A stretch of 64,000 bases of DNA from Natrinema sp. HArc-T2 (lineage in GTDB: Archaea; Halobacteriota; Halobacteria; Halobacteriales; Natrialbaceae): assembly GCF_041821085.1 (NCBI RefSeq), contig NZ_JBGUAZ010000002.1, forward strand, positions 186,001-250,000, written 5' to 3'. The translations under genes and the position numbers were made by a program. The notes under the pieces were generated by a model. It had not been told where the DNA came from. It searched no databases and saw only the letters and a program-made list of their open reading frames with translations. Of this stretch, positions 1 to 64,000 are shown piece after piece. Positions within the stretch are counted from its first letter, which is position 1; every line of letters begins with the position of its first letter.

Positions 1-812
1 TCGTATGGAAGATCGGCATTACCAAGGATCAGTCCTGCCGTGGCTGCGGCCGCAACACCTGCCTCGGAGAAGACGTAATCGGCAGCGCCGAAGGCGACGA
101 TTGCTCCTGCGAGCGTGAGCAGGCGAGCGTTCTGTGGCGCATTGTCGGGCGAGAGGTCGACGTACTGCAACAGTGCCCAGACGATCGTCGCGACGATGAC
201 GCCGACGAGCAGGCCCGTTCCGAGTCGCTCGGCGAACAACTGGAGGTAGATGTCGGGGGTCAGCTCTCGGACGGTCATCGCTTTGAACAGCACGACCGCC
301 AGGATTGCCGCCGTCACGTCGTTGACGATCCCCTCCGTCTCTAACGTCGCCGCGACCCGATCGCGGACGGGGACGACTTTCAGGATCGGTGTGACGACCG
401 TCGGCCCGGTCGCGACCAGGAGCGCACCGATCAGAAGCGCAATGTCCCAGTCGGCCTCGAGAAACACGCGAACCGCGATGGCGGTCCCGGCCAGCGCGAT
501 CGCCGCGCCGGCTGTCGTCAATCGCAACACGGCAGCCGGTGCCTTCCTGATCTTGTCGATCTTGAGGTGGAACGCACCCTCGAAGACGATGATCGCGACG
601 CTCAGTCCGACGATCGTCGAGAGCCCGCTGCCCCCACCGAACGACTCGACCGACAGAACGCCGAGTCCTTCCGGGCCGATGGCGACGCCAGCGACGATGA
701 GAAAGAGGACACTCGGAACCCGAAACTTCGCCGAGAGAAGCTGTGAAACGACGCCAAGTCCGACGATCACGGCGACGAGAACGAGCAGGTTACCGCCACC
801 AGCCGCACTCAT
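1..812 (-). CDS. Cation:proton antiporter, CPA1/NhaP-like (C-terminus off the left edge)
   Basis: This is the N-terminal 270 residues of a polytopic membrane antiporter; the gene runs off the left edge. The start ATG is at 810-812 and the protein opens MSAAGGGNLLVLVAV. Successive hydrophobic helices are visible, with ATGPTVVTP at about residues 134-142 and EGIVNDVTAA at about 160-169. These match the TM4 TxP and TM5 ND ion-binding regions of CPA1 Na+/H+ exchangers. Members exchange Na+ or K+ for H+ at the cytoplasmic membrane. Any C-terminal regulatory domain cannot be seen. The ion is not predictable from this fragment. Confidence 0.85.
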   Translation of the reverse strand, partial: MSAAGGGNLLVLVAVIVGLGVVSQLLSAKFRVPSVLFLIVAGVAIGPEGLGVLSVESFGGGSGLSTIVGLSVAIIVFEGAFHLKIDKIRKAPAAVLRLTTAGAAIALAGTAIAVRVFLEADWDIALLIGALLVATGPTVVTPILKVVPVRDRVAATLETEGIVNDVTAAILAVVLFKAMTVRELTPDIYLQLFAERLGTGLLVGVIVATIVWALLQYVDLSPDNAPQNARLLTLAGAIVAFGAADYVFSEAGVAAAATAGLILGNADLPY

Positions 813-983
813 GGCTTCAACTGCCGGGCCACAGCCAGTCGAGAGACCGATACGTCAGCGCTATCCATTCGTTTCAATGGAGACACTCGAATAGGATAAC
901 TCCTGTGAGACACGGCAAGACACAAACACGGCGAAACGGTCGCCGAGTGCCGGACGACACCCCAGTCGCGCGGTGGCAGCCGA

Positions 984-2957
984 TCACGCGCTTGCGTACA
1001 TTCGGTCGATTCGGTCCTCGAATCGGTCCACGATGACCCGACGTTTCTTTTTCATCGTCGGGGTGAGCATGTCGTTTTCCTCGGTGAACTCCCGGGGGAC
1101 GAGTTCGAACCGCTTGATCGTCTCGTGTGCCTGAAAGTCCTCGTTGATCCGGTCGACCTCCCGTTGGACGTACGCGCGGACACGCTCGTCGTCACACATC
1201 GCCTGCGAGCTTGCCGGGAGCTCAATACCTTCTTCGTCGGCCCACGAACGGATATGTTCCTCGTTCGGAACCAGCAACGCCCCGACGAACTTCTCGCCGT
1301 CGCCGACGACCATCGCCTGATCGACAACCTCACTGGCGGCAAACGCGTCCTCGATCGGCCCGGGCGCGACGTTTTTCCCCGTCGAGAGGACGATGAGCTG
1401 TTTGAGTCGATCGCGAAACTCGAGGTAGCCGTCGGGACGGATGTGGATGATGTCGCCGGTCCGGAACCATCGACCCGTCGACGCGTCGGCTGGCCCCCCG
1501 GGAGCGTCGTCAGTAAAGGCACGCCGTGTCGCCGCGGGATCGTTCCAGTAGCCCCGTGTGACGTTCGGCCCGCGCACGAGGAGTTCGCCGACTGCACCGG
1601 GGTCGTCCGTGAAGGCCGCCTGATCGACGACGGTCTCGTCGACTCTCACCTCGACGTTCGACAGCGGCGGCCCGATCGTCCCGATTTTCACGGCGTCCGG
1701 TGGGTTCGTCGAGACAACCGGCGCGGTCTCGGTCAATCCGTAGCCCTCGTAGATCGGCAGCCCCATCGCGTGATAGAGCCGGCAGAGCTCCGCCGAGAGG
1801 CTGCCGCCGCCGCTGATTAGCAACTCGAGGTTGCCACCGAGTGCGTCCCGAACCGACGAGAAGACCAGTTTGTCGGCGATCGCTCGTTGGGCACGTAACA
1901 CGGGACCCGGCGAGTCGGCCTGCTGGTACGCGACGCCGACATCCGTGGCCCACTCGAACAGGCGCGCTGTGACGCTCGAGTCGCTCGCCTCCTCGCGAAT
2001 GGTGTCGTAGATCGTCTCGTAGACGCGGGGGACACTCGTCGCGGTCGTCGGTTCGACGGCGCTGAAATCTTCCTTGAGCGTGTCCGGACTCTCCGCGTAG
2101 GCGACACAGGCCCCGGTTGCGAACATGACGAAGTGGCCGGCAGTCCGCTCGAAGACGTGTGCCAGCGGCAGATACGACACCGCCAGCGACTCCTTATCAA
2201 GCGTCGGCACGTCATCGCCCCTGTCCGGTCGTGGGCCGAAACGTTTCCGAACGCCGTTGACGTTCGCCCGGAAGTTCCCGTGGGTGAGCTGGACGCCTTT
2301 GGGCTGGCCCGTCGTCCCGCTCGTGTAGATCAGACTCGCCAGCTCGTCGAGATCCGTCTCCGCAAGGCGAGTCTCGTAGGCCTCGTGGTCGAAGGCTGCC
2401 TCGCCGCGATCGTAGACCTCACCGAGTGTCAGGATGTCGTCGCGGTCGTCGTAGCCCTCGAGTTCGTCGATCGAGACGATGAACTCGAGGTCGTCCTCGA
2501 CCGCTAAAACGCGCTCGAGCAGGGCTTCGTTCTCGACGACGACGCCGTCGGCGTCGGGATCGTCGAGTAGATAGCGAACCTGCTCGGGCGAGGAACTCGT
2601 GTAGACGGTCGTGACGACCGCGCCGGTCGATAGGAGAGCGAAGTCCGTCTGTGCCCACTCCATGCGCGTCTCAGAGAAGAGGGCGACCCGATCGCCGCGC
2701 TCGACGCCGAGCGTACGAAAGCCAGCCGAGAGCCGGCGGACGATCGTGCGCATCTCGGCGTAGGAGATCGATCGGAACTCGCCGGGTGGTGCAGCGGGCA
2801 GCGCAGACCCAATCAGCGATCGCTCGTAGACACCGCCTTTGTACTGCTGTGCTGGCCGGTTCGCGTTGCGCGCGGCGGCGTCTTCGAACAACTGCCCGAG
2901 CGAGGTGTCGCCGATGACCGCGTCCACGTACTCTCGTTCTGCATCCCGCCAGTCCAT
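984..2957 (-). CDS. Long-chain acyl-CoA ligase (AMP-forming)
   Basis: A 657-residue ANL-superfamily adenylating enzyme, predicted to activate a fatty acid with ATP and CoA in the cytoplasm. The AMP-binding P-loop YTSGTTGQPKG is at about residues 211-221. Further on are the GYGLTE motif, the RTGDIIHIRPDGY hinge region and LSTGKNVAPGPIE, which carries the usual C-terminal signature. Length fits the long-chain FadD15-like subgroup common in haloarchaea. It is a single leftward gene. An A/T-rich TTTTAT (minus strand) near 2980, just upstream of the ATG, could be its box A. Chain-length preference cannot be read from the sequence. Confidence 0.9.
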   Translation of the reverse strand: MDWRDAEREYVDAVIGDTSLGQLFEDAAARNANRPAQQYKGGVYERSLIGSALPAAPPGEFRSISYAEMRTIVRRLSAGFRTLGVERGDRVALFSETRMEWAQTDFALLSTGAVVTTVYTSSSPEQVRYLLDDPDADGVVVENEALLERVLAVEDDLEFIVSIDELEGYDDRDDILTLGEVYDRGEAAFDHEAYETRLAETDLDELASLIYTSGTTGQPKGVQLTHGNFRANVNGVRKRFGPRPDRGDDVPTLDKESLAVSYLPLAHVFERTAGHFVMFATGACVAYAESPDTLKEDFSAVEPTTATSVPRVYETIYDTIREEASDSSVTARLFEWATDVGVAYQQADSPGPVLRAQRAIADKLVFSSVRDALGGNLELLISGGGSLSAELCRLYHAMGLPIYEGYGLTETAPVVSTNPPDAVKIGTIGPPLSNVEVRVDETVVDQAAFTDDPGAVGELLVRGPNVTRGYWNDPAATRRAFTDDAPGGPADASTGRWFRTGDIIHIRPDGYLEFRDRLKQLIVLSTGKNVAPGPIEDAFAASEVVDQAMVVGDGEKFVGALLVPNEEHIRSWADEEGIELPASSQAMCDDERVRAYVQREVDRINEDFQAHETIKRFELVPREFTEENDMLTPTMKKKRRVIVDRFEDRIDRMYASA

Positions 2958-3184
2958 ACCTGTATGAGAATGTCTGCCACCGAGATAAAACGTGATGAAA
3001 CTGCTATCGGCTGTCGAACCGTTTATTCACGGGTCGAGAACGGTCGACCGAATCTCGTAGTTAAGACTGACACCGGAACCACACCGACACCGCGAAACCA
3101 GTCAGACGGATTCCCACCAGTGGGTGTCCACGGGCCCGAGATCCGCCACGTGGGTCTGTCAGGATCCGCTGACAGCAGCCGATC

Positions 3185-4105
3185 TCACTCCCGGTGCTCG
3201 AGATAGCCCAAGACGCCGCGGGTGTTCAGCTTCGCCTCCTCGCTGGCTTTCTCCTCGCCCCAGACGCCGACCATGTCGGTCGTCGTGGCGAAATGCTCGA
3301 TGACCACCTCGTCGTCCTCGAGTTCTTCTCGTTTCTGTGCGACCGCGTCGACCCACTCCTCGAGGACGGTAGCGTACTCCTCGAGGGCCGTCTCGAGGTC
3401 GTCACCGACGAACCGGGGACCGAAGTGAGGATAGCAGAGCACGTCTGGATCGATCGCCTCGAGCGTCTCGAGGTCGGCGAGACACTGCTCGAGGTCGAAG
3501 TTCGACGGCGGCGACGTCTCCCGGATTTCCTCGATTTCGGGCACCCAGATCCCGGCGGCGTCGGCGACGAAGACTGCATCGTTGACGGGGTCCTCGAAGA
3601 CCACCTGATGTGGCGCGTGGCCCGGTGCCGCGTGAACGCGCAGTTCGTGGGTGCCGAGATCGATGCTGTCGCCATCCTCGATTTCGACGATCCGCTCGTC
3701 CGGAATGGGTTCCGGGTCCACATAGTATTTCCACTGCTCGCCGACGGCTGCTTTCGTTCCCGCAACCAGCCGCGAGGGGTCGGCCATGTGGTCGGTCCCG
3801 ATCGGGTGGACGTAGACGTCGGCGTTCGGATAGTCCCGGGCGAGAAAGCCCGCGCCACCGGCATGGTCGAGGTGGATGTGGGTGAGTGCGATGACCTCGA
3901 GGTCGTTCTCGCCGATACCGACCTCGGCCAGCGCCTCACGGACTAACTCGTAATTGGTGCCGATGCCGGTGTCGACGACGGCGGGCCGGTCGTCGTCGAT
4001 GATGTAGACGGCACCGTACTCGTTCGTGTCGTACATCCCCGTATCGAGATAGTAGAGATCCGAACAGTCACCGGTCGTGACTTCGCGGATGTCTCCGACT
4101 TCCAT
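3185..4105 (-). CDS. Metallo-beta-lactamase-fold hydrolase
   Basis: A 306-residue MBL-fold protein. I start it at the ATG at 4103-4105 (MEVGDIREVTTG). A longer in-frame extension to 4198 has no conserved content. The zinc motif THIHLDHAGG (H76, H78, D80, H81) is complete, and HAAPGHAPHQ and DAVFVADAAG supply the later metal ligands. The family includes glyoxalase II-like thioesterases and related hydrolases, and the substrate is unknown. The C-terminal third is acidic and helical. The gene stands alone, about 100 nt downstream of the CDF exporter on the same strand. Confidence 0.85.
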   Translation of the reverse strand: MEVGDIREVTTGDCSDLYYLDTGMYDTNEYGAVYIIDDDRPAVVDTGIGTNYELVREALAEVGIGENDLEVIALTHIHLDHAGGAGFLARDYPNADVYVHPIGTDHMADPSRLVAGTKAAVGEQWKYYVDPEPIPDERIVEIEDGDSIDLGTHELRVHAAPGHAPHQVVFEDPVNDAVFVADAAGIWVPEIEEIRETSPPSNFDLEQCLADLETLEAIDPDVLCYPHFGPRFVGDDLETALEEYATVLEEWVDAVAQKREELEDDEVVIEHFATTTDMVGVWGEEKASEEAKLNTRGVLGYLEHRE

Positions 4106-4177
4106 ACCGGGTAGCCTGTCGTCACATAGCATAAAAGCTCGCGTCGCGGCTAATCGGCGGTCGGATTTCATACGACA

Positions 4178-4202
4178 CCTGTCAGTCAGTGGCTGCAACC
4201 GG
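4178..4202 (+). repeat. Possible degenerate fragment of the 82-bp palindromic element
   Basis: A 14-nt exact match, CCTGTCAGTCAGTG, followed by a GCAACCG match, resembles the left half of the element found in full at 43349, 53785, 54538 and 55154. It lies just 3' of the stop codon of the leftward CDF gene. The rest of the element is absent, so this may be a relic or a chance match. Confidence 0.3.
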
Positions 4203-4204
4203 TC

Positions 4205-5119
4205 TCAGTCGTCGTCGACCGACTCCTTCCACTCGCCGATGCCGGAGGGATCGAGATGGACGTGTGCATCACCGACGTCGTCGATCCCGCGCAGCCGGGT
4301 GACCAGCTCCGATTCGATGTCGTGAGCCTCTCGGAAGGGCATGTCTCCGTCGACTTCGGCGTGGACCTCGACCTCGAGGACGGTCCCATCGTAGAAGACG
4401 GTCAGGTCGTGGATACCCTGGACGGATGGGTGACACCGCAGCGCACGGGTGATCTCCGCACGCTTTTCGGGACAGGGGGCAGCACCGATGAGGTACTCGA
4501 CGTTTTCTTTGCCGATCTCGACGCCCTGATAGACGACCAGCAGACTGACCAGCCCGCCGGCGAGAGGGTCGAGCAGCGGGACACCGACCAGCACGCCCAG
4601 CACACCGACGATCGCGGCGATCGACGTATAGATGTCGTTCAGACAGTCCACCGCGAGCGCAGTAAGCGCGGTCGACTCGAGCCGCTCGTTGACCCGGACG
4701 GTGTAGCGGTAGACGAGATACATATCCACGATCGAGAGCACGAGCGCCGCGAGCAACAACGGACTGAACTCGACGTTGGTTCCGGAGATGATTCCCTCGA
4801 GCGACCGGTAGAGGAGATTGAGACCGAGGAGTGCGATGACGGCACCGACGAACAGCGCGGTCAGCGGTTCGATCCGGTCGTGCCCGTGTGGGTGCGTCTC
4901 GTCGGGTTCGTCGAACGCGCTGCGTCCCCAAACGAGCACGACGACGCTAGCGACGAGATCGGCCACCGAGTGGGCCGCGTCCGCCAGCAGGGCAACGCTG
5001 CCAAAGGCATAGCCCGCCGCCCCCTCGGCGACGATCTTGGCGACGTTCCCGAGGACGTTGACCCAGGACGCCCGCGCGAACCCGCTTCGCCCGCCGTCGG
5101 TGGCACCGTCTTCGGCCAT
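4205..5119 (-). CDS. Cation diffusion facilitator (CDF) metal exporter
   Basis: A 304-residue CDF transporter that exports a divalent metal in exchange for protons. I start it at the ATG at 5117-5119 (MAEDGATDGG), because the upstream extension is arginine/proline-rich and unlike the family. TM2 carries ADAAHSVADL (an HxxxD pair at about H50/D54) and TM5 carries AVDCLNDIY (DxxxD). A histidine-containing loop, HPHGHDRIEPL, follows TM2. The C-terminal 90 residues form the usual cytoplasmic ferredoxin-like domain, ending HVHLDP and acidic. The mixed HxxxD/DxxxD metal site does not settle whether zinc, iron or manganese is moved. Confidence 0.88.
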   Translation of the reverse strand: MAEDGATDGGRSGFARASWVNVLGNVAKIVAEGAAGYAFGSVALLADAAHSVADLVASVVVLVWGRSAFDEPDETHPHGHDRIEPLTALFVGAVIALLGLNLLYRSLEGIISGTNVEFSPLLLAALVLSIVDMYLVYRYTVRVNERLESTALTALAVDCLNDIYTSIAAIVGVLGVLVGVPLLDPLAGGLVSLLVVYQGVEIGKENVEYLIGAAPCPEKRAEITRALRCHPSVQGIHDLTVFYDGTVLEVEVHAEVDGDMPFREAHDIESELVTRLRGIDDVGDAHVHLDPSGIGEWKESVDDD

Positions 5120-5342
5120 AGGTCGGTTTAGAGCCAGTCTAACCTTGGCTTTTTTCGTTCTGCTTTTCGGACTGGACGGGACCTCCCGACTGGCTTTCGG
5201 AATCCTCATTGTGGGACAACGGAGAGTGTCGGGACAACTGGGCGATGGGGCCCGCCTGACCCAACTGCCGACCGCCGCTGCGGGTATATTCCCACGGAGA
5301 CGCCATGACGGCCGGCTGACGGTCCCTGCCACACACCTCGCT

Positions 5343-5750
5343 ATGGCAGCCGATCATTCCCTCGTTCGACTCGAGACGCTCGCACTGATCGCCGTCGGCG
5401 GCTTCGCCGGCTCGAACCTCCGGTTGTTCGTGATGGACCTGCTCGCGGACGTACCGTCGATCGTCTTCGTCAACGCCGTTGGGAGTGCGGTGCTCGGCCT
5501 GTTAGTCTACGAAGCCGAGTATACGGGTCACATCGGCTCACAGGCGCGGACAGTCTTCGCAACCGGGTTCCTCTCCTCGCTGACGACCTACAGCACGTTC
5601 GCGCTTCAGACCGCGTTCGCGGCGGACCCGCTCGCGATCGGCGGGATCGTCGCCGCCAACTACGGCCTTGGATTAGCCGGCGTCCTCGTGGGTCGTGCAC
5701 TCGCCCGACAGCTCGATGGATCACGACCAGCCGGCGGTGAGACCACGTGA
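5343..5750 (+). CDS. crcB: Fluoride channel FluC/CrcB, first subunit
   Basis: A 135-residue, four-helix membrane protein of the Fluc (CrcB) fluoride exporter family. I start it at the ATG at 5343; the longer open frame upstream overlaps the divergent CDF gene. Family landmarks are GGFAGSNLRLF, the pore asparagine in VFVNAVGSAVLGL, and GFLSSLTTYSTF. It overlaps the second crcB by three bases. The usual GGxxGAxxRY motif is weakened here (AGSNLR) but well kept in the neighbour. This fits a heterodimeric channel made of two unlike halves in opposite membrane orientation. Confidence 0.9.
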   Translation: MAADHSLVRLETLALIAVGGFAGSNLRLFVMDLLADVPSIVFVNAVGSAVLGLLVYEAEYTGHIGSQARTVFATGFLSSLTTYSTFALQTAFAADPLAIGGIVAANYGLGLAGVLVGRALARQLDGSRPAGGETT

Positions 5751-6175
5751 GCGCAAGCCTGACGGTCGGTGCGGACGCACTCGCTGCCAGACTCGTCACG
5801 TTCGACCCCGACCCGGCTCACGTCGTCGGCACCGGCGGCGCGATCGGCGCACTCCTCCGATACTGGGTCGGCCAGCGGATCTCGAGTCGCGTGCCGAGTT
5901 CCCAGTTCCCGCTGTCGACGTTCGTCGTCAACGTCGTGGGCAGTTTCGCCCTCGGACTCGTGGTGCTCGCGGGCGCGGGCGAGTCGACGCTGCAACTGGT
6001 CGGGACAGGGATCTGTGGCTCGTTTACGACCTTCTCGTCGTTTTCGGTCGAAACCGTTCGGCTGTACGAACGCGGTGACCGCGCCCGGGCAGTGGGCAAC
6101 GCCGTCGTCAACCTGGTGTGTTCGCTCGCGGCGATCGGGCTTGCGTGGGGGCTCGTCACGGCGAGTCCTATCTGA
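5747..6175 (+). CDS. crcB: Fluoride channel FluC/CrcB, second subunit
   Basis: A 142-residue FluC homologue starting at GTG 5747, so start and preceding stop share GTGA and translation is probably coupled. It keeps the canonical GTGGAIGALLRY, TFVVNVVGSFALGL and GICGSFTTFSSFS motifs, the last holding the central Na+ and pore residues. With its partner it should form one fluoride-specific channel in the cytoplasmic membrane. No fluoride riboswitch is visible upstream of the pair; the 5' flank is short and shared with the divergent CDF gene. Confidence 0.9.
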   Translation: MSASLTVGADALAARLVTFDPDPAHVVGTGGAIGALLRYWVGQRISSRVPSSQFPLSTFVVNVVGSFALGLVVLAGAGESTLQLVGTGICGSFTTFSSFSVETVRLYERGDRARAVGNAVVNLVCSLAAIGLAWGLVTASPI

Positions 6176-6320
6176 GGATGGTGTACTGACGCGTCCCATC
6201 TCCCCTGTGCCGAAACACGTTCGCGTTCGTTCAGGACTGGTAGCAACCCACAACCCATTGTGCGATTCGCTCGCGTTCGACCCGCGGTAGGTTTATGTTC
6301 GGACTACGTCATTCGCCGCT

Positions 6321-6896
6321 ATGGAGGGTCGCCAATCCGCGTGGCGCATCTACCGCGAGTCGCTGCCGATTCTCGTGGTTAGTCTCGTCGGCGGTATCTT
6401 CGCGGGCTCGGTCCTCGGTTCCGAAGGGATGACAGCAGGGTTCGAACGGTTTCCCGGCATGCTGTTGTTGCTGCCCGCGTTCCTCGCGACCCGGGGGAAC
6501 GTCTACGGCGCGCTAGGCGCGCGGATCTCGAGTGGCCTCCATCAGGGGATGATCGACCCCGAATTCTCGTGGGATCGACGGCTGGTCAACGCCGTCGCCG
6601 CCTCCTTTATCAACGGGATCGGCGTCTCGGTGTTCATCGCCGTCCTCTCGTGGGGGATCTTGCACGTGCTGGGACGTGAATCGGCACGGCTTATCGAGCT
6701 CATTTCTATCATGGTCGTTTCGGGCGTGCTCACGTCGACAACGCTGATTTTCGGCTTGCTAACGCTGGTGTTTGCAAGCTACGAGTACGGCCTCGACCCG
6801 GACAACCTGATCGGCCCGATCGTCACCACGCTCGGCGACGTCTTCGGCGTCGTCTTCCTCTTTATTGCACTCACGATCGCTGAGGTGTTGTTCTGA
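6321..6896 (+). CDS. MgtE-family divalent cation transporter, first half-gene
   Basis: A 191-residue protein consisting of a single MgtE/SLC41 transmembrane domain. It has hydrophobic helices from about residue 15, the family stretch FPGMLLLLPAFLATRGNVYG, and the loop GLDPDNLIGPIVTTLGD before the last helix. The cytoplasmic N and CBS domains of bacterial MgtE are absent. Its stop and the next ATG overlap by one base (TGATG), so the two half-proteins are probably made together. Mg2+ or another divalent cation is the likely substrate. Confidence 0.88.
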   Translation: MEGRQSAWRIYRESLPILVVSLVGGIFAGSVLGSEGMTAGFERFPGMLLLLPAFLATRGNVYGALGARISSGLHQGMIDPEFSWDRRLVNAVAASFINGIGVSVFIAVLSWGILHVLGRESARLIELISIMVVSGVLTSTTLIFGLLTLVFASYEYGLDPDNLIGPIVTTLGDVFGVVFLFIALTIAEVLF

Positions 6897-7477
6897 TGGG
6901 GACCGCCGACACGGACGACGCACTCGATACCTGGACAATCAGCCACATCGTCGGGACGATGTTTCCGATTCTGATCGGCCTCTCGGTCCTTGAGATGGGG
7001 TCGGGCTACGTCCTCGAGGAACTCCAGGAAACCTACCTCGGAAACCCGACCCTGCTGGTACTCGTCCCCGTGATGATCGGGATGGGTGGAAATCTCGGTG
7101 CGATCCTCTCCTCGCGGCTTTCGACGCGGCTTCACCTGGGGTTGCTCGAGTTCGACGTTCGCGACGAAGTGCTGTGGACGAACGTGCTGGCGATCCTGGG
7201 GCTGGCGGCGACGGTCTTTTCGACGCTCGGTATCGCCGCCTGGGTGGTCGGCCAGCTCATCGCCGAGCCGATGACACTCGGCGAGTTGCTGCTGATCTCG
7301 GTCAGCAGTGGCATGACGCTGGCAGTGATCGCGATCGGGCTGAGCATCGCCGCGACCTACGTCTCCTACACGCGGGGCCTCGATCCGGACGATACCACGA
7401 TCCCAGTGGTTACGAATCTCTGTGACATCCTCGGTGTGGTCGTCCTCTCGGGCGTCGCGATCGTCGTGCTGAACTGA
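6896..7477 (+). CDS. MgtE-family divalent cation transporter, second half-gene
   Basis: A 193-residue MgtE transmembrane domain, homologous to its upstream neighbour. It shows PTLLVLVPVMIGMGGNLGAI and GLDPDDTTIPVVTNLCDILG, which parallel the first copy. Two unlike domains, each half of a functional pore, agree with a heterodimer equivalent to one SLC41 protein with two fused MgtE domains (inference). The start codon overlaps the upstream stop. A convergent gene follows 163 nt downstream. Confidence 0.88.
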   Translation: MGTADTDDALDTWTISHIVGTMFPILIGLSVLEMGSGYVLEELQETYLGNPTLLVLVPVMIGMGGNLGAILSSRLSTRLHLGLLEFDVRDEVLWTNVLAILGLAATVFSTLGIAAWVVGQLIAEPMTLGELLLISVSSGMTLAVIAIGLSIAATYVSYTRGLDPDDTTIPVVTNLCDILGVVVLSGVAIVVLN

Positions 7478-7640
7478 GTCACGTGAACCGGGCGAACGTC
7501 CTGATCACCCGGGTGCGAGCGTGCGTGCACCGGCAGCTATGGACGCGGTGCTACGAGATGAGAATACTCGAGAACGGACGACCTCCCGTCATAGCTCTGC
7601 TTTGTGACCAGAGGTACTTAAATGGCGAATGGAGCCCAAA

Positions 7641-8855
7641 TCAGGGTTCCGCGGTCGCGAGCTCGCGGAAGTCGGCTGCAGCCGTCCGGGTCCCCTTCGA
7701 GATGAGCACGTCACCACCGCGTAACTCGGCGTCGGCGTCAGCGACCAGCAGCCACCCCTCGCCGGGCCGGCGGATAGCGATCACCGACATCATCGAATCG
7801 GCATCGGGCACGCCGGCAGTCACCGCAGTGCCGTCGAGGTCGCTGCCCGGATCGACCACGACGCGAGTGATAATCTCGTCGCTCTCCTGAACGGCCATCT
7901 GCACGACGGGGTGGACGTCGATATCGCGCAGGACACCCTCGCTGATCTCGATCGCGGTGTCGCTGATCCGCTCCGTCGAGTTGCCAAGCTGGATCAACCC
8001 GCGTAAAACGACCGGATCGCTCGCGTCAGCGGCCGCCCGAAGCGTCCAGGCCTCGAACCGCGACTGCATCGCGTCGACTTCAACCTCGAGGTTGCGGACC
8101 TCCTCGGCGAGTTCCTCGCTGTCGAACAGCACGCTGCTGTAGGCCAAGTCGACGGCCAGCTCGGAGAAGTCCTTCATGTGGATGATCGTATCGACGGCCC
8201 GCTCGAGATCGTCGATGTCGGGAGCCTCGACGGTCGGTGCCTCGTAGTCCTCGCCGGTCAGCGCCTCACAAACGTCGCCGATCGACGAGTCGGGGCCGCG
8301 CAACAACGCCACGTCGTCGGCCTCGACGCGCGTGTTCGGTCCCGGGTTGAGCAGCCAGTCGGTGCCACGCCGAAGCGCGATCGCGCGCACGCCCGTCTCG
8401 GACTCGAGGTCGATTTCCTTGAGCGTCCGGCCCGCATACGGCGAGTCCGGATCGACGACGCCTCGGACCAGCGTGCCCGCGGCCTCCGGCAGCGCCGCCC
8501 GCATCGCCTCGGGCAGCCCCATGTCCTCGAGGACGATCTTCGCGATGTCACCGGCAGCGTCGCTGATCCCGTCTGCCGCGCCGACGATCCCCAACACGGG
8601 CGCGAGCTGTTCGGCGTCGGCTGGCTTGCGCGCGGCCATCAGGAGGCTCATCCGCGCGCGGAGCTCGAGGACGTCCATGCGCTCCTCAAGCCGGAGGACC
8701 TCGGTGGCGAGTTCCTCGCTGCGGTGGAGGACCGCCGAGTACGAGAGGTCGATCAACAGCTCCGCAGTGTCTTTCATCTCCACGAGTACGTCCTTGACGC
8801 TGACGGGCTCGTACTCGATCGACGCCGACGTCGTCTCGCCCTCGAGCGGGTCCAT
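7641..8855 (-). CDS. Duplicated PhoU-like / TrkA-C domain protein, K+ channel-regulator type
   Basis: A 404-residue cytoplasmic protein with a repeated architecture: PhoU-like helices (about 10-95), TrkA-C/RCK-C (about 120-195), then a second PhoU-like (about 205-300) and a second TrkA-C (about 315-395). The repeat is visible as MKDTAELLIDLSYSAVLHRS against MKDFSELAVDLAYSSVLFDS. The start is the ATG at 8853-8855 (MDPLEGETTS). TrkA-C domains bind small ligands, often nucleotides, and gate K+ or other cation transporters. No channel gene is adjacent, so the partner is unknown. Confidence 0.8.
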   Translation of the reverse strand: MDPLEGETTSASIEYEPVSVKDVLVEMKDTAELLIDLSYSAVLHRSEELATEVLRLEERMDVLELRARMSLLMAARKPADAEQLAPVLGIVGAADGISDAAGDIAKIVLEDMGLPEAMRAALPEAAGTLVRGVVDPDSPYAGRTLKEIDLESETGVRAIALRRGTDWLLNPGPNTRVEADDVALLRGPDSSIGDVCEALTGEDYEAPTVEAPDIDDLERAVDTIIHMKDFSELAVDLAYSSVLFDSEELAEEVRNLEVEVDAMQSRFEAWTLRAAADASDPVVLRGLIQLGNSTERISDTAIEISEGVLRDIDVHPVVQMAVQESDEIITRVVVDPGSDLDGTAVTAGVPDADSMMSVIAIRRPGEGWLLVADADAELRGGDVLISKGTRTAAADFRELATAEP

Positions 8856-8973
8856 GTCTCGAGAGTCGGCCCGCCGACGAAAAAAGCGTTTCCCGCCGCT
8901 GTCGCAGACGCTCGTGAGACGCAGCCTTCCGACACGGTTTTGCCCGGGCACACAGAACGCACGGGCAAGACCA

Positions 8974-10353
8974 ATGCTCGACCGGACCTATATCCGCGAG
9001 AACACAGAGGAGGTACGCGACGCCCTCGAGAACCGCGGGGCCGACGTCGACATCGACGAGTTTCTCGAGCTCGACGAACGCTGGCGCGAGCTGAAAGCCC
9101 GCGGCGACGACCTGCGCCACGAGCGCAACCAGATCACCAAGAAAATCGGCAAGCTCGTCGCGGAGGGCAAAGAAGAGGAGCGCGAGGAGGCCATCAAGCG
9201 CTCGCGAGAACTTAAAGCCGAGATCGAAGAGGTCGAGGAAGAAGGCGTCGAACTCGAGGAGGAACTCCGAGAACGCATCCTCGAGATTCCACAGATCCCC
9301 GACGAGAGCGTCCCGCTGGGCCTCGACGAGCGCCACAACGTCGAGGACCGGCGCTGGGGATTCGACGACCTGCGTGACCTGCCCGACGAGATCACCCCTC
9401 ACTACGACCTCGGCGAAGATCTGGATATCATCGACGAGGAACGCGCCGCGAAGACGACGGGCTCGGGCTTTTATTTCCTCAAAGGCGAGGGCGCACAGCT
9501 CGAGCACGCCCTGATCCAGTTCATGATGGACATCCACCGAGAGCAGGGCTACGTCGACCTCTTCCCGCCGATTCCAGTCAAGAGCACCTCGATGCGCGGC
9601 ACGGGCCAACTGCCGAAGTTCGCCGACGACGCCTACCGGCTGGGCGGCAGCAACGAAGAGGAGTACGACGACGAGGACCTCTGGCTCTGTCCGACCGCGG
9701 AGGTGCCGGTCACCAACATGTACGCCGGCGAGATTTTACTCGACGACGACCTCCCACTCAAACACCAGGCCTACACGCCCAACTTCCGGCGCGAAGCCGG
9801 CGAACACGGCACCGAAACCCGCGGCATCGTCCGCGTCCACCAGTTCAACAAGGTCGAACTCGTCAACTTCGTCGAACCCGAGGAGAGCTACGACCGCCTC
9901 GAGAGCCTTCTCGAGGAGGCCGAGGAAGTCCTCAAACGGCTTGGACTTCCCTACCGCATCCTCGAGCTCTGTACCGGCGATCTGACCTTTGCCTCCGCCA
10001 AAACCTACGACATCGAGGTCTGGGCTCCCGGCGACGACATGGACGACGGCCCCGACGAAGGCGGCCGCTGGCTCGAGGTCTCCTCGGCATCGAACTTCGA
10101 GGACTTCCAGGCCCGTCGCGCCGGCCTGCGCTACCGACCCGAGCGCCACGAATCGGCCGACTACCTCCACACCCTGAATGCCTCCGGACTCGCGATTCCG
10201 CGGGTGATGGTGGCGCTCCTCGAGTACTACCAGAACGAGGACGGCACGGTGACGATCCCCGAACCCCTGCAGCCGTACATGGGTGACAAGGAAGTCATCG
10301 AGGGCCACGAGAAGGTCGGCGAGTCGGCGCTTGGTGCGGGCGAGCGCGAGTAA
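8974..10353 (+). CDS. serS: Seryl-tRNA synthetase
   Basis: A 459-residue class II aminoacyl-tRNA synthetase that charges tRNA-Ser. The start is the ATG at 8974 (MLDRTYIRENTEEVRDAL). The N-terminal 110 residues form the long charged antiparallel coiled coil that grips tRNA-Ser. Motif 2 reads REAGEHGTETRGIVRVHQF. Motif 3 is the C-terminal segment ending ALLEYYQNEDGTVTIPEPL. This is the common bacterial-type SerRS, not the rare methanogen form. It is divergent from the PhoU/TrkA-C gene, with starts about 118 nt apart. Confidence 0.97.
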   Translation: MLDRTYIRENTEEVRDALENRGADVDIDEFLELDERWRELKARGDDLRHERNQITKKIGKLVAEGKEEEREEAIKRSRELKAEIEEVEEEGVELEEELRERILEIPQIPDESVPLGLDERHNVEDRRWGFDDLRDLPDEITPHYDLGEDLDIIDEERAAKTTGSGFYFLKGEGAQLEHALIQFMMDIHREQGYVDLFPPIPVKSTSMRGTGQLPKFADDAYRLGGSNEEEYDDEDLWLCPTAEVPVTNMYAGEILLDDDLPLKHQAYTPNFRREAGEHGTETRGIVRVHQFNKVELVNFVEPEESYDRLESLLEEAEEVLKRLGLPYRILELCTGDLTFASAKTYDIEVWAPGDDMDDGPDEGGRWLEVSSASNFEDFQARRAGLRYRPERHESADYLHTLNASGLAIPRVMVALLEYYQNEDGTVTIPEPLQPYMGDKEVIEGHEKVGESALGAGERE

Positions 10354-10655
10354 CCGCTCGATACACCTCGTCAGCGAGCGCTGGCTCCTTGTGGAAGCCG
10401 CATTCTCTCGGCGCTGCCAAAACGTTCCGGAATTGATGGAGTTGGTACTCGCAGCGGGAAGAACAGGGAGAGAACGAAACGGTTGAATTCGAGCCGCGCT
10501 ACGACTGACGACCCATTCTCTCGAACGCCACCGCGTCGTTCACGCGGTCGATGTCGGCTGCTATCGCCTGCAGAGCGCTGTCGCTCGAGGCCCAGCGTCG
10601 AAAGAAAACAGCAGGAACAGCAGAGTAACGGGCTGGTGCCCGTCGGAGCAGCCGA
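10354..10655. other. Intergenic region between serS and aef2 (convergent), no gene recognised
   Basis: About 300 bases separate the convergent ends of serS and the elongation factor gene. I see no tRNA, hairpin terminator or conserved coding sequence. One minus-strand frame is open for about 49 codons next to the aef2 stop but has no start codon. Confidence 0.5.
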
Positions 10656-12842
10656 TTAGATGTAGTCGATGCTTGGCGGCAGTTCGAGCTTCATGCCCTT
10701 GCGCTCTCGGATCTCCATGATCTTATCGCGCTGGAGAGAGTCAGACATGAACTCGAAGCCGGCGTTTTCGGTGTTCCAGGAGGCACGACCCTCGGTCGCA
10801 GAGCGGATGTCGCTTGCGAAGCCGATCATCTCGTCGACGGGTGCGATACCCTCGACGACCATGAGGTCACCTTCCTGGTACATGTCGTCGACGCGGCCAC
10901 GGCGACCCTGAATCTCGCCGGAGGCAGCGCCCATGTGGTCGTTTGGCACGTCGATACGGACGTCCTGCATCGGCTCCATCATCTTGATGTGGCCGTCGAT
11001 GAGCGACTTGTGGACAGCCTCGCGGGTCGCGGGGATGACCTGTGCGGGACCACGGTGGATGGTGTCCTCGTGGAGCTTGGCGTCGTGCAGACGGATGAGC
11101 GTTCCCTGGACCGGCTCGTTGGCGAGCGGACCGTTGTCGAGGGCCTCCTCGAGCCCCTCGATGAACAGCTCCATCGTTTCGTTCAGGTGCTGGATCCCTT
11201 TCGTCTGGTCGAGCAGGATGTTCGTGCCGTGGATGTGCTCGACGACCTGGGAGTCGTCTTTGTCCATGCCGGCTTCCTGGAGCGCTTCACGGCGCTCGAG
11301 TTCGGGCATGTTCATCGACGCCTCGCCCATTCGGATCGTCTCGACGATCTCCTCGCTGAGCGGCTCGGCGGAGATGTAGAAGCGGTTGTGGCGGTTTGGC
11401 GAGATGCCTTCGACCTCGTCGCTTGCACGGTCGATAGCCTCGCGGTAGACGACGATCGGCTCACCGGTGTTGACCGGGATGCCCTGGTTCTTCTCGATAC
11501 GCTGGGTGATGACCTCGAGGTGAAGCTCACCCTGTCCGGAGATCAGGTGTTCGCCGGTGTCTTCGTTGATCGTAATCTGGATCGTCGGGTCCTCTTTCGA
11601 GACCTGTCGAAGCGTCTCGATGAGTTTGGGGAGGTCGTCCATCGTCTGGGCCTCCACGCTCTTCGTGATGACCGGCTCCGAGATGTGTTCGATCGACTCG
11701 AAGGGCGTCATCTCGACGCTCGAGACGGTCGAACCGGCGATCGCGTCGCGCAGGCCGGTAACGGCTGCGATGTTCCCGGCAGGGACGTGGTCGACTTCCT
11801 CGCGTTCGCCACCCATGTAGATACCGACGCTCTGGACGCGGTTCTTGCCCGCAGTGCCCGAGACGTACAGCTCCTGGCCCTTCTCGAGGGAGCCCGAGAA
11901 GACACGACCGGAGGCGACTTCGCCAGCGTGTGGGTCCATCGCGATGTCGGTGACCATGAAGACGACATTGCCGTCCTCGTCGACGAGACGCATCTCTTCG
12001 GCAAGGTCGCTCTCGGCGTCACCACGCCAGATGCGTGGGATACGGCGGGGCTGAGCGTCGACAGGGTTCGGGAAGTGCTCACAGACCATGTCGAGGACGA
12101 CGTCCGACAGGGGCGTCCGCTCGTGGAGTTCCTGGCGCTTGTCGGCGCGCTCGAGTTCCATGATCTCGCCGAAGTCCATGCCGGTACGCTGCATCGACGG
12201 CATCGAGACACCCCACTTGTACAGTGCGGAGCCGAAACCGACGGTGCCGTCTTCGACGGAGACGGTCCAGTCTTCGATATCGTCCATTTCCTCGGTCATC
12301 CCGCGGATGAGTTCGTTGACGTCCTGGATGACGGCGAGGAGTCGCTTTTGCATCTCTTCGGGTCCTTCCTGGAGTTCGGAGATGAGGCGGTCGACCTTGT
12401 TGATGAACAGGGTCGGCTTGACACCCTCGCGGAGTGCCTGTCGCAGGACCGTCTCGGTCTGGGGCATTGCCCCTTCGACGGCGTCGACGACGACGAGTGC
12501 ACCGTCTACAGCACGCATCGCACGCGTGACGTCGCCACCGAAGTCGACGTGGCCCGGCGTGTCGATGAGGTTGATGAGGTGGTTGGTCCCCTCGTACTCG
12601 TGGGTCATCGAAACGTTTGCCGCGTCGATAGTGATCCCACGTTCCTGTTCGTCTTCTTCCGTGTCCATCGCGAGCTGTTCGCCGGCAGTCTCGTCGGAGA
12701 TCATACCGGCACCAGCCAGCAGGTTGTCAGAAAGCGTCGTTTTCCCGTGATCGACGTGAGCGGCGATGGCGATGTTCCGGATGTTCTCCGGTTCGTCCAT
12801 CAGCCGTTCACACTCTTGGACGATCTTTTTGCGTCGGCCCAT
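10656..12842 (-). CDS. fusA: Translation elongation factor aEF-2
   Basis: A 728-residue translocation GTPase. I start it at the ATG at 12840-12842 ([15 protein letters not shown]), not at an upstream in-frame codon. The G1 motif [12 protein letters not shown]3 DTPGHVDF and G4 NKVD are intact. The diphthamide loop is present as [11 protein letters not shown], the histidine being the modified residue. The gene ends the str-type cluster but is about 2.2 kb away from rps7, with two rightward genes in between. It therefore has its own promoter in the 437-nt region upstream, which also holds a dispersed repeat. Confidence 0.97.
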
Positions 12843-12982
12843 ATACACCCTGTTACCGCCAGCGGGGTCAAAAGGGTAGTGTTTCGTCGCCGCCGAAATC
12901 CGTCGTATTTCACGGTTCGAACGCCGGAATGTCCAATTTGCGTGAGTGAATACCACGCAGTTTGCTCAGCGGGCCCAGTTGA

Positions 12983-13055
12983 TATCGTAGCCACTGATCG
13001 TCACTGCACACCTGACCGCACGATCACTGTGTCACTCGTTTCAGTTGGGACTCTA
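12983..13055 (+). repeat. Dispersed intergenic repeat, copy P1
   Basis: A stretch of about 73 nt shares long near-identical blocks with 29274-29391: TATCGTAGCCACTGA, CGTCACTGCACACCTGACCG, and GTGTCACTCG plus TTCAGTTG. It contains the inverted pair TGATCGT/ACGATCA. It lies between the divergent aef2 and HEFAH genes. The rest of this 437-nt gap (12843-13279) shows only promoter-like A/T patches. Confidence 0.75.
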
Positions 13056-13279
13056 GTGCCAGAGTTGAATGTCACATCATCGCCGGTCGTTCATTCACGA
13101 TGTAAATTCAGTTCACGAGGAAAGTAGATCGTGCCATAATGGGAGACTGAAGCAGGACGCGTTCGGTGGGCAGGGAGTGGCCTGGATGAAAACTTGACAG
13201 ATAATATTCGTATTCTCCGGTTCACAACGTGACGCCAGCCGTTACTGTAATAGCGCTGGACGCCTTGGTACGTACAACC

Positions 13280-14035
13280 ATGGATGTACGTGTCCAGGGA
13301 CCTGGTCCGGTTTCTCCGTTCCTCAGCGCCCGAGATATCTTCGAGACCGAACACGACCTCTCGCTGCCAGTCTCCGTCCACCTCCGGGACGACCCCGACG
13401 AACGGACCTGGGCTGCCCACTACGACGACCACCACGTGCTCAACATCTCGCGACAGGCCGCCTCGTCGGCGATGGCTCGCGAACTCGCCCTCCACGAATT
13501 CGCCCACATGGCCCGCCACGAACAGCGCCATCCCTCCCACACCCAGTCGACCGAAGAAGTGCTCTACCTCGCACTGGCCGGCAGGCGCGTCGAGCGGCGC
13601 AAGCTCTCACACTGTTACCAGATCGCAAACCACATGAAAGATATCTACGCCGACGACATCACACTCTCGGTCAGCCCCGGTGAAAAACTGCTCTCCTTTC
13701 TCGAGGCGAGTCTCGCCGCCGCAGTCATCGACCGCCCCGAGACGCCGCCACGACCCGGCCTCGAGCGGCTCTCTGCGAGCGCCGATCCCGAAATTACCGC
13801 CGTCAACGCAGCTTTCGCACTGGCACTCGCGGAACGACACGACCTCGTCGACACCGAGCACCGGCTGTACGATCTCGCGCATGCGGCCGCGATGGACGCA
13901 CCAGGGGTTGCGTTCGAGGAGTTCAACCACCGCTTCCGAGAACTCGCACGTGAGCCCGATACGAGCACGTACCGGCAAGTGCTCGTCGACGCGACGCGAT
14001 CGTACGTCGGCGGCGAGGGCCTTGCCGCGGACTGA
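13280..14035 (+). CDS. HExxH metalloprotease-like protein, DUF5781-type
   Basis: A 251-residue soluble protein starting at the ATG at 13280 (MDVRVQGPGPVSPFL). A zinc-peptidase-like HExxH motif is present as LHEFAHMARHEQ at about residue 75, followed by AGRRVERRKLSHCYQIANH. It resembles a haloarchaea-restricted family that I recall as DUF5781, but that family name comes from memory. The context beside aef2 suggests a housekeeping role, though no substrate is evident. There is no signal peptide or membrane helix. Transcription diverges from aef2 across a region with repeat P1. Confidence 0.75.
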   Translation: MDVRVQGPGPVSPFLSARDIFETEHDLSLPVSVHLRDDPDERTWAAHYDDHHVLNISRQAASSAMARELALHEFAHMARHEQRHPSHTQSTEEVLYLALAGRRVERRKLSHCYQIANHMKDIYADDITLSVSPGEKLLSFLEASLAAAVIDRPETPPRPGLERLSASADPEITAVNAAFALALAERHDLVDTEHRLYDLAHAAAMDAPGVAFEEFNHRFRELAREPDTSTYRQVLVDATRSYVGGEGLAAD

Positions 14036-14152
14036 CCGATCAAGGGAATCGGCGTCTCCGTAGAGCAGCAGCCCACAATCGGACTCAGACGGCAACTACA
14101 GTCGGCCCAAACACTTATTGTTTGATACAATCACCAGTGGAACATACTAGGA

Positions 14153-14851
14153 ATGATTTCGGGAACGGACTGCGCGGGGACGAACGGGGACGGCTTCTCC
14201 GACGAGTTAACACGACTGAAACGCCAAGGGGCAAGCGTTCTCGTCGTCGGCTCCGTTCGACCGGCACACCGTCAGGACACCTGTCAGCGACTGCTTGGCT
14301 GTCCGACAGACCGTGTCCGACGGCGCGTCCTCGTTTCGACAACCGAAGGTCCCCACCCCGTGTCACATCACGTCGATGCAACCGGTCCCGAAACGCTTTC
14401 TGTCATTAGCTACGATGCTCGGGCCCGCAGTGCCACAGCGACGACCCCATCCACCTCGCCGTCGATCGAACCGTCGACCACCGACGTCGACACCCTCTCC
14501 GAGCTGGGTATCGCCATCGCAAGTGCGATCGATACCTTCGAAGCCGATACGGACAGCCTCGAGCCAGCCGAACTCAGAGTCGGTATCGACTCACTGCTCC
14601 CGCTGCTCGAGGAGTACGGCCAGCAACACGTGTTCAAGTTTCTCCATTTGATCAACGGACGAACCCAAGACGCCACCGGAATGGTGCACTATCATCTCCC
14701 TGTCGAGCGAGACGCACGGATCGTCCCGACTCTCCCGCCGCTTTTCGACATCGTCGTCGAGTTGCGCGAACACGACAGCGAGTTCCAGGAACGATGGATT
14801 ATCCACGATGGAACCGATAGCTCCGGATGGGTATCGGTGAGTCCGGAGTAA
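14153..14851 (+). CDS. DUF7504-like protein (degenerate RecA/KaiC-type fold), first paralogue
   Basis: A 232-residue haloarchaeal protein. The core shows a hydrophobic strand ASVLVVGSV near residue 28. Next come VDTLSELGIAIASAIDTF, a strand LRVGIDSLLPLLEEY and FKFLHLINGR. HYHLPVERD and LFDIVVELRE follow. Order and spacing recall RecA/KaiC-like ATPases, but no Walker A glycine-rich loop is present. A second paralogue lies at 53777-54538 with the same order of segments. The family name is from memory, and members are of unknown function. Here it sits between rps7 and the HEFAH gene, opposite to the ribosomal cluster. Confidence 0.65.
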   Translation: MISGTDCAGTNGDGFSDELTRLKRQGASVLVVGSVRPAHRQDTCQRLLGCPTDRVRRRVLVSTTEGPHPVSHHVDATGPETLSVISYDARARSATATTPSTSPSIEPSTTDVDTLSELGIAIASAIDTFEADTDSLEPAELRVGIDSLLPLLEEYGQQHVFKFLHLINGRTQDATGMVHYHLPVERDARIVPTLPPLFDIVVELREHDSEFQERWIIHDGTDSSGWVSVSPE

Positions 14852-15026
14852 CGCTGCCACGGGACACCACCCTGTTCGGACCGGTCTCGAGTGTCTAATT
14901 ATATATTCATTCCGGCAGCTCCAAGGCCGTTTTAGTTCTTGTAAGAAAATCTATAGACTGGTGTCTAAGGAGAAGTCGAGAGATAGAAAGACGAGAATGC
15001 CGCCGAAACCGACTTGACGGATCGCG

Positions 15027-15635
15027 TTAGCGTGCAGCTGCCGCGACGCGCTCTTTTTCTTCTTTCTGACTAACCGCGTAGGTCTGGACGTCGTAGTTGG
15101 CCGCGCCAATGAGCTGGCTGGCGATAGCCTCTGCGACGGGCGTTGCCGTCTTGAACGAGTCGTTGTAGACGCCTTCGGCGAGGAACTTCAGTGCTTGGTC
15201 GACCCGACGCTGGGGGGCGACGTCGACGGCCTTCGGGACCGAAATCCCACCGTATTTGAGGCGGACGGTCTCCTCTCGCGGGGCCGCGTTCTCGACGGCC
15301 GTCACGAGCACCTGAATCGGGTTGTCCTCGGTGCGCTCGTGGATGAGCTCGAACGCATCACGGACGTAGTTGAGCGTCTGCTGTTTCTTGCCCGTGTTCT
15401 CCTCGGTCTGCATCAAGCGGTTGATGAAGCGCTCGACGATCGAGATTTCGGACTTCTTGAACTGTTTGCTGGCGTGGCGACCCGCGGTGTGCGCGACGGG
15501 CGAGACCGTGATGTAGCGCTCGGTCGAGGGGTCGGCGTACTCGATTTCGCCGATCTCCCACTCACCGAAGAGCTTCGCTGAAACGTCTGCGCCGCCGGCT
15601 GGCGCGTCCGGGTCCGGTTGGTCTTCTGCAGCCAT
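15027..15635 (-). CDS. rps7: 30S ribosomal protein S7
   Basis: A 202-residue uS7 protein that binds the 3' major domain of 16S rRNA. It has an archaeal N-terminal extension (MAAEDQPDPDAPAGG). The family core is seen in KFINRLM-like VERFINRLMQTEENTGKK, NAAPREETVRLKYGGI and the C-terminal YAVSQKEEKERVAAAAR. It begins 2 nt after the rps12 stop, so the two are one transcript. Downstream, 175 nt of unusually A/T-rich sequence separate it from the convergent DUF7504-like gene, a likely site of termination. Confidence 0.97.
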   Translation of the reverse strand: MAAEDQPDPDAPAGGADVSAKLFGEWEIGEIEYADPSTERYITVSPVAHTAGRHASKQFKKSEISIVERFINRLMQTEENTGKKQQTLNYVRDAFELIHERTEDNPIQVLVTAVENAAPREETVRLKYGGISVPKAVDVAPQRRVDQALKFLAEGVYNDSFKTATPVAEAIASQLIGAANYDVQTYAVSQKEEKERVAAAAR

Positions 15636-15637
15636 GA

Positions 15638-16066
15638 TTATCGCACCGGTTTTTCTGCGTTCCCGCGAACGAGTTCTTTCAGCGCGACGCCATTGACCTT
15701 GTCAACCTTGTAGTTGACACCGGAGAGGTCACCCATCGCACGGCCCTTCGCCCCACCGATACCGGCGATGGTGACTTCGTCGTGTTCGTCGATGAACGAG
15801 ATTGCACCGTCACCGGGACAGAACGCAGTGACCTGCTTCCCGTTTTTGATCAGCTGCACTCGGACGCACTTTCGGATCGCCGAGTTTGGCTGCTTTGCCT
15901 CGATGCCGACCTTTTCGAGTACGATACCACGTGCCTGGGGCGCTCCCTCGAGGGGGTCGGACTTCTCGCGAAGTCCACGGGCGCGGCGCGCGTAGTCAGA
16001 GTCGGACCACCGCTGGTTCTGGCGGTCCTTCTTGAGCTTGCGCGCGGCATATTTGCCGTTTGCCAT
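15638..16066 (-). CDS. rps12: 30S ribosomal protein S12
   Basis: A 142-residue uS12 decoding-centre protein with the conserved [16 protein letters not shown] and the LxGxRGD-region equivalent [13 protein letters not shown]. It opens [17 protein letters not shown]. In most haloarchaea it follows nusA directly. Here about 1.05 kb and an opposite-strand gene separate them, so it must have its own promoter. A CTTAAG-like box about 30 nt upstream of the ATG (near 16094-16099, minus strand) is a candidate. Confidence 0.97.
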
Positions 16067-16434
16067 AGTACCCGTCGCTATCCGTCGAAGCCACTTAAGC
16101 GACCCGTTTCGAATCTACGAGACGGGTCGAGATCGCTTTAGATACATCGCTCGCCGAATCTGCGGGCGTTTCGACGGCTCGAGTTACGGACGGAGCGCGG
16201 GTTAGCGGCGTTCGGCGGACGAGAGGTTTCCGAACGTCGGGTGCTCGATCGACGCTCAGTTCCGTGCCACGAGCAGTTGCGGCAGCCAACCGACCGGGGG
16301 CGAACGAGCGGTTCGACCAGAAGTACCGCGCTGGATACGAACGGGTCGATCACTGTGTTGATTTGGCGGTTTCGTATGGAAAATTATACAATGGGATTAG
16401 TAGATATAAGTATTGGCTCGGTAGTTACGATCCA
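16067..16434. other. Divergent promoter region between rps12 and the DUF4255 gene
   Basis: This 368-nt gap carries the presumed rps12 promoter on its left side. On the right side, from about 16370 to 16430, is a markedly A/T-rich patch with TTATACAA and AGATATAAG that should serve the DUF4255 gene. No further gene is recognisable. Confidence 0.5.
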
Positions 16435-17058
16435 ATGACAGACAGCGCCATTGCAGACGTCAGTAACGTATTGCTCGAGCTGATAAAAGCGAACGCTGGC
16501 GAGCGGAGTCCCATCGGTTCGCATCGGGTCGAAGTGGCCTCTCCCGCCGATGTCGACTCCCTCTCGAGCGTCGATATCACACTCTATCCGTATCGGATCG
16601 AAACGGACACCGCGATGGGATCGGGGAGCCGAACGATATCCGGGACGGCGCGACAGGATCGACCGCTAGTGCTTTCGATACGCTATCTCGTGACTGCATA
16701 CGCCGTCGGCGACGGTGGTGAAAGCGACGATGAGGGGCGGACGAATCCTTTCAAACGCCAACAGCGTCTCGGTGCAGTCCTCCAACTGTTCCACGACAAC
16801 AGTCGGATCGAGCCGACCGATGCTCCTGCCCTGCTCGGTCAGGAGCAACCGCTTTCGATTTCGATCGTCGACGAACCAGTCGAAGAGCTACTGTCGCTAT
16901 GGTCGCAGTTTTCCGGCGTACCCCACCAACCGTCGGCGACGATCGAGGTGAGTCCGGTGGTAGTCCAGTCGCTGAACGAATCAGAATTCACGCGCGTCGA
17001 AGACCACGAGATGAGAGTCGACCGGCGCTCGAGCGAGTCTGACCGGGACGCAGAATGA
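16435..17058 (+). CDS. DUF4255 / Pvc16 N-terminal-like protein
   Basis: A 207-residue protein starting at ATG 16435 (MTDSAIADVSNVLLELIKAN). The opening helix, the strand SVDITLYPYRIE, then LVLSIRYLVTAYAVG, QQRLGAVLQLFHDN and the late LWSQFSGVPHQPSATIEVSP match the DUF4255/Pvc16 N-terminal family. Members occur near tail-sheath, tube and baseplate genes of contractile injection systems and phages. The Y-L-V-T-A-Y and LG..L..FHDN elements are the usual core. No other tail gene is in this window, so it is an orphan here. It lies in opposite orientation inside the conserved nusA-rps12 junction. Confidence 0.75.
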   Translation: MTDSAIADVSNVLLELIKANAGERSPIGSHRVEVASPADVDSLSSVDITLYPYRIETDTAMGSGSRTISGTARQDRPLVLSIRYLVTAYAVGDGGESDDEGRTNPFKRQQRLGAVLQLFHDNSRIEPTDAPALLGQEQPLSISIVDEPVEELLSLWSQFSGVPHQPSATIEVSPVVVQSLNESEFTRVEDHEMRVDRRSSESDRDAE

Positions 17059-17119
17059 GCGATGTCTGTATATCGAGCGACGAATAGCGACCAGAGATCG
17101 AACGAATCCCGACGCGTGC

Positions 17120-17545
17120 CTACAGCAACTGCACGTCGTCGATGTCGAAGTGGCGCTTCGCGAGGGTGCGGGCGGAGTCGATCGTCCGCCCGTTGGTTCC
17201 GATCGCGACCCCGCGATCGGATTCGGCGACTTCGACGTAGGCGACGGTGTCGTTGTTCTCGCTGATCGTGACGTTGTAGACGGCTGCCGGCGCGAGTGCG
17301 TTCGCGACGAACGTCTCGGGGTCGGCTGCGTCTTCGATCAGTCGAGCCTGCGCGTCGACGCGATCCTCGAACCGCTGGACAGTCCGCCCGTCAGGGCCGA
17401 TCGCCTCGCCCATCTTGCCGCGTTCGACGACGATCAGGAGACTGTCACCGCCGTCGGTGACGAGACAGTCGCGTCCGGCGACACCGGTGACATCCTCGAA
17501 GGCGGCAAGATACTGGCGAGCGTCGTCGGCGAGGGTAACCCCCAT
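17120..17545 (-). CDS. nusA: NusA-like KH-domain transcription factor
   Basis: A 141-residue archaeal NusA made only of two KH RNA-binding domains. KH signatures are MGEAIGPDGRTVQRFED and RGVAIGTNGRTIDSART, each with the GxxG loop. It lacks the N-terminal polymerase-binding and S1 domains of bacterial NusA, as is normal in archaea. It starts 3 nt after the rpoA'' stop and is the last gene of the rpo transcript here. The DUF4255 gene converges on it from the other side. Confidence 0.93.
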   Translation of the reverse strand: MGVTLADDARQYLAAFEDVTGVAGRDCLVTDGGDSLLIVVERGKMGEAIGPDGRTVQRFEDRVDAQARLIEDAADPETFVANALAPAAVYNVTISENNDTVAYVEVAESDRGVAIGTNGRTIDSARTLAKRHFDIDDVQLL

Positions 17546-17548
17546 CGA

Positions 17549-18742
17549 TCAGTCGGCCTGACTGCTTCCGGACGTGGTCGACCCCATCCGAAGGTCGACG
17601 TCGCCGGTCCCGAGCTTGATCGGTTTGCCAACGATGACGTTCTCCGTGACACCGTCGAGATCGTCGATCTCGCCGTGGATTGCGGCGTTGAGAAGGTGGT
17701 TGACCGTCACCTCGAACGCCGCACGAGCAAGCACGGACTCCTTCGAACCCGAGATGCCGTGGCGACCGATCGACTCGATCTCGCCGCGGTTGGTCATGAT
17801 GTCCGAGACGAGCATCAGGTGCCGGACGTTCACGTCGTCAAGCCCCTGCTCGGCTAGCGTGTTGTTCGTCTCCTCGATGATCGCTTCGCGGGCCGCCTCG
17901 ATACCGAGGTTGCGACGGATCTCGTGAATGTTGTTACACGTCGTCCGTGAGGCGTCGACGCCTTCGATCTCTAAGACGTCGCCGAAGGCCGATCCCTCGG
18001 TGTAGAGGACGAACTCCTCGCCGTCTTCGAGTTCCTCACGGCGGATAACGACCCGGGAGATGTCCTCGATGCCCTTGAAGGTGATATCACGCAGCTCTTC
18101 GACGAGCTGGAGGAGGTCGCGGTAAGACGGCTCTTCGGGACCGAACTCGATCTGAGTGCCCTGCTGGACCGTCTTGACACCCAGCGAGTCCTCGATGATC
18201 TCGGCGACTTCCTCGGGCGTGATCATCCGCTCTTTCAGGGTGTCTTCGTTGAGCGAGATCTGGACGCGCATGTCCGCGACGTTCGTCGAGACGTCACCCA
18301 GCGCGAGGATTTTGGTGGCTTCGATCTTCCAGACGACCTCGTGGGCGCGTTCGCGTTCCGTGGCGTACTCGCCCTCGAGGTAGACAGTCATCATCGGCGT
18401 GTCCGGGGTCTTCCGGGCGTCGACAAGCTCGATGAGACGGGGCAGCCCCTGGGTCACGTCGATCTCTGCGACCCCCGCATAGTGGAACGTGTTCATCGTC
18501 AGCTGGGTCCCGGGTTCACCGATCGACTGTGCGCTGACGGTGCCGACGGGGTCGAGCGGGTCGACACGCGTGTCGAGATAGCGAGTCTCGACGGCCTTCG
18601 CGAGTTCGTCGGCGTCTTCGACCGTCGCGCCTTCGCGGGCCTCGAGCGTCTCGTAGACTTCGTCTTTGAGTCGCCGTGGCAGGTCGGTGTCCTCGACGAC
18701 CGCGATCGTGTCGTCGGAGACGTCGTACTCGACGTTAGTCAT
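17549..18742 (-). CDS. rpoA2: DNA-directed RNA polymerase subunit A''
   Basis: A 397-residue C-terminal part of the split largest subunit. It contains the conserved [18 protein letters not shown] and [20 protein letters not shown], which form the trigger-loop region. It also has the jaw and [11 protein letters not shown]-like segments, and [19 protein letters not shown] near the end. Its ATG (18740-18742) overlaps the last codons of rpoA' by 8 nt. The strong ribosome-binding site is folded into a hairpin just upstream (see 18743-18757). Confidence 0.97.
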
Positions 18743-21662
18743 CGGAGGTCACCTCCGTACCCTCGGCAAGGCGATCGTCTGCGTGTTCCGAGAGGTTCGT
18801 TGGCCGCGGTCGCGAGCCGAGGAACTCCTGTTTTTCGTCTTCGGACTCGAACTCGGAGTCGAGCACCTGGCTGGCGATGTTCTCGACGTCGATGTTGTTC
18901 TCGTCGCCGGAGGAGACCTTGACCGGAGAGGTTCCGTCCTCGCCGAACTCGAACTGGACGATCGTGTCCGAGGTGTCCCGGACCGTGCCGTCGTACTGCG
19001 TCTCGAGTTCGGAGAGCGCGTTGATCAACCGGCGCTGCAGGTAGCCGGACTTGGAGGTCCGGACTGCCGTGTCGACCAGCCCCTCGCGGCCACCCATCGC
19101 GTGGAAGAAGAACTCCCGCGGGGTCAGGCCGCTGGTGTAGGAGTTCTCGACGAAGCCGTGAGCCTCCGCCGAGAGGTCGTTGGGCTCGTAGTGGCTGAGG
19201 GTCCGGTCCTCGTAGCCGCGGTTGATCCGCTCGCCACGAACTGCCTGCTGGCCGACGGCGCCGGCCATCTGGGTCAGGTTGAGCATCGACCCACGCGCAC
19301 CGGAGTTGGCCATGACGACGGCCGGGTTGTCGTCCTGGAAGTGCTCGTCGGCGATGTTCCCGGCGTTGTCACGCGCACGGGAGAGCGTCTGCATGATCTT
19401 CATCTCGAGGGTCTCGTCGATCGTCCGACCGGGGAGACTCTCGAGTTCGTTGCGCTCGTAGGCTTCGATCAGTTCCTCGACGCGATCGTTGGCGTCCTCG
19501 ATGGTCTCGTCGATGCGTTCCTGGGCTTCCCCGGGAATCGTCTCGTCGTCGATCCCGATCGAGAACCCGAAGTGCATGATCGCACGCATCGCCAGCGTCG
19601 AGACCTCGTTGATGAAGATTCGTGCGCGAGTGTTGCCGTAGATCTTCGTGATCGTGTCGACGATCTCGCCGCCGAACTCGCCGACCTCGTCCTCTGCGAT
19701 GGTCCCCTGGAGCAACTGGCCGTCTTCGATGACGACCTCGTCGCCGACAGTACCGGTAAACTCGAGGTTCAGGTCGTCGGGCAGCAGTTCGGAGAAGACG
19801 TCGTACCCGGTCCAGAACGGCTTGCCCTCGTCGTCGACGCCGCTGGGTTCGGGTAGTTCGTCGATCCGGGTCGCACGCAGCAGGTCGAGCGCCTGCGTCT
19901 CGTTGAACCGGGGATTGTCGTTCGTCAGGAGGTACATCCCACTGATGTGGTCCTGGATCGCCCCGATGATGTTCTCACCGAAGCGGGGACTCAGGATCTG
20001 CTCTTGTACGCGCATGAGGACGCGCGCTTCGGCGCGGGCCTCCTCGTTTTGCAGCGCGTGCATGTTCATCTCGTCGCCGTCGAAGTCGGCGTTATACGGC
20101 GGACAGACGACGGTGTTCAGCCGGAACGTCTTGTACGGCATGACCACGACCTCGTGGGCCATGATCGACATCCGGTGGAGCGACGGCTGGCGGTTGAAGA
20201 TGACGATGTCGCCGTCGATGAGGTGGCGATTCACTTCCCAGCCAGCTTCGACTTTCTCGGCGAGTTGCTCGCAGTTCTTCTCGGTTACCTTCAGCCGGCG
20301 ACCGTCCGGTCGACGGACGTAGTTCGCACCGGGGTGGCCCTCGGGACCGTTCGAGACGAACCGGCGGGCGTCCTCGAGGTTGCGCTCGGTGACGTTCATC
20401 GTCTGGGTCATCTCCTTGGCAACCCGATCTGGGACACCGACCTCGTTGAGCGAGAGGGTCGGGTCCGGCGAGATCACGGTACGCGCAGAGAAGTTCACAC
20501 GCTTCCCGGACAGCGAGCCACGGAACCGACCTTCTTTGCCTTTCAGGCGCTGGGAGAGTGTCTTGAGCGGTCGCCCAGAGCGGTGTCGCGCCGGCGGCGT
20601 CCCCGAGATCTCGTTGTCCATAAACGTCGTGACGTGGTACTGCAGGAGTTCCCAGAGGTCCTCGATGATCAGCTGGGGCGCACCCGCCTCGCGGTTCTCC
20701 ATGAACCGCTGGTTGATGCGGATGATGTCGACCAGCTTGTGGGTCAGGTCGTCCTCGGAGCGCTGGCCGTTGTCGAGCGTAATCGACGGGCGTGCGGTCA
20801 CCGGCGGGACGGGAAGGACGGTGAGGATCATCCACTCCGGACGGGAGCGTTCGGGGTTGATGCCGAGTACCTCGATGTCCTCGTCCGGAATGTTCTCGAA
20901 CCAGTCCCGGATGTCGCTTGGCATCAGCTTGTTCGTGTCCTCCTCGGTGAGGTCGATATCAAGGGCCTTCTCGATGGCCTTGCGCTGACTCTCACGCGGG
21001 CGGAACGACCCCGAGAGGATCTCGTTGACTCGAGTGAGCTCGATCTCGGTCTTCTCGGCGAGCTCGTCCGGCGTCGTTCGCTCGACGCCAGCCTCCTCGT
21101 CGCCCTGCATTGCGCCGGCGATGCGCTGGGAGTACTCGCTGGTCAGCACCTGCTGAACCTCGTAGTAGGTGGTCGGCTTCTCGTGGTCGATGTCGTACTG
21201 GATCTCGCCACAGAACGGACACCGATCCTTCTTGCGCGCCTGCCGAATCGCGGCTTTCGTCACGTCGTTGAGATCGCGGCTCAGCTTTCGGGACTCCTCG
21301 ATCTGATCGCGGAACTCGTCGCGCTCGTCTTCGGTCAACAGCAGCCGGGAACACTCTCGACAGGTCCCCCGCAGGAGCCGCCGAATGAGCTTCGTAAAGC
21401 CGACGTGGATGACCGGCGCAGCCAGTTCGATGTGGCCGAAGTGGCCGTTACACGAACCCGAGTGCTTGCCGCAGGTCTTACACTCGAGGCCGGGGTCGAT
21501 GACGCCGAGTCGTGGGTCCATCAGCCCCATGTCGATGGGGAACCCGTCGTCGTCGTAGGTGTCCGCCGTGATGATCTTCGTCGCGCTCATCTCCCGATAC
21601 TCCTCGGGCTCCATGAGCCCGAAGGAGATCTGCCCGATGTCTTTGGGTGTCGTATCTTGCAT
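18735..21662 (-). CDS. rpoA1: DNA-directed RNA polymerase subunit A'
   Basis: A 975-residue N-terminal part of the largest subunit, opening [20 protein letters not shown]. Zinc-binding [17 protein letters not shown] is near residue 60. CPFCGE lies further on. The active-site [15 protein letters not shown] holds the three aspartates that bind catalytic Mg2+. The bridge-helix region reads [20 protein letters not shown]. It begins 3 nt after rpoB' and overlaps rpoA''. There is no intein. Confidence 0.98.
18743..18757 (-). promoter_or_regulatory. Shine-Dalgarno sequence of rpoA'' inside a perfect 6-bp hairpin
   Basis: On the mRNA strand, CGGAGG-TGA-CCTCCG sits directly before the rpoA'' ATG. GGAGGTGA is an eight-base match to the expected haloarchaeal anti-SD and lies 6 nt from the ATG. 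The same bases form a perfect 6-bp stem with a 3-nt loop. It lies within the last codons of rpoA', so ribosomes finishing rpoA' would open it. This could couple A'' synthesis to A' synthesis (inference). Confidence 0.6.
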
Positions 21663-21665
21663 GGT

Positions 21666-23495
21666 TTAGACGGCGTCCTCCAGTTCGAGTCGCGGTGCGA
21701 TACCCAGCGCCTTCATCTCGTCTAAGAGGAGCTTGAACGCGTAGCTCATCTCGATCTCGTGGATATCGGTCTCCTCGTCGCAGTTCGGACAGTAGACACG
21801 CCGTTGTTCGACGTTTTCGACCGCGCTCATGCCACAGTTCGCACAGATGTGGATGAACTCGCGGTCGGACTCGTCGAGCAGTCGTTCTTTCAGCGTCATG
21901 GCGGCTCCGTGGCCGATGAACACGTCGCGTTCCATCTCCCCGATACGGAGGCCACCCTCGCGGGCACGACCCTCCGTGGGCTGGCGGGTCAGCACCTGCA
22001 CCGGCCCGCGCGAGCGGGCGTGCAGCTTGTTCGAGACCATGTGGTAGAGCTTCTGGTAGAAAATGACGCCGACGAAGATCTCGGCCTCGATCTTCTCGCC
22101 AGTGACGCCGGAGTACATGGTCTCCTTGCCGGCAGAATCGAAGCCAGCGTCCTCGAGTCCGCCACGAAGCTCGTCTTTGTCCTCGCCGAGGAACGGCGTC
22201 CCGTCGACACGCCGGCCCTCCATTGCGCCGAGTTTGCCGCCGATCATCTCGAGAATGTGACCGACAGTCATCCGCGATGGTAGCGCGTGGGGGTTGACGA
22301 CGAGGTCAGGCACCACGCCCTCCTCGGTGAACGGCATGTCCTCCTGTGGTGCGAGGTGGCCGACGACCCCCTTCTGGCCGTGTCGCGACGCGAACTTGTC
22401 CCCGAGTTCGGGGATCCGCTCGTCACGCACGGAAACCTTCGAGAGCTTCGAGCCGTCCTCGCCCTCCATGAGCGTGACGGTGTCGACGATGCCCGATTCG
22501 CCGGAGCGCATCGTGACGGAAGTCTCACGCCGTTTCTGAGGCGAGAGCCCGCCCATATCGTCGGGTTCCTCGAGGAATCGCGGCGGCGAGGTCTTCCCGA
22601 GCAGCACGGAGTTCTCGTCGACTTTCGTCTCGGGGTTGACGAGGCCGTCGTCGTCGAGGTGGTTGTAGGCTTCCTCGCCGCGGGCACCGCGGACGTCTTG
22701 GCTCGGAATCTCGAATCGGTCTTCCTGTCCACCAGGATAGCGCCGTTCCTCCCCCTCGTAGGTCCGGAAGAAGTGCGAGCGCGCGAGTGCGCGTTCAACA
22801 CTGGCTTTGTTCATTACCAGCGCGTCCTCGATGTTGAACCCTTCGTAGCTCATCACGGCGACGACGAAGTTCTGTGCGGCCGGCCGTTCGTCGTAGCCGA
22901 TCTGTTCGGTGGTCTGGGTCTTGACCATCGAGAGCTGCGGGTAGTGCAGCAGGTGCTGGCGCGTATCCGGTCGAATTCGGTAGTTCGCGCTCGGCAGTCC
23001 GAGCGACTGCTTGATCATCCCTGCCCCCATCGTAATACGCGGCGAGGCGTTGTGCTCGGGATAGGGGATCATCCCCGCACCGATCGAGAAGATCAGCGAC
23101 GGGTCGATCTCGAGGTGGGTGTGTTTCTCGGTGAGGTCGTCCTCGTCGACGGCGACCAAGATGTCCTCTTCTTCCTCGGCGTCGATGAACTCGATGTAGC
23201 CGTGATCGACGAGATCCTCGAACTCGAGGTCACCGTCTTTGAGCGCCTCGATCTCCTGTTCGGAGATGCGGGGTTCACCGTCCTCGACGACCAACAGCGG
23301 TCGTCGTGCGCGACCGGCGTCGGCGTTGACGATCACTTCGCGGGTGCGATCTTTGACCGAGACGTTGACCATCTCGGACACGTCGCCGATGCGTCGCGCT
23401 TCGCGGATCTGTTCTGCGAGTTCGTGTGGATCGGGGTGGGTCCCCACCAGCGACCCGTTGACGTAGACTTTCGCCTCTCGTTGTTGGCTGCTCAT
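21666..23495 (-). CDS. rpoB1: DNA-directed RNA polymerase subunit B'
   Basis: A 609-residue C-terminal half of the split second-largest subunit. It contains [36 protein letters not shown] (a conserved B-subunit active-site element) and [40 protein letters not shown] is close to the end. The C-terminal zinc finger is CANCGM...CPNCDE. It follows rpoB'' by 3 nt. Confidence 0.98.
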
Positions 23496-23498
23496 GAT

Positions 23499-25079
23499 TT
23501 AATCGTCCCCAGCTGCGGTCGTCCGTTCGATACCCTCGAGGCCGGGAATGCCCTCGACCCCCATCGATGCCAGCTCCCGCTTGAGCTCCTGTTCGTCCTC
23601 GACGTTCTGAGAGAGCTCCATGGACTGTGCGAAGTTCTTCACCAGCCCACAGTTCGGTCCCTCCGGCGTCTCGGAGGGACCAATGCGACCCCACTGGGTC
23701 GCGTGCAGGTCCCGTGCTTCGAAGTGGGGCTGGGAGCGCGACAGCGGGCTGCGCAGTCGGCGCAGGTGGCTGAGCACACCCATGAAGTCCGTTCGGTCCA
23801 CGAGCTGCGAGACGCCCGAGCGACCGCCGACCCAGTTACCCGTCGCGATCGGGTGCTCGAGTCGCTCGGTCAGCACGTCCGATCGGACGACCGTGTTCAC
23901 CGAGAGCTGTCGGTTACGCATGTTTGCGCGCTCGAGCTGGTATTTGACGTCCCGTGCCAGCTTGTTCAGCGCGGTTCGGAACAGGTCTTTCATGAGGTCG
24001 CCGGAGACCTTCAGACGCTTGTTCGCGTAGTGGTCCTTGTCGTCGGATTCGCGCCGCCCGAGTGCGAGTTCGAAACAGGCTTCGGCCATCCGACAGAGGT
24101 AGTGAGCCTTGTTGATCCGGACGTCTTCTTCCTCGACACCGTCCTCGTGGAGGTGCGGCAGGAGATACCGGTCGATGACGTAGTTCGCCCGCTTGAGCTG
24201 GTAGTTTTTGCCCTGCCCGGAGGCGACGCGTTTGCCCAGTGCCTCGATGGCCTCTTCCTCGGTCTGGACCTCCGCTTCCTCCAAGTTCTCGAGCATGTAC
24301 TTGACGACCTCGGGGTCGTTCGAGACCTTGTGGACGATCTCCTCGTCCGATTCCAGCCCGAGGGCGCGCACGAGCGTGACGAAGTTGATCGAGCCCGAGA
24401 CCGAAGGGAACGAGACCTCGAGCAAGCCGTCACGCGTCCGCTCACAGAGCACGAGCGCGCGGTAGCCACGGCGCTGTGAGAACGTCTTGGCGACCTGGAT
24501 CTCGTCGCCGTACTTGGTGTCGTACTCGGCGAGGATCTTGTTGGGTGCGAGGTCCTCGCTGGTCATCAGTACCCGCTCGGAGCCGTTGACGATGAAGTAG
24601 CCGCCGGGGTCGGCGGGGTCCTCGCCGATCTCGATGAGTTCCTCGTCGGAGAAGCCGGCGATGTTACACTTCTCGGAGCCGACCATGATCGGCATCCGGC
24701 CGATCTTCGTCTCCGTCGAGTCGACGACCCGCTGGTCGCCCTCCTCGCCTTTGACGATGGACATCTCCATGAAGACCGGCGCGGAGTAGGTGATGTTTCG
24801 AAGGCGGGCCTCCTGTGGATAGAGCAGTTCCTCGGAGCCGTCGGCCTCGCGAACGCGCGGCGTGACGACGCGGACGTCGCCCAGTTCGACGTGGACCGGC
24901 TCCTCGCCTTCCTTGTCACCGATGTCCGTGTCGATCGTCGCCTTCTCGTCGACGACCTCCTGCATGCCCCGGTTGAGGAAGGCGTTAAACGAGCGATAGT
25001 GGTGTTCGGCGATCCGTTCCTTCGAGAAGTATTCGCGCGAGATCTCTCGACGTTCGTCGCGATCTAGTTCCATTGCCAT
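23499..25079 (-). CDS. rpoB2: DNA-directed RNA polymerase subunit B''
   Basis: A 526-residue N-terminal half of the split B subunit. It has YFSKERIAEHHYRSFNAFL near the start, FIVNGSERVLMTSEDLAPN in the protrusion/lobe region and GRIGPSETPEGPNCGLVKN near the C-terminus. The ATG follows the rpoH stop with no gap (TAAATG). A second ATG two codons later (MAMELDRDE) could also be used. Confidence 0.97.
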   Translation of the reverse strand: MAMELDRDERREISREYFSKERIAEHHYRSFNAFLNRGMQEVVDEKATIDTDIGDKEGEEPVHVELGDVRVVTPRVREADGSEELLYPQEARLRNITYSAPVFMEMSIVKGEEGDQRVVDSTETKIGRMPIMVGSEKCNIAGFSDEELIEIGEDPADPGGYFIVNGSERVLMTSEDLAPNKILAEYDTKYGDEIQVAKTFSQRRGYRALVLCERTRDGLLEVSFPSVSGSINFVTLVRALGLESDEEIVHKVSNDPEVVKYMLENLEEAEVQTEEEAIEALGKRVASGQGKNYQLKRANYVIDRYLLPHLHEDGVEEEDVRINKAHYLCRMAEACFELALGRRESDDKDHYANKRLKVSGDLMKDLFRTALNKLARDVKYQLERANMRNRQLSVNTVVRSDVLTERLEHPIATGNWVGGRSGVSQLVDRTDFMGVLSHLRRLRSPLSRSQPHFEARDLHATQWGRIGPSETPEGPNCGLVKNFAQSMELSQNVEDEQELKRELASMGVEGIPGLEGIERTTAAGDD

Positions 25080-25307
25080 TTATTCTACCACAAGTCGGTA
25101 TACCACTGCCTGATCGGTTGTTCGTGAATCCCGAACGATCTTGATCACGTTGCCGACCTCGGCCTCGTCCGGAAGGGCAGGGTCGTTACGCTTGATCTTC
25201 GGTAAGTCTGTACGGTCGATGTTGTATTCGGAGAGCACCTCCTCGAGTGTGTCCTCCTCGAGGACGGTGTGCTCCGGAACCAGTTCGTGTTGGCTTACGT
25301 CTACCAT
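25080..25307 (-). CDS. rpoH: DNA-directed RNA polymerase subunit H
   Basis: A 75-residue archaeal Rpb5-core homologue, at usual length. I start it at the ATG at 25305-25307 ([16 protein letters not shown]). The conserved [11 protein letters not shown] and [20 protein letters not shown] are present. It is the first gene of the rpoH-B''-B'-A'-A''-nusA transcript. Its promoter must lie in the 315-nt gap before tRNA-Asp. Confidence 0.95.
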
Positions 25308-25622
25308 GTGTGGGTGTGCGTGTCGGCTATCGGGAGAGAAGCGGCTGTCACGAGATACTACAGGCAAGTAGCGTCGGGAGGCATTTAACCGTTACTAAGT
25401 CGACCCACAAGCAAAGCTACCCGGCCGGGCGAGCCAGACCGGAACCGTCGATCACGTTCGAACGTAGCCGGTTCTCGGTTATATTCCTTGTGGGTCATGT
25501 GTGCTGATAACACAGTTGCAGTGAGAGGGAGCTCGAGACGGCGATCATGGCCCGGCTGGCCGTACCACACGGCGTTCGATTGAAAAGCCTTAATACTATC
25601 ACCGGGAAAGAAAGCATTGCAA
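25308..25622. other. Divergent promoter region of the rpo operon and tRNA-Asp
   Basis: This 315-nt gap should hold the start site of the leftward rpoH operon; a minus-strand GGTTAAATGCC near 25380-25390 is a candidate box A. The rightward tRNA-Asp promoter lies at its far end. A TTATATTCC patch near 25480 is a further A/T-rich element. I see no coding sequence. Confidence 0.45.
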
Positions 25623-25769
25623 GCCCGGGTGGTGTAGTGGCCTATCATACAACCCTGTCACGGTTGTGACGCGGGTTCAAATCCCGCCTCGGGCGCTTCT
25701 TCGACTTCTAACTCCAGAGCACTTGGTTTCGTTCTCTCGTAATTAGCCGGGCTCGAATACTATTCGAAT
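25588..25769 (+). repeat. 182-bp direct repeat, first copy, carrying tRNA-Asp
   Basis: This segment runs from CCTTAATACTATC upstream of the tRNA to CGAATACTATTCGAAT downstream. It recurs 387 bp later at 25975-26156. The 35 nt upstream and the tRNA are identical. The downstream part has a handful of substitutions. The promoter-like TTAATA at 25590-25595, about 30 nt before the tRNA, is included, so each tRNA keeps its own promoter. Confidence 0.9.
25623..25695 (+). tRNA. tRNA-Asp (GTC), copy 1
   Basis: A 73-nt cloverleaf. Acceptor arms GCCCGGG and CTCGGGC pair (one G-U), the discriminator is G, and CCA is not encoded. The anticodon arm is ACAACC-CTGTCAC-GGTTGT, with anticodon GTC. The T arm GCGGGTTCAAATCCCGC is standard. 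There is no intron. Confidence 0.97.
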
Positions 25770-25974
25770 CGATAGTCGTTCGAGGGCCGCATGAAGTGAG
25801 CTCGTTTTCGAGCATGAGTCACGACCTATCACGTTTGTATCCGCTCACAAACAATTTCTAGTAGTCATTTTGACACAGGTATTCTCAGCATAGTTGAACA
25901 ATGGTCGGCGATCGAACCCAAGGCTGGACGTGAATTTATGTTAACAGAGCAGAATAACGAGTCGAGAACACAAC

Positions 25975-26156
25975 CCTTAATACTATCACCGGGAAAGAAA
26001 GCATTGCAAGCCCGGGTGGTGTAGTGGCCTATCATACAACCCTGTCACGGTTGTGACGCGGGTTCAAATCCCGCCTCGGGCGCTTCTTCGACTTCTAACT
26101 CCAGAGCACTTGATTTCGTTCCCTCGTAATCAGCTAGGCTCGAATACTATTCGAAT
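25975..26156 (+). repeat. 182-bp direct repeat, second copy, carrying tRNA-Asp
   Basis: This is the duplicate of 25588-25769. The 205 bp between the copies (25770-25974) are unrelated to the repeat and hold no recognised gene. Differences are confined to the 3' flank, for example ACTTGATTTCG against ACTTGGTTTCG. This suggests selection on the promoter and tRNA, or a recent duplication. Confidence 0.9.
26010..26082 (+). tRNA. tRNA-Asp (GTC), copy 2
   Basis: Identical to the tRNA at 25623-25695 over all 73 nt, including anticodon GTC. Its promoter box TTAATA is conserved about 30 nt upstream. Confidence 0.97.
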
Positions 26157-26188
26157 TGGCAACTGATCGAGGTGCTGCACCTAGTGTG

Positions 26189-26234
26189 TTTCTCAATGGT
26201 TCAAAACTCGCCGGAGGCGCGTTCTATTGAGAAA
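26189..26234. repeat. 9-bp perfect inverted repeat before the nuclease-like gene
   Basis: TTTCTCAAT at 26189-26197 and ATTGAGAAA at 26226-26234 are perfect complements separated by 28 nt. They lie between the second tRNA-Asp and the nuclease-like gene. They could be an operator, an RNA stem, or a scar of an inserted element. Confidence 0.4.
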
Positions 26235-26292
26235 TCTTTGATACCGTGACACCCACCGATTGTTTTTATTCAAACAGGTGGACAAATACACT

Positions 26293-26706
26293 ATGTGCAA
26301 CTCGAAAGCGGTGGGAGATGAAACGGAAGCGAGAGCTATCTCTAAACTCATTAGCTGTGGCTACAGTGTCTCAATTCCGTTCGGAGACAACGATAAGTAC
26401 GATCTCGTCGTCGACACGGGAGCCGACCTCTATCATATCCAGTGTAAGACTGGCTGGTCGAACAAAGCAGACACGTTTCGATTCAATACCCATTCGCAAA
26501 CGACGAAAGATGGCGTTTACCATGAAGATACATATCAGGGTGCTATCGACGCCTTTCTCGTCTATTATCCCGAAAACGATCAGTTTTATTGGATCGACGC
26601 GGCTGACGCAACTGAACAGAAAATGGAACTCCGGTTCGAGTCCGAAATCGACCATCCATCGATCAGCTGGGCAGCAGCGTACCGGTTTGATGGCACGATC
26701 TCGTAA
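26293..26706 (+). CDS. PD-(D/E)XK nuclease-like protein (group I intron endonuclease type)
   Basis: A 137-residue protein; I prefer the ATG at 26293 (MCNSKAVGDETEARAISKL) over an upstream in-frame codon. A conserved acidic helix GDETEARA, then KYDLVVDTGADLYHIQCKTG give the E...D...(Q)xK layout of small PD-(D/E)XK endonucleases; the catalytic set is likely E, D and the CK lysine. Related proteins occur in archaea and phages, often as stand-alone genes of unknown role. Base composition is visibly A/T-richer than its neighbours, and it lies just after a duplicated tRNA gene, so horizontal arrival is likely. There is no partner methylase or integrase nearby. Confidence 0.7.
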   Translation: MCNSKAVGDETEARAISKLISCGYSVSIPFGDNDKYDLVVDTGADLYHIQCKTGWSNKADTFRFNTHSQTTKDGVYHEDTYQGAIDAFLVYYPENDQFYWIDAADATEQKMELRFESEIDHPSISWAAAYRFDGTIS

Positions 26707-26821
26707 TCTCATACAGCCGCCCAGCGGCACTAGACAGTTTGAATACCGGATTTCTAAATGCTAATTGTTTAGTTGCCGCTCAGGAATCCATCAGTACTCG
26801 AGAAGGTGGGTCACTAGATAA

Positions 26822-28942
26822 ATGACGAAGCCGATTACCGTACTTGTCGTCGACAATGAACCCGGCTTTGCGGCGCTGGCCGGAGAGATGCTCGAGCGCG
26901 AGCGCGACTCGATCGTCGCACTCGAGGCGACGGATGGCACGGAGGCGCTATCGATGCTCGAGGGCCGCGGAGTCGACTGTATCGTCAGCGATTACGAACT
27001 GCCAGCGATGACCGGGCTCGAGTTGGTAGCGCGTGTTCGCGAGGACGATTCCGAACTCCCCTTTATTCTCTTTACGGGCCGAAGCTCAGCAGAGATCGCG
27101 AGCGAGGCGATCGCAGCGGGGGTGACCCAATATCTCCAGAAGGATTCCGGTCGGGAGCAGTACGCGCTGTTGGCAAACCAGATCTCCAACGCCGTTTCCC
27201 AGTATCGGACGGAAACGGAGCTTCGCGAAAGCGAGCGCCGCTACGAGCGAACACTGACGGCGTTGCACGAGACGACACGAGAGTTGATGCGCGCCGAAAC
27301 CAAAGCCGAGATCTACCGGGTCGCGATCGAAACGGCTGGCGAGATCCTCGATGTGGCAGTCGCTGCGGCCTACACGTTCGAGCCGACGGCGGGGGCACTC
27401 GAACGCGTGGCATCGACGCGCCACTCGCCCGAGCTGGGTGAGCCAGCGTCGACGTTCGAGCGGGGGAAGGGACTGGTCTGGGAGGCGTTTTCGGAGGGCG
27501 AAAGCACCTACTACGAGGACGTGACGCGCGAGAACGTCGGCTCCGCGGGAACGGTAAGCCGGTGTGAGCTGATCGTCCCGCTTGGAACCCACGGCGTGGT
27601 GGTCGCAGGCTGTGAGGACGTCGACGGGTTCGACGAGACGATGACTGAACTGCTGTACATTCTGGCGGCCAACACCGAGGCTGCACTGGATCGGGCCGAG
27701 CGAGAGCAGTTACTGCGCGATCACGACCGGACGCTCACCCAGCAAAACGAGGAACTGACGCGACTCAATCACACGAACGAGATCGTCCGCGAGATCAACC
27801 ACGGCGTCGCACAGGCGTCGACACGCGCGGAGATCGAGGGGACGGTGTGTGACCGCCTCGCCGAGACGGACCGGTATCGGTTCGCCTGGATCGCCGCGAG
27901 CGACGACGATCCGCCCGTCCCGTCGGCCTGGGCGGGGATCGACGCGGCCTACGTGGACCGGCTTCGCGACGACGGCGAGTGCGCGCCCGAGACCGAACTC
28001 GTCCGGGACGTCCTCGAGTCGGGTACCGTCCAGACGATGCGTGACGTCCTCGAAGACGACCGGTGGGCGATGCGGCGCAAGGAGGCGCTGACGTATGGCT
28101 TTCAGACGGTACTGGGTGTCCCACTCGTTGCAGACGATCGACGGTATGGCGTCTTGATGGTCCACGTTGCGGGCGCTGATGCGGTCGGTGAGCGCGAGCG
28201 TGAGGTGCTCGTCGAGCTCGGCGAGACGATCGGCCATGCGATCCAGTCGGTCGAGCGAACGCGGGCGATGGTAACTGACAGCCGTCTCGAGCTCGAGCTC
28301 GCCGTCGAGGGCTCACGACTGTTGCTCAATCGGCTCTCGACGCACGTCTCCGGAGCGGAACCGATCACACTCGAAGGCGTCATCGATCGCGGCGAGAACG
28401 GGATCGTCCTGTTCATCACTGCGCCAGCGACGGCGGAACTCGCGTCGCTGGAAACAGCGTGGGCGTCGATCGAAACGCTCTCGATCGTCTCGGAGAGTGA
28501 CGACGAGACGCTGTTCGAGGTGACGATGGCTTCGACGCCGTTTCTCGACCTGTTGCGCAGCTACGACGTAGTGATCCGGATGGCAACGGCAGAAGACGGC
28601 ACGTCGACGGTCGTTCTCGAGGTCCCCCAGCGAGTCGAGACGCGATCGCTAGTCGAGGCGATCCGCGAGGAATACCCCGAGACGGAACTGGTGGCCAAAC
28701 GGGAGACGACGACCATGCAGTCGGCACGACGACTTGACACACACCTCGCGGAACGGCTCACCGACAAGCAGTTCGAAGCGCTGCAGGCGGCCCATTACAG
28801 CGGCTTCTTCGAGTGGCCCCGGGAGAGTACCGGCGAGGATCTCGCCGCGGCGCTTGACGTCTCGCCGCCGACGTACCACTATCACCTGCGCGCAGCCGAA
28901 CGGAAGCTCGTCACGATGGTGTTCGACGGCGACTCTAATTGA
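26822..28942 (+). CDS. Response-regulator receiver-GAF-Bat-type HTH transcription regulator
   Basis: A 706-residue multidomain regulator. The receiver domain spans about 1-120, with phosphoacceptor D57 in IVSDYELP and K in YLQKDSG. GAF-like domains lie at about 150-290 and 325-480, separated by coiled coil. Next comes the Bat/bacterio-opsin-activator-type domain (about 490-630). The C-terminal HTH_10 carries LTDKQFEALQAAHYSGFFEW and STGEDLAAALDVSPPTYHYH. It should sense a signal through a kinase partner and GAF ligands and control transcription. No kinase gene is adjacent. The stop codon lies inside direct repeat R1. Confidence 0.9.
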   Translation: MTKPITVLVVDNEPGFAALAGEMLERERDSIVALEATDGTEALSMLEGRGVDCIVSDYELPAMTGLELVARVREDDSELPFILFTGRSSAEIASEAIAAGVTQYLQKDSGREQYALLANQISNAVSQYRTETELRESERRYERTLTALHETTRELMRAETKAEIYRVAIETAGEILDVAVAAAYTFEPTAGALERVASTRHSPELGEPASTFERGKGLVWEAFSEGESTYYEDVTRENVGSAGTVSRCELIVPLGTHGVVVAGCEDVDGFDETMTELLYILAANTEAALDRAEREQLLRDHDRTLTQQNEELTRLNHTNEIVREINHGVAQASTRAEIEGTVCDRLAETDRYRFAWIAASDDDPPVPSAWAGIDAAYVDRLRDDGECAPETELVRDVLESGTVQTMRDVLEDDRWAMRRKEALTYGFQTVLGVPLVADDRRYGVLMVHVAGADAVGEREREVLVELGETIGHAIQSVERTRAMVTDSRLELELAVEGSRLLLNRLSTHVSGAEPITLEGVIDRGENGIVLFITAPATAELASLETAWASIETLSIVSESDDETLFEVTMASTPFLDLLRSYDVVIRMATAEDGTSTVVLEVPQRVETRSLVEAIREEYPETELVAKRETTTMQSARRLDTHLAERLTDKQFEALQAAHYSGFFEWPRESTGEDLAAALDVSPPTYHYHLRAAERKLVTMVFDGDSN

Positions 28943-29050
28943 TTAGTGGCGTTTTCGAGAATATCCCAATAATTAGGAAGTAGTCTTAATCACTACCGGT
29001 TCCTATCCATAGATGGCGATCTGAGATAAACTGTCGCCACCCCCCAATCC
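28931..29050 (+). repeat. Diverged direct repeat R1 with hairpin (possible small RNA locus)
   Basis: It starts GACTCTAATTGATTAGTGGC (includes the regulator's stop codon) and matches R2 at 29391 with 19 of 20 bases. It continues with TAATTAG-AAGTA, TTAA, CCGGTTC-TATCCATA and GGCGATC. The arms GGCGA and TCGCC flank about 14 nt and can form a hairpin, followed by a C-rich pyrimidine tract. A TTAA box upstream could be a promoter. Confidence 0.6.
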
Positions 29051-29273
29051 CCCCATCCCCCTTTCGTCGAACGGAAGTCCGTCAGCGACGGGGTTGACCG
29101 TTCAGGCCGGCACTTGGAACTCTCGCGGAGCGATACAACCAGGTCTCGATCGACCGGTCTACGAATCGCAGCAGTGTTCATCAGAGAGGCGAGATTGAAA
29201 CGGTGCCAGTGTCAACAATAGCGGACGGCATCGATAGACGGACCGGCTTGGTTGTGATACGAAGTGCAGTAGC

Positions 29274-29391
29274 TATCGTAGCCACTGACCGTCACTGCAC
29301 ACCTGACCGAACAAGGGGAGCGCGGGTCGGAGCGACGACGTGAGCGAGACCCGCGGACGGTGCGATCGGTGTGTCACTCGGTTCAGTTGTG
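29274..29391 (+). repeat. Dispersed intergenic repeat, copy P2
   Basis: It shares TATCGTAGCCACTGA, CGTCACTGCACACCTGACCG and GTGTCACTCG with P1 at 12983. P2 has about 50 extra nt in the middle that contain the inverted pair GCGGGTC/GACCCGC. It runs directly into repeat R2. Confidence 0.75.
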
Positions 29392-29510
29392 ACTATAATT
29401 GATTAGTGGCTAGTCTGGAAAGACAGTACATAATTAGAAAGTATAGTTAACCCATCCCGGTTCGTATCCATATCCGGCGATCAGAGACAGACTGTCGCTA
29501 TCCCCTTTTC
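29391..29510 (+). repeat. Diverged direct repeat R2 with hairpin
   Basis: This is the partner of R1, 460 bp downstream. The hairpin arms are GGCGA and TCGCT, still pairable through a G-U. It has the same order of blocks as R1, with perhaps three-quarters identity overall by eye. The remaining bases of the 28943-29657 gap, apart from R1, P2 and R2, show no recognised gene. Confidence 0.6.
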
Positions 29511-29657
29511 CACCCTCTTTTGACTCGCATCCGAGGTTCCATCGCTGTTCAGATCGGCCCGTCTGCCATGGTGGACGAGACGAATTGTCACTCGAACTCG
29601 ATGAAAACGGCGCGTGAGGAAGGTGACCCGCCACCCTGATCAGGCACCAGACACCTG

Positions 29658-30428
29658 CTATCGGGGTCGGCGTCGCCGTGACTGCGGCCTGAGCGTCTCG
29701 TCCCACTCGATCCAGTCCTGCTCCCAGCCGCGACGTGATTCGGCGCGTCGCTGCGCTCGTTCACGGTCTTCGCGGGCCATCCGGTTTCGCTCGACGGCCC
29801 CCGACTGCTCACCCTCGACGAGCAGCGGATCGAAAATAATAGGGTCGAGTTGCTCGAGGTCACCATCGGTCGAGACGACCGTAAGTCGCTGTCGCTGGGT
29901 CCCACGCGGGAAGACCAGTCGTCCGCCGTCGGCAAGCTGTTCGAGGAGTGCGCGAGGAGGGTCGACGACAGCCGCCTCGAGGAGAATCCGATCGAACGGC
30001 GCGTACTCGGGGAGCCCGTTCGCGCCGTCGCGACAGTCGACAAGGACGCCGTCGTAACCGGCTTCCGAAAGGTTTCGGCGCGCTTCGACGACCAGTGGGC
30101 GCGAGATGTCGACGGCGTGAACGTTGGTCTCGCCGACGATTTCGGCTGCGACAGCGGCCGTATAGCCGACGCCGACGCCGACGATCAGCACCGACTCGTC
30201 GTCCTCGAGTGCCAGCGCCTGAAGCAATCGAGCAGCCGTGCTGGGGGCGAGAATGCGGGTCCCAAGCGCGTCGTGCTCGCGGTCCGCGTAGGCCGTCCGT
30301 TCGTCATCGAGAAACGCGTGGCGAGGCACGTCACGCATCGCGACGGCGACGGTGTCGTCCGTGAGGACGTTCTTGGGCGCGGCCTCGAGGCCGTCGACCA
30401 TGTCCTCCCGCAGTACCGCGAGGTCCAT
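29658..30428 (-). CDS. pcm: Protein-L-isoaspartate O-methyltransferase family protein
   Basis: A 256-residue SAM-dependent methyltransferase of the PCMT family, which repairs isoaspartyl residues in aged proteins. The SAM-binding strand-loop LIVGVGVGYTAAVAA lies at about 81-95, and VHAVDISRP holds the acidic ribose-binding residue. The usual catalytic-region GQTIS(Q/A)P is replaced by GTRILAPS and the GxGxG loop is GVGVG, as in the more divergent haloarchaeal copy. Repair activity is therefore less certain than for a canonical Pcm. The C-terminus is Arg-rich (RPQSRRRRPR). Confidence 0.8.
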   Translation of the reverse strand: MDLAVLREDMVDGLEAAPKNVLTDDTVAVAMRDVPRHAFLDDERTAYADREHDALGTRILAPSTAARLLQALALEDDESVLIVGVGVGYTAAVAAEIVGETNVHAVDISRPLVVEARRNLSEAGYDGVLVDCRDGANGLPEYAPFDRILLEAAVVDPPRALLEQLADGGRLVFPRGTQRQRLTVVSTDGDLEQLDPIIFDPLLVEGEQSGAVERNRMAREDRERAQRRAESRRGWEQDWIEWDETLRPQSRRRRPR

Positions 30429-30566
30429 ATACCAGCTATCGTACCGTCGATAATCAATGGCGCGCTTGCGGGAGCGAGAGCCGTTCGGATCTGGACCGAG
30501 CCGACGGACCGCCGGAAAAACGGAGTGACGAGAGACGGAGTCAGGACGGGCAGAGTGCTGGCTGCC

Positions 30567-31220
30567 TTACCAGGCCGACCAGGCGCTGCTCTGCTCGTCG
30601 TAGGCGTAGACGCGTTTGATGTCCTTCGCGAAGGCAGTATCGCCCGGCTCCTCGAAGCGGTCGCGCCGGTAGCCCGACGCGTCGTCACGGACGACGAAGG
30701 CGTCGATCTCGAACTCGTCGTCGCCGAAGCTCTCGACGTCGCCGACCTCGAACTCGTAATCACCAGGGACGTGGACCGTGATACTGTGGCTGTCGTCGCG
30801 CGAGCCGTCCTGTGGGTGGACGGTGACGTTGACCGCCACGTTGTCGACCTCGCGCGTCCAGACGGTCTCGATCTCGTCGGCGGGTGACTCCTCGACGCGC
30901 TTCTGGCCGTCGAGTTCGACACTCGTGACCCGAACCGTCGAGAGCACTTCCTCGGTCTCGAGAATGAACTCGTCGCCGACTTCGACGGTCTCGTCTTCGG
31001 GGGCGGTGACGTTCGCCGTGAACGACTCGCCACCCTGGGAGACGACCACGTCGAGGGTGACCTCGCGTTCGGTGTCGGGCTGGATCTTGTGGACGTGACT
31101 ACACTCGCTACAGCGAACGGTCAGGGTACCGCCGCCCGTCGTGAGTACCTCGTGGACCGTCTCGAGGTCCGGCGAGCAGGAAGGACAGGGGGTCGGAACC
31201 CGATCCGGTATATCGCTCAT
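30567..31220 (-). CDS. HVO_0476-family zinc-finger protein
   Basis: A 217-residue protein with an N-terminal zinc ribbon: CPSC at about residues 12-15 and CSEC at about 37-40. Beta-rich repeats follow, VTLDVVVSQGGESFTANVT and VGDEFILETEEVLSTVRVTS, with an acidic surface. It matches the archaeal HVO_0476 family, conserved but of unknown function. It may bind nucleic acid or protein through the ribbon. The start is the ATG at 31218-31220. It is in the same orientation as pcm, 138 nt upstream of it. Confidence 0.85.
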   Translation of the reverse strand: MSDIPDRVPTPCPSCSPDLETVHEVLTTGGGTLTVRCSECSHVHKIQPDTEREVTLDVVVSQGGESFTANVTAPEDETVEVGDEFILETEEVLSTVRVTSVELDGQKRVEESPADEIETVWTREVDNVAVNVTVHPQDGSRDDSHSITVHVPGDYEFEVGDVESFGDDEFEIDAFVVRDDASGYRRDRFEEPGDTAFAKDIKRVYAYDEQSSAWSAW

Positions 31221-31494
31221 AGCCCGTCTTAGAGGCTACGCACCTAAAAGGCGATTGAAGCCGTCGTCGTCGCCGTGTCACTAGTTGTCCTGAATTGTGT
31301 CGATGACCATCGCAGCGGCCACGACGGGCTCTTTCGGGATGGGATGGCGTTTCCGATGGTGATCTCGTAGCGGTCCCGCACCGAGAGGGGCTTCCTCAAT
31401 GGTCCCGACGTGAGCCCGTTGCCTGCGATCAGTCAGTTTCGGCGAACCCGCGAACGGATCGCGGTTCGCCGGGAACTCGTGACAGCAAACCGTC

Positions 31495-32451
31495 TCAGGC
31501 GTCATCCGCGACCGGCAGGTCGACGGGCTCGCCGTCGGCGAGGACGGTCGGCTCGCGAATGATGCCATCGAGGTGGATCGGCGCGTCCGTCTCGCCACCG
31601 ATGCCTGCGTCGTCGCCGATCGCGATATGGATCGTGCCGCCAGCTTTCTCGTCTAGGAGGACCGAGCCGACCAGCTCCGTGACGGCGACGTTGGTCCCGA
31701 TGCCCAGTTCCGCGAGGTTGTAGGCGGCGTCGCCGACCTCGTCTGCCGCGTTCGCGACCGTCTCGCGGATCTCGTCGTCCGAGATGTGGGTGACGAGGCC
31801 GTCCTCGACCTCGAAGGTGAGCCGGTGGCCCGCCTCGAGCAACCCGTGTGGTCGCATCGTTCCGTCGACAACGAACGTCCCGTCCGCCGTTTCGGGGCTG
31901 ATGAACACCTCGCCGGCTGGCAGGTTCGACATCGTGCCGGGGTCGTGGACGATGCCGGTGTCGGCGAGCCACTCGCGGTCGCCGACGCCGAACGTAATGT
32001 CGGTGCCGGCGTCGGTCGTGACCCTGATTTCCTCGGCCTCGGCGACCTGCTCGCGGACCGCCTCGCAGTGAGTCGCGATCGACTCGTAGTCGGCGTCGAG
32101 CCCGGTCGTGAAGACATCCTCGGTGATGCCAGGGAGCGTCGCGACGCGTGCGCCGGCCTCGTTGGCGTCGGTCCGGGCGCGGGTGTGGCTCAAGCTCTTT
32201 GTCGTCGGCGCGAGCACGACGTCAGCGCCGGCCATGGCCGCCGCCACCGGTTCGGGCGGTTCGCTGCCGTGGGTCTCGCCCGGCGGATAGCGGACGATCA
32301 CGGCGTCGTCGGTGATCTCGCGTGCGACCTCGTAGAGTGCCTCCCCGATCGGAACCCGTTCGTCGTCGGTGACGATCGCACACGACTCACCCGCCTCGAG
32401 ACCCAGACACTGGCGGACGGCGGTCTCCGCCGCGGTTCGAAGTGCTGTCAT
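31495..32451 (-). CDS. M29/NicX-like aminopeptidase family protein
   Basis: A 318-residue protein; the start is the ATG at 32449-32451 (MTALRTAAETAVRQCLG). Conserved blocks are GIVHDPGTMSNLPAGEVFIS and DGTFVVDGTM. NLAELGIGTNVAV and AGGTIHIAIGDDAGIGG follow. These correspond to the metal-binding C-terminal half of leucyl aminopeptidase T (M29) and the related NicX dioxygenase fold. The substrate is not inferable. The 275 nt downstream (31221-31494) hold no recognised gene. Confidence 0.75.
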   Translation of the reverse strand: MTALRTAAETAVRQCLGLEAGESCAIVTDDERVPIGEALYEVAREITDDAVIVRYPPGETHGSEPPEPVAAAMAGADVVLAPTTKSLSHTRARTDANEAGARVATLPGITEDVFTTGLDADYESIATHCEAVREQVAEAEEIRVTTDAGTDITFGVGDREWLADTGIVHDPGTMSNLPAGEVFISPETADGTFVVDGTMRPHGLLEAGHRLTFEVEDGLVTHISDDEIRETVANAADEVGDAAYNLAELGIGTNVAVTELVGSVLLDEKAGGTIHIAIGDDAGIGGETDAPIHLDGIIREPTVLADGEPVDLPVADDA

Positions 32452-32491
32452 ACGGGAGTGTGTGGCGAGCGGGCCGATAGGTCTTGCCCTC

Positions 32492-32525
32492 ATGCGGTCT
32501 GCTGTCCCGATGTCCCGGGAGGGCC
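32492..32525 (-). repeat. Partial copy (E) of the 82-bp palindromic element
   Basis: About 33 nt (GCGGTCTGCTGTCCCGATGT, then CCCGG) match the right-hand end of element copy D in the same orientation. The remaining half is missing. It lies between the divergent aminopeptidase and gap genes. Confidence 0.7.
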
Positions 32526-32665
32526 ACAGAGCGCTCGCGGCGTCTCGAGCAGTGTGAACAGCTACCGAGATCGGCCTCGAGAGCGATCGAGAACTCCGAT
32601 TCGAGTAAGAATCGACCGCGAGTCCTCGAAACGATTATCCCGTTCGGTGGTCCACTCCCGGGTAT

Positions 32666-33679
32666 ATGCTACAGGTCGCGATCAACGGCTACGGTACGAT
32701 CGGCAAACGCGTCGCGGACGCCGTCCGCGAGCAACCCGACATGGAGGTACTCGGCGTCGCGAAGACGCGTCCGAACTTCGAGGCCGAGACAGCGATCGAC
32801 AAGGGATTCGCGCTCTACGCGGCCGTCGAGGAGCGCGAACACCTGTTCGACGAAGCCGGCCTCGAGATCGCAGGCTCGGTCGACGAACTCGTCGACGAAG
32901 CCGACGTCGTCGTCGACGCCACACCGTCTGGGATCGGCGCTCAGAACAAGGGGCTGTACGAGGAGTACGACACGCCGGCACTCTACCAGGGCGGCGAGGA
33001 CGCGGATCTCGTCGACGTGAGTTTCAACGCGCGCTCGAACTTCGCCGAGGCCGCCGACGCCGATCACGTCCGCGTCGTCTCCTGTAACACGACCGGCCTC
33101 TCGCGGGTCATCGCGCCGCTGCGGGAAGCCTACGGCGTCGAGAAGGTCCGCGCGACGCTGGTCCGGCGTGGCGGCGATCCCGGCCAGACCGACCGCGGCC
33201 CGATCAACGACATCCTGCCAAACCCGGTCACGATCCCCTCCCACCACGGCCCCGACGTCGAGACCATCTTCGACGACCTCGACATCGACACGCTCGGGAT
33301 GAAAGTGCCCGCGACGCTGATGCACATGCACAGCTTGAACGTCACACTCAAGGAGGAGGTCGACGCCGCCGAGGTCCGCGAACTGTTCGCCGACGAGTCG
33401 CGACTGTTCCTCATCCCCGAGCGGATGGACATCGACGGCAGCGGGAAACTCAAAGAGTACGCCCTCGACGCGGGCCGGCCCCGTGGCGACCTCTGGGAGA
33501 ACTGTATCTGGGAGGAATCGATCTCGACGGTCGGCACGGACCTCTATCTCTTCCAGGGCATCCACCAGGAAAGCGACGTCGTCCCCGAGAACATCGACGC
33601 CATCCGTGCGGTCGCCGGCAGCGCCGACGCCGAAGAGAGCATCGAGACGACGAACGAGTCGCTCGGCATCGGACTATAG
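32666..33679 (+). CDS. gap: Glyceraldehyde-3-phosphate dehydrogenase, archaeal type II
   Basis: A 337-residue NAD(P)-dependent GAPDH of the archaeal class. The Rossmann motif [14 protein letters not shown] is at residues 8-21. The catalytic cysteine is in [12 protein letters not shown] (about residue 141), and a histidine is in [10 protein letters not shown]. In haloarchaea the type II enzyme is usually the gluconeogenic one. The ATG lies about 6 nt after a GGGTATAT patch; the transcript may be nearly leaderless. It is single and divergent from the aminopeptidase gene. Confidence 0.96.
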
Positions 33680-33759
33680 ACGCCGATCGCTCTCGAATCG
33701 ACGAACTGAGTTATAGTAGCGACAGAAAGTTTTTGCCATCCGATACCCTAGGCACCCCC

Positions 33760-34161
33760 ATGCGCCGAGACGACCGCGACGAACCCTTCGACGACCTGTT
33801 TCGCGAGATCGAGCGAATGATGAACGAAATGATGAACAGCGCAAACGCCAACATGAACGTCGACTCCTCGAGTAACGTCGACAACGGCTTCGGGATGGAC
33901 ACCCACGTCGACATCCACGAGACCGACGAGGAGATCCGCGTCGTCGCCGACCTCCCCGGCGTCGAGAAGGACAACATCGACCTCGAGTGTGACGGCAAGA
34001 CCCTGACCATCTCCGCTGAAAGCGAGCACCGCCAGTACGACGAACGCGTCTCCCTGCCGACTCGCGTCAACGAACACACCGCCGCCGCGACTTACAACAA
34101 CGGCGTCCTCGAGGTCGTCTTCGATCGCGCGGAGAACTCCTCGGATATCAGCCTCGAGTAA
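33760..34161 (+). CDS. Small heat-shock protein, Hsp20 family
   Basis: A 133-residue alpha-crystallin-domain chaperone. I choose the ATG at 33760 (MRRDDRDEPFDDLFREIE) over a TTG upstream. The N-terminal helix is methionine-rich (MMNEMMNSANANMN). The core shows VVADLPGVEKDNIDLECDGK and the later AAATYNNGVLEVVF, equivalent to the conserved GVL motif. The C-terminal IxI tail is reduced to DISLE. It holds unfolded proteins during stress and probably forms oligomers. Confidence 0.92.
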   Translation: MRRDDRDEPFDDLFREIERMMNEMMNSANANMNVDSSSNVDNGFGMDTHVDIHETDEEIRVVADLPGVEKDNIDLECDGKTLTISAESEHRQYDERVSLPTRVNEHTAAATYNNGVLEVVFDRAENSSDISLE

Positions 34162-34260
34162 TCGGGCCGTCGCGGTCGAGAACGGTTTTTGCGTTGTAAC
34201 ACGGGACTCGAAAACAGCGCCGTCGGATCGACGGAAGCGGCTATCGCTGTGAGAATCGGA

Positions 34261-35160
34261 TCACGCCACGAATTTTGCACTCGCCCAGCCGAAGGTCATA
34301 CCGACCAGTGCAGCGCCGCCGAGCAACAGCACGGCGTTTGCCACCCCGTTTGCCACGAGTATCGGTATTCGTCCGATGGCAACTGTCGCCAGCGTCATCC
34401 CGATGAGACCGACGATTCCCCCAACTGCCGCAACGGTCGGTGGATCGACCGACGCCGCCGAGTCGGCCCCTGCCGTCTCCGTCGAGGTCGGCGATGATAC
34501 TGAATCCGCGTCTGCTGGGGCTGAACGTCCGTCCGACGTCGTAGACTCCGCGTTCGCGGAGTCGGCCTCCGTCTCGTTCCCCGAGACCGATGTCTCGGCG
34601 TCGTCTGCAGTCGAATCGGCGGGCGACTCGGGGTTGGGGTCGGAGCCTGTCGGCACGTCGTCGCCGTCCGTTTCGTCGCCCGTATCGGGAGCTGGCTCGA
34701 CCTCGAGTGTCGGTTCCGTCAGTTCCGAGACTGCGACGTCCGTCACAGTTGCAGGCCGGTCCGCCAGCCACTCCCGTCCCTCCTCGACGTCGTCGGTGAT
34801 CAGGCGATCGATGTCGTCTTCGACCTGCTCCATGACGCTGTCGACGGCCATCTTTGCGATGACCGACTCGGGATAGACGATCACGAGAGCGTCGAGACCT
34901 GCGTCGTCCGCCTGACTTGCCCACTCAGTGATCGACCACAGTTTGTCCTCGTCGTTGATTGGTCCCTGATCGCGCGCATCGGCGTACATTTTGTTGGCAC
35001 CGGTCGCCTCGAGCAACTCGATACAGAGACGCATGTGTGCCCGGAAGCTCTCGCTGGTCGCGAATCCATGCCATCTGAGCAAGACAGCATCGAGTTCGTC
35101 GTCCCATCCGACAGTTCCGACATCCGTTCGACGATAAATATTCTCTTGAACGAGAGTCAT
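34261..35160 (-). CDS. STAS/SpoIIAA-like domain protein with acidic linker and two C-terminal membrane helices
   Basis: A 299-residue protein; the start is the ATG at 35158-35160 (MTLVQENIYRRTDVGTVGWD). Residues 1-115 form a compact domain with YADARDQGPINDEDKLWSIT and ALVIVYPESVIAKMA, resembling STAS/SEC14-like SpoIIAA-type domains. Residues about 125-235 are a low-complexity acidic Ser/Thr/Glu/Asp linker. Two hydrophobic helices follow, GGIVGLIGMTLATVAIG and AVLLLGGAALVGMTFGWA. The N-domain would face the cytoplasm and be tethered to the membrane (inference). Function is unknown. Confidence 0.65.
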   Translation of the reverse strand: MTLVQENIYRRTDVGTVGWDDELDAVLLRWHGFATSESFRAHMRLCIELLEATGANKMYADARDQGPINDEDKLWSITEWASQADDAGLDALVIVYPESVIAKMAVDSVMEQVEDDIDRLITDDVEEGREWLADRPATVTDVAVSELTEPTLEVEPAPDTGDETDGDDVPTGSDPNPESPADSTADDAETSVSGNETEADSANAESTTSDGRSAPADADSVSSPTSTETAGADSAASVDPPTVAAVGGIVGLIGMTLATVAIGRIPILVANGVANAVLLLGGAALVGMTFGWASAKFVA

Positions 35161-35318
35161 AACAGCTGATAAATATCCATCGCAAATATATCTATTCAAA
35201 GTAACCGAAAGTAACAATAGAAAACTAGCAGACTGCAAGCGGACAGATTATGTAGATATTTATATATTAATTATATAACAACGGAAGATTGATAGTAAAG
35301 GTATTTGAGATAGTGAAT

Positions 35319-36098
35319 ATGGAGACTGTACTCGAAGGCGAGACCGCGGTGGTCACGGGCGCTGCAAGTGGGATCGGTCGCGCAATCGCAACGACGTTTG
35401 CAACAGCAGGAGCGGATGTCGTCGTTGCAGACCTCCGCGAAGAGCCACGCCAAGGCGGCGTCCCGACCCACGAACGGATCAACGAGGAGACCGACGCCAA
35501 CGCAGTCTACGTCGAATGCGATGTCACCGACCAAGCCGCGCTCGAGGCGGCGATCGACGCCGCAGACGAGTTCGGGGGCCTCAGCGTGATGGTGAACAAC
35601 GCGGGCGTGTTCGGCCCGATGGGGTCGATCACGGAGATTTCCGTCGAAGACTACCGCGACCTGATGGCGATCAACCTCGATAGCGTCTTCGTCGGCTCGA
35701 AACTCGCCGCCGAGTCACTCATTGAGCAGGGAGAAGGCGGTGCGATCGTGAACATCTCGAGTCTCGCCGGGATTCAGGGATACGGCGAAATCGCCCCCTA
35801 CTGTACGGCGAAAGCCGGAGTTCGGAACCTCACCTACTCGCTAGCAGAAGACCTCGGTCCACACGGTATTCGGGTCAACGCAATCCACCCCGGCGAGGTC
35901 GAGACGGCGCTGACGACCGAAGACTTCCCGATCGTCGGCACCGAGCAAGAGGAAATGCTCAAACAGATGATCCCCCTGCAAAAGCTCGCACAGCCGGCGG
36001 ACGTCGCCAACGCGGCACTGTTCCTCGCAAGCGATCTGGCTGGCCACATCACCGCCGAATCGCTGCTCGTCGACGGTGGTACGCGAAACACCAGCTAA
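35319..36098 (+). CDS. Short-chain dehydrogenase/reductase
   Basis: A 259-residue classical SDR oxidoreductase. I start at the ATG at 35319 (METVLEGETAVVTG). Cofactor-binding TGAASGIGRAIA is at about 13-24, the NNAG motif is in VMVNNAGVFGPMG, and the catalytic tetrad includes S in NISSLAG and YCTAK at about 160-164. The loop after the first strand has D in VVVADLREE, which favours NAD(H) over NADP(H). The gene is preceded by a very A/T-rich promoter region. The substrate is unknown. Its stop is 4 nt from the convergent RimK-like gene. Confidence 0.9.
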   Translation: METVLEGETAVVTGAASGIGRAIATTFATAGADVVVADLREEPRQGGVPTHERINEETDANAVYVECDVTDQAALEAAIDAADEFGGLSVMVNNAGVFGPMGSITEISVEDYRDLMAINLDSVFVGSKLAAESLIEQGEGGAIVNISSLAGIQGYGEIAPYCTAKAGVRNLTYSLAEDLGPHGIRVNAIHPGEVETALTTEDFPIVGTEQEEMLKQMIPLQKLAQPADVANAALFLASDLAGHITAESLLVDGGTRNTS

Positions 36099-36102
36099 TC
36101 TC

Positions 36103-36969
36103 TCACTCGCATCGAGCGCGTATCGCTGTCGCCAACCGGTCGTAGAAGTCGGGTTCGTACTTGGTTGCTGTGTCGATCGTCGGTCTGGCGTTCGTCTCGT
36201 TGACCACCAGTCGATCGTCCGTCTCGAGCAGATCCACGCCCAGAAACGGGATCTCGAGCTCGGTGGCGACCGATTCGGCGAGCGCACGCCAGGACTCGGG
36301 AAGATCGACATCCGTGGCCTCTGCGCCGCGGTGGACGTTGTGTTTCCACTGGCCCTCACTGACCGCGCCGTCGGGCAACCGGCGTTCGACAGCGCCGACG
36401 TACTCGCCCTCGAGAACCATCACGCGGTAGTCGGTCGCCGCGGGCAGATACTCCTGGACCAGAAACGATCGGTCGCCGGTCGCCCGGTAGTCATGAACCA
36501 GCGAGAGGTAGTCACAGATCCCGAGGAAAGAATCGAGATCGTGGGCCTTCGCGACGCCGACGCCACGGGTCGTTGAGTTCGGCTTGACCACCACCGGCGG
36601 CTCGAAGCGCTCGAAGACCTCGATCAGGTCGGCCTCCGAGACGTCGTTCGAGACGTAGACGGAGTCGGGAACCGGGAGCTCGGCTCGATCGAGCCGCGCG
36701 AGTACCTCGGCTTTGTTCCGCGAGGTCAACACGGTCTCGTGATCGTTGAGCCACGGGATCTCGAGCAGCGCGTCAGCAACCCCGCCTTCCATGAGCCGAC
36801 CGGGGTAAACGAAGCCGACGTCGTAGTCGTCGGGCTCCCATGGCGGGTCGCCGAGTGCGATCGTACGCTCGCGTACGGGCACGTGATGAACCTGTATATT
36901 ACGCTCGGCAAGCGGCTCTTGCATCCGCTGGAACGTCGCTTGGTCGTTGGCGACCGCGAGATCGATCAT
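36103..36969 (-). CDS. RimK-family ATP-grasp ligase
   Basis: A 288-residue ATP-grasp protein; the start is the ATG at 36967-36969 (MIDLAVANDQATFQRMQ). ATP-grasp elements are PPVVVKPNSTTRGVGVAK, FLVQEYLPAATDYRVMVLEG, and the metal-binding LVVNETNARPTIDTAT. Family members attach glutamate or another amino acid to a carboxylate on proteins (RimK, LysX) or cofactors (CofF/MptN). No carrier protein gene lies next to it, so I do not assign the substrate. Confidence 0.85.
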   Translation of the reverse strand: MIDLAVANDQATFQRMQEPLAERNIQVHHVPVRERTIALGDPPWEPDDYDVGFVYPGRLMEGGVADALLEIPWLNDHETVLTSRNKAEVLARLDRAELPVPDSVYVSNDVSEADLIEVFERFEPPVVVKPNSTTRGVGVAKAHDLDSFLGICDYLSLVHDYRATGDRSFLVQEYLPAATDYRVMVLEGEYVGAVERRLPDGAVSEGQWKHNVHRGAEATDVDLPESWRALAESVATELEIPFLGVDLLETDDRLVVNETNARPTIDTATKYEPDFYDRLATAIRARCE

Positions 36970-37206
36970 ACGCGGTAGTCGGGAGTAGATCGGCAAAAAG
37001 GTGCTCGAGACGGGAATTCCAACGAGCGTCAGTGGCCGGGAGCGGGCTCCGAGTATCGAGAGGAGTCCGCGACTCGGGGGAGGGCAGGCACTTACAGCGT
37101 CACGACCGCGAGCGACCGGAGGGAGCGAGCGGGCCGACGACTGATGTGAACGAGCGACTATCGGGAGCGAGTGAACGGAGGGAGGAGTGCTTTTAATCGA
37201 ATCTGA
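36970..37206. other. GAGCGA-rich intergenic sequence
   Basis: Between the RimK-like gene and the rpl10e hairpins lies sequence rich in GAGCGA/CGGAGGGAGCGAGCG words, a low-complexity pattern common downstream of haloarchaeal genes. No coding sequence is recognised. It includes the presumed promoter of the RimK-like gene on its left side. Confidence 0.5.
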
Positions 37207-37302
37207 GCGGGATCAAAGATCCCGCGAGGTCCAAAAGAGCGCGAGCGCTCTTTTGAAGATTTTGCTCTGCGGGCGCGGCGTCGCCGCGCCCGCAGAGCAA
37301 AA
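37207..37302 (-). terminator. Three consecutive perfect inverted repeats downstream of rpl10e
   Basis: Reading with the gene, the first is a 21-bp perfect inverted repeat with a single-base centre (37260-37302, arms beginning TTTTGCTCTGCGGGC). Next is an 11-bp repeat with a 2-nt centre (37232-37255, CAAAAGAGCGC). Last is an 8-bp repeat with a 3-nt centre (37207-37225, GCGGGATC). The first begins 7 nt after the stop codon. They would fold as three hairpins in the 3' RNA, suiting a terminator or an RNA-processing or stability element. Confidence 0.65.
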
Positions 37303-37309
37303 CTTCGTT

Positions 37310-37840
37310 CTACGCAATCAACTGCTCTTCGCCCTTCTCGACGACGACACGGCACGGCGGCGAGATCTTGTTGTAGGCACGGCGGAGCGCGTCCTTGGCG
37401 AAGTCGGCATCGTCGACGTCACACCAGATCGTGAAGATGCGCTCGCCGGCGTCAATACGCGCGGCGGTGCCGACGATCTTCCCGAAGGCCTGGCGCATCC
37501 CGTCGGAAACACGGTCTGCACCCGCACCGGTTGCCTGCTTGTTCTCCCGAATGACGTGGTGGGGGAACTTCCGCAGGATCATCTTGTACTTGTTCTCGCC
37601 GGCGTTTTTCAGCATGTGGCGGTTGGCCGACAGACGCGACGCCTCGAGCGATCCGTGGCGGATCTGGACCTCTTCTTCGGTGATGAGGCTGATTTGGACG
37701 GGGTAGTCTTCGGGGTCTGCCGAGGTGTCGCCCATCTTGTGCTGTGCGATCTTCGAGCCCGGGATACCAGTGATGTATTCGCGGCGCGTGTAGGCCGGCT
37801 TACTGATCTCCCGGTACATGGAGGCAGGCTTGTCTGACAT
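37310..37840 (-). CDS. rpl10e: 50S ribosomal protein L10e (uL16)
   Basis: A 176-residue uL16 family protein of the large subunit, placed near the A site and tRNA entry. The start is the ATG at 37838-37840 ([20 protein letters not shown]). Conserved blocks are [48 protein letters not shown] and [15 protein letters not shown]. The start is preceded by a promoter region that also contains a partial palindromic element. The 3' side has the unusual triple hairpin. Confidence 0.97.
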
Positions 37841-37955
37841 GGTTGTGGTTACTTGTGAGAACGGAAGCCCACCGCGCGGATAAAGGCTTCGAAGCGCCGC
37901 GTCGACCGTTCCGGGGACTGTCCGCGCGTGCGGTCCGCTGTCACGTCCTGAATGC

Positions 37956-38006
37956 CAGCGACCGCCCTGCGGGCCCACCGGTCACTCGGTACAGCAGACC
38001 GGATGA
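37956..38006 (+). repeat. Partial copy (F) of the 82-bp palindromic element
   Basis: About 50 nt match the right half of the element: GCGACC, CCTGCGGGCCCACCGG, TCGGTACAGCAGACCG, ATGA. The left half is replaced by unrelated sequence. It lies upstream of rpl10e, 3' of the convergent-side HTH gene. Nothing else is recognised in 37841-38137. Confidence 0.7.
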
Positions 38007-38137
38007 CAGTCAGTGTATACACCTGATCACACTCGAGACGCTGCTACCAGCGGTGACAGCCGTTGCGACGCGCTCGAGTCTGTACTGACTGGTAGCCGAA
38101 ATCCTGCTAACTGCACCGATTTACACACCGAGTTCAA

Positions 38138-38386
38138 CTAGTTGGTCCGGCGGGTCGCGTCGATCGCGACGTAGGTGGCGTCAGTCTGTTCGACGAGCCC
38201 CTGACTCGCAAGCGAGTTGAGGACGCTCAGGATCGCCAGTTTCGGGAGCTCCAGCGACTGATGGAGATCGGTCGCGGTCGCGCCCTCGGCTGCCTCGAGG
38301 TAGAAGTAGACGAGTTTCGCCTGCGCGGAGTCGAGTTCGGACGGAAGGCCAGCCGGGTGAGCGGTGTCGTGGGTCAGTTCCATCAT
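38138..38386 (-). CDS. Small winged-helix DNA-binding protein
   Basis: An 82-residue protein when started at the ATG at 38384-38386 (MMELTHDTAHPAGLPSEL); a GTG 6 codons upstream or the next ATG are alternatives. The helix-turn-helix is seen in GATATDLHQSLELPKLAILS and VLNSLASQGLVEQTDATYVA, which resembles MarR/TrmB-type winged helices. There is no effector domain. A box A-like TTTATA (minus strand) near 38412 is about 28 nt upstream, so the message may be leaderless. Targets are unknown. Confidence 0.75.
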   Translation of the reverse strand: MMELTHDTAHPAGLPSELDSAQAKLVYFYLEAAEGATATDLHQSLELPKLAILSVLNSLASQGLVEQTDATYVAIDATRRTN

Positions 38387-38616
38387 CGTACCAACACAAA
38401 CCACGAACTGGTGTATAAATCTATGGGGTAGAAAGTATATAGTGGCTAGTCCATATTATGGTGGTTATATTTGTCAAAGGTGAGTGGTCACAAGTGTCAT
38501 GATCAGTACCACAACGCGTAGCGGTTCGATCTAGCTCGAGCGAGCCCTGCTCGCACGAGCACCTGAATGCGCTGTTCGACGGCGTGTTTAAGGGTTCGCC
38601 GCCGCAAAGAGACTGT

Positions 38617-39792
38617 ATGAGAAGCTTCCAGATCGGGACCTTATTTGGTATTCCGATCAAGCTAGATCTGACGTTCCTGCTGGTGCTCCCGCTGTTTGCG
38701 TATCTCATCGGGTCACAGATCGAGGAAGTCGCGGGACTGCTCAACGACGGGCTCACAGCGGGAATCGATATCGGGGCGATTAGCGCCGGCCTGATGCCGT
38801 GGGCCCTCGGGTTGGCTGCAGCGATCGGCCTGTTCATCGGCGTCGTCCTCCACGAGCTCGGACACTCGTTGACCGCTCGACGGTTCGGGTTTCCGATCGA
38901 CTCGATCACGCTCTGGCTGTTTGGGGGCATCGCCGCCTTCTCGGAGATGCCCGAGAACTGGCGACAGGAACTCACCATCGCCGTCGCCGGGCCGATCGTC
39001 AGTGTCCTGCTCGGCATCGGCTCCTACATGCTCTTTTCGGTGATCCCCGCGAGCATCAGCGGTGCGCGATTCGTCTTTGGATATCTGGCTATCCTCAACG
39101 TCGCACTCGCAATCTTCAACATGCTGCCCGCATTCCCGATGGACGGCGGGCGGGTCCTCCGGGCGCTGCTGGCTCGAAATCAACCATACGCGCGGGCGAC
39201 ACAGCAAGCCGCCAGCATCGGCAAACTGTTCGCCGTCGTCATGGGGCTGTTCGGCCTCTTCTCGCTCAACATCATCCTCATCGGCGTCGCCTTCTTCGTG
39301 TTCATCGCCGCCTCGAGCGAGGCCCAGCAGGTGACGATGAAAGCTGCCTTTCAGGATATTACCGTCAGCGACATCATGACGCCGGTGAGTGATCTCCACA
39401 CCGTCGACCCCGAGACGACGATCACGGAGTTGATCCAGCGGATGTTTACCGAGCGTCATACGGGATATCCAGTCGTCGAGAACGACGCGGTCGACGGCGA
39501 GCGCCTCGTCGGCCTCGTGACGCTGAGCGACGCCCGTGCAGTCGAGCCGGTCGAGCGCGATGCATACACCGTCGATGACGTGATGACGACGGACCTGGAG
39601 ACGATCACGCCAGATTCGGACGCGATGACGGCAATCGAGCGGATGCAGAAACACGATATCGGTCGCCTGCTCGTCGTCGAAGACGACGATCTCGTTGGGT
39701 TGATCTCGCGAACCGACGTGATGACCGCCCTCAATATCGTCCAACAAAGCGGTGCGGCTGCCTTCTCCGGTCGACCGCGAACGGCGGGCTGA
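38617..39792 (+). CDS. Site-2 protease (M50) with two CBS domains
   Basis: A 391-residue intramembrane metalloprotease; I start at ATG 38617 (MRSFQIGTLFGIPIKLD). The zinc motif VVLHELGHSLTARRFG (H79, E80, H83) and the third ligand region NMLPAFPMDGGRVLRALLAR (about 165-184) are both intact. Six or so hydrophobic helices span residues 15-235. The C-terminal 140 residues hold a CBS pair (VSDIMTPVSDLHTVDPETT and VDDVMTTDLETITPDSDA), which usually bind adenine nucleotides. This is the common haloarchaeal zinc protease-CBS arrangement. Substrates are unknown. Confidence 0.92.
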   Translation: MRSFQIGTLFGIPIKLDLTFLLVLPLFAYLIGSQIEEVAGLLNDGLTAGIDIGAISAGLMPWALGLAAAIGLFIGVVLHELGHSLTARRFGFPIDSITLWLFGGIAAFSEMPENWRQELTIAVAGPIVSVLLGIGSYMLFSVIPASISGARFVFGYLAILNVALAIFNMLPAFPMDGGRVLRALLARNQPYARATQQAASIGKLFAVVMGLFGLFSLNIILIGVAFFVFIAASSEAQQVTMKAAFQDITVSDIMTPVSDLHTVDPETTITELIQRMFTERHTGYPVVENDAVDGERLVGLVTLSDARAVEPVERDAYTVDDVMTTDLETITPDSDAMTAIERMQKHDIGRLLVVEDDDLVGLISRTDVMTALNIVQQSGAAAFSGRPRTAG

Positions 39793-39977
39793 GACGGGCT
39801 ACTGGAACCATTCTTGTATCGATCGCACGCGAGTTGCGTTCGACAGGCGACGTGGCAGGACACGATCACATAAATACGCACTGGTGACGGCTATCACGAG
39901 GGCCGGGAACACACCTGTTGCAGCGGAGGATGCTGCGAACAAACGGTTTAACCGTAGCCGGGGCTGACCCTGTATCG

Positions 39978-40997
39978 ATGCCACCGGCCATCGAGACTGT
40001 CGATCTCGTCAAAGAATATGGTGAGCTACGCGCCCTCCAGGAACTGTCGCTGACCGTCGAGGAAGGCGAGTTCTTCGGCCTGCTCGGCCCCAACGGCGCG
40101 GGGAAAACGACCTTTATCAACACGCTAGTCGGGTTGGTTCGCAAAACCGGCGGCGAAGCGCGGGTCTTCGGCTACGACGTCGAGGACGACTACCAGCAGG
40201 CCCGGGATGCGATCGGGGTGGCCCCCCAGGAGTTCAACGTCGATCGCTTCTTCCCCATCAAGGAAGTGCTGATGCACAAGGCCGGCTACCACGGGATTCC
40301 CGAAGACGAGGCCGCCGACCGGGCCGACGAGGTGCTCAAACGCGTCGGGATCTACGACAAGCGCAACGAACGCTTCGACTGGCTCTCCGGCGGGATGAAA
40401 CGCCGCCTGTTGCTCGCTCGAGCCCTCGTTACCGACCCCGACCTCCTGATCTTGGACGAACCGACTGCCGGCGTCGACGTCCAGTTGCGCCACGACCTCT
40501 GGGAACTCGTGACCGAACTCAACGAGGAGGGGACGACGATCCTCTTGACTACCCACTACATCGAGGAGGCCGAACGCCTCTGTGACCGCGTCGCGATTAT
40601 GAACGAGGGGCGGAAAGTGACCGTCGCGACCCCGGACGAACTGAAAGGGCGCGGGACGGACACGGTCACCGTCGGCCTCGAGTCCACACCACAGACAGCA
40701 CCCGAACTCGGGCCCTACGCACACGAGACGACGGTATCCGGGGATCGACTCGAGGTCCGCGTCGACGATGGCGGCTCGCTTGCCCCGCGATTGCTCAACG
40801 ACCTCGAGGCACGAGGCTACGAGATCGCCGACCTCGAGATCACTCGGACCTCGCTCGAGGAGATCTTCGTCGACCTGACCGAGCGCGAGGACCGCTCCGT
40901 GACCCGTTCGACAGCCGAGAGCGCAAGCGGCGATGACGAACCCGAAACGAGCGAGACGGACACCCCGCCGAAGCGAGAACAGGAGGGGGTCGCCTGA
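39978..40997 (+). CDS. ABC-2 type transporter ATP-binding protein
   Basis: A 339-residue DrrA/CcmA-like ATPase. The start is the ATG at 39978 (MPPAIETVDLVKEYGEL). Walker A GPNGAGKTTF is at about 37-46, the signature is WLSGGMKRRLLLARAL, and Walker B is DLLILDEPTAG, with the H-loop in LLTTHYIEEAERL. The last 110 residues form the accessory C-terminal domain of this subfamily, ending in an acidic tail. Its stop overlaps the ATG of a ruined permease gene (TGATG). The working membrane partner is most likely the intact permease at 41140. Confidence 0.93.
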   Translation: MPPAIETVDLVKEYGELRALQELSLTVEEGEFFGLLGPNGAGKTTFINTLVGLVRKTGGEARVFGYDVEDDYQQARDAIGVAPQEFNVDRFFPIKEVLMHKAGYHGIPEDEAADRADEVLKRVGIYDKRNERFDWLSGGMKRRLLLARALVTDPDLLILDEPTAGVDVQLRHDLWELVTELNEEGTTILLTTHYIEEAERLCDRVAIMNEGRKVTVATPDELKGRGTDTVTVGLESTPQTAPELGPYAHETTVSGDRLEVRVDDGGSLAPRLLNDLEARGYEIADLEITRTSLEEIFVDLTEREDRSVTRSTAESASGDDEPETSETDTPPKREQEGVA

Positions 40998-41109
40998 TGC
41001 TCTCGGTCGGCTTTCGTGCGCTGTTCCGGCACGAGATGCTCGAACGACCTCGAGAACGCCTCGTTCTCGATCCGTCACGGCCACTGGAACGGGTACATCC
41101 GGAAGCAGA
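40997..41109 (+). pseudogene. N-terminal remnant of the original ABC-2 permease
   Basis: The ATG at 40997 overlaps the ATPase stop. The first 15 codons (MLSVGFRALFRHEML) match the start of a haloarchaeal ABC-2 permease. About 60 codons are then missing. The reading frame shifts by one, and the next sequence (DLENASFSIRHGHWNGYIRK) matches residues 75-92 of the intact permease downstream (AFENASFSIFHGRWNEYIHE). After that, homology stops just before the start of the intact gene. It cannot make a working protein. Confidence 0.85.
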
Positions 41110-41139
41110 ACACTCGAGATTTCTTCACAGTGATCAAGC

Positions 41140-41907
41140 ATGAGCGTTGCCAGTAGACAGCTAAAGTCGCTAATCCGACGCGAAGTACTTCGATTCGTTA
41201 GACGTCCGTACAACACGTTCCTCCCCCCACTGATAACAAACGTTCTCTATTTCTCCGTCTTTGGGGTGATCCTCGGAAGTAGAATCGGGACGATCAGTGA
41301 TGTAACCTATATCCAGTTCGTTTTGCCCGGTCTGGTCGTACTGGGTGCCATATCGAATGCCTTCGAGAACGCGTCGTTCAGTATTTTCCACGGGAGGTGG
41401 AACGAGTACATCCACGAAGTCATAACATCACCGCTGTCGCACAGTTACACGGTTGCTGGATACGTGCTAGCGAGCGCACTTCGCGGCTTCATCATTGGTG
41501 GTCTGATAATCGGTGTTGGCTTTCTCTTTACGTCAATTCCGTTCGCTCACCCGCTCTACCTGATTAGCTTCGGTGTCGTAACTACGACACTCTTTGCCGG
41601 GCTTGGAGTTATCGGTGGACTGTTCGCAGAAGACTTTGACCACCTGACGGTCATGAACCAATTCCTTCTCCGACCACTGGTGTTCTTTGGAGGCGTTTTC
41701 TATTCATTAGACCAACTCAACGGGCTGGCCTACACCGCCTCACTGCTCAACCCGATGGTCTATATGGTCAATGGAGTCCGCTACGGAATGCTGGGGATGA
41801 GTGAGATAAACCCGAATACGTCTCTCGTCGTGCTTACAGCTGCGACCATCGTCGTTCTTTTCATCAATCTGTTACTATTCAAGCGAGGGGTTGGAATTAC
41901 TGATTAG
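41140..41907 (+). CDS. ABC-2 type transporter permease (intact, probably acquired copy)
   Basis: A 255-residue permease with six hydrophobic segments, opening MSVASRQLKSLIRREVLRFV. The family pattern NAFENASFSIFHGRWNEYIH, VMNQFLLRPLVFFGGVFYSL and SLLNPMVYMVNGVRYGMLG is complete. Codon use is distinctly more A/T-rich than the ATPase and than the permease remnants on both sides. It sits precisely between the two remnants of an older homologous permease, so it has most likely taken over the role of partner to the ATPase at 39978. The transported substrate is unknown. Confidence 0.9.
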   Translation: MSVASRQLKSLIRREVLRFVRRPYNTFLPPLITNVLYFSVFGVILGSRIGTISDVTYIQFVLPGLVVLGAISNAFENASFSIFHGRWNEYIHEVITSPLSHSYTVAGYVLASALRGFIIGGLIIGVGFLFTSIPFAHPLYLISFGVVTTTLFAGLGVIGGLFAEDFDHLTVMNQFLLRPLVFFGGVFYSLDQLNGLAYTASLLNPMVYMVNGVRYGMLGMSEINPNTSLVVLTAATIVVLFINLLLFKRGVGITD

Positions 41908-41936
41908 CAGAATCGTCTACTCTGCGAGCGTGATGC

Positions 41937-42203
41937 CCGCTGGTCTTCCTCGACGCGGTGTTTTACTCCCTCAAGACACTGCCGAGGAGTTGGCAGCAGG
42001 TCTCGTTGCTGAACCCGATGGTGTTGATGGTCGACAGCGTCCGATACGGCTTCCTCGGCTACTCGGATCTGGTGCAGGTCGCACCGGCCAGTTACGAGGG
42101 GATCGTCCCGCTGGTGTCGCTCGCTGCACTGACCGTGCTGACCGCGGTCGTCGTGGGAATCGACGTGTACCTGTTCAAGACCGGCTGCAGGCTGACGGAC
42201 TGA
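41937..42203 (+). pseudogene. C-terminal remnant of the original ABC-2 permease
   Basis: Eighty-eight codons starting PLVFLDAVFYSLKTLP match residues about 179-255 of the intact permease (PLVFFGGVFYSLDQLN) and end with YLFKTGCRLTD and a stop. The piece has the high GC of the host and no start codon of its own other than an internal GTG. With the fragment at 40997-41109 it represents the original permease, now lacking residues about 16-74 and 94-178. Confidence 0.85.
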
Positions 42204-42338
42204 TAGTCTCGGGCACGGGCCCATGAGGGCCGGTCGCGTTACGAGTGCGATCGGTGTCTGCGGCGTGTCGGTCGATATCTGAAGACAGAATCGGAATGGA
42301 ACGTAACCGTTTTGACTGCCATTGTGCCTGTGTCTCAT

Positions 42339-43040
42339 ATGGGCACAGATCAAGACGTCCTCGAGGAGTTGCTCGCCGGGAACCAGCGCCACGTTGCCGG
42401 CCTCGCCGACGACCACTTCGCCGACGTACAGGACGGCCAACAGCCTGACGTCGTCTCGATTTGCTGTTCGGACTCACGTGTGCCACAGGTCGACATGTGG
42501 GACGCCGACGAGCCCGGCACGGTCTTTACACCCAGTAACATCGGCAATCAGGTCTGGGACGAGGTCGACGGCGACCTGATTGTCAACGGCGGACTGCTGT
42601 ACCCGATCGCACATGCCGACACCGAGGTCGCAGCTATCGTCGGCCACACCGGCTGCGGTGCCGTCACTGCCGCCTACAACGTGGCGACCGGTGGCGACAT
42701 GCCCGGCCCGCAGGGCGTCGACAAGTGGGTCGACCTGCTCGTCCCGGTCGTCGAGGAGGCCATCGAAAGCGGTCAGGTCGACACCGACGCGGACGACGAG
42801 ACGGTCATCAATCAGCTCGTTGAGTACAACGTCGACACGCAGGTCCAGTTCTTACGCGAGGCCGCGGACGTCCCCGACGACGTCGCCGTCTACGGCTTCG
42901 TCTACGACTTCCAGGGAATCTACGGCGACGACGGCGGTCGCACGTATCTCGTCAACTACGACGGCGAGACGGAGCCGGACACGATCGCCGAACAGATCCC
43001 CGACGAGTACGCCGACGCAGTTCGTCGGCTACTCGCATAG
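42339..43040 (+). CDS. Carbonic anhydrase, beta class
   Basis: A 233-residue zinc enzyme that interconverts CO2 and bicarbonate. The start is the ATG at 42339 (MGTDQDVLEELLAGNQRH). The zinc ligands are in ICCSDSRVPQVD (C43, with D45-R47 forming the gating pair) and VGHTGCGAVTAAY (H103, C106). GDLIVNGGLLYPIAHADTEV is the usual segment before the histidine. It is cytoplasmic. The promoter lies in the 135 nt after the permease remnant. Confidence 0.94.
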   Translation: MGTDQDVLEELLAGNQRHVAGLADDHFADVQDGQQPDVVSICCSDSRVPQVDMWDADEPGTVFTPSNIGNQVWDEVDGDLIVNGGLLYPIAHADTEVAAIVGHTGCGAVTAAYNVATGGDMPGPQGVDKWVDLLVPVVEEAIESGQVDTDADDETVINQLVEYNVDTQVQFLREAADVPDDVAVYGFVYDFQGIYGDDGGRTYLVNYDGETEPDTIAEQIPDEYADAVRRLLA

Positions 43041-43130
43041 ACAGCATAGCAAGTGGGGACGCCACACGCCGGCGTCTCCTCCGGACCGAGCGTCGGTACC
43101 GTTTTGCTGATCGCGTCGAAACGACATCAC

Positions 43131-43349
43131 ATGCGACAGTATCTCGAGTCAGATCTCGGCTTCTACTACGCCGTCGGGGCCTTCGTCATCGCAGTATTTG
43201 TACTCGGGATGGCAGCGGTTGCCATCATCGATCCCGACGGCGTCGGCACCGTCGAACTCGTCGGGCTCGCGGGCGGCTTCTTCGTGTTTATGCTGGTGTA
43301 CTTCATCTCAGTCTCGGTCCAGCGACTCGAGGACGGCGAGAACGTCTGA
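43131..43349 (+). CDS. Small two-helix membrane protein
   Basis: A 72-residue protein starting at the ATG at 43131 (MRQYLESDLGFYYAVGAF). Two hydrophobic helices (about 12-34 and 42-62) are joined by IDPDGVGTVELVG, and the tail is charged (VQRLEDGENV). It resembles small haloarchaeal membrane proteins of unknown function. It may be cotranscribed with the carbonic anhydrase 90 nt upstream. Its stop codon's last base is the first base of palindromic element A. Confidence 0.7.
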   Translation: MRQYLESDLGFYYAVGAFVIAVFVLGMAAVAIIDPDGVGTVELVGLAGGFFVFMLVYFISVSVQRLEDGENV

Positions 43350-43429
43350 GACGGACTCCTGTCAGTCAGTGCCGGTGAGACCGCGACCCGCACCGCGGGT
43401 GCACCGATACATCGGTACAGCAGACCTAT
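43349..43429 (+). repeat. 82-bp palindromic element, copy A
   Basis: It reads ACGGACTCCTGTCAGTCAGT, then GCCGGTG, then the inverted pair ACCCGC-ACC-GCGGGT, then GCACCG, and ends TACAGCAGACC-TATGA. Nested arms (CGGTG/CACCG) give an extended hairpin. It starts on the last base of the TGA stop of the upstream gene and lies 206 nt before the cold-shock gene. The rest of 43430-43635 holds only the cold-shock promoter region. Confidence 0.85.
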
Positions 43430-43635
43430 GAGATGACCTGCGGTCGCAGTCCACCGGCGCACCCACACGGCGCTCGCGAACACTCCGGCACTACCTGACG
43501 GGAACCGTATGACAACAGCCCGTATGGAAAGTCGGAAATCGGCAAAAATCGACAGAGAGCGCCTGTAGCGACCGATTTATTAGTCTGATACGAGTCGGTG
43601 GGTTTATCCGTCCCCGAGCGTTCTATTTAGAAGCA

Positions 43636-43830
43636 ATGGCGAAAGGAACCGTTGATTTCTTCAACGACACTGGCGGCTACGGATTCATCGAGACTGAGGA
43701 CGCGGACGACGACGTTTTCTTCCACATGGAAGACATCGGCGGCCCGGACCTGGAAGAAGGACAGGAGCTCGAGTTCGACATCGAGCAGGCCCCTAAGGGC
43801 CCGCGCGCGACGAACGTCGAGCGCCTGTAA
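43636..43830 (+). CDS. cspA: Cold-shock protein, CspA family
   Basis: A 64-residue single cold-shock domain, opening MAKGTVDFFNDTGGYGFIET. RNP1-like GGYGFIE and RNP2-like DVFFHM are present, and the end is NVERL as in other haloarchaeal Csps. It is unusually acidic, as expected in a halophile, and should bind single-stranded RNA or DNA as a chaperone. A TTTATTAG box about 60 nt upstream is a promoter candidate. Confidence 0.95.
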   Translation: MAKGTVDFFNDTGGYGFIETEDADDDVFFHMEDIGGPDLEEGQELEFDIEQAPKGPRATNVERL

Positions 43831-43975
43831 GGCGGAATTCGTACGGTATCGACTCTTGACTGCAGTATTTTACACCCCTGAGCGACAGCCCCGTCATCGA
43901 TGACGACACACCACGAGAGCTTCTAGCGGTTAGTGTATCGACACGATACTAGATACGTCCAGCAACAGATCGTCT

Positions 43976-44101
43976 ATGACGATTCTGACGACGCTGGGAG
44001 CCACCGAGTTCGCCATCCTGCTGTTCAACCTCGTCCTCGTCTGTGGAACCATCGGCGGGCAGTGGTATCTCCTCGCGAGGCTTCGACGGCTGATGTCGTA
44101 A
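43976..44101 (+). CDS. 41-residue single-span membrane protein
   Basis: A short open frame, MTILTTLGATEFAILLFNLV to LLARLRRLMS. One hydrophobic helix (about 10-32) is followed by a positively charged tail, a typical single-span orientation. Codon use is in line with real genes (third-position C/G). I know of no named family. An imperfect palindrome (TAGTGTATCG/CGATACTA) lies about 30 nt upstream. The call rests on hydrophobicity and codon bias alone. Confidence 0.45.
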   Translation: MTILTTLGATEFAILLFNLVLVCGTIGGQWYLLARLRRLMS

Positions 44102-44156
44102 AACGCGGCCAGCGACCGACCCGGACGATTTTGTGGCTCCGGTACCGACTCGGAGT

Positions 44157-44522
44157 ATGACCGATCCAGTCCTGCGACGGAGCGACGAGATCGAATACGA
44201 ACCGGTCGACGCCGCCGACGGTCTCGAGAAGGGCGTCCTGCTCAACGACGACCACGGCGCGCCGAACTTCGCGATCCGGCGGTTCGTCCTCGAAGCCGGC
44301 GGCGAAGTGCCGAAACACACCAACGAGGTCGAACACGAACAGTACGTCCTCGAGGGTGCGTATACGGTGGGCATCGGCGACAAAACCCACGAGGTCGAGG
44401 CCGGTGACTCGTTGCTCATTCCCGCGGGCACGGTCCACTGGTATCGCAACGACGGCGACGAGCCGGGAGCGTTCATCTGTGCGGTGCCCCACGGCGACGA
44501 CCAGATCGAGTTGCTCGAGTAA
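44157..44522 (+). CDS. Cupin-domain protein
   Basis: A 121-residue single-domain cupin. I start at the ATG at 44157 (MTDPVLRRSDEIEYEPVD). Motif 1 shows EVPKHTNEVEHEQYVLEG, with likely metal ligands H and E. Motif 2 shows AGDSLLIPAGTVHWYRN, with the second histidine. Such small cupins may be metal-dependent oxygenases, isomerases or sensors, and nothing here selects one. It lies 95 nt upstream of the iron-uptake cluster but before the iron operator. Confidence 0.85.
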   Translation: MTDPVLRRSDEIEYEPVDAADGLEKGVLLNDDHGAPNFAIRRFVLEAGGEVPKHTNEVEHEQYVLEGAYTVGIGDKTHEVEAGDSLLIPAGTVHWYRNDGDEPGAFICAVPHGDDQIELLE

Positions 44523-44597
44523 CCTGTCGTTCGGACGGCCACTCGCATCCTGCCGATCGCTGCCAACACGTCTGACAATCGCAACGACTAAACGTCT

Positions 44598-44613
44598 TTT
44601 AGGCACACCTAAA
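44598..44613 (+). promoter_or_regulatory. Iron-type operator 1 (TTTAGG-N4-CCTAAA)
   Basis: TTTAGG-CACA-CCTAAA ends 4 nt before the ATG of the siderophore permease. The same dyad with spacer CCAG or TCAG precedes both binding-protein genes. Such a TTAGG/CCTAA dyad fits DtxR/IdeR-type iron repressors, which haloarchaea possess (SirR/Idr). The repressor assignment is inference. Confidence 0.8.
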
Positions 44614-44617
44614 GACA

Positions 44618-45736
44618 ATGGCAGAAGCGCAGTCGACCGACGGGAGAGTGTCCGTCCGGGAACGGGAGGGACGAGGCGGCTGGGTGACGTGGCGGCTCGT
44701 CCTCTTTTGTCTCGCGGGCATGGCCGTTACCGTCGTCGCCGGACTCGTCCAGGTGAGCTTCGGGGAGTATTCGATGACGATCAGCGAAGCTTGGCATGCA
44801 GTGTTCAACCCCAACGTGCTGTTCAACCTCTACGCCTGGTCGGCGTTCTTGTTCGGGACTGAACTCCCGGAGATGAGTACCGCGAGCATCGTCGTCTGGA
44901 ACCTTCGGCTGCCGCGGGTGTTCGTCGGTATCATCGCCGGTGCGACGCTTGCGGTCTCGGGAGCGATCTTCCAGGCAGTGACACGAAACGAACTGGCGAG
45001 CCCGTTCGTGCTCGGCGTTAGCTCCGGCGCGGGGTTCGCCGTCCTGGCGACGCTGGTCGTCTTCAGCGGCCTCTCGCCGTTCCTGCCGCTGATCGCCGCG
45101 CTGGGTGGGACGGTCGCGTTCGTGGTCGTCTATACGATCGCCTGGAAGGGTGGGACGAGCCCCGTCCGGCTCGTGCTCGCGGGCGTGATCGTCAACATGG
45201 TCTTCCAGTCGCTCCAGCAGGGGCTGTTCTTCTTCGCGGACGATCTGGGCGTCGTCCAGACGGCGGTCGCCTGGCTCACCGGTTCGCTGACGGGCACCGG
45301 CTGGGACGAAGTCCGGATCGCGATCGTCCCGGCGATCATTTCGATCGCAATCGCCGTCGCCGGCGCACGGCAGTTGAACGTGCTCTTGCTGGGCGAACGC
45401 ACCGCGCAGTCGCTCGGCATGCGCGTCGAGCGCGTCCGGTTTTTCCTCTCGGCGGTCGCAATCTTGGCCGCCAGCGTCGCCATCGCCGTCGCGGGCATCG
45501 TCAGCTTCTTCGGCCTCGTCGTCCCGCACATCGTTCGGAACACGGTCGGCGGCGACTACCGGCGGCTGATGGTCGGCTGTCTCTTCGCTGGCCCCGCACT
45601 GTTGGTCACCGCCGATGTCGGCGCACGGCTCGCGCTGAGCGGTACCCAGTTGCCCGTCGGCGTCGTAACCGGCCTGCTCGGCGGCCCGTACTTCCTCTAT
45701 CTGATGCGCAAACAGCAGTCAATGGGTGAGTTATAA
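44618..45736 (+). CDS. Ferric-siderophore ABC transporter permease (FecCD/BtuC family)
   Basis: A 372-residue permease of the FecCD family with about nine membrane helices after a soluble 20-residue start. Landmarks are LRLPRVFVGIIAGATLAVSG, ELASPFVLGVSSGAGFAVL, ARQLNVLLLGERTAQSLGM and ASVAIAVAGIVSFFGLVVPH, the last contacting the ATPase. It forms a homodimeric channel for an iron chelate. The stop overlaps the ATPase ATG (TAATG). Operator 1 abuts the start, so expression should respond to iron. Confidence 0.93.
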   Translation: MAEAQSTDGRVSVREREGRGGWVTWRLVLFCLAGMAVTVVAGLVQVSFGEYSMTISEAWHAVFNPNVLFNLYAWSAFLFGTELPEMSTASIVVWNLRLPRVFVGIIAGATLAVSGAIFQAVTRNELASPFVLGVSSGAGFAVLATLVVFSGLSPFLPLIAALGGTVAFVVVYTIAWKGGTSPVRLVLAGVIVNMVFQSLQQGLFFFADDLGVVQTAVAWLTGSLTGTGWDEVRIAIVPAIISIAIAVAGARQLNVLLLGERTAQSLGMRVERVRFFLSAVAILAASVAIAVAGIVSFFGLVVPHIVRNTVGGDYRRLMVGCLFAGPALLVTADVGARLALSGTQLPVGVVTGLLGGPYFLYLMRKQQSMGEL

Positions 45737-46599
45737 TGGCACGCACACAGCAGGACACGACCCGAGAACAGGACCGGATCACCGACGGCGACGGCGTCGC
45801 CGTCGAGAGCGCACTGATCGGCGACGACCTCGAGCTCACGTATCCGACGATCGACGAGACGATCGTCGACTGTGCACGCATCGACATCCCCGAAGGAGCA
45901 GTGACCGCGCTTGTCGGGCCGAACGGCAGCGGAAAGAGTACGCTCCTGAAGGCGCTCTCGAACCATCTCGAGCCAGTCACCGGCAACATCGAAATTCACG
46001 GTGATCCCCTCGAGTCGTTCAGTCAGAAGGAACTGGCACGCGAGCTGGGCGTGCTCTCGCAGGAAAACGACTCGCTGGGCTCGATCACCGTCGAGGATCT
46101 CGTCTATCACGGTCGCTATCCGCATCGCAGCTTCTTCGAGAGCGTCTCAGACGAGGACCACGACGCGGTCGAGCGCGCGATCGAACTGGCGGGGATCGAC
46201 GACCTCCGTGAAACCGAACTCGGCCAGTTGAGCGGCGGCCAGAAGCAACTGGCCTGGATCGCGATGGTGCTGGCACAGGACACGGACGTGCTGTTGCTCG
46301 ACGAACCGACGACCTACCTCGACGTCCATCACCAGTTCCGCGTCCTCGAGACGATCCGCCAGTTGAACGAACAGAAAGGCGTCACCGTCGCCGTGATCCT
46401 CCACGACATCTCGCAGGCGGCGCGCTTCGCCGACTATCTGATCGCGATGTGCGACGGCGAACTCTACGATTGGGGGCCGCCCGAGGAGGTCGTGACCGAA
46501 CAGCTCCTTGCCGACGTCTTCGGCATCGAAGCGACCGTCAGGTACGAACCGGAACTCCAGGTTCTTCCGAAGCGGTCGCTGCCGAATAGCCGGTCGTAG
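45736..46599 (+). CDS. Ferric-siderophore ABC transporter ATP-binding protein
   Basis: A 287-residue ATPase of the FecE/BtuD type. Walker A GPNGSGKSTL lies at about 61-70 and the signature is QLSGGQKQLAWIAMVL. Walker B is DVLLLDEPTTYLDVHHQ, and the switch histidine is in ILHDISQAARFAD. The first 30 residues are a variable acidic extension. Translational coupling to the permease is likely from the one-base overlap. It energises uptake with the neighbouring binding proteins. Confidence 0.94.
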   Translation: MARTQQDTTREQDRITDGDGVAVESALIGDDLELTYPTIDETIVDCARIDIPEGAVTALVGPNGSGKSTLLKALSNHLEPVTGNIEIHGDPLESFSQKELARELGVLSQENDSLGSITVEDLVYHGRYPHRSFFESVSDEDHDAVERAIELAGIDDLRETELGQLSGGQKQLAWIAMVLAQDTDVLLLDEPTTYLDVHHQFRVLETIRQLNEQKGVTVAVILHDISQAARFADYLIAMCDGELYDWGPPEEVVTEQLLADVFGIEATVRYEPELQVLPKRSLPNSRS

Positions 46600-46626
46600 C
46601 GGCACCGTTCGGAACGTTTTTATATT

Positions 46627-46642
46627 TTTAGGCCAGCCTAAA
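46627..46642 (+). promoter_or_regulatory. Iron-type operator 2 (TTTAGG-N4-CCTAAA)
   Basis: TTTAGG-CCAG-CCTAAA lies 4 nt before the ATG of the first binding protein. It directly follows a TATATTT box that should be the core promoter, so a bound repressor would block initiation on a nearly leaderless message. Confidence 0.85.
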
Positions 46643-46646
46643 CACG

Positions 46647-47765
46647 ATGATGACTGACGCGGAACGGTCGAGACGGGGAGTACTGAAAACGGGGGTGGCG
46701 ATCGCTGGGCTCGGCGTAACTGCCGGGTGCCTCGGCGATACAGGGGTACCCGACGACGGGACAAACGGCGACGGCGGATACACCGTCACGATGGAACCCG
46801 TCGGGACTGTCGAGTTCGATACCGTTCCGGAGCGGTGGGTCCCCTACACGGGCGATTACGCCGACATGGGTGTCGCGCTCGGGCAAGCCGATGGACTGGC
46901 CGGCATCGGTCTCCGGAGTCGGTTCGCCGCCCACCACTACGACGAGTTGCCCGGCGTCTCGGTCGAGACCGGCGACCTCACACAACTCTGGCAAGACGGC
47001 ACCGACCGCGAGACGTTCTACACCATCGATGCGGACGTCCACCTGATCGATCCGAACTTCATGATCAACCGACTCGGCTGGACGCAGGATGACGTCGACG
47101 AGATCACACAAACCGTCGCACCGTTCGTCGGCAACACGATCTTTTCGGCCAGTTACGACTGGCACGACTACCCTCGCTACACGCTGTACGAAGCCTTCGA
47201 AAAAGTGGCCGCGGTGTTTCAGGAACAAGAGCGCTACGAGGCGTTCGAACGCCTCCACGAAGACGTCTTGTCGAACGTACAGTCGCGACTGCCTGACGAG
47301 CAGCCCACCGTTGCGGTACTCGTTCCCGCGTCTCAACAACCCGAGGCGTTCTATCCGTACCTCATCGACGAGGGAACACAATCCAAACACTGGAACGACC
47401 TCCGCGTCGAGGGTGCACTGGCGAAAAACGGCATCGCCGACGCGCAAGCAACCGGCGGAACCATCGACTACGAGACGCTCCTCGAGATCGATCCCGATGT
47501 CATCGCGATCAGACAACAGGGAGCCGTTACCGACGCGGCGTTCGAGGACGGCATGGTCTCGTTCCTGCGAAATCACGACACCGCGAGCAAGCTCCGGGCG
47601 GTCCAGAACGATCGTGTCGTCTACGGCGGGATGACCTACCAGGGACCGATTATCCACCTTTTCCAGCTCGAGCGGGCCGCACAGGGAATCTATCCGGACG
47701 AGTTCGGTGGCGAGCAGCTGTTCGACCGACAAGCAGTCGCTGATATTGTCACAGGCGCGTTGTAA
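46647..47765 (+). CDS. Ferric-siderophore ABC transporter substrate-binding lipoprotein, paralogue 1
   Basis: A 372-residue class III binding protein. The N-terminus has a Tat motif (SRRGVLKTG), a hydrophobic stretch and the lipobox TAGC, so it is exported folded and lipid-anchored outside the membrane. The mature part shows VEFDTVPERWVPYTGDYADM and NPFMINR-like DPNFMINRLGWTQDDV. GYGGMTYQGPIIHLFQLERA is a related late block (VYGGMTYQGPII). It is closely related to the next gene. Operator 2 lies just upstream. The ligand is some iron chelate. Confidence 0.9.
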   Translation: MMTDAERSRRGVLKTGVAIAGLGVTAGCLGDTGVPDDGTNGDGGYTVTMEPVGTVEFDTVPERWVPYTGDYADMGVALGQADGLAGIGLRSRFAAHHYDELPGVSVETGDLTQLWQDGTDRETFYTIDADVHLIDPNFMINRLGWTQDDVDEITQTVAPFVGNTIFSASYDWHDYPRYTLYEAFEKVAAVFQEQERYEAFERLHEDVLSNVQSRLPDEQPTVAVLVPASQQPEAFYPYLIDEGTQSKHWNDLRVEGALAKNGIADAQATGGTIDYETLLEIDPDVIAIRQQGAVTDAAFEDGMVSFLRNHDTASKLRAVQNDRVVYGGMTYQGPIIHLFQLERAAQGIYPDEFGGEQLFDRQAVADIVTGAL

Positions 47766-47803
47766 GCCGAGAGTATCGGACAGCTTCGAAACGCTTTTCA
47801 ATT

Positions 47804-47819
47804 TTTAGGTCAGCCTAAA
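47804..47819 (+). promoter_or_regulatory. Iron-type operator 3 (TTTAGG-N4-CCTAAA)
   Basis: TTTAGG-TCAG-CCTAAA ends 5 nt before the ATG of the second binding protein. An upstream CAATTTTT patch may be part of the core promoter. Position and sequence repeat operators 1 and 2. Confidence 0.85.
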
Positions 47820-47824
47820 AAACG

Positions 47825-48937
47825 ATGAGTGACGAACAGGCGTGGACGAGACGGAACGTACTCCGAACTGGCGGAACGATCGCAAGCGCCGGCCTGATGG
47901 CCGGCTGCCTCGGTGAGAGCGGATCATCAGACGACGACACTGCGTACACGGTGTCGATGCCGCCGGTCGGCGAGGTCGAGTTCGACGGCGTCCCGAAGAA
48001 CTGGGCAGCCAGCAACGGGAGCTGGGCCGACATGGGAATCGCACTGGGACAGAAACCACCCGAGGCACTGTATCTCGCCAGTCGGTACCACACGCAGTAC
48101 TATGACGAAATTCCGGGCGTGAGCGTCGACAAAAGCGATATAAAATCGTTCTGGGGAGACGGGACGCTGGGTCCGGAAGAAGTGCTCTCGATGAGCGAAA
48201 CCGTCGATCTGTTCGTCATGGACCCGAACTTCGTCCTCAATCGCGGCAACGGCTGGAAGCAAGAGGACATCGACCAAGTCGAGGCGACAGGAACACCCTT
48301 CTTCGGCAACAGTATCTTTTCGAGCGGCTACAAGTGGCACGACTACGACTATCTCACGCTGTACGAGGCCTTCGAGAAGCTCTCACAGGTCTTCCAAGAA
48401 ACGGAACGATACGAGGCCTTCGCAAGCCTCCATGACGAGTTCCAGTCGAACGTCGCTGATATTGTGCCACCAGAAGCAGAGCGACCGAGCGTCGCTATCA
48501 TGTGGGCGGCTGAAAGTGATATGGGATCGTTTTCTCCGTACCTCATCGGCGACGGAACGAGTTTCAAGCAATGGCGTGAACTCGGAGTCAAGGACGCGTT
48601 TGCCAACACGGACGTACGCGACTTCCACAGTACACGTAGCTCGGTCGGCTACGAGACGCTGCTCGAGATCGATCCCGATATCATCCTGTTCCGTGGTCAG
48701 GAAGCGAAGACGGTCGAGGAGTTCCAGAACGCGATCGTCAGCCAGCTAGAAAACGACGACGTCGCGAGCGAATTGACTGCTGTTCAGAACGGCGAGGTCT
48801 ACCGTGGCGGCCCGCTCTACCAGGGGCCGATCACGAACCTCGTCGTCACGCAACGTGCAGCCGAACAGGTCTACGGTATCGACGAACAGCTCTACGACCC
48901 ACAGGAGGTCAGCGACATCATCAACGGAGACTTCTAG
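47825..48937 (+). CDS. Ferric-siderophore ABC transporter substrate-binding lipoprotein, paralogue 2
   Basis: A 370-residue Tat lipoprotein: TRRNVLRTG, a hydrophobic segment and lipobox MAGC. It shares block after block with paralogue 1, for example VEFDGVPKNWAASNGSWADM, VGYETLLEIDPDIILF and YRGGPLYQGPITNLVVTQRA. Two tandem copies, each with its own operator, suggest duplication followed by divergence in chelate preference. The shared permease and ATPase upstream would serve both. Confidence 0.9.
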   Translation: MSDEQAWTRRNVLRTGGTIASAGLMAGCLGESGSSDDDTAYTVSMPPVGEVEFDGVPKNWAASNGSWADMGIALGQKPPEALYLASRYHTQYYDEIPGVSVDKSDIKSFWGDGTLGPEEVLSMSETVDLFVMDPNFVLNRGNGWKQEDIDQVEATGTPFFGNSIFSSGYKWHDYDYLTLYEAFEKLSQVFQETERYEAFASLHDEFQSNVADIVPPEAERPSVAIMWAAESDMGSFSPYLIGDGTSFKQWRELGVKDAFANTDVRDFHSTRSSVGYETLLEIDPDIILFRGQEAKTVEEFQNAIVSQLENDDVASELTAVQNGEVYRGGPLYQGPITNLVVTQRAAEQVYGIDEQLYDPQEVSDIINGDF

Positions 48938-48960
48938 ATCGTTCGCCTCGCTACCGCACG

Positions 48961-51369
48961 CTACTGTGGGCTCGTCCAGTCGAATTCTTGAATCGGCGAT
49001 TCGCCCGCGTCGTCGGCAGATTCTGAGGCACGACTCGAGGCGCCAGCCGTCCCCGAACCGCCGTCCTGTCCGTCTGCTTCGACACGGTAGTCGTCAGCAG
49101 CCGGGAGTCCACGGTCAGTATCACCCGCAGTCTCGAGTGGCGTCTCGACCGACTCGACATCGACCTCGAACGCTGCCAGCGCGTTGGACAGTTCTCGTGC
49201 CCGGTCGGACAGCGACGTGGCGGTGTGTGAGACCTCGACGAGCGACGACGTCTGTTCTTCGGCAGCCGCGGCGACCGTCTCCGCTTCGGCGCTGGTCTCC
49301 CCGCTGATCGCCGTGACGTCGTCGGTCATCCGCACGATCTCCTGTGTCGCGCCGGCCTGCTGTTGGGTCGCCGCCGAGATCTCCTGGACGCCCTCGCTCG
49401 TCTCCTCGGCGAACGACGAGATTTCCTCGAGCGAGTCGACCGTCGTCTCGACCGCGTTGCGGTGGTCGGCGATCCGCTCGTCGGTCTCTCTGACGACGGT
49501 GGCGACCTGCTCGGTCTGCTCGCTGACGCGCTCGAGGCGTGCTTCGATGTCGGTCGCGGCCTCCTGGGTGTCCTCGGCGAGGGACTTGACCTGTTCTGCG
49601 ACCGCGGTGAACTGGGCGTCGTCCGAACTCGAGCGGGCAGCCTCGATGCTGGCGTTGAGCGCGAGCATGTTCGTCTCCTTCGTGACGTCGGCGATGAACT
49701 CGAGGAGGTCGTCGATGGCCTCGATTTCGCTCTCGAGGCGGGCGACTTCCGTGACGGCATCGGTCGCCTCGGCTTCGATGGCGTTCATGCCGTCGATCGC
49801 CCGACGGGCCGACTCGCGGGCGTCCGCACTCGCCGTCGCGGTCTGCTCGGCGAGGCCTGCGACCTGTGAGGAGGTCGCGGCGATCTGCTGGGTGGTCGTC
49901 GAAAGTTCGTCGACCTCGGTACTGATCATCGCGAGGTGATCGCTCTGGCGCTCGGCCCCGTCGGCGATCCCCTGCACCGAGGTCGTCACCTGCTCGGAGG
50001 CCGACCGGACCTCGACGACCCCGTCGGCCGTCGATTCCGCAGCGTCGTCGACCGCGTCGGCAAAGGCCCGCGTCGCAGCCACCGTCGCCTCGAGGTCGTC
50101 CATCATGTCGTTGAACGCCGCCGCGACCGTCGCCATCGCCTCGCTGTCGGCGTCGAGGTCGAGGCGCCGCGTCAGGTCGCCGTCGGCACAGGCCCGCATC
50201 GTCGTGCCGTACTGGTCAGCCGTCTGCTCGAGTTGCCGGGAGAAGCGCTCGGATTCTGTCCGTTCTCGTTCGGCCTCGGCGCGGGCGGCTTCGGCTTCCT
50301 CGAGCCGATCGCGCAGCGACTGGCGCATCCGATCGATCGACCGATGCAGCTCGCCGAGTTCGTCCGAACGGGTCGACTCGACTGGCTCGTCCAGGTTCCC
50401 GTCCTCGATGGCAGCAGCCCGCTTCGAGAGGTCGCGAAGCGAGCGGGCCGTGTTCCGTCCGACCGTCGCACCGAGAACCAGCATGCCTCCGAACGTCACG
50501 GCAAGCATCGCAAGCAGCCAGTTCGAGATAGTCGACTGGAGCGCGTAGGCGTCAGATGCTGGGACACGGGTCGTCAGCGTCCAGCCGTCGTGCTCGAGTG
50601 GCGCGTAGCCGACGACGGTCTCGCTGTCGTCGGACCCGGCGTCGGTCGAGGTCGTGCCCGTGCCGTTCGCGACGGTGGCAGGATCGAGCGCGTCGTCTTG
50701 CAACAGCAGCGACCGGTTCTCGGCGAGGACGACCGTCCCCGAGCGGTCGACGACGACCACGTCGTCATTGTTGTCGGCGCCGATCATGTACCGGGACAAC
50801 GACTCGAGGTCGACGAGGCCGACGAGGACGTGGTCGGACTCGCCAGGGACGTCGCTGACGGCGAGCATCGCCGGTCGGCCCGCCTCGGTTTCGAAGGCCT
50901 CGGAGAAGACAACCTGCGAATCGTCTTCCAGGACGGTCGAGAGGTGAGTGTCGGTCGCATCGCTGAGTCGACCGTCGTCGGTGATGACCGCGTTCGTGCC
51001 CGCGTTCGCGTGGACGACACCCGCCTCGGTATCGACGTAGTACGCGCCTTCGAACGCGGTGCGGTCGTTCATCCGGTGTAACGAGTCGCTGATCGCCACT
51101 CGGTCATCGCTGCGAAACGCCGACGAGCGGGGAAGTGACCCCAGATAGCGCTCGGTCGACTGGAACCAGATATCGAGCCGGTTTGCATCCTTCTCAGCAC
51201 CGGTAACGAGCTGTGATTCGACATCTGACCGGAGTTCGGAGCCAGTCTGTGCGTAGATACTGCCGCCGAACGCCCCCACGATGAGGAAGATAACGACAAG
51301 TGCTGTGAGAAACCGTAACGCATAGCTGCGGCGAACACCGGGAATACCCTCCCACGGATTCAAGCCCAT
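48961..51369 (-). CDS. Methyl-accepting chemotaxis (halobacterial transducer) protein
   Basis: An 802-residue transducer; the start is the ATG at 51367-51369 (MGLNPWEGIPGVRRSYALRF). TM1 is at about 15-37 and an extracellular Cache-like sensor at about 38-290. TM2 is near NWLLAMLAVTFGGMLVLGA. HAMP domains contain LRDLSKRAAAIEDGNLDEPV and CADGDLTRRLDLD. The signalling hairpin tip reads ETNMLALNASIEAARSSSDD. The usual tip sequence is slightly altered after the EAAR (SSSDDAQFTAVAEQV). The C-terminal 60 residues are acidic and disordered. No che genes are in the window. The ligand is unknown. Confidence 0.93.
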   Translation of the reverse strand: MGLNPWEGIPGVRRSYALRFLTALVVIFLIVGAFGGSIYAQTGSELRSDVESQLVTGAEKDANRLDIWFQSTERYLGSLPRSSAFRSDDRVAISDSLHRMNDRTAFEGAYYVDTEAGVVHANAGTNAVITDDGRLSDATDTHLSTVLEDDSQVVFSEAFETEAGRPAMLAVSDVPGESDHVLVGLVDLESLSRYMIGADNNDDVVVVDRSGTVVLAENRSLLLQDDALDPATVANGTGTTSTDAGSDDSETVVGYAPLEHDGWTLTTRVPASDAYALQSTISNWLLAMLAVTFGGMLVLGATVGRNTARSLRDLSKRAAAIEDGNLDEPVESTRSDELGELHRSIDRMRQSLRDRLEEAEAARAEAERERTESERFSRQLEQTADQYGTTMRACADGDLTRRLDLDADSEAMATVAAAFNDMMDDLEATVAATRAFADAVDDAAESTADGVVEVRSASEQVTTSVQGIADGAERQSDHLAMISTEVDELSTTTQQIAATSSQVAGLAEQTATASADARESARRAIDGMNAIEAEATDAVTEVARLESEIEAIDDLLEFIADVTKETNMLALNASIEAARSSSDDAQFTAVAEQVKSLAEDTQEAATDIEARLERVSEQTEQVATVVRETDERIADHRNAVETTVDSLEEISSFAEETSEGVQEISAATQQQAGATQEIVRMTDDVTAISGETSAEAETVAAAAEEQTSSLVEVSHTATSLSDRARELSNALAAFEVDVESVETPLETAGDTDRGLPAADDYRVEADGQDGGSGTAGASSRASESADDAGESPIQEFDWTSPQ

Positions 51370-51562
51370 ATGATGATGGAACTCGACGCACCCGGTATGT
51401 AACTCGCTAAGAGTTATATGTAGCGCTATAGATAACTCATATTCGATATCGAGAGACAGCGGTCGCGGTCCACTGGCGACCCCGGTCGGTCGATGAACCT
51501 CCAAACGGAACCAGCCGAGTCAGTCCGAACCGCTGAAATACCGCCACGCCCTACTCGCTGCC

Positions 51563-53629
51563 GTGTCGAAGCAGGTCCAGCAGGTCGATACGATCTTCTG
51601 TCACGAAACCGGCGACGACTACCTGATCGTCGTCGAACGTGACGGCAAACGGCTGTTCAGGGCGAAACTCGGACTCTCGGAAACGTCAGCCGGCCCCCGC
51701 CCCGCGAAGTTCCGGCTCAAACAGGGCTCGAGCGAAGAGCCCCGCCAGCCCGACGAGTTCGTCGAGCTCGCCCGTCGAGCCAAACGCATCCGCATCTCCG
51801 AGCAAACCTCGCCCGAGGGACGGCGCGAGCTCACCGAGATGCTCGAAGGCTACCAACTCGAAGACAAGGCCAAGACCGTCCGGACCTGCCGTTACTGCGC
51901 TTCTGCGGGCCAGTACTCGCCGATCACCACCGAGACAGCGGTCAAAGACGACAACGACTGGATCTGCCGGGACTGTGCCCGTCAGGAACTCGAGCGCCAG
52001 CTGTCCTTTTCGGGCAGCGGCGCGGTCACCGGCGCGGCCAAAGAGCGCCTCGAGGAACTCATGCTCGAGGTCCAGGACCTAGAACGGATCGTCAACCTGC
52101 TCAAGGGGCAGCTCGATCCCGATCTGACGAAGTTCGATACTATCTCGGCGACGACCGACGAGGTCGACCCCGTCCGGATCGACTCGCTGAACCTCCATCC
52201 GGGCTTACAGGACCTGCTCGAGGATCGGTTCGAGACCCTGCTGCCGGTCCAGAGCCTCGCGGTCGAAAACGGGCTGTTCGGCGGCGACGACCAGATGGTC
52301 GTCTCGGCGACGGCGACGGGGAAGACCCTCGTCGGCGAGATGGCCGGCATCAACCGCGTCTTAAACGGCAAGGGGACGATGCTCTTTCTCGTGCCACTGG
52401 TGGCCCTGGCCAATCAGAAGTACGAGGACTTCCAGGACGAGTACGGCCACCTCGTCGACGTCTCCATCCGCGTGGGTGCGAGCCGGATCGCCGACAACGG
52501 CAACCAGTTCGATCCCAACGCCGACGTCATCGTCGGCACCTACGAGGGGATCGACCACGCCCTGCGGACGGGCAAGGACATGGGCGACATCGGTACCGTC
52601 GTCATCGACGAGGTCCACACCCTCAAAGAAGAGGAGCGGGGCCACCGCCTCGACGGCCTTATTTCGCGGCTCAAGTACACTTGCGAGCAACGCGCGAAGC
52701 GCCGCGACGACTATGGGGGTGCGCAGTGGGTCTACCTCTCGGCGACCGTCGGCAACCCCGAACAGCTCGCGGGCGCGCTCGAGTCGACGCTCATCGAATT
52801 CGAGGAGCGACCGGTGCCGATCGAACGTCACGTCACGTTCGCCGACGGCCAAGAGAAGGTCCGCATCGAGAACAAGCTCGTCAAACGCGCGTTCGACACC
52901 GAGTCCTCCAAAGGCTATCGGGGCCAGACGATCATCTTCACCAACTCGAGGCGACGCTGTCACGAAATTTCGCGGAAACTCGAGTATTCCGCCGCACCCT
53001 ATCACGCCGGCTTAGATTACAAGCGCCGCAAGGAAGTCGAACGCAAGTTCGGCGAGCAGGAACTCTCCGCGGTCGTCACGACCGCCGCACTCGCTGCGGG
53101 GGTCGACTTCCCGGCCTCGCAGGTGATCTTCGACTCGCTGGCGATGGGCATCGAGTGGCTCTCCGTCCAGGAGTTCCACCAGATGCTCGGTCGCGCGGGC
53201 CGACCCGACTACCACGACAAGGGGACGGTGTACGTCCTCGTCGAACCCGATTGCGCCTACCACAACTCGATGGAGATGTCCGAGGACGAAGTCGCCTTCA
53301 AACTCCTCAAAGGCGAGATGGAGTCGGTGATGACCCACTACGACGAGGCCGCCGCCGTCGAGGAAACGCTGGCGAACGTCACCGTCGGCGGTAAGGCCAC
53401 GAAGGCGCTCAACGACCGCATGATCGGCGACGTGCCGACGAAACACGCCATCGGCAAGCTCCTGCAGTACGAATTCATCGACGGCTTCGAACCTACGCCA
53501 CTCGGTCGCGTCGTCACGGAACACTTCTTAGAACCCGGACAGGCGTTTACCCTGCTTGACGGCATCCGGAAAGACGCCCATCCTTACGAACTCGTCGCAG
53601 ACATCGAACTGCGCGACGAGGATCGCTGA
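51563..53629 (+). CDS. DEAD/DEVH-box helicase, Ski2-like, with N-terminal zinc finger
   Basis: A 688-residue helicase starting at GTG 51563 (MSKQVQQVDTIFCHETGDDY). The N-terminal 200 residues include an acidic domain and a four-cysteine finger (CRYC ... CRDC, about 111-138). The helicase core has SATATGKTLVGEM (motif I, about 248-260), VVIDEVHTL (motif II, about 345-353) and YLSATVGN (motif III). VTTAALAAGVDFPASQ and FHQMLGRAGRPDYHDKG (motif VI) complete it. The order is that of archaeal Hel308/Ski2-like enzymes, but it is shorter at the C-terminus than Hel308. It probably works on DNA or RNA in repair or decay. Confidence 0.88.
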   Translation: MSKQVQQVDTIFCHETGDDYLIVVERDGKRLFRAKLGLSETSAGPRPAKFRLKQGSSEEPRQPDEFVELARRAKRIRISEQTSPEGRRELTEMLEGYQLEDKAKTVRTCRYCASAGQYSPITTETAVKDDNDWICRDCARQELERQLSFSGSGAVTGAAKERLEELMLEVQDLERIVNLLKGQLDPDLTKFDTISATTDEVDPVRIDSLNLHPGLQDLLEDRFETLLPVQSLAVENGLFGGDDQMVVSATATGKTLVGEMAGINRVLNGKGTMLFLVPLVALANQKYEDFQDEYGHLVDVSIRVGASRIADNGNQFDPNADVIVGTYEGIDHALRTGKDMGDIGTVVIDEVHTLKEEERGHRLDGLISRLKYTCEQRAKRRDDYGGAQWVYLSATVGNPEQLAGALESTLIEFEERPVPIERHVTFADGQEKVRIENKLVKRAFDTESSKGYRGQTIIFTNSRRRCHEISRKLEYSAAPYHAGLDYKRRKEVERKFGEQELSAVVTTAALAAGVDFPASQVIFDSLAMGIEWLSVQEFHQMLGRAGRPDYHDKGTVYVLVEPDCAYHNSMEMSEDEVAFKLLKGEMESVMTHYDEAAAVEETLANVTVGGKATKALNDRMIGDVPTKHAIGKLLQYEFIDGFEPTPLGRVVTEHFLEPGQAFTLLDGIRKDAHPYELVADIELRDEDR

Positions 53630-53776
53630 TCGGGCCAGCCGCGCCGCGGTCGGTATGCGCGGAGCCGGCCACAATCGTTTTACGCCTGCTTCAGCGGCCA
53701 GAACGATCGGCCAGAATCATAAAGGAGACGAGCGCGCAATCGACAGCCAGCACGGGGCTGCCCCGACGCTGTCACC

Positions 53777-54538
53777 ATGGACCCGACGGACTACTGTCAG
53801 TCAGTGCCGGTGCAACCGCGACCGTCCTGTGGGTGCACCGGCAAATCGGTACAGCAGACCGTACCGACGACGCCAGCCGCGATCGACCCCCCGGCACTCG
53901 TCCTACTTGTTCACTCGAGCGACACAGTACCTGACGCCTGTGAGGAGTTGTGTGCCGACGGCGAGACGGCACATCTCTCGGTTACCTTCGCCGACGAGAA
54001 GCCGACCTGCCCCAGGGAAGCGGAAATCGGCGACCGATTCGGCCAGCTCACGGTCGGGAACGTCCTCGCCGACGACTCGGCGCCGGATTTCACTCAGTCA
54101 GTCGTCACCGAGACGGTGCCTGATCCGACCGACCTCACCGCGATCGGCATCGCAGTGAGCCGCTTTTGCAAACACTGGGGCGACACCGACGATAATCTGA
54201 CAGTCTGTTTCGATTCGCTCGACGCTCTGCTCCGGCACACGCCACCGGCGGACGTCTTCCAGTTCACGCACGTCCTCGCGAACCGATTCGCGAGCGTCGA
54301 CGCTCACGCCCACGTTCACTTCGATCCGACGCACCACGAGGACCGTGTCGTCTCGGCATTCGGGGTGATCTTCGACGCCGTCGTCGTTGCCGACTGCGAC
54401 GAGTCACTCCCAGAAGCGACCGACAAGGATGTCGCCTCGATGCTAGCCGAGTGGACGGACACACCGCCGATCGGCAGCGAACCGGATACGGTCTCCGAAG
54501 CGACCGACGAGGAGATCGAGCGACTGCTCGGCGACTGA
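53777..54538 (+). CDS. DUF7504-like protein, second paralogue, with repeat-derived N-terminus
   Basis: A 253-residue protein starting at ATG 53777. Residues about 4-29 are encoded by palindromic element B; real family homology begins near residue 37 (ALVLLVHSSDTVPDACEELC). The core order, TDLTAIGIAVSRFCKHWGD, LTVCFDSLDALLRHTP, FQFTHVLANRFASVDAHAHV and IFDAVVVADCDES, parallels the 14153 gene. There is no Walker A loop. A C-terminal tail ends EEIERLLGD. No other in-frame start lies between element B and the core. Its stop coincides with element C. Function is unknown. Confidence 0.65.
   Translation: MDPTDYCQSVPVQPRPSCGCTGKSVQQTVPTTPAAIDPPALVLLVHSSDTVPDACEELCADGETAHLSVTFADEKPTCPREAEIGDRFGQLTVGNVLADDSAPDFTQSVVTETVPDPTDLTAIGIAVSRFCKHWGDTDDNLTVCFDSLDALLRHTPPADVFQFTHVLANRFASVDAHAHVHFDPTHHEDRVVSAFGVIFDAVVVADCDESLPEATDKDVASMLAEWTDTPPIGSEPDTVSEATDEEIERLLGD
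53785..53863 (+). repeat. 82-bp palindromic element, copy B
   Basis: It contains CGGACTACTGTCAGTCAGTG, the perfect 9-bp inverted pair GCCGGTGCA/TGCACCGGC, then AATCGGTACAGCAGACCGTA. It lies within the 5' end of the DUF7504-like reading frame, 8 nt after its ATG, and stays in frame through its whole length. Confidence 0.85.
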
Positions 54539-54620
54539 TACGGACTCCTGTCAGTCAGTGCCGGTGCACCCCCCGACCCGTCCTGCGGACCCACCGGGAC
54601 ATCGGGACAGCAGACCGTAT
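54538..54620 (+). repeat. 82-bp palindromic element, copy C
   Basis: Terminal ATACGGACTCCTGTC and the inverted right end GACAGCAGACCGTAT (inverse ATACGGTCTGCTGTC) agree at 13 of 15 positions. The inner pair is CCGGTG/CACCGG. It occupies nearly the whole gap between the convergent DUF7504-like and BofA-like genes and starts on the last base of the former's TGA. A role as a bidirectional terminator is plausible. Confidence 0.85.
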
Positions 54621-54630
54621 GACTCGCCAG

Positions 54631-54885
54631 TCACGGGACGAAGGCGATCCCGAACAGCGACAGCGCAAGCACGAGTATCGAGCCCGGAACGCCACCGACC
54701 GCGACGATCCCGATCGTCAGCGGTGACACCGCCACCGTGACGCCGAAGACGACCTGTGCGAGATACAACACGACGAGCCCACCGATCGCGTTGACAATAA
54801 ATGGCCTGGCAATCGCAACGAGCTGTGCCGCCGCGAGCACGAGGAGCAAGACGAGGATCAAAAGCAGCACCTCGAGTCCGGTCAT
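54631..54885 (-). CDS. BofA-like membrane protein
   Basis: An 84-residue, very hydrophobic protein, MTGLEVLLLILVLLLVLAAA to SLFGIAFVP, with two or three helices. The middle RPFIVNAIGGLVVLYLAQVV and the ending VGGVPGSILVLALSLFGI match the pro-sigma-K processing inhibitor BofA family. That family also occurs in archaea, where no sigma-K exists. In bacteria BofA holds a site-2 protease in check. An M50 protease is encoded at 38617 but not next to it, so a link is speculation. Confidence 0.75.
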   Translation of the reverse strand: MTGLEVLLLILVLLLVLAAAQLVAIARPFIVNAIGGLVVLYLAQVVFGVTVAVSPLTIGIVAVGGVPGSILVLALSLFGIAFVP

Positions 54886-55041
54886 AGGTGCAGTATCACG
54901 GCATCGGGCAAAACCGTTCGCTCAGTCACCGATGACTGTCTATCAGGGGAGGAGACAGCGCCTCGCGTGCAATGGGTCACACAGCGGCGGCCAATGGGAT
55001 AACGAAACGCTTTATGTTGAGGGGACGGTATCGAAGTGTAC

Positions 55042-55114
55042 GGGATCGTGGGTTAGCTTGGTATACTTCGGGCCTTGGGTGCCCGTGACCCCGGTTCAAA
55101 TCCGGGCGATCCCA
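55042..55114 (+). tRNA. tRNA-Pro (TGG)
   Basis: Acceptor arms GGGATCG and CGATCCC pair fully, with discriminator A. The anticodon stem CGGGC-CTTGGGT-GCCCG gives anticodon TGG. The T arm is CCCCGGTTCAAATCCGGG-like. There is no intron and no encoded CCA tail. Confidence 0.96.
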
Positions 55115-55153
55115 TAGTTCTGCTGTGCGCAACCATCGTGAGCAGTGGCTCTG

Positions 55154-55235
55154 ATACGGTCTGCTGTCCCGATGTCCCGGTGGGTCCGCGGTGCGGGTCG
55201 CGGTTCCACCGGCACTGACTGACAGGAGTCCGTAT
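55154..55235 (-). repeat. 82-bp palindromic element, copy D
   Basis: It is in inverted orientation compared with A-C, starting ATACGGACTCCTGTC and ending GACAGCAGACCGTAT on the minus strand. The inner arm pairs are CCGGTGG/CCACCGG and CCGCG/CGCGG. It lies 40 nt downstream of tRNA-Pro. Confidence 0.85.
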
Positions 55236-55751
55236 AATACACTCACCCAATTTTCCTTCACAGCGCGAATCCGTGACTGACAGCAGCTGAGATCGGTATG
55301 ACAAGCGGTAGATCAGCGGGCGGTATCGAAACCGAAGGGAGAATGAAACTACGAGTTCGGGGTGTGAGGTGTTCTACAGGAAGCAGTCAACAGGAACCAC
55401 ACGGAGTCCGATCAGGCTGCCCACAGTGAGGGCCGAGTGGTGTACCGATCATCTTGAGTCGTTTGAATCACCTCGAGTCTACGTAGTGGGGAACGACCAA
55501 TGAAGCCTTCCGTGGAAGCAATAGTACAACTCTGTCGGACAACGGTGCCCACTGGCGGCAATAAACTCGTTTTATCAGCAGTGCTTCCAGTCACGGCTGT
55601 GCAAGCGACGACCCCATCGTTGGATGCGACCCCGAATGCACGTGCGTTCGATGACGGCTCGCAGACCGCTTGCAGTGGAAACGCCTCAAGCCGTTCAGTT
55701 TCGCCACGGTTTACGACCATTTATACCCGATGGCAGCCCTAGGACGGTGCA
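55236..55751. other. Upstream region of mcm without a recognised gene
   Basis: About 500 nt separate element D from mcm. I see no tRNA or conserved coding frame. TGGAAGCA near 55513 and TGCTTCCA near 55582 are inverted copies. A CATTTATACC box at about 55717, 35 nt before the mcm ATG, is the likely promoter. Short open frames on both strands have no recognisable content. Confidence 0.5.
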
Positions 55752-57854
55752 ATGGCGCAAGCGGGCAATTCAGAACTCGTCGACTCTTTTGAGCAGTTCT
55801 TCCGCAACTACTACGACAACGAGATCAAACAGCTTGCGCAGCGCTATCCCAACGAACAGCGGTCGCTGCACGTCGACTGGCAGGATCTCTATCGGTTCGA
55901 TCCCGACCTCGCGGACGACTTCATCGCCCAGCCCGAACAACTCCAGCGCTACGCCGAGGAGGCGCTGCGACTGTACGACCTTCCGATCGACGTCAGTCTC
56001 GGGCAGGCCCACGTCCGGATTCGAAATCTCCAAGAGACGGAGTCCCCCGAGATCCGGGAGATCCGCGCACGGGACATGAACTCCCTCGTGCAAGTGTACG
56101 GCATCGTCCGCAAAGCCACCGACGTGCGGCCCAAAATCGAAGAAGCCGCCTTCGAGTGCCAGCTCTGTGGCACGCTGACCCGCGTCCCCCAGTCCAGCGG
56201 CGACTTCCAGGAACCCCACGAGTGTCAGGGCTGTGAACGGCAGGGCCCGTTCCGCGTCAACTTCGACCAATCCGAGTTCGTCGACTCCCAGAAACTTCGT
56301 ATCCAGGAAAGTCCCGAAGGTCTGCGTGGCGGTGAAACCCCCCAGGCACTCGACGTCCACGTCGAAGACGACATCACCGGCGAGGTCACCCCTGGCGACC
56401 ACGTCTCCGCAACCGGCGTTTTGCGCCTCGAGCAACAGGGTGACAATCAGGACAAGTCACCCGTCTTCGACTTCTACATGGAGGGGATGTCCGTCGACAT
56501 CGACGAAGAGCAGTTCGAGGACATGGACATCACCGGCGAAGACAAGGAAGAAATCGTCCGGCTCTCCTCGAGCGAGGACATCTACGACAAGATGATCGCC
56601 TCTATTGCGCCCTCGATCTACGGCTATAATCAGGAGAAACTCGCGATGATACTCCAGTTGTTCTCGGGCGTGACGAAGCAGTTGCCCGACGGCTCACGGA
56701 TCCGTGGGGACCTGCATATGCTGTTGATCGGTGATCCGGGAACTGGTAAATCACAGATGCTGGGCTACATCCAGAACATTGCACCCCGCTCGGTCTACAC
56801 CTCGGGCAAGGGGTCGTCCTCGGCTGGTCTCACAGCCGCCGCCGTCCGCGACGACTTCGGCGACGGCCAGCAGTGGACCCTCGAGGCCGGCGCGCTCGTT
56901 CTCGCCGATCAGGGAATCGCAGCGGTCGACGAACTCGACAAGATGCGCCCGGAAGACCGGAGTGCCATGCACGAGGCCTTAGAACAGCAGAAGATTTCGG
57001 TCTCGAAAGCCGGCATCAACGCGACGCTCAAATCTCGCTGTTCGTTGCTCGGCGCGGCAAACCCCAAGTACGGTCGCTTCGATCAGTACGAGCCGATCGG
57101 CGAACAGATCGACCTCGAGCCGGCGCTCATCTCACGGTTCGACCTGATTTTCACGGTCACCGACCAACCTGACGAGGAAAAGGACCGCAACCTCGCCGAG
57201 CACATCATCACCACGAACTACGCTGGCGAGTTGACCACCCAGCGCGAGGAGATGAGTTCACTCGATGTCAGCGACGCCGAAATCGACGAGATGACCGAAC
57301 AGGTCGATCCGGAGATCGACGCCGAACTCCTTCGGAAGTACATCGCCTACGCCAAGCAGAACTGTCATCCGCGAATGACTGACGCGGCCCAGGAAACGAT
57401 TCGAGACTTCTACGTGGATCTTCGCTCGAGAGGGACCGACGAGGACGCTGCCGTTCCCGTCACGGCCCGAAAACTCGAGGCGCTGGTTCGGCTCGCGGAA
57501 GCAAGCGCTCGCGTTCGGCTCTCGGATACGGTCGAGCAGCGTGATGCCGAACGGTCCGTCGAAATCGTCCGCTCGTGTCTCCAGGATATCGGCGTTGATC
57601 CCGAGACCGGCGAGTTCGACGCCGACATCGTCGAGGCGGGCACCTCGAAGTCCCAGCGCGACCGGATCAAGAACCTCAAGGGACTCATCAGCGATATCGA
57701 GGAAGAGTACGACGACGGCGCGCCAGTCGACATCGTCTTGGAACGGGCCGAAGAAGTCGGCATGGACCAGTCGAAAGCCGAACACGAGATCGACAAGCTC
57801 AAACAGAAAGGCGAGGTCTACGAGCCGAGTACGGACACGCTCCGGACGACGTAA
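55752..57854 (+). CDS. mcm: Replicative DNA helicase MCM
   Basis: A 700-residue MCM. The N-terminal domain carries the zinc ribbon CQLCGT...CQGC (about 136-161) and an OB fold. The AAA+ core has Walker A GDPGTGKSQML (about 326-336), Walker B AVDELDKM and the arginine finger SRFDLIF at about 460. The C-terminus ends in a winged helix (EVGMDQSKAEHEIDKLKQKG). It forms the hexameric 3'-5' replicative helicase. No intein interrupts it, unlike in some haloarchaea. It is a single gene with its own promoter. Confidence 0.97.
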   Translation: MAQAGNSELVDSFEQFFRNYYDNEIKQLAQRYPNEQRSLHVDWQDLYRFDPDLADDFIAQPEQLQRYAEEALRLYDLPIDVSLGQAHVRIRNLQETESPEIREIRARDMNSLVQVYGIVRKATDVRPKIEEAAFECQLCGTLTRVPQSSGDFQEPHECQGCERQGPFRVNFDQSEFVDSQKLRIQESPEGLRGGETPQALDVHVEDDITGEVTPGDHVSATGVLRLEQQGDNQDKSPVFDFYMEGMSVDIDEEQFEDMDITGEDKEEIVRLSSSEDIYDKMIASIAPSIYGYNQEKLAMILQLFSGVTKQLPDGSRIRGDLHMLLIGDPGTGKSQMLGYIQNIAPRSVYTSGKGSSSAGLTAAAVRDDFGDGQQWTLEAGALVLADQGIAAVDELDKMRPEDRSAMHEALEQQKISVSKAGINATLKSRCSLLGAANPKYGRFDQYEPIGEQIDLEPALISRFDLIFTVTDQPDEEKDRNLAEHIITTNYAGELTTQREEMSSLDVSDAEIDEMTEQVDPEIDAELLRKYIAYAKQNCHPRMTDAAQETIRDFYVDLRSRGTDEDAAVPVTARKLEALVRLAEASARVRLSDTVEQRDAERSVEIVRSCLQDIGVDPETGEFDADIVEAGTSKSQRDRIKNLKGLISDIEEEYDDGAPVDIVLERAEEVGMDQSKAEHEIDKLKQKGEVYEPSTDTLRTT

Positions 57855-57896
57855 CTGGGAGCGGCGCTCGTTATCAGCGTTTCGACGAGTCCGACA

Positions 57897-58790
57897 TCAG
57901 AGTTCGTCGATGTTTCTGGCGGTTGTTCGGATCGTCACTGCCGCGACGTCGGCAACCTCGGCAGCCGCAGCCTGTGTGATCGACGGCCACTCGTCGCGCT
58001 CTCCCGACGCCTTGTAGAGACAACCCGCAGCGACGCCACCGGGATTGCGACCACCGATCAGACCTGCCTCGAGCAGGGCCGCGACGTGTTCTCGCGCGCG
58101 ACGCTCGACGGCGGTTCCGAGCTCGAGTTCCGACGCAAAGCGTGGGAGATACTGTGCGGGGTCGATCGGCCCTGTCGGCAGCCCAAGTTCACGGTTCATC
58201 GCATCGTAGGCGACCGAGAGTTCGGCATCGTCTGCGCGTGCAACAGCGGCGATTTCGTCGGTCGTTCGGGCGATCGAACGCGTCCGACAGGTGGCATAGA
58301 CCGCAGCGGCAGCAAATCCCTCGAGCGAACGACCCTGAAAGAGTCCTTCGGACTGGGCGGACTCGAACAGTGCACAGGCTTGCTCTCTGACGGAATCCGG
58401 CAGCGAGAGCAAGGCAGTGAGCCGTCTGATCTCGGCGAAGCCATACACCTGATTTCGTTCGGCTTTCGATGAGATCCGTGCGCGGTTGTGTTCGCGGCGC
58501 AGGCGTGCGATCTGTCGCCGTTTCCGACCGGTCAAGCGAGAACTGGCACTCGAGTGCGAACCGTAGCCGATCTCCGTCGAAAGTCCACGGTCGTGTCGCG
58601 ACCGCGTCAGCGGTGCCCCGGTTCGTCTCGGATCGTCGTTGTCGGTGTCGAACGTCCGCCACTCCGGGCCACGGTCGATTTCGTCTTCCGCGGAGACGAG
58701 TCCACACTCCTCACAGACGATTTCCGTCCCCTCTTTCCGTAATCTGCCGTCGCATTCAGGGCAGCCCGGCGTTGTCTCGGTATCTGCCAT
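57897..58790 (-). CDS. tfb: Transcription initiation factor TFB
   Basis: A 297-residue TFIIB homologue. The zinc ribbon is CPECDG...CEECGLV (about 9-32), followed by the B-reader/linker segment GPEWRTFD and LTRSRHDRGLSTEIG. Two cyclin folds follow; the first includes FAEIRRLTALLSLP and the second carries GGRNPGGVAAGCLYKASGE. It bridges TBP, promoter BRE and polymerase. Haloarchaea carry several TFBs, and this one's C-terminal cyclin domain is somewhat divergent, so it may be one of the specialised paralogues. Confidence 0.94.
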   Translation of the reverse strand: MADTETTPGCPECDGRLRKEGTEIVCEECGLVSAEDEIDRGPEWRTFDTDNDDPRRTGAPLTRSRHDRGLSTEIGYGSHSSASSRLTGRKRRQIARLRREHNRARISSKAERNQVYGFAEIRRLTALLSLPDSVREQACALFESAQSEGLFQGRSLEGFAAAAVYATCRTRSIARTTDEIAAVARADDAELSVAYDAMNRELGLPTGPIDPAQYLPRFASELELGTAVERRAREHVAALLEAGLIGGRNPGGVAAGCLYKASGERDEWPSITQAAAAEVADVAAVTIRTTARNIDEL

Positions 58791-58886
58791 TGGTTATTTC
58801 TCCTTATATCCAGTTGAGACGTAGTAGTATTTAAATTATTGGTGAGGTGAACAAACAGTGCGCGCGAAACGACAGTCGGCGGAGAG

Positions 58887-59222
58887 CTACCGATCGAAAA
58901 GCCACGTCAGCACGGACCGTGACTGCGATGAAGATTTACAGGGATCGGGGTCCGTCGTCTCAGTCCGCTCGGCCAACAGTCGTTCGTACTGGTCGACGAT
59001 CGACTGTCGTCGTCGCTCGCTGGTCTCGAGCGCCCGCTCGAGGACGGCGATGCGAGCGGAGGGCCGTATCCGTTCGACCCGAGCGGAGCGCACCGCCGGG
59101 TGGTGTGTCGAATCGGTGCGAGACCCGCCACACTGTGTGGTCGGGTGGCAGGGGTCGGTGGCGGTGATCGGACGGGACCGGTCGTCAGCGGGGGAGACGG
59201 AATCGTCCTGCTCGGCGGACAT
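58887..59222 (-). CDS. Hypothetical protein with a short coiled coil
   Basis: A 111-residue open frame from the ATG at 59220-59222 (MSAEQDDSVSPADDRSRP). The first 45 residues are disordered and acidic or polar. Residues about 55-90 form a charged helix (RIAVLERALETSERRRQSIV, then DQYERLLAERTE) likely to coil. It ends SVLTWLFDR. I do not recognise a family. It lies between tfb and thrC on the same strand with gaps of about 90 nt on each side. Confidence 0.5.
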   Translation of the reverse strand: MSAEQDDSVSPADDRSRPITATDPCHPTTQCGGSRTDSTHHPAVRSARVERIRPSARIAVLERALETSERRRQSIVDQYERLLAERTETTDPDPCKSSSQSRSVLTWLFDR

Positions 59223-59312
59223 GGCTCAGTAGTCACGTCCACACGGGCCGAGAAAAAGGTCAGTCAGTCAGCAGTCAGACGCGTCTGACACGGGTCGTGC
59301 GTCCGACGGACG

Positions 59313-60572
59313 TTACTCCGAGAGTTGCTCGAGCACACCGTCGGTATCGGCTGGCACAGGCTCGGGTTCGCTGCCGGCGGCGGCCGCCGCGTCGGGGTCT
59401 TTGAGCAGGTGGCCAGTCGTCAGGCAGGCGACGCGCTCGTCGTCGTCGACGACGCCTTCGGCGCGGAGCTTTCGCAGACCGGCGATCGACGCAGCAGAGG
59501 CGGGTTCGACGCCGATCCCCTCGCCGGCGATGTCGCGCTGGGCCTCGGTGATCTCCTCGTCGGAGACCGCAACGGCGGTGCCACCGGTCTCGCGGATGCC
59601 GGGTAGGGCTTTGGGTGCGTTGACCGGGTTGCCGATCCGGATCGCGGTCGCGCGCGTCTCCACGTCGTCCCAGCGCCGAACCTCGTCGGCGTCGTTTTCG
59701 ATCGCTTCGACCATCGGGGCAGCGCCTTCGGCCTGCACACCCGTCAGCTTGGGCACATCGTCTTCGTCGAGTTCGCCGGCCTGGACGAGTTCACGGAAGG
59801 CCTTGTAGAGGGCCGAAGTGTTGCCCGCGTTGCCGACCGGAAGCACGATCCGGTCCGGGACGGCGTCGTAATCGGCGAGGAAGCCCTCGAGGATCTCGAG
59901 GCCGATCGTCTTCTGGCCCTCGAGGCGGAAGGGGTTCAGCGAGTTCAGCAGGTAGGCCTCGCCCTGATTTGCGAGTTCCTGGACGATATCGAGGCAGGCG
60001 TCGAAGTTGCCGTCGACTTCGAGGATGCGTGCGCCGTGGAGACTCGCCTGGGCGATCTTGCCGGCTGCAACCTTGCCGGCGGGCAGGAGAACGAGCGTCT
60101 CCATCCCACCGCGGGAGCCGTAGGCGGCCAGCGCGGCACTCGTGTTGCCGGTCGAGGCACAGGCCAGTCGGCCGACGCCGAGTTCCTTCGCGACGCGGAC
60201 GCCGACGGTCATTCCACGGTCCTTGAACGAGCCGGTCGGGTTCATCCCCTCGTGTTTGATCCGCAGCGCCTCGACGCCGATCTCGTCCTCGAGTCGGGGC
60301 ACCTCGTACAGCGGCGTCGCACCCTCCTGAATCGAGACGCCTTCCGCGAAGGGCAGCGCGTCGGCATAGCGCCAGACGCCGTGGCCGTCGAAGTCGTCGA
60401 ACGTCGGCAGCTCGGCGTAGCGAACCTCGAGCAGTCCGTCACACTCATCACACGTGTAGCGAACGTCGTCGAAGGGGGCGAACGTGTCGCCACACTCGAT
60501 ACACTCGAGCCAGACGCCGTCGTCGGCGTCGGCGGGTTCGTCGGGTTGCTCGGCCGAGAGACTGAGACTCAT
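59313..60572 (-). CDS. thrC: Threonine synthase
   Basis: A 419-residue PLP enzyme that converts O-phosphohomoserine to threonine. The start is the ATG at 60570-60572 (MSLSLSAEQPDEPADADDGV). An N-terminal zinc-ribbon-like CIECGD...CDECDG precedes the catalytic fold. The PLP lysine is in NPTGSFKDRGM (about 113-123). PLP phosphate-binding VGNAGNTSALYKA and substrate-loop ACASTGNTSAALAAYG are intact. The acidic tail ends DGVLEQLSE. Confidence 0.94.
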   Translation of the reverse strand: MSLSLSAEQPDEPADADDGVWLECIECGDTFAPFDDVRYTCDECDGLLEVRYAELPTFDDFDGHGVWRYADALPFAEGVSIQEGATPLYEVPRLEDEIGVEALRIKHEGMNPTGSFKDRGMTVGVRVAKELGVGRLACASTGNTSAALAAYGSRGGMETLVLLPAGKVAAGKIAQASLHGARILEVDGNFDACLDIVQELANQGEAYLLNSLNPFRLEGQKTIGLEILEGFLADYDAVPDRIVLPVGNAGNTSALYKAFRELVQAGELDEDDVPKLTGVQAEGAAPMVEAIENDADEVRRWDDVETRATAIRIGNPVNAPKALPGIRETGGTAVAVSDEEITEAQRDIAGEGIGVEPASAASIAGLRKLRAEGVVDDDERVACLTTGHLLKDPDAAAAAGSEPEPVPADTDGVLEQLSE

Positions 60573-60629
60573 TATCGGGTGGGAGGGATGCAACAGGGAA
60601 AAAGTGAGTGGATTCGGCGATGACGTGGG

Positions 60630-61013
60630 TTACTCGATCGTCTCGTCGAACTCGTCGATCACGTCGTGGACCGTCGCCGTCCAGACGTCCAGCGCTTCGT
60701 GAAGCATTTCTTTGACTTCCGGCAGCGCGATCGCCGTGTACTGGTAGATGTAGCCGCCGCCGTCTAGCAGCCGCCGATCCCGGCGAACGAGGTCCCGTTC
60801 GTGCAGCGTCGACAGCGAGCGGTTCACCGTACTCCGGTCTCGCTCGAGCGTCGCGGCCAACTCCTCGATCGTACTACCGGGTTGGGAACACAGTGTCAGG
60901 TAGGTTCTGGTCTCGTGATCCTCGATGCCGAACACGCAACTCATGACGTTTTCGAACGGGGGGTTCGATTCCTCCATCAGTTCCCCGAGGCGGTGCTGAG
61001 GGGCATCGGACAT
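60630..61013 (-). CDS. Winged-helix transcription regulator (TrmB/MarR-like)
   Basis: A 127-residue regulator, opening MSDAPQHRLGELMEESNPPF. The HTH is in STIEELAATLERDRSTVNRS, and the wing region is RRDRRLLDGGGYIYQYTAI. A C-terminal helix (VKEMLHEALDVWTATVHDVI) probably dimerises. It is 57 nt upstream of thrC on the same strand, so it may be cotranscribed or control it (inference). Confidence 0.82.
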   Translation of the reverse strand: MSDAPQHRLGELMEESNPPFENVMSCVFGIEDHETRTYLTLCSQPGSTIEELAATLERDRSTVNRSLSTLHERDLVRRDRRLLDGGGYIYQYTAIALPEVKEMLHEALDVWTATVHDVIDEFDETIE

Positions 61014-61080
61014 ACGGACTCGTACGCCCTCGAGCGTGAAAATACTCGCTACGGTTGGTCGGAACGGCTAGAGGCTGGCG

Positions 61081-61329
61081 TCATGCGTCTTCGGCCGTCG
61101 CTCCGTAGCCCATCTTCCGGATACAGGTCCGCATTTCGCGTTCGGTCTCGTGGCGGTGGAGCCGCGTCGGTGTATCACAGTAATACACGGAACCGTCGTA
61201 CCGCAGCGTCACCTCGTACTCTTGCTGCGCTGTTGTCGTCGTAATGACGACCCGTCGTCCATCCTCGATCGCACTCATGATCGCATCCGTCTCGAGGTCG
61301 CCAGCCGAGATCCGGAGCGGGTTCGACAT
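61081..61329 (-). CDS. Small hypothetical protein, DUF-type
   Basis: An 82-residue protein started at the ATG at 61327-61329 (MSNPLRISAGDLETDAIMSA). A beta-rich core, RRVVITTTTAQQEYEVTLRY and DGSVYYCDTPTRLHRHET, is followed by a helix ending RKMGYGATAEDA. It looks like a small haloarchaeal conserved protein, and I know no function. It lies 67 nt upstream of the TrmB-like gene in the same direction. Confidence 0.6.
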   Translation of the reverse strand: MSNPLRISAGDLETDAIMSAIEDGRRVVITTTTAQQEYEVTLRYDGSVYYCDTPTRLHRHETEREMRTCIRKMGYGATAEDA

Positions 61330-61511
61330 CGCGTGAGACTGGGTTCGCTGGTCCAAAGAAACTTCGTGTCATCACACTCCACTACCGAAACCCACCACGC
61401 TCGGTCGATTATAGACGACCTGACGGACCAAACCGAGCGCCGGGAACCGGGTGTGCACGACTAGTCCCGAACCGGGATACCGCTACACTGACTCGAGGTG
61501 TGTGCTGTCAT

Positions 61512-61979
61512 ATGGCATCAGAGACAGTAACCAAACGACCCGAACGAACTGAAACGGCACTCGAGCCCTGGCAGGCAGGAACTGTCGGCGGTATCATCGG
61601 CGCGATCGTCTTCGGCGCGATGATGGTGGTCCAGACGCCTGGCGTCCTCGAGATGGCCATTCCAGCGCTATACGGGCTCGAAGGCGGTCTCGCGGGAACG
61701 ATCGTTCACCTCTCACACGGTGCGGTCCTCGGCGTCGTCTTCGCGGCGCTGCTCGTCGCGACAGGACGTGCCGACGCGAGTCCGACGACGGCCGGACTCC
61801 TCGGACTCGGCTACGGCGTCGGGGTCTGGCTGGTCCTTGCCGTCATCGTGATGCCGATCTGGCTCTCGACAGTCGGGTTCGAACTGGCACCTGCCGTCCC
61901 GAACATCGCCATCGAGAGTCTCATCGGCCACGCTGCGTACGGACTCGTCCTCGGCGTCGTGTACGCCGTCCTCGAGTGA
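61512..61979 (+). CDS. Membrane protein with four predicted helices
   Basis: A 155-residue protein; I start at the ATG at 61512 (MASETVTKRPERTETALEPW). Four hydrophobic segments follow (AGTVGGIIGAIVFGAMMVV, LSHGAVLGVVFAALLVA, LGYGVGVWLVLAVIVMPIWL, GHAAYGLVLGVVYAVLE). Such haloarchaeal proteins are sometimes called histidine kinases in databases, but no kinase domain is present. Function is unknown. It converges on argF with a 20-nt gap. Confidence 0.75.
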   Translation: MASETVTKRPERTETALEPWQAGTVGGIIGAIVFGAMMVVQTPGVLEMAIPALYGLEGGLAGTIVHLSHGAVLGVVFAALLVATGRADASPTTAGLLGLGYGVGVWLVLAVIVMPIWLSTVGFELAPAVPNIAIESLIGHAAYGLVLGVVYAVLE

Positions 61980-61999
61980 AGAAAAGCGGGACCGAACAG

Positions 62000-62929
62000 C
62001 TACTCGAGCAGCCAGCTCAATAACGCCTTCTGAGCGTGAAGCCTGTTTTCAGCCTGATCGAAGACGATCGACTGCTCACCCTCGACGACATCGTCGGTAA
62101 TCTCTTCGCCGCGGTGGGCCGGGAGACAGTGCATCACGGATGCATCGGGGGCGTGCTCGAGCAGGTCCGCGGAGACCTGGAAACCATCGAAGTCGTTCAT
62201 GCGAACGTCGCGTTCGTCTTCCTGGCCCATCGAGATCCAGACGTCCGTGTAGATGACGTCGGCGTCGGTGGCCGCCTCGATGGGGTCGGTCGTCGTCGTC
62301 GGATCGCCGCCGAGGTCGCGGGCGCGCTCTAAGACGGCCTCGTCGACTTCGTATCCCTCGGGCGTCGCGATTGTCAGGTCGACACCGGTCAGCGCACAGC
62401 CGAGCGCGAACGACTGGGCGACGTTGTTCCCGTCGCCGATCCAGGCTGCCGAGACGTCCTCGAGGCCATCTTCGTGTTCGCGGATCGTCTGCAGATCCGC
62501 GAGCGTCTGGCAGGGGTGGGCATCGTCGGTTAGCCCATTGACGATCGGCACCGACGAGTATTCGGCGAGCACCTCGACGTTCTCGTGTTTGAAGACGCGG
62601 GCCATTACCGCGTCGACGTATCGCGAGAGTGCCCGCGAGGTGTCTTTCAGCGGTTCGCCCCGTCCGAGCTGGATGTCGTCTTCCCCGAGGAAGATCGCGT
62701 GCCCGCCCAGTTGGGTCATCCCCGTCTCGAAGGAGACCCGGGTCCGGGTGCTTGCCTTCTGGAAGAGCATCCCTAAGGTCTGTCCGGACAGGTCGGCGTG
62801 GTCCTCGCCGTTCTCGACGGCGTGTTTGTACTCCTCGGCCTTATCGAGAACTGCGAACAGTTCCTCCTCGGAGAGGTCGTCGACGTCGAGGAAATGTCTC
62901 GGCTGTGTCTCGTCCGTATCTGTCTTCAT
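62000..62929 (-). CDS. argF: Ornithine carbamoyltransferase
   Basis: A 309-residue enzyme that makes citrulline from carbamoyl phosphate and ornithine. The carbamoyl-phosphate site STRTRVSFE is at about 60-68. HPCQTLADL is further on, and the ornithine-site HCLPAHRGEEI is near 269. It is 32 nt downstream of the lysK/argE gene on the same strand, and is the last gene of an arginine operon entering from the right edge. Confidence 0.96.
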   Translation of the reverse strand: MKTDTDETQPRHFLDVDDLSEEELFAVLDKAEEYKHAVENGEDHADLSGQTLGMLFQKASTRTRVSFETGMTQLGGHAIFLGEDDIQLGRGEPLKDTSRALSRYVDAVMARVFKHENVEVLAEYSSVPIVNGLTDDAHPCQTLADLQTIREHEDGLEDVSAAWIGDGNNVAQSFALGCALTGVDLTIATPEGYEVDEAVLERARDLGGDPTTTTDPIEAATDADVIYTDVWISMGQEDERDVRMNDFDGFQVSADLLEHAPDASVMHCLPAHRGEEITDDVVEGEQSIVFDQAENRLHAQKALLSWLLE

Positions 62930-62961
62930 AGTATAATAACTCGTCTACGAATACTTAGTGG

Positions 62962-64000
62962 TCAGTCCTCACTGAGCGTCCGCGCGACGCGCTCTAAGAT
63001 CGACACTGACTGGTCGAACTCCGACAGCGGGAGCCGTTCGTCGGGTGCGTGATCGAGGTCTGAGTTGCCGGGCCCGTAGGTAACCATCGGACAGTCCCAG
63101 GCTCCGGCGTAGATGTTCATGTCGCTGGTGCCGGTCTTTCGTACCAGACGCGGGTCGGCGCCTTCCTGGCGGATGGCAACGCGGAACGCCCGGGCGACCT
63201 CCGTTCGCGGGCTCATCATCACCGGAGGCACCTTGTCCTTCCAGGTGACGGTCCCGACCTCGAGTTCGGCTTCCGCGGCTTCACGGACGGTCTCGACGTC
63301 GAGCGCCGGCGGCACGCGCAACTGGACGTCCATCGTCGTCTCGACGGAGAGGCCGTCCTCGCTGACACCGCCTTCGATGTCGACCGGCTTGGTCGTTACC
63401 TGCTCGAAGATCGGTTCGTACTCGTCGCCTTCGAAGCGCTCCTCGACGGCGGACCACCAGCGAACGGCGTGTTGGATCGCGTTCGGGTCCGGTCGGGAGG
63501 TGTGGCCCGACTCGCTTGTCGCGACGTACGTGCCGGCGATCAATCCGCGATAGCCGAGTGTGATTCCGTCGGCCCCGGAGGGCTCACCGTTGACGACGGC
63601 GTCCGGCGAAGTCTCCCGGTCGTCGACCAGATAGCGCGACCCCTTCGAGTCGACTTCCTCACCGACGACACCGACGAAGGAAACACCGGTACGAACGGCA
63701 GCAGCCGCCATCGCGGCGAGCGGGCCCGTCGCGTCGACGCTGCCACGCCCCCAGAGGATCTCGTCGTCGCCGGTTTCCTCGACCTCGACGGGGATGTCAC
63801 CCGGCACGGTGTCGATGTGTGAGGTGAGGAGGACGGAATCATCCGCTGGCGCGCGGACGTTCCCGACCGCGTCGATCCAGACCTCTCGATCGTGGGCCTC
63901 GAAGAAATCCACGAGGCGTTTGGCCGCCTCGCGTTCCTCGCGGGTCGGCGAGGGAATCGAGACGAGGTCGACCAGCAGCTCTCGAGCCTCCTCGAGCGAG
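62962..64000 (-). CDS. LysK/ArgE-type deacylase (N-terminus off the right edge)
   Basis: At least 346 residues of an M20-family zinc hydrolase. The visible N-terminal part reads LVSIPSPTREEREAAKRL. Metal ligands are in LLTSHIDTVPGD (H, D), WGRGSVDATGPLAAM, and VGEEVDSKGSRYL (the catalytic and ligand glutamates). KTGTSDMNIYAG and PGNSDLDHAPDERLPLSEF carry the last ligands. This matches the archaeal [LysW]-lysine/ornithine hydrolases. Next to argF it should release ornithine from its carrier for arginine synthesis. A GTG at 63910-63912 is internal, not the start. Confidence 0.92.
   Translation of the reverse strand, partial: SLEEARELLVDLVSIPSPTREEREAAKRLVDFFEAHDREVWIDAVGNVRAPADDSVLLTSHIDTVPGDIPVEVEETGDDEILWGRGSVDATGPLAAMAAAAVRTGVSFVGVVGEEVDSKGSRYLVDDRETSPDAVVNGEPSGADGITLGYRGLIAGTYVATSESGHTSRPDPNAIQHAVRWWSAVEERFEGDEYEPIFEQVTTKPVDIEGGVSEDGLSVETTMDVQLRVPPALDVETVREAAEAELEVGTVTWKDKVPPVMMSPRTEVARAFRVAIRQEGADPRLVRKTGTSDMNIYAGAWDCPMVTYGPGNSDLDHAPDERLPLSEFDQSVSILERVARTLSED

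Follow-up and report, generated by a model that had tools for sequence, protein, structure and literature searches.

An Acquired ABC-2 Permease Nested in Its Native Predecessor in Natrinema: Probable Domestication of Cargo from a Site-Specific Element

Results

In the genome of Natrinema sp. HArc-T2 (G000), an intact ABC-2 permease gene, which we call X, lies within the decaying remains of the homologous native permease, behind a host-like ABC ATPase. Drawing on sequence comparison, we give a probability of about 0.9 to a history in which a site-specific element split the native permease, supplied X whole, and was then lost, leaving X domesticated. This reading is built on the insertion site, the attachment (att) repeats, the empty sites of relatives, whole elements of which some bear X and others lack it, the foreign descent of X, and the selection acting on it. 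Counted against it are that X is present in only two of the four whole elements, that element-linked X genes are scattered in the permease tree, and that the window (the whole stretch of 64,000 nucleotides that was analysed) has neither a recombinase nor attR.

An Intact Permease in the Remains of Its Predecessor

The locus opens with the partner gene, an ATPase of the DrrA type (39978..40997, forward strand, as are all features below; PF00005 and PF13732), whose TGA overlaps the ATG at 40997 that starts the native permease remnant. Two 5' pieces of the native gene follow, in different reading frames: codons 1-14 (40997..41038), where the aligned DNA match to the native gene of the congener G022 ends at 41038, and codons from about 70 to 85, or to about 90 with the attachment core included (41039..41085; a 62-bp match to G022 at 87%). 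The internal deletion that precedes the second piece has a junction common to three other Natrinema genomes, G007-G009, in the alignment. Then come the relic core of an attachment site, GGAACGGGTACATCC, which differs from GGAACGAGTACATCC by one change (41086..41100); the relic of an element left end (41101..41139), with the motif CAGAACACTCGAGATTT at 41106-41122 (one match, against 0.01 expected by chance); and X itself, of 255 amino acids (41140..41907), within which lies an unchanged copy of the core (41399..41413). A short tail of about 29 bp 3' of X (41908..41936), aligned in G007-G009 as well, is probably element-derived. The native gene resumes with its last 88 codons and stop (41937..42203; codons from about 177 on), 88.6% identical in amino acids to the unbroken gene of G022. 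Alignment at the locus shows the middle of the native gene to be missing from the window, along with the recombinase and attR, and the best recombinase match in the window genome is only 34%, on another contig.

The original prediction, of an intact permease nested in the remains of a homologous predecessor, thus has all its parts in the window; the remnant pieces that it listed are real, with the C-terminal one at 88 codons and not the 77 or so proposed. The unbroken locus is the rule among relatives: a match turns up in each of the 29 Natrinema genomes, and one unbroken native permease stands right behind the ATPase in 25 of them. G007, G008 (N. hispanicum), and G009 (N. limicola), each separately assembled, carry an X 97-98% identical to that of the window; there too it lies within remnants, and these share the 5' deletion junction of the window. 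A pair of adjacent homologous permeases could also come from tandem duplication of the native permease with decay of one copy, or from an assembly chimera; we regard either as barely credible, since X and the native gene fall in well-separated clades at 63% identity and four separately assembled genomes share the structure, which disposes of both an assembly error and a recent duplication. As a separate observation, two further genomes (G342, C1:2940968-2941730; G368, C7:12875-13708) have this permease as two overlapping pieces, perhaps through frameshifts or assembly errors, and these broken genes hold no insertion of the element type.

Origin of X and Selection on It

Family models place X over its whole length in the PRK15066/YadH subfamily of ABC-2 permeases: residues 6-218 match PF01061 (E = 9.8e-28), and the score against PRK15066 (NCBIfam) is 225.7 bits, with a cut-off of 225. 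X is 63-66% identical to native Natrinema permeases. In the tree, the X genes of Natrialbaceae form one clade within Haloarcula/Haloplanus-type permeases (support 99/96), far from the native permeases of Natrialbaceae, and the element-linked X genes are scattered over several places, so that X may have been captured by elements more than once. The ATPases follow their hosts, that of Natribaculum beside its X-less sister and that of the window beside G022.

Base composition agrees with this placement. The GC content of X in whole elements is 0.47-0.52, close to that of the elements (0.45-0.51), and the flanks stand at 0.66-0.68. Relic X genes with a clear left end have a GC content of 0.48-0.52 and those without one 0.58-0.61, as expected under gradual amelioration. 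By tree and composition, then, X is foreign and the ATPase is not, as had been proposed for a host-like ATPase with an acquired whole permease, and the idea that one subunit was replaced in place is borne out. The spacing of the genes differs too: X starts 71-422 bp past the ATPase stop, which native permeases overlap or nearly abut. Within Natrinema the dN/dS of X is 0.035-0.063, indicating purifying selection, and X is therefore in use; we infer that it teams with the host ATPase as a working transporter. We had also considered that X might carry a recoded core as a guard against re-insertion. This idea was dropped, as the core is unchanged in the window and in seven other X genes; the one to three core changes seen in low-GC X genes are due to base composition.

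Whole Elements at the Same Codons

Whole elements occupy the native permease in four haloarchaeal genomes: L042 (Halorientalis marina) and, from a class-wide search with the L042 recombinase, G120, G227, and G083. All four sit at the same codons (WNEYI) and span 3.3-5.1 kb, and each codes for a tyrosine recombinase along with COP, a small protein. In L042, the native gene is broken after WNEYI, X comes directly next, followed by a zinc-ribbon protein, an unknown ORF, the tyrosine recombinase, and COP, and the native gene picks up at NEYI about 4.1 kb later. Direct repeats of 10-15 bp, with the sequence GGAACGAGTACAT(CC), mark the element ends. When the flanks are joined, a full-length in-frame permease results in three of the four (L042, G227, and G083); in G120 the native 3' part is put out of frame by a single additional base. 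The recombinase matches PF00589 (E = 3.3e-28), with the catalytic R, HxxR, H, and Y invariant in eight relatives. The right-end pattern was found in 2 of 391 genomes, both times at the permease junction, and the reversed control gave no match. In the features tested on these sequences, the intact relatives conform to a tyrosine-recombinase integrative element, with att repeats and a target-restoring empty site; of this equipment the window, which lacks the recombinase gene, keeps only attL. Scanning viral contigs for X, for the integrase or an alignment of it, and for the right-end pattern yielded no useful match. Phage and plasmid collections contained only distant permeases and integrases, and neither the viral nor the plasmid collections had the element in free or circular form.

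In the L042 and G120 elements a complete X lies roughly 40 bp in from the left end; those of G227 and G083 have none between their att repeats, so some hosts manage without this permease and the substitution is not obligatory. These X-less elements, together with the scatter of element-linked X genes in the tree, could be taken to mean that an element only broke the gene and that X came separately, by a second insertion next to attL, without being regular cargo. We consider this unlikely: in L042 and G120 the att repeats enclose X, its distance from the left end matches that in the relics, and its base composition is that of the element.

Some further features of these elements and their relatives were seen along the way. 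The X-less G083 element encodes a protein matching PF07232, a putative rep protein (L154:12947-13732), which hints at a plasmid-like element. Relatives of the integrase/COP module lie in other protein genes, namely a GAF histidine kinase (L155:13391-16035, in G084) and an ORF that resembles a multicopper oxidase by eye (L158:10006-12152, in G298); TAAAACTTGTGTAA, the right-end motif, is seen again in these relatives, in this form or nearly so, and also in L156 and L157. The notion that all elements with this integrase bring a substitute for their target was refuted by the G084 element, as no second copy of the histidine kinase was present within the 20 kb read.

Junctions and Relics across Relatives

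X occurs at the same locus, 85-90% identical, in Halopiger, Halostagnicola, Natribaculum, and Natrialba. The same left end, about 40 bp upstream of X, recurs in six lineages: Natrinema, Natribaculum, Natrialba, Halorientalis, the archaeon QS_4_62_28, and G120. Natribaculum breve gives a clean left junction: its sister species has a native gene with no insert, and the two are 97.3% identical over 1330 bp, ending at the last base of the core. Homology of the window to the empty site of G022 stops at 41100, the same core base.

These junctions bear on the remaining alternative, already part of the original prediction, that sequence similarity between the permeases guided X into the native gene by homologous or homology-facilitated recombination. 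The two genes are indeed 63% identical and both contain the stretch ENASFSIFHGRWNEYI, and within Natrinema the flanks of X in the window lie nearer G022 and X itself nearer G009, which leaves room for a later homologous exchange at the locus. Yet X is complete and nested, with no chimera; in each of the six lineages the left junction has the 15-bp att core of tyrosine-recombinase elements and then one and the same element end, always some 40 bp ahead of X; and relatives have whole recombinase elements at that very codon. X would have come in as their cargo, set at a constant distance from the left end. Guidance by similarity is, on this evidence, improbable, a little more so than a separate arrival of X, and the element is again the preferred agent; we infer that its recombinase made the insertion in the lineage of the window.

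Within Natrinema, dS values over 38620-43040 of the window put the ATPase, a carbonic anhydrase, and the native 3' remnant nearer G022, and X and an M50 protease nearer G009; a later homologous exchange of this stretch between species is possible. Because sister species keep native genes (in Natribaculum and Natrinema), the distribution of X in Natrialbaceae suggests several separate insertions, to which exchange of the locus between species is a possible alternative. The X genes of Halopiger and Halostagnicola, with no visible scar and host-like composition, would represent an element-free state, as read from phylogeny and the gap only.

Discussion

We propose that, in an ancestor of the Natrinema group to which the window belongs, a small element with a tyrosine recombinase integrated at a specific site, the WNEYI codons of the native permease. 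Integration would have killed the native permease and left the upstream ATPase, itself unchanged, with a single whole partner: the X of the element, which starts about 40 bp in from the left end. For as long as both native halves were intact, excision would have restored the native permease. What else the element carried would then have been lost by deletion, together with attR and the central part of the native gene, and the native fragments left to decay, X surviving the decay of the element and being kept by purifying selection. X probably spread because it repairs the damage of insertion, to the benefit of the element.

An odd nest of pseudogene pieces would thus point to a mechanism by which an operon subunit is replaced through site-specific integration and not homologous recombination. 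The relatives line up as a putative stage series for the domestication of mobile-element cargo, from the whole element (Halorientalis and G120) through the clean left junction of Natribaculum and the eroded relics of Natrinema and Natrialba to the scarless, compositionally host-like X of Halopiger and Halostagnicola, and the arrangement recurs across genera and families. It would be one way for an archaeal integrase to target a protein gene without lasting cost to the host. We lean, by a modest degree, toward a broader view of a "split-and-replace" element, whose recombinase is directed at a single codon in the gene of a transporter subunit and whose cargo is a complete diverged substitute, so that the host would keep a working transporter built from its own ATPase and the permease of the element; repeated loss of such elements would leave foreign subunits fixed next to native ones and so give haloarchaeal families a site-specific way to exchange subunits.

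In fold, operon order, and family models, the transporter resembles ABC-2 exporters of the YadG/YadH and DrrAB types, but its permease subunit is of foreign origin. Islands in tRNA genes rebuild the split tRNA from att sequence. There, as apparently here, sequence inside the element makes integration tolerable; those islands rebuild the target itself, whereas here a separate homologue would be supplied.

Archaeal tyrosine-recombinase elements are known to integrate in protein-coding genes, thaumarchaeal elements among them (PMC8371274, PMC6563490). The available portions of these reports describe elements like the present ones in having a tyrosine recombinase with a SAM-like N terminus, short direct-repeat att sites, and a target within a coding gene; they have the elements disrupt the gene or sit at its 3' end, and in those portions a whole diverged substitute gene inside an element is not described. 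Nor did the partial literature searched contain an archaeal element with a whole substitute gene that was later domesticated. The domain make-up of the recombinase fits the account of SNJ2-type integrases in PMC8371274, a likeness in description. In the dusA-associated genomic islands, an integrase likewise targets one conserved protein gene and island sequence may restore its function; those islands swap only the 5' end of the target (PMC4482086), whereas the elements described here would bring a complete separate gene, beside which the native pieces decay.
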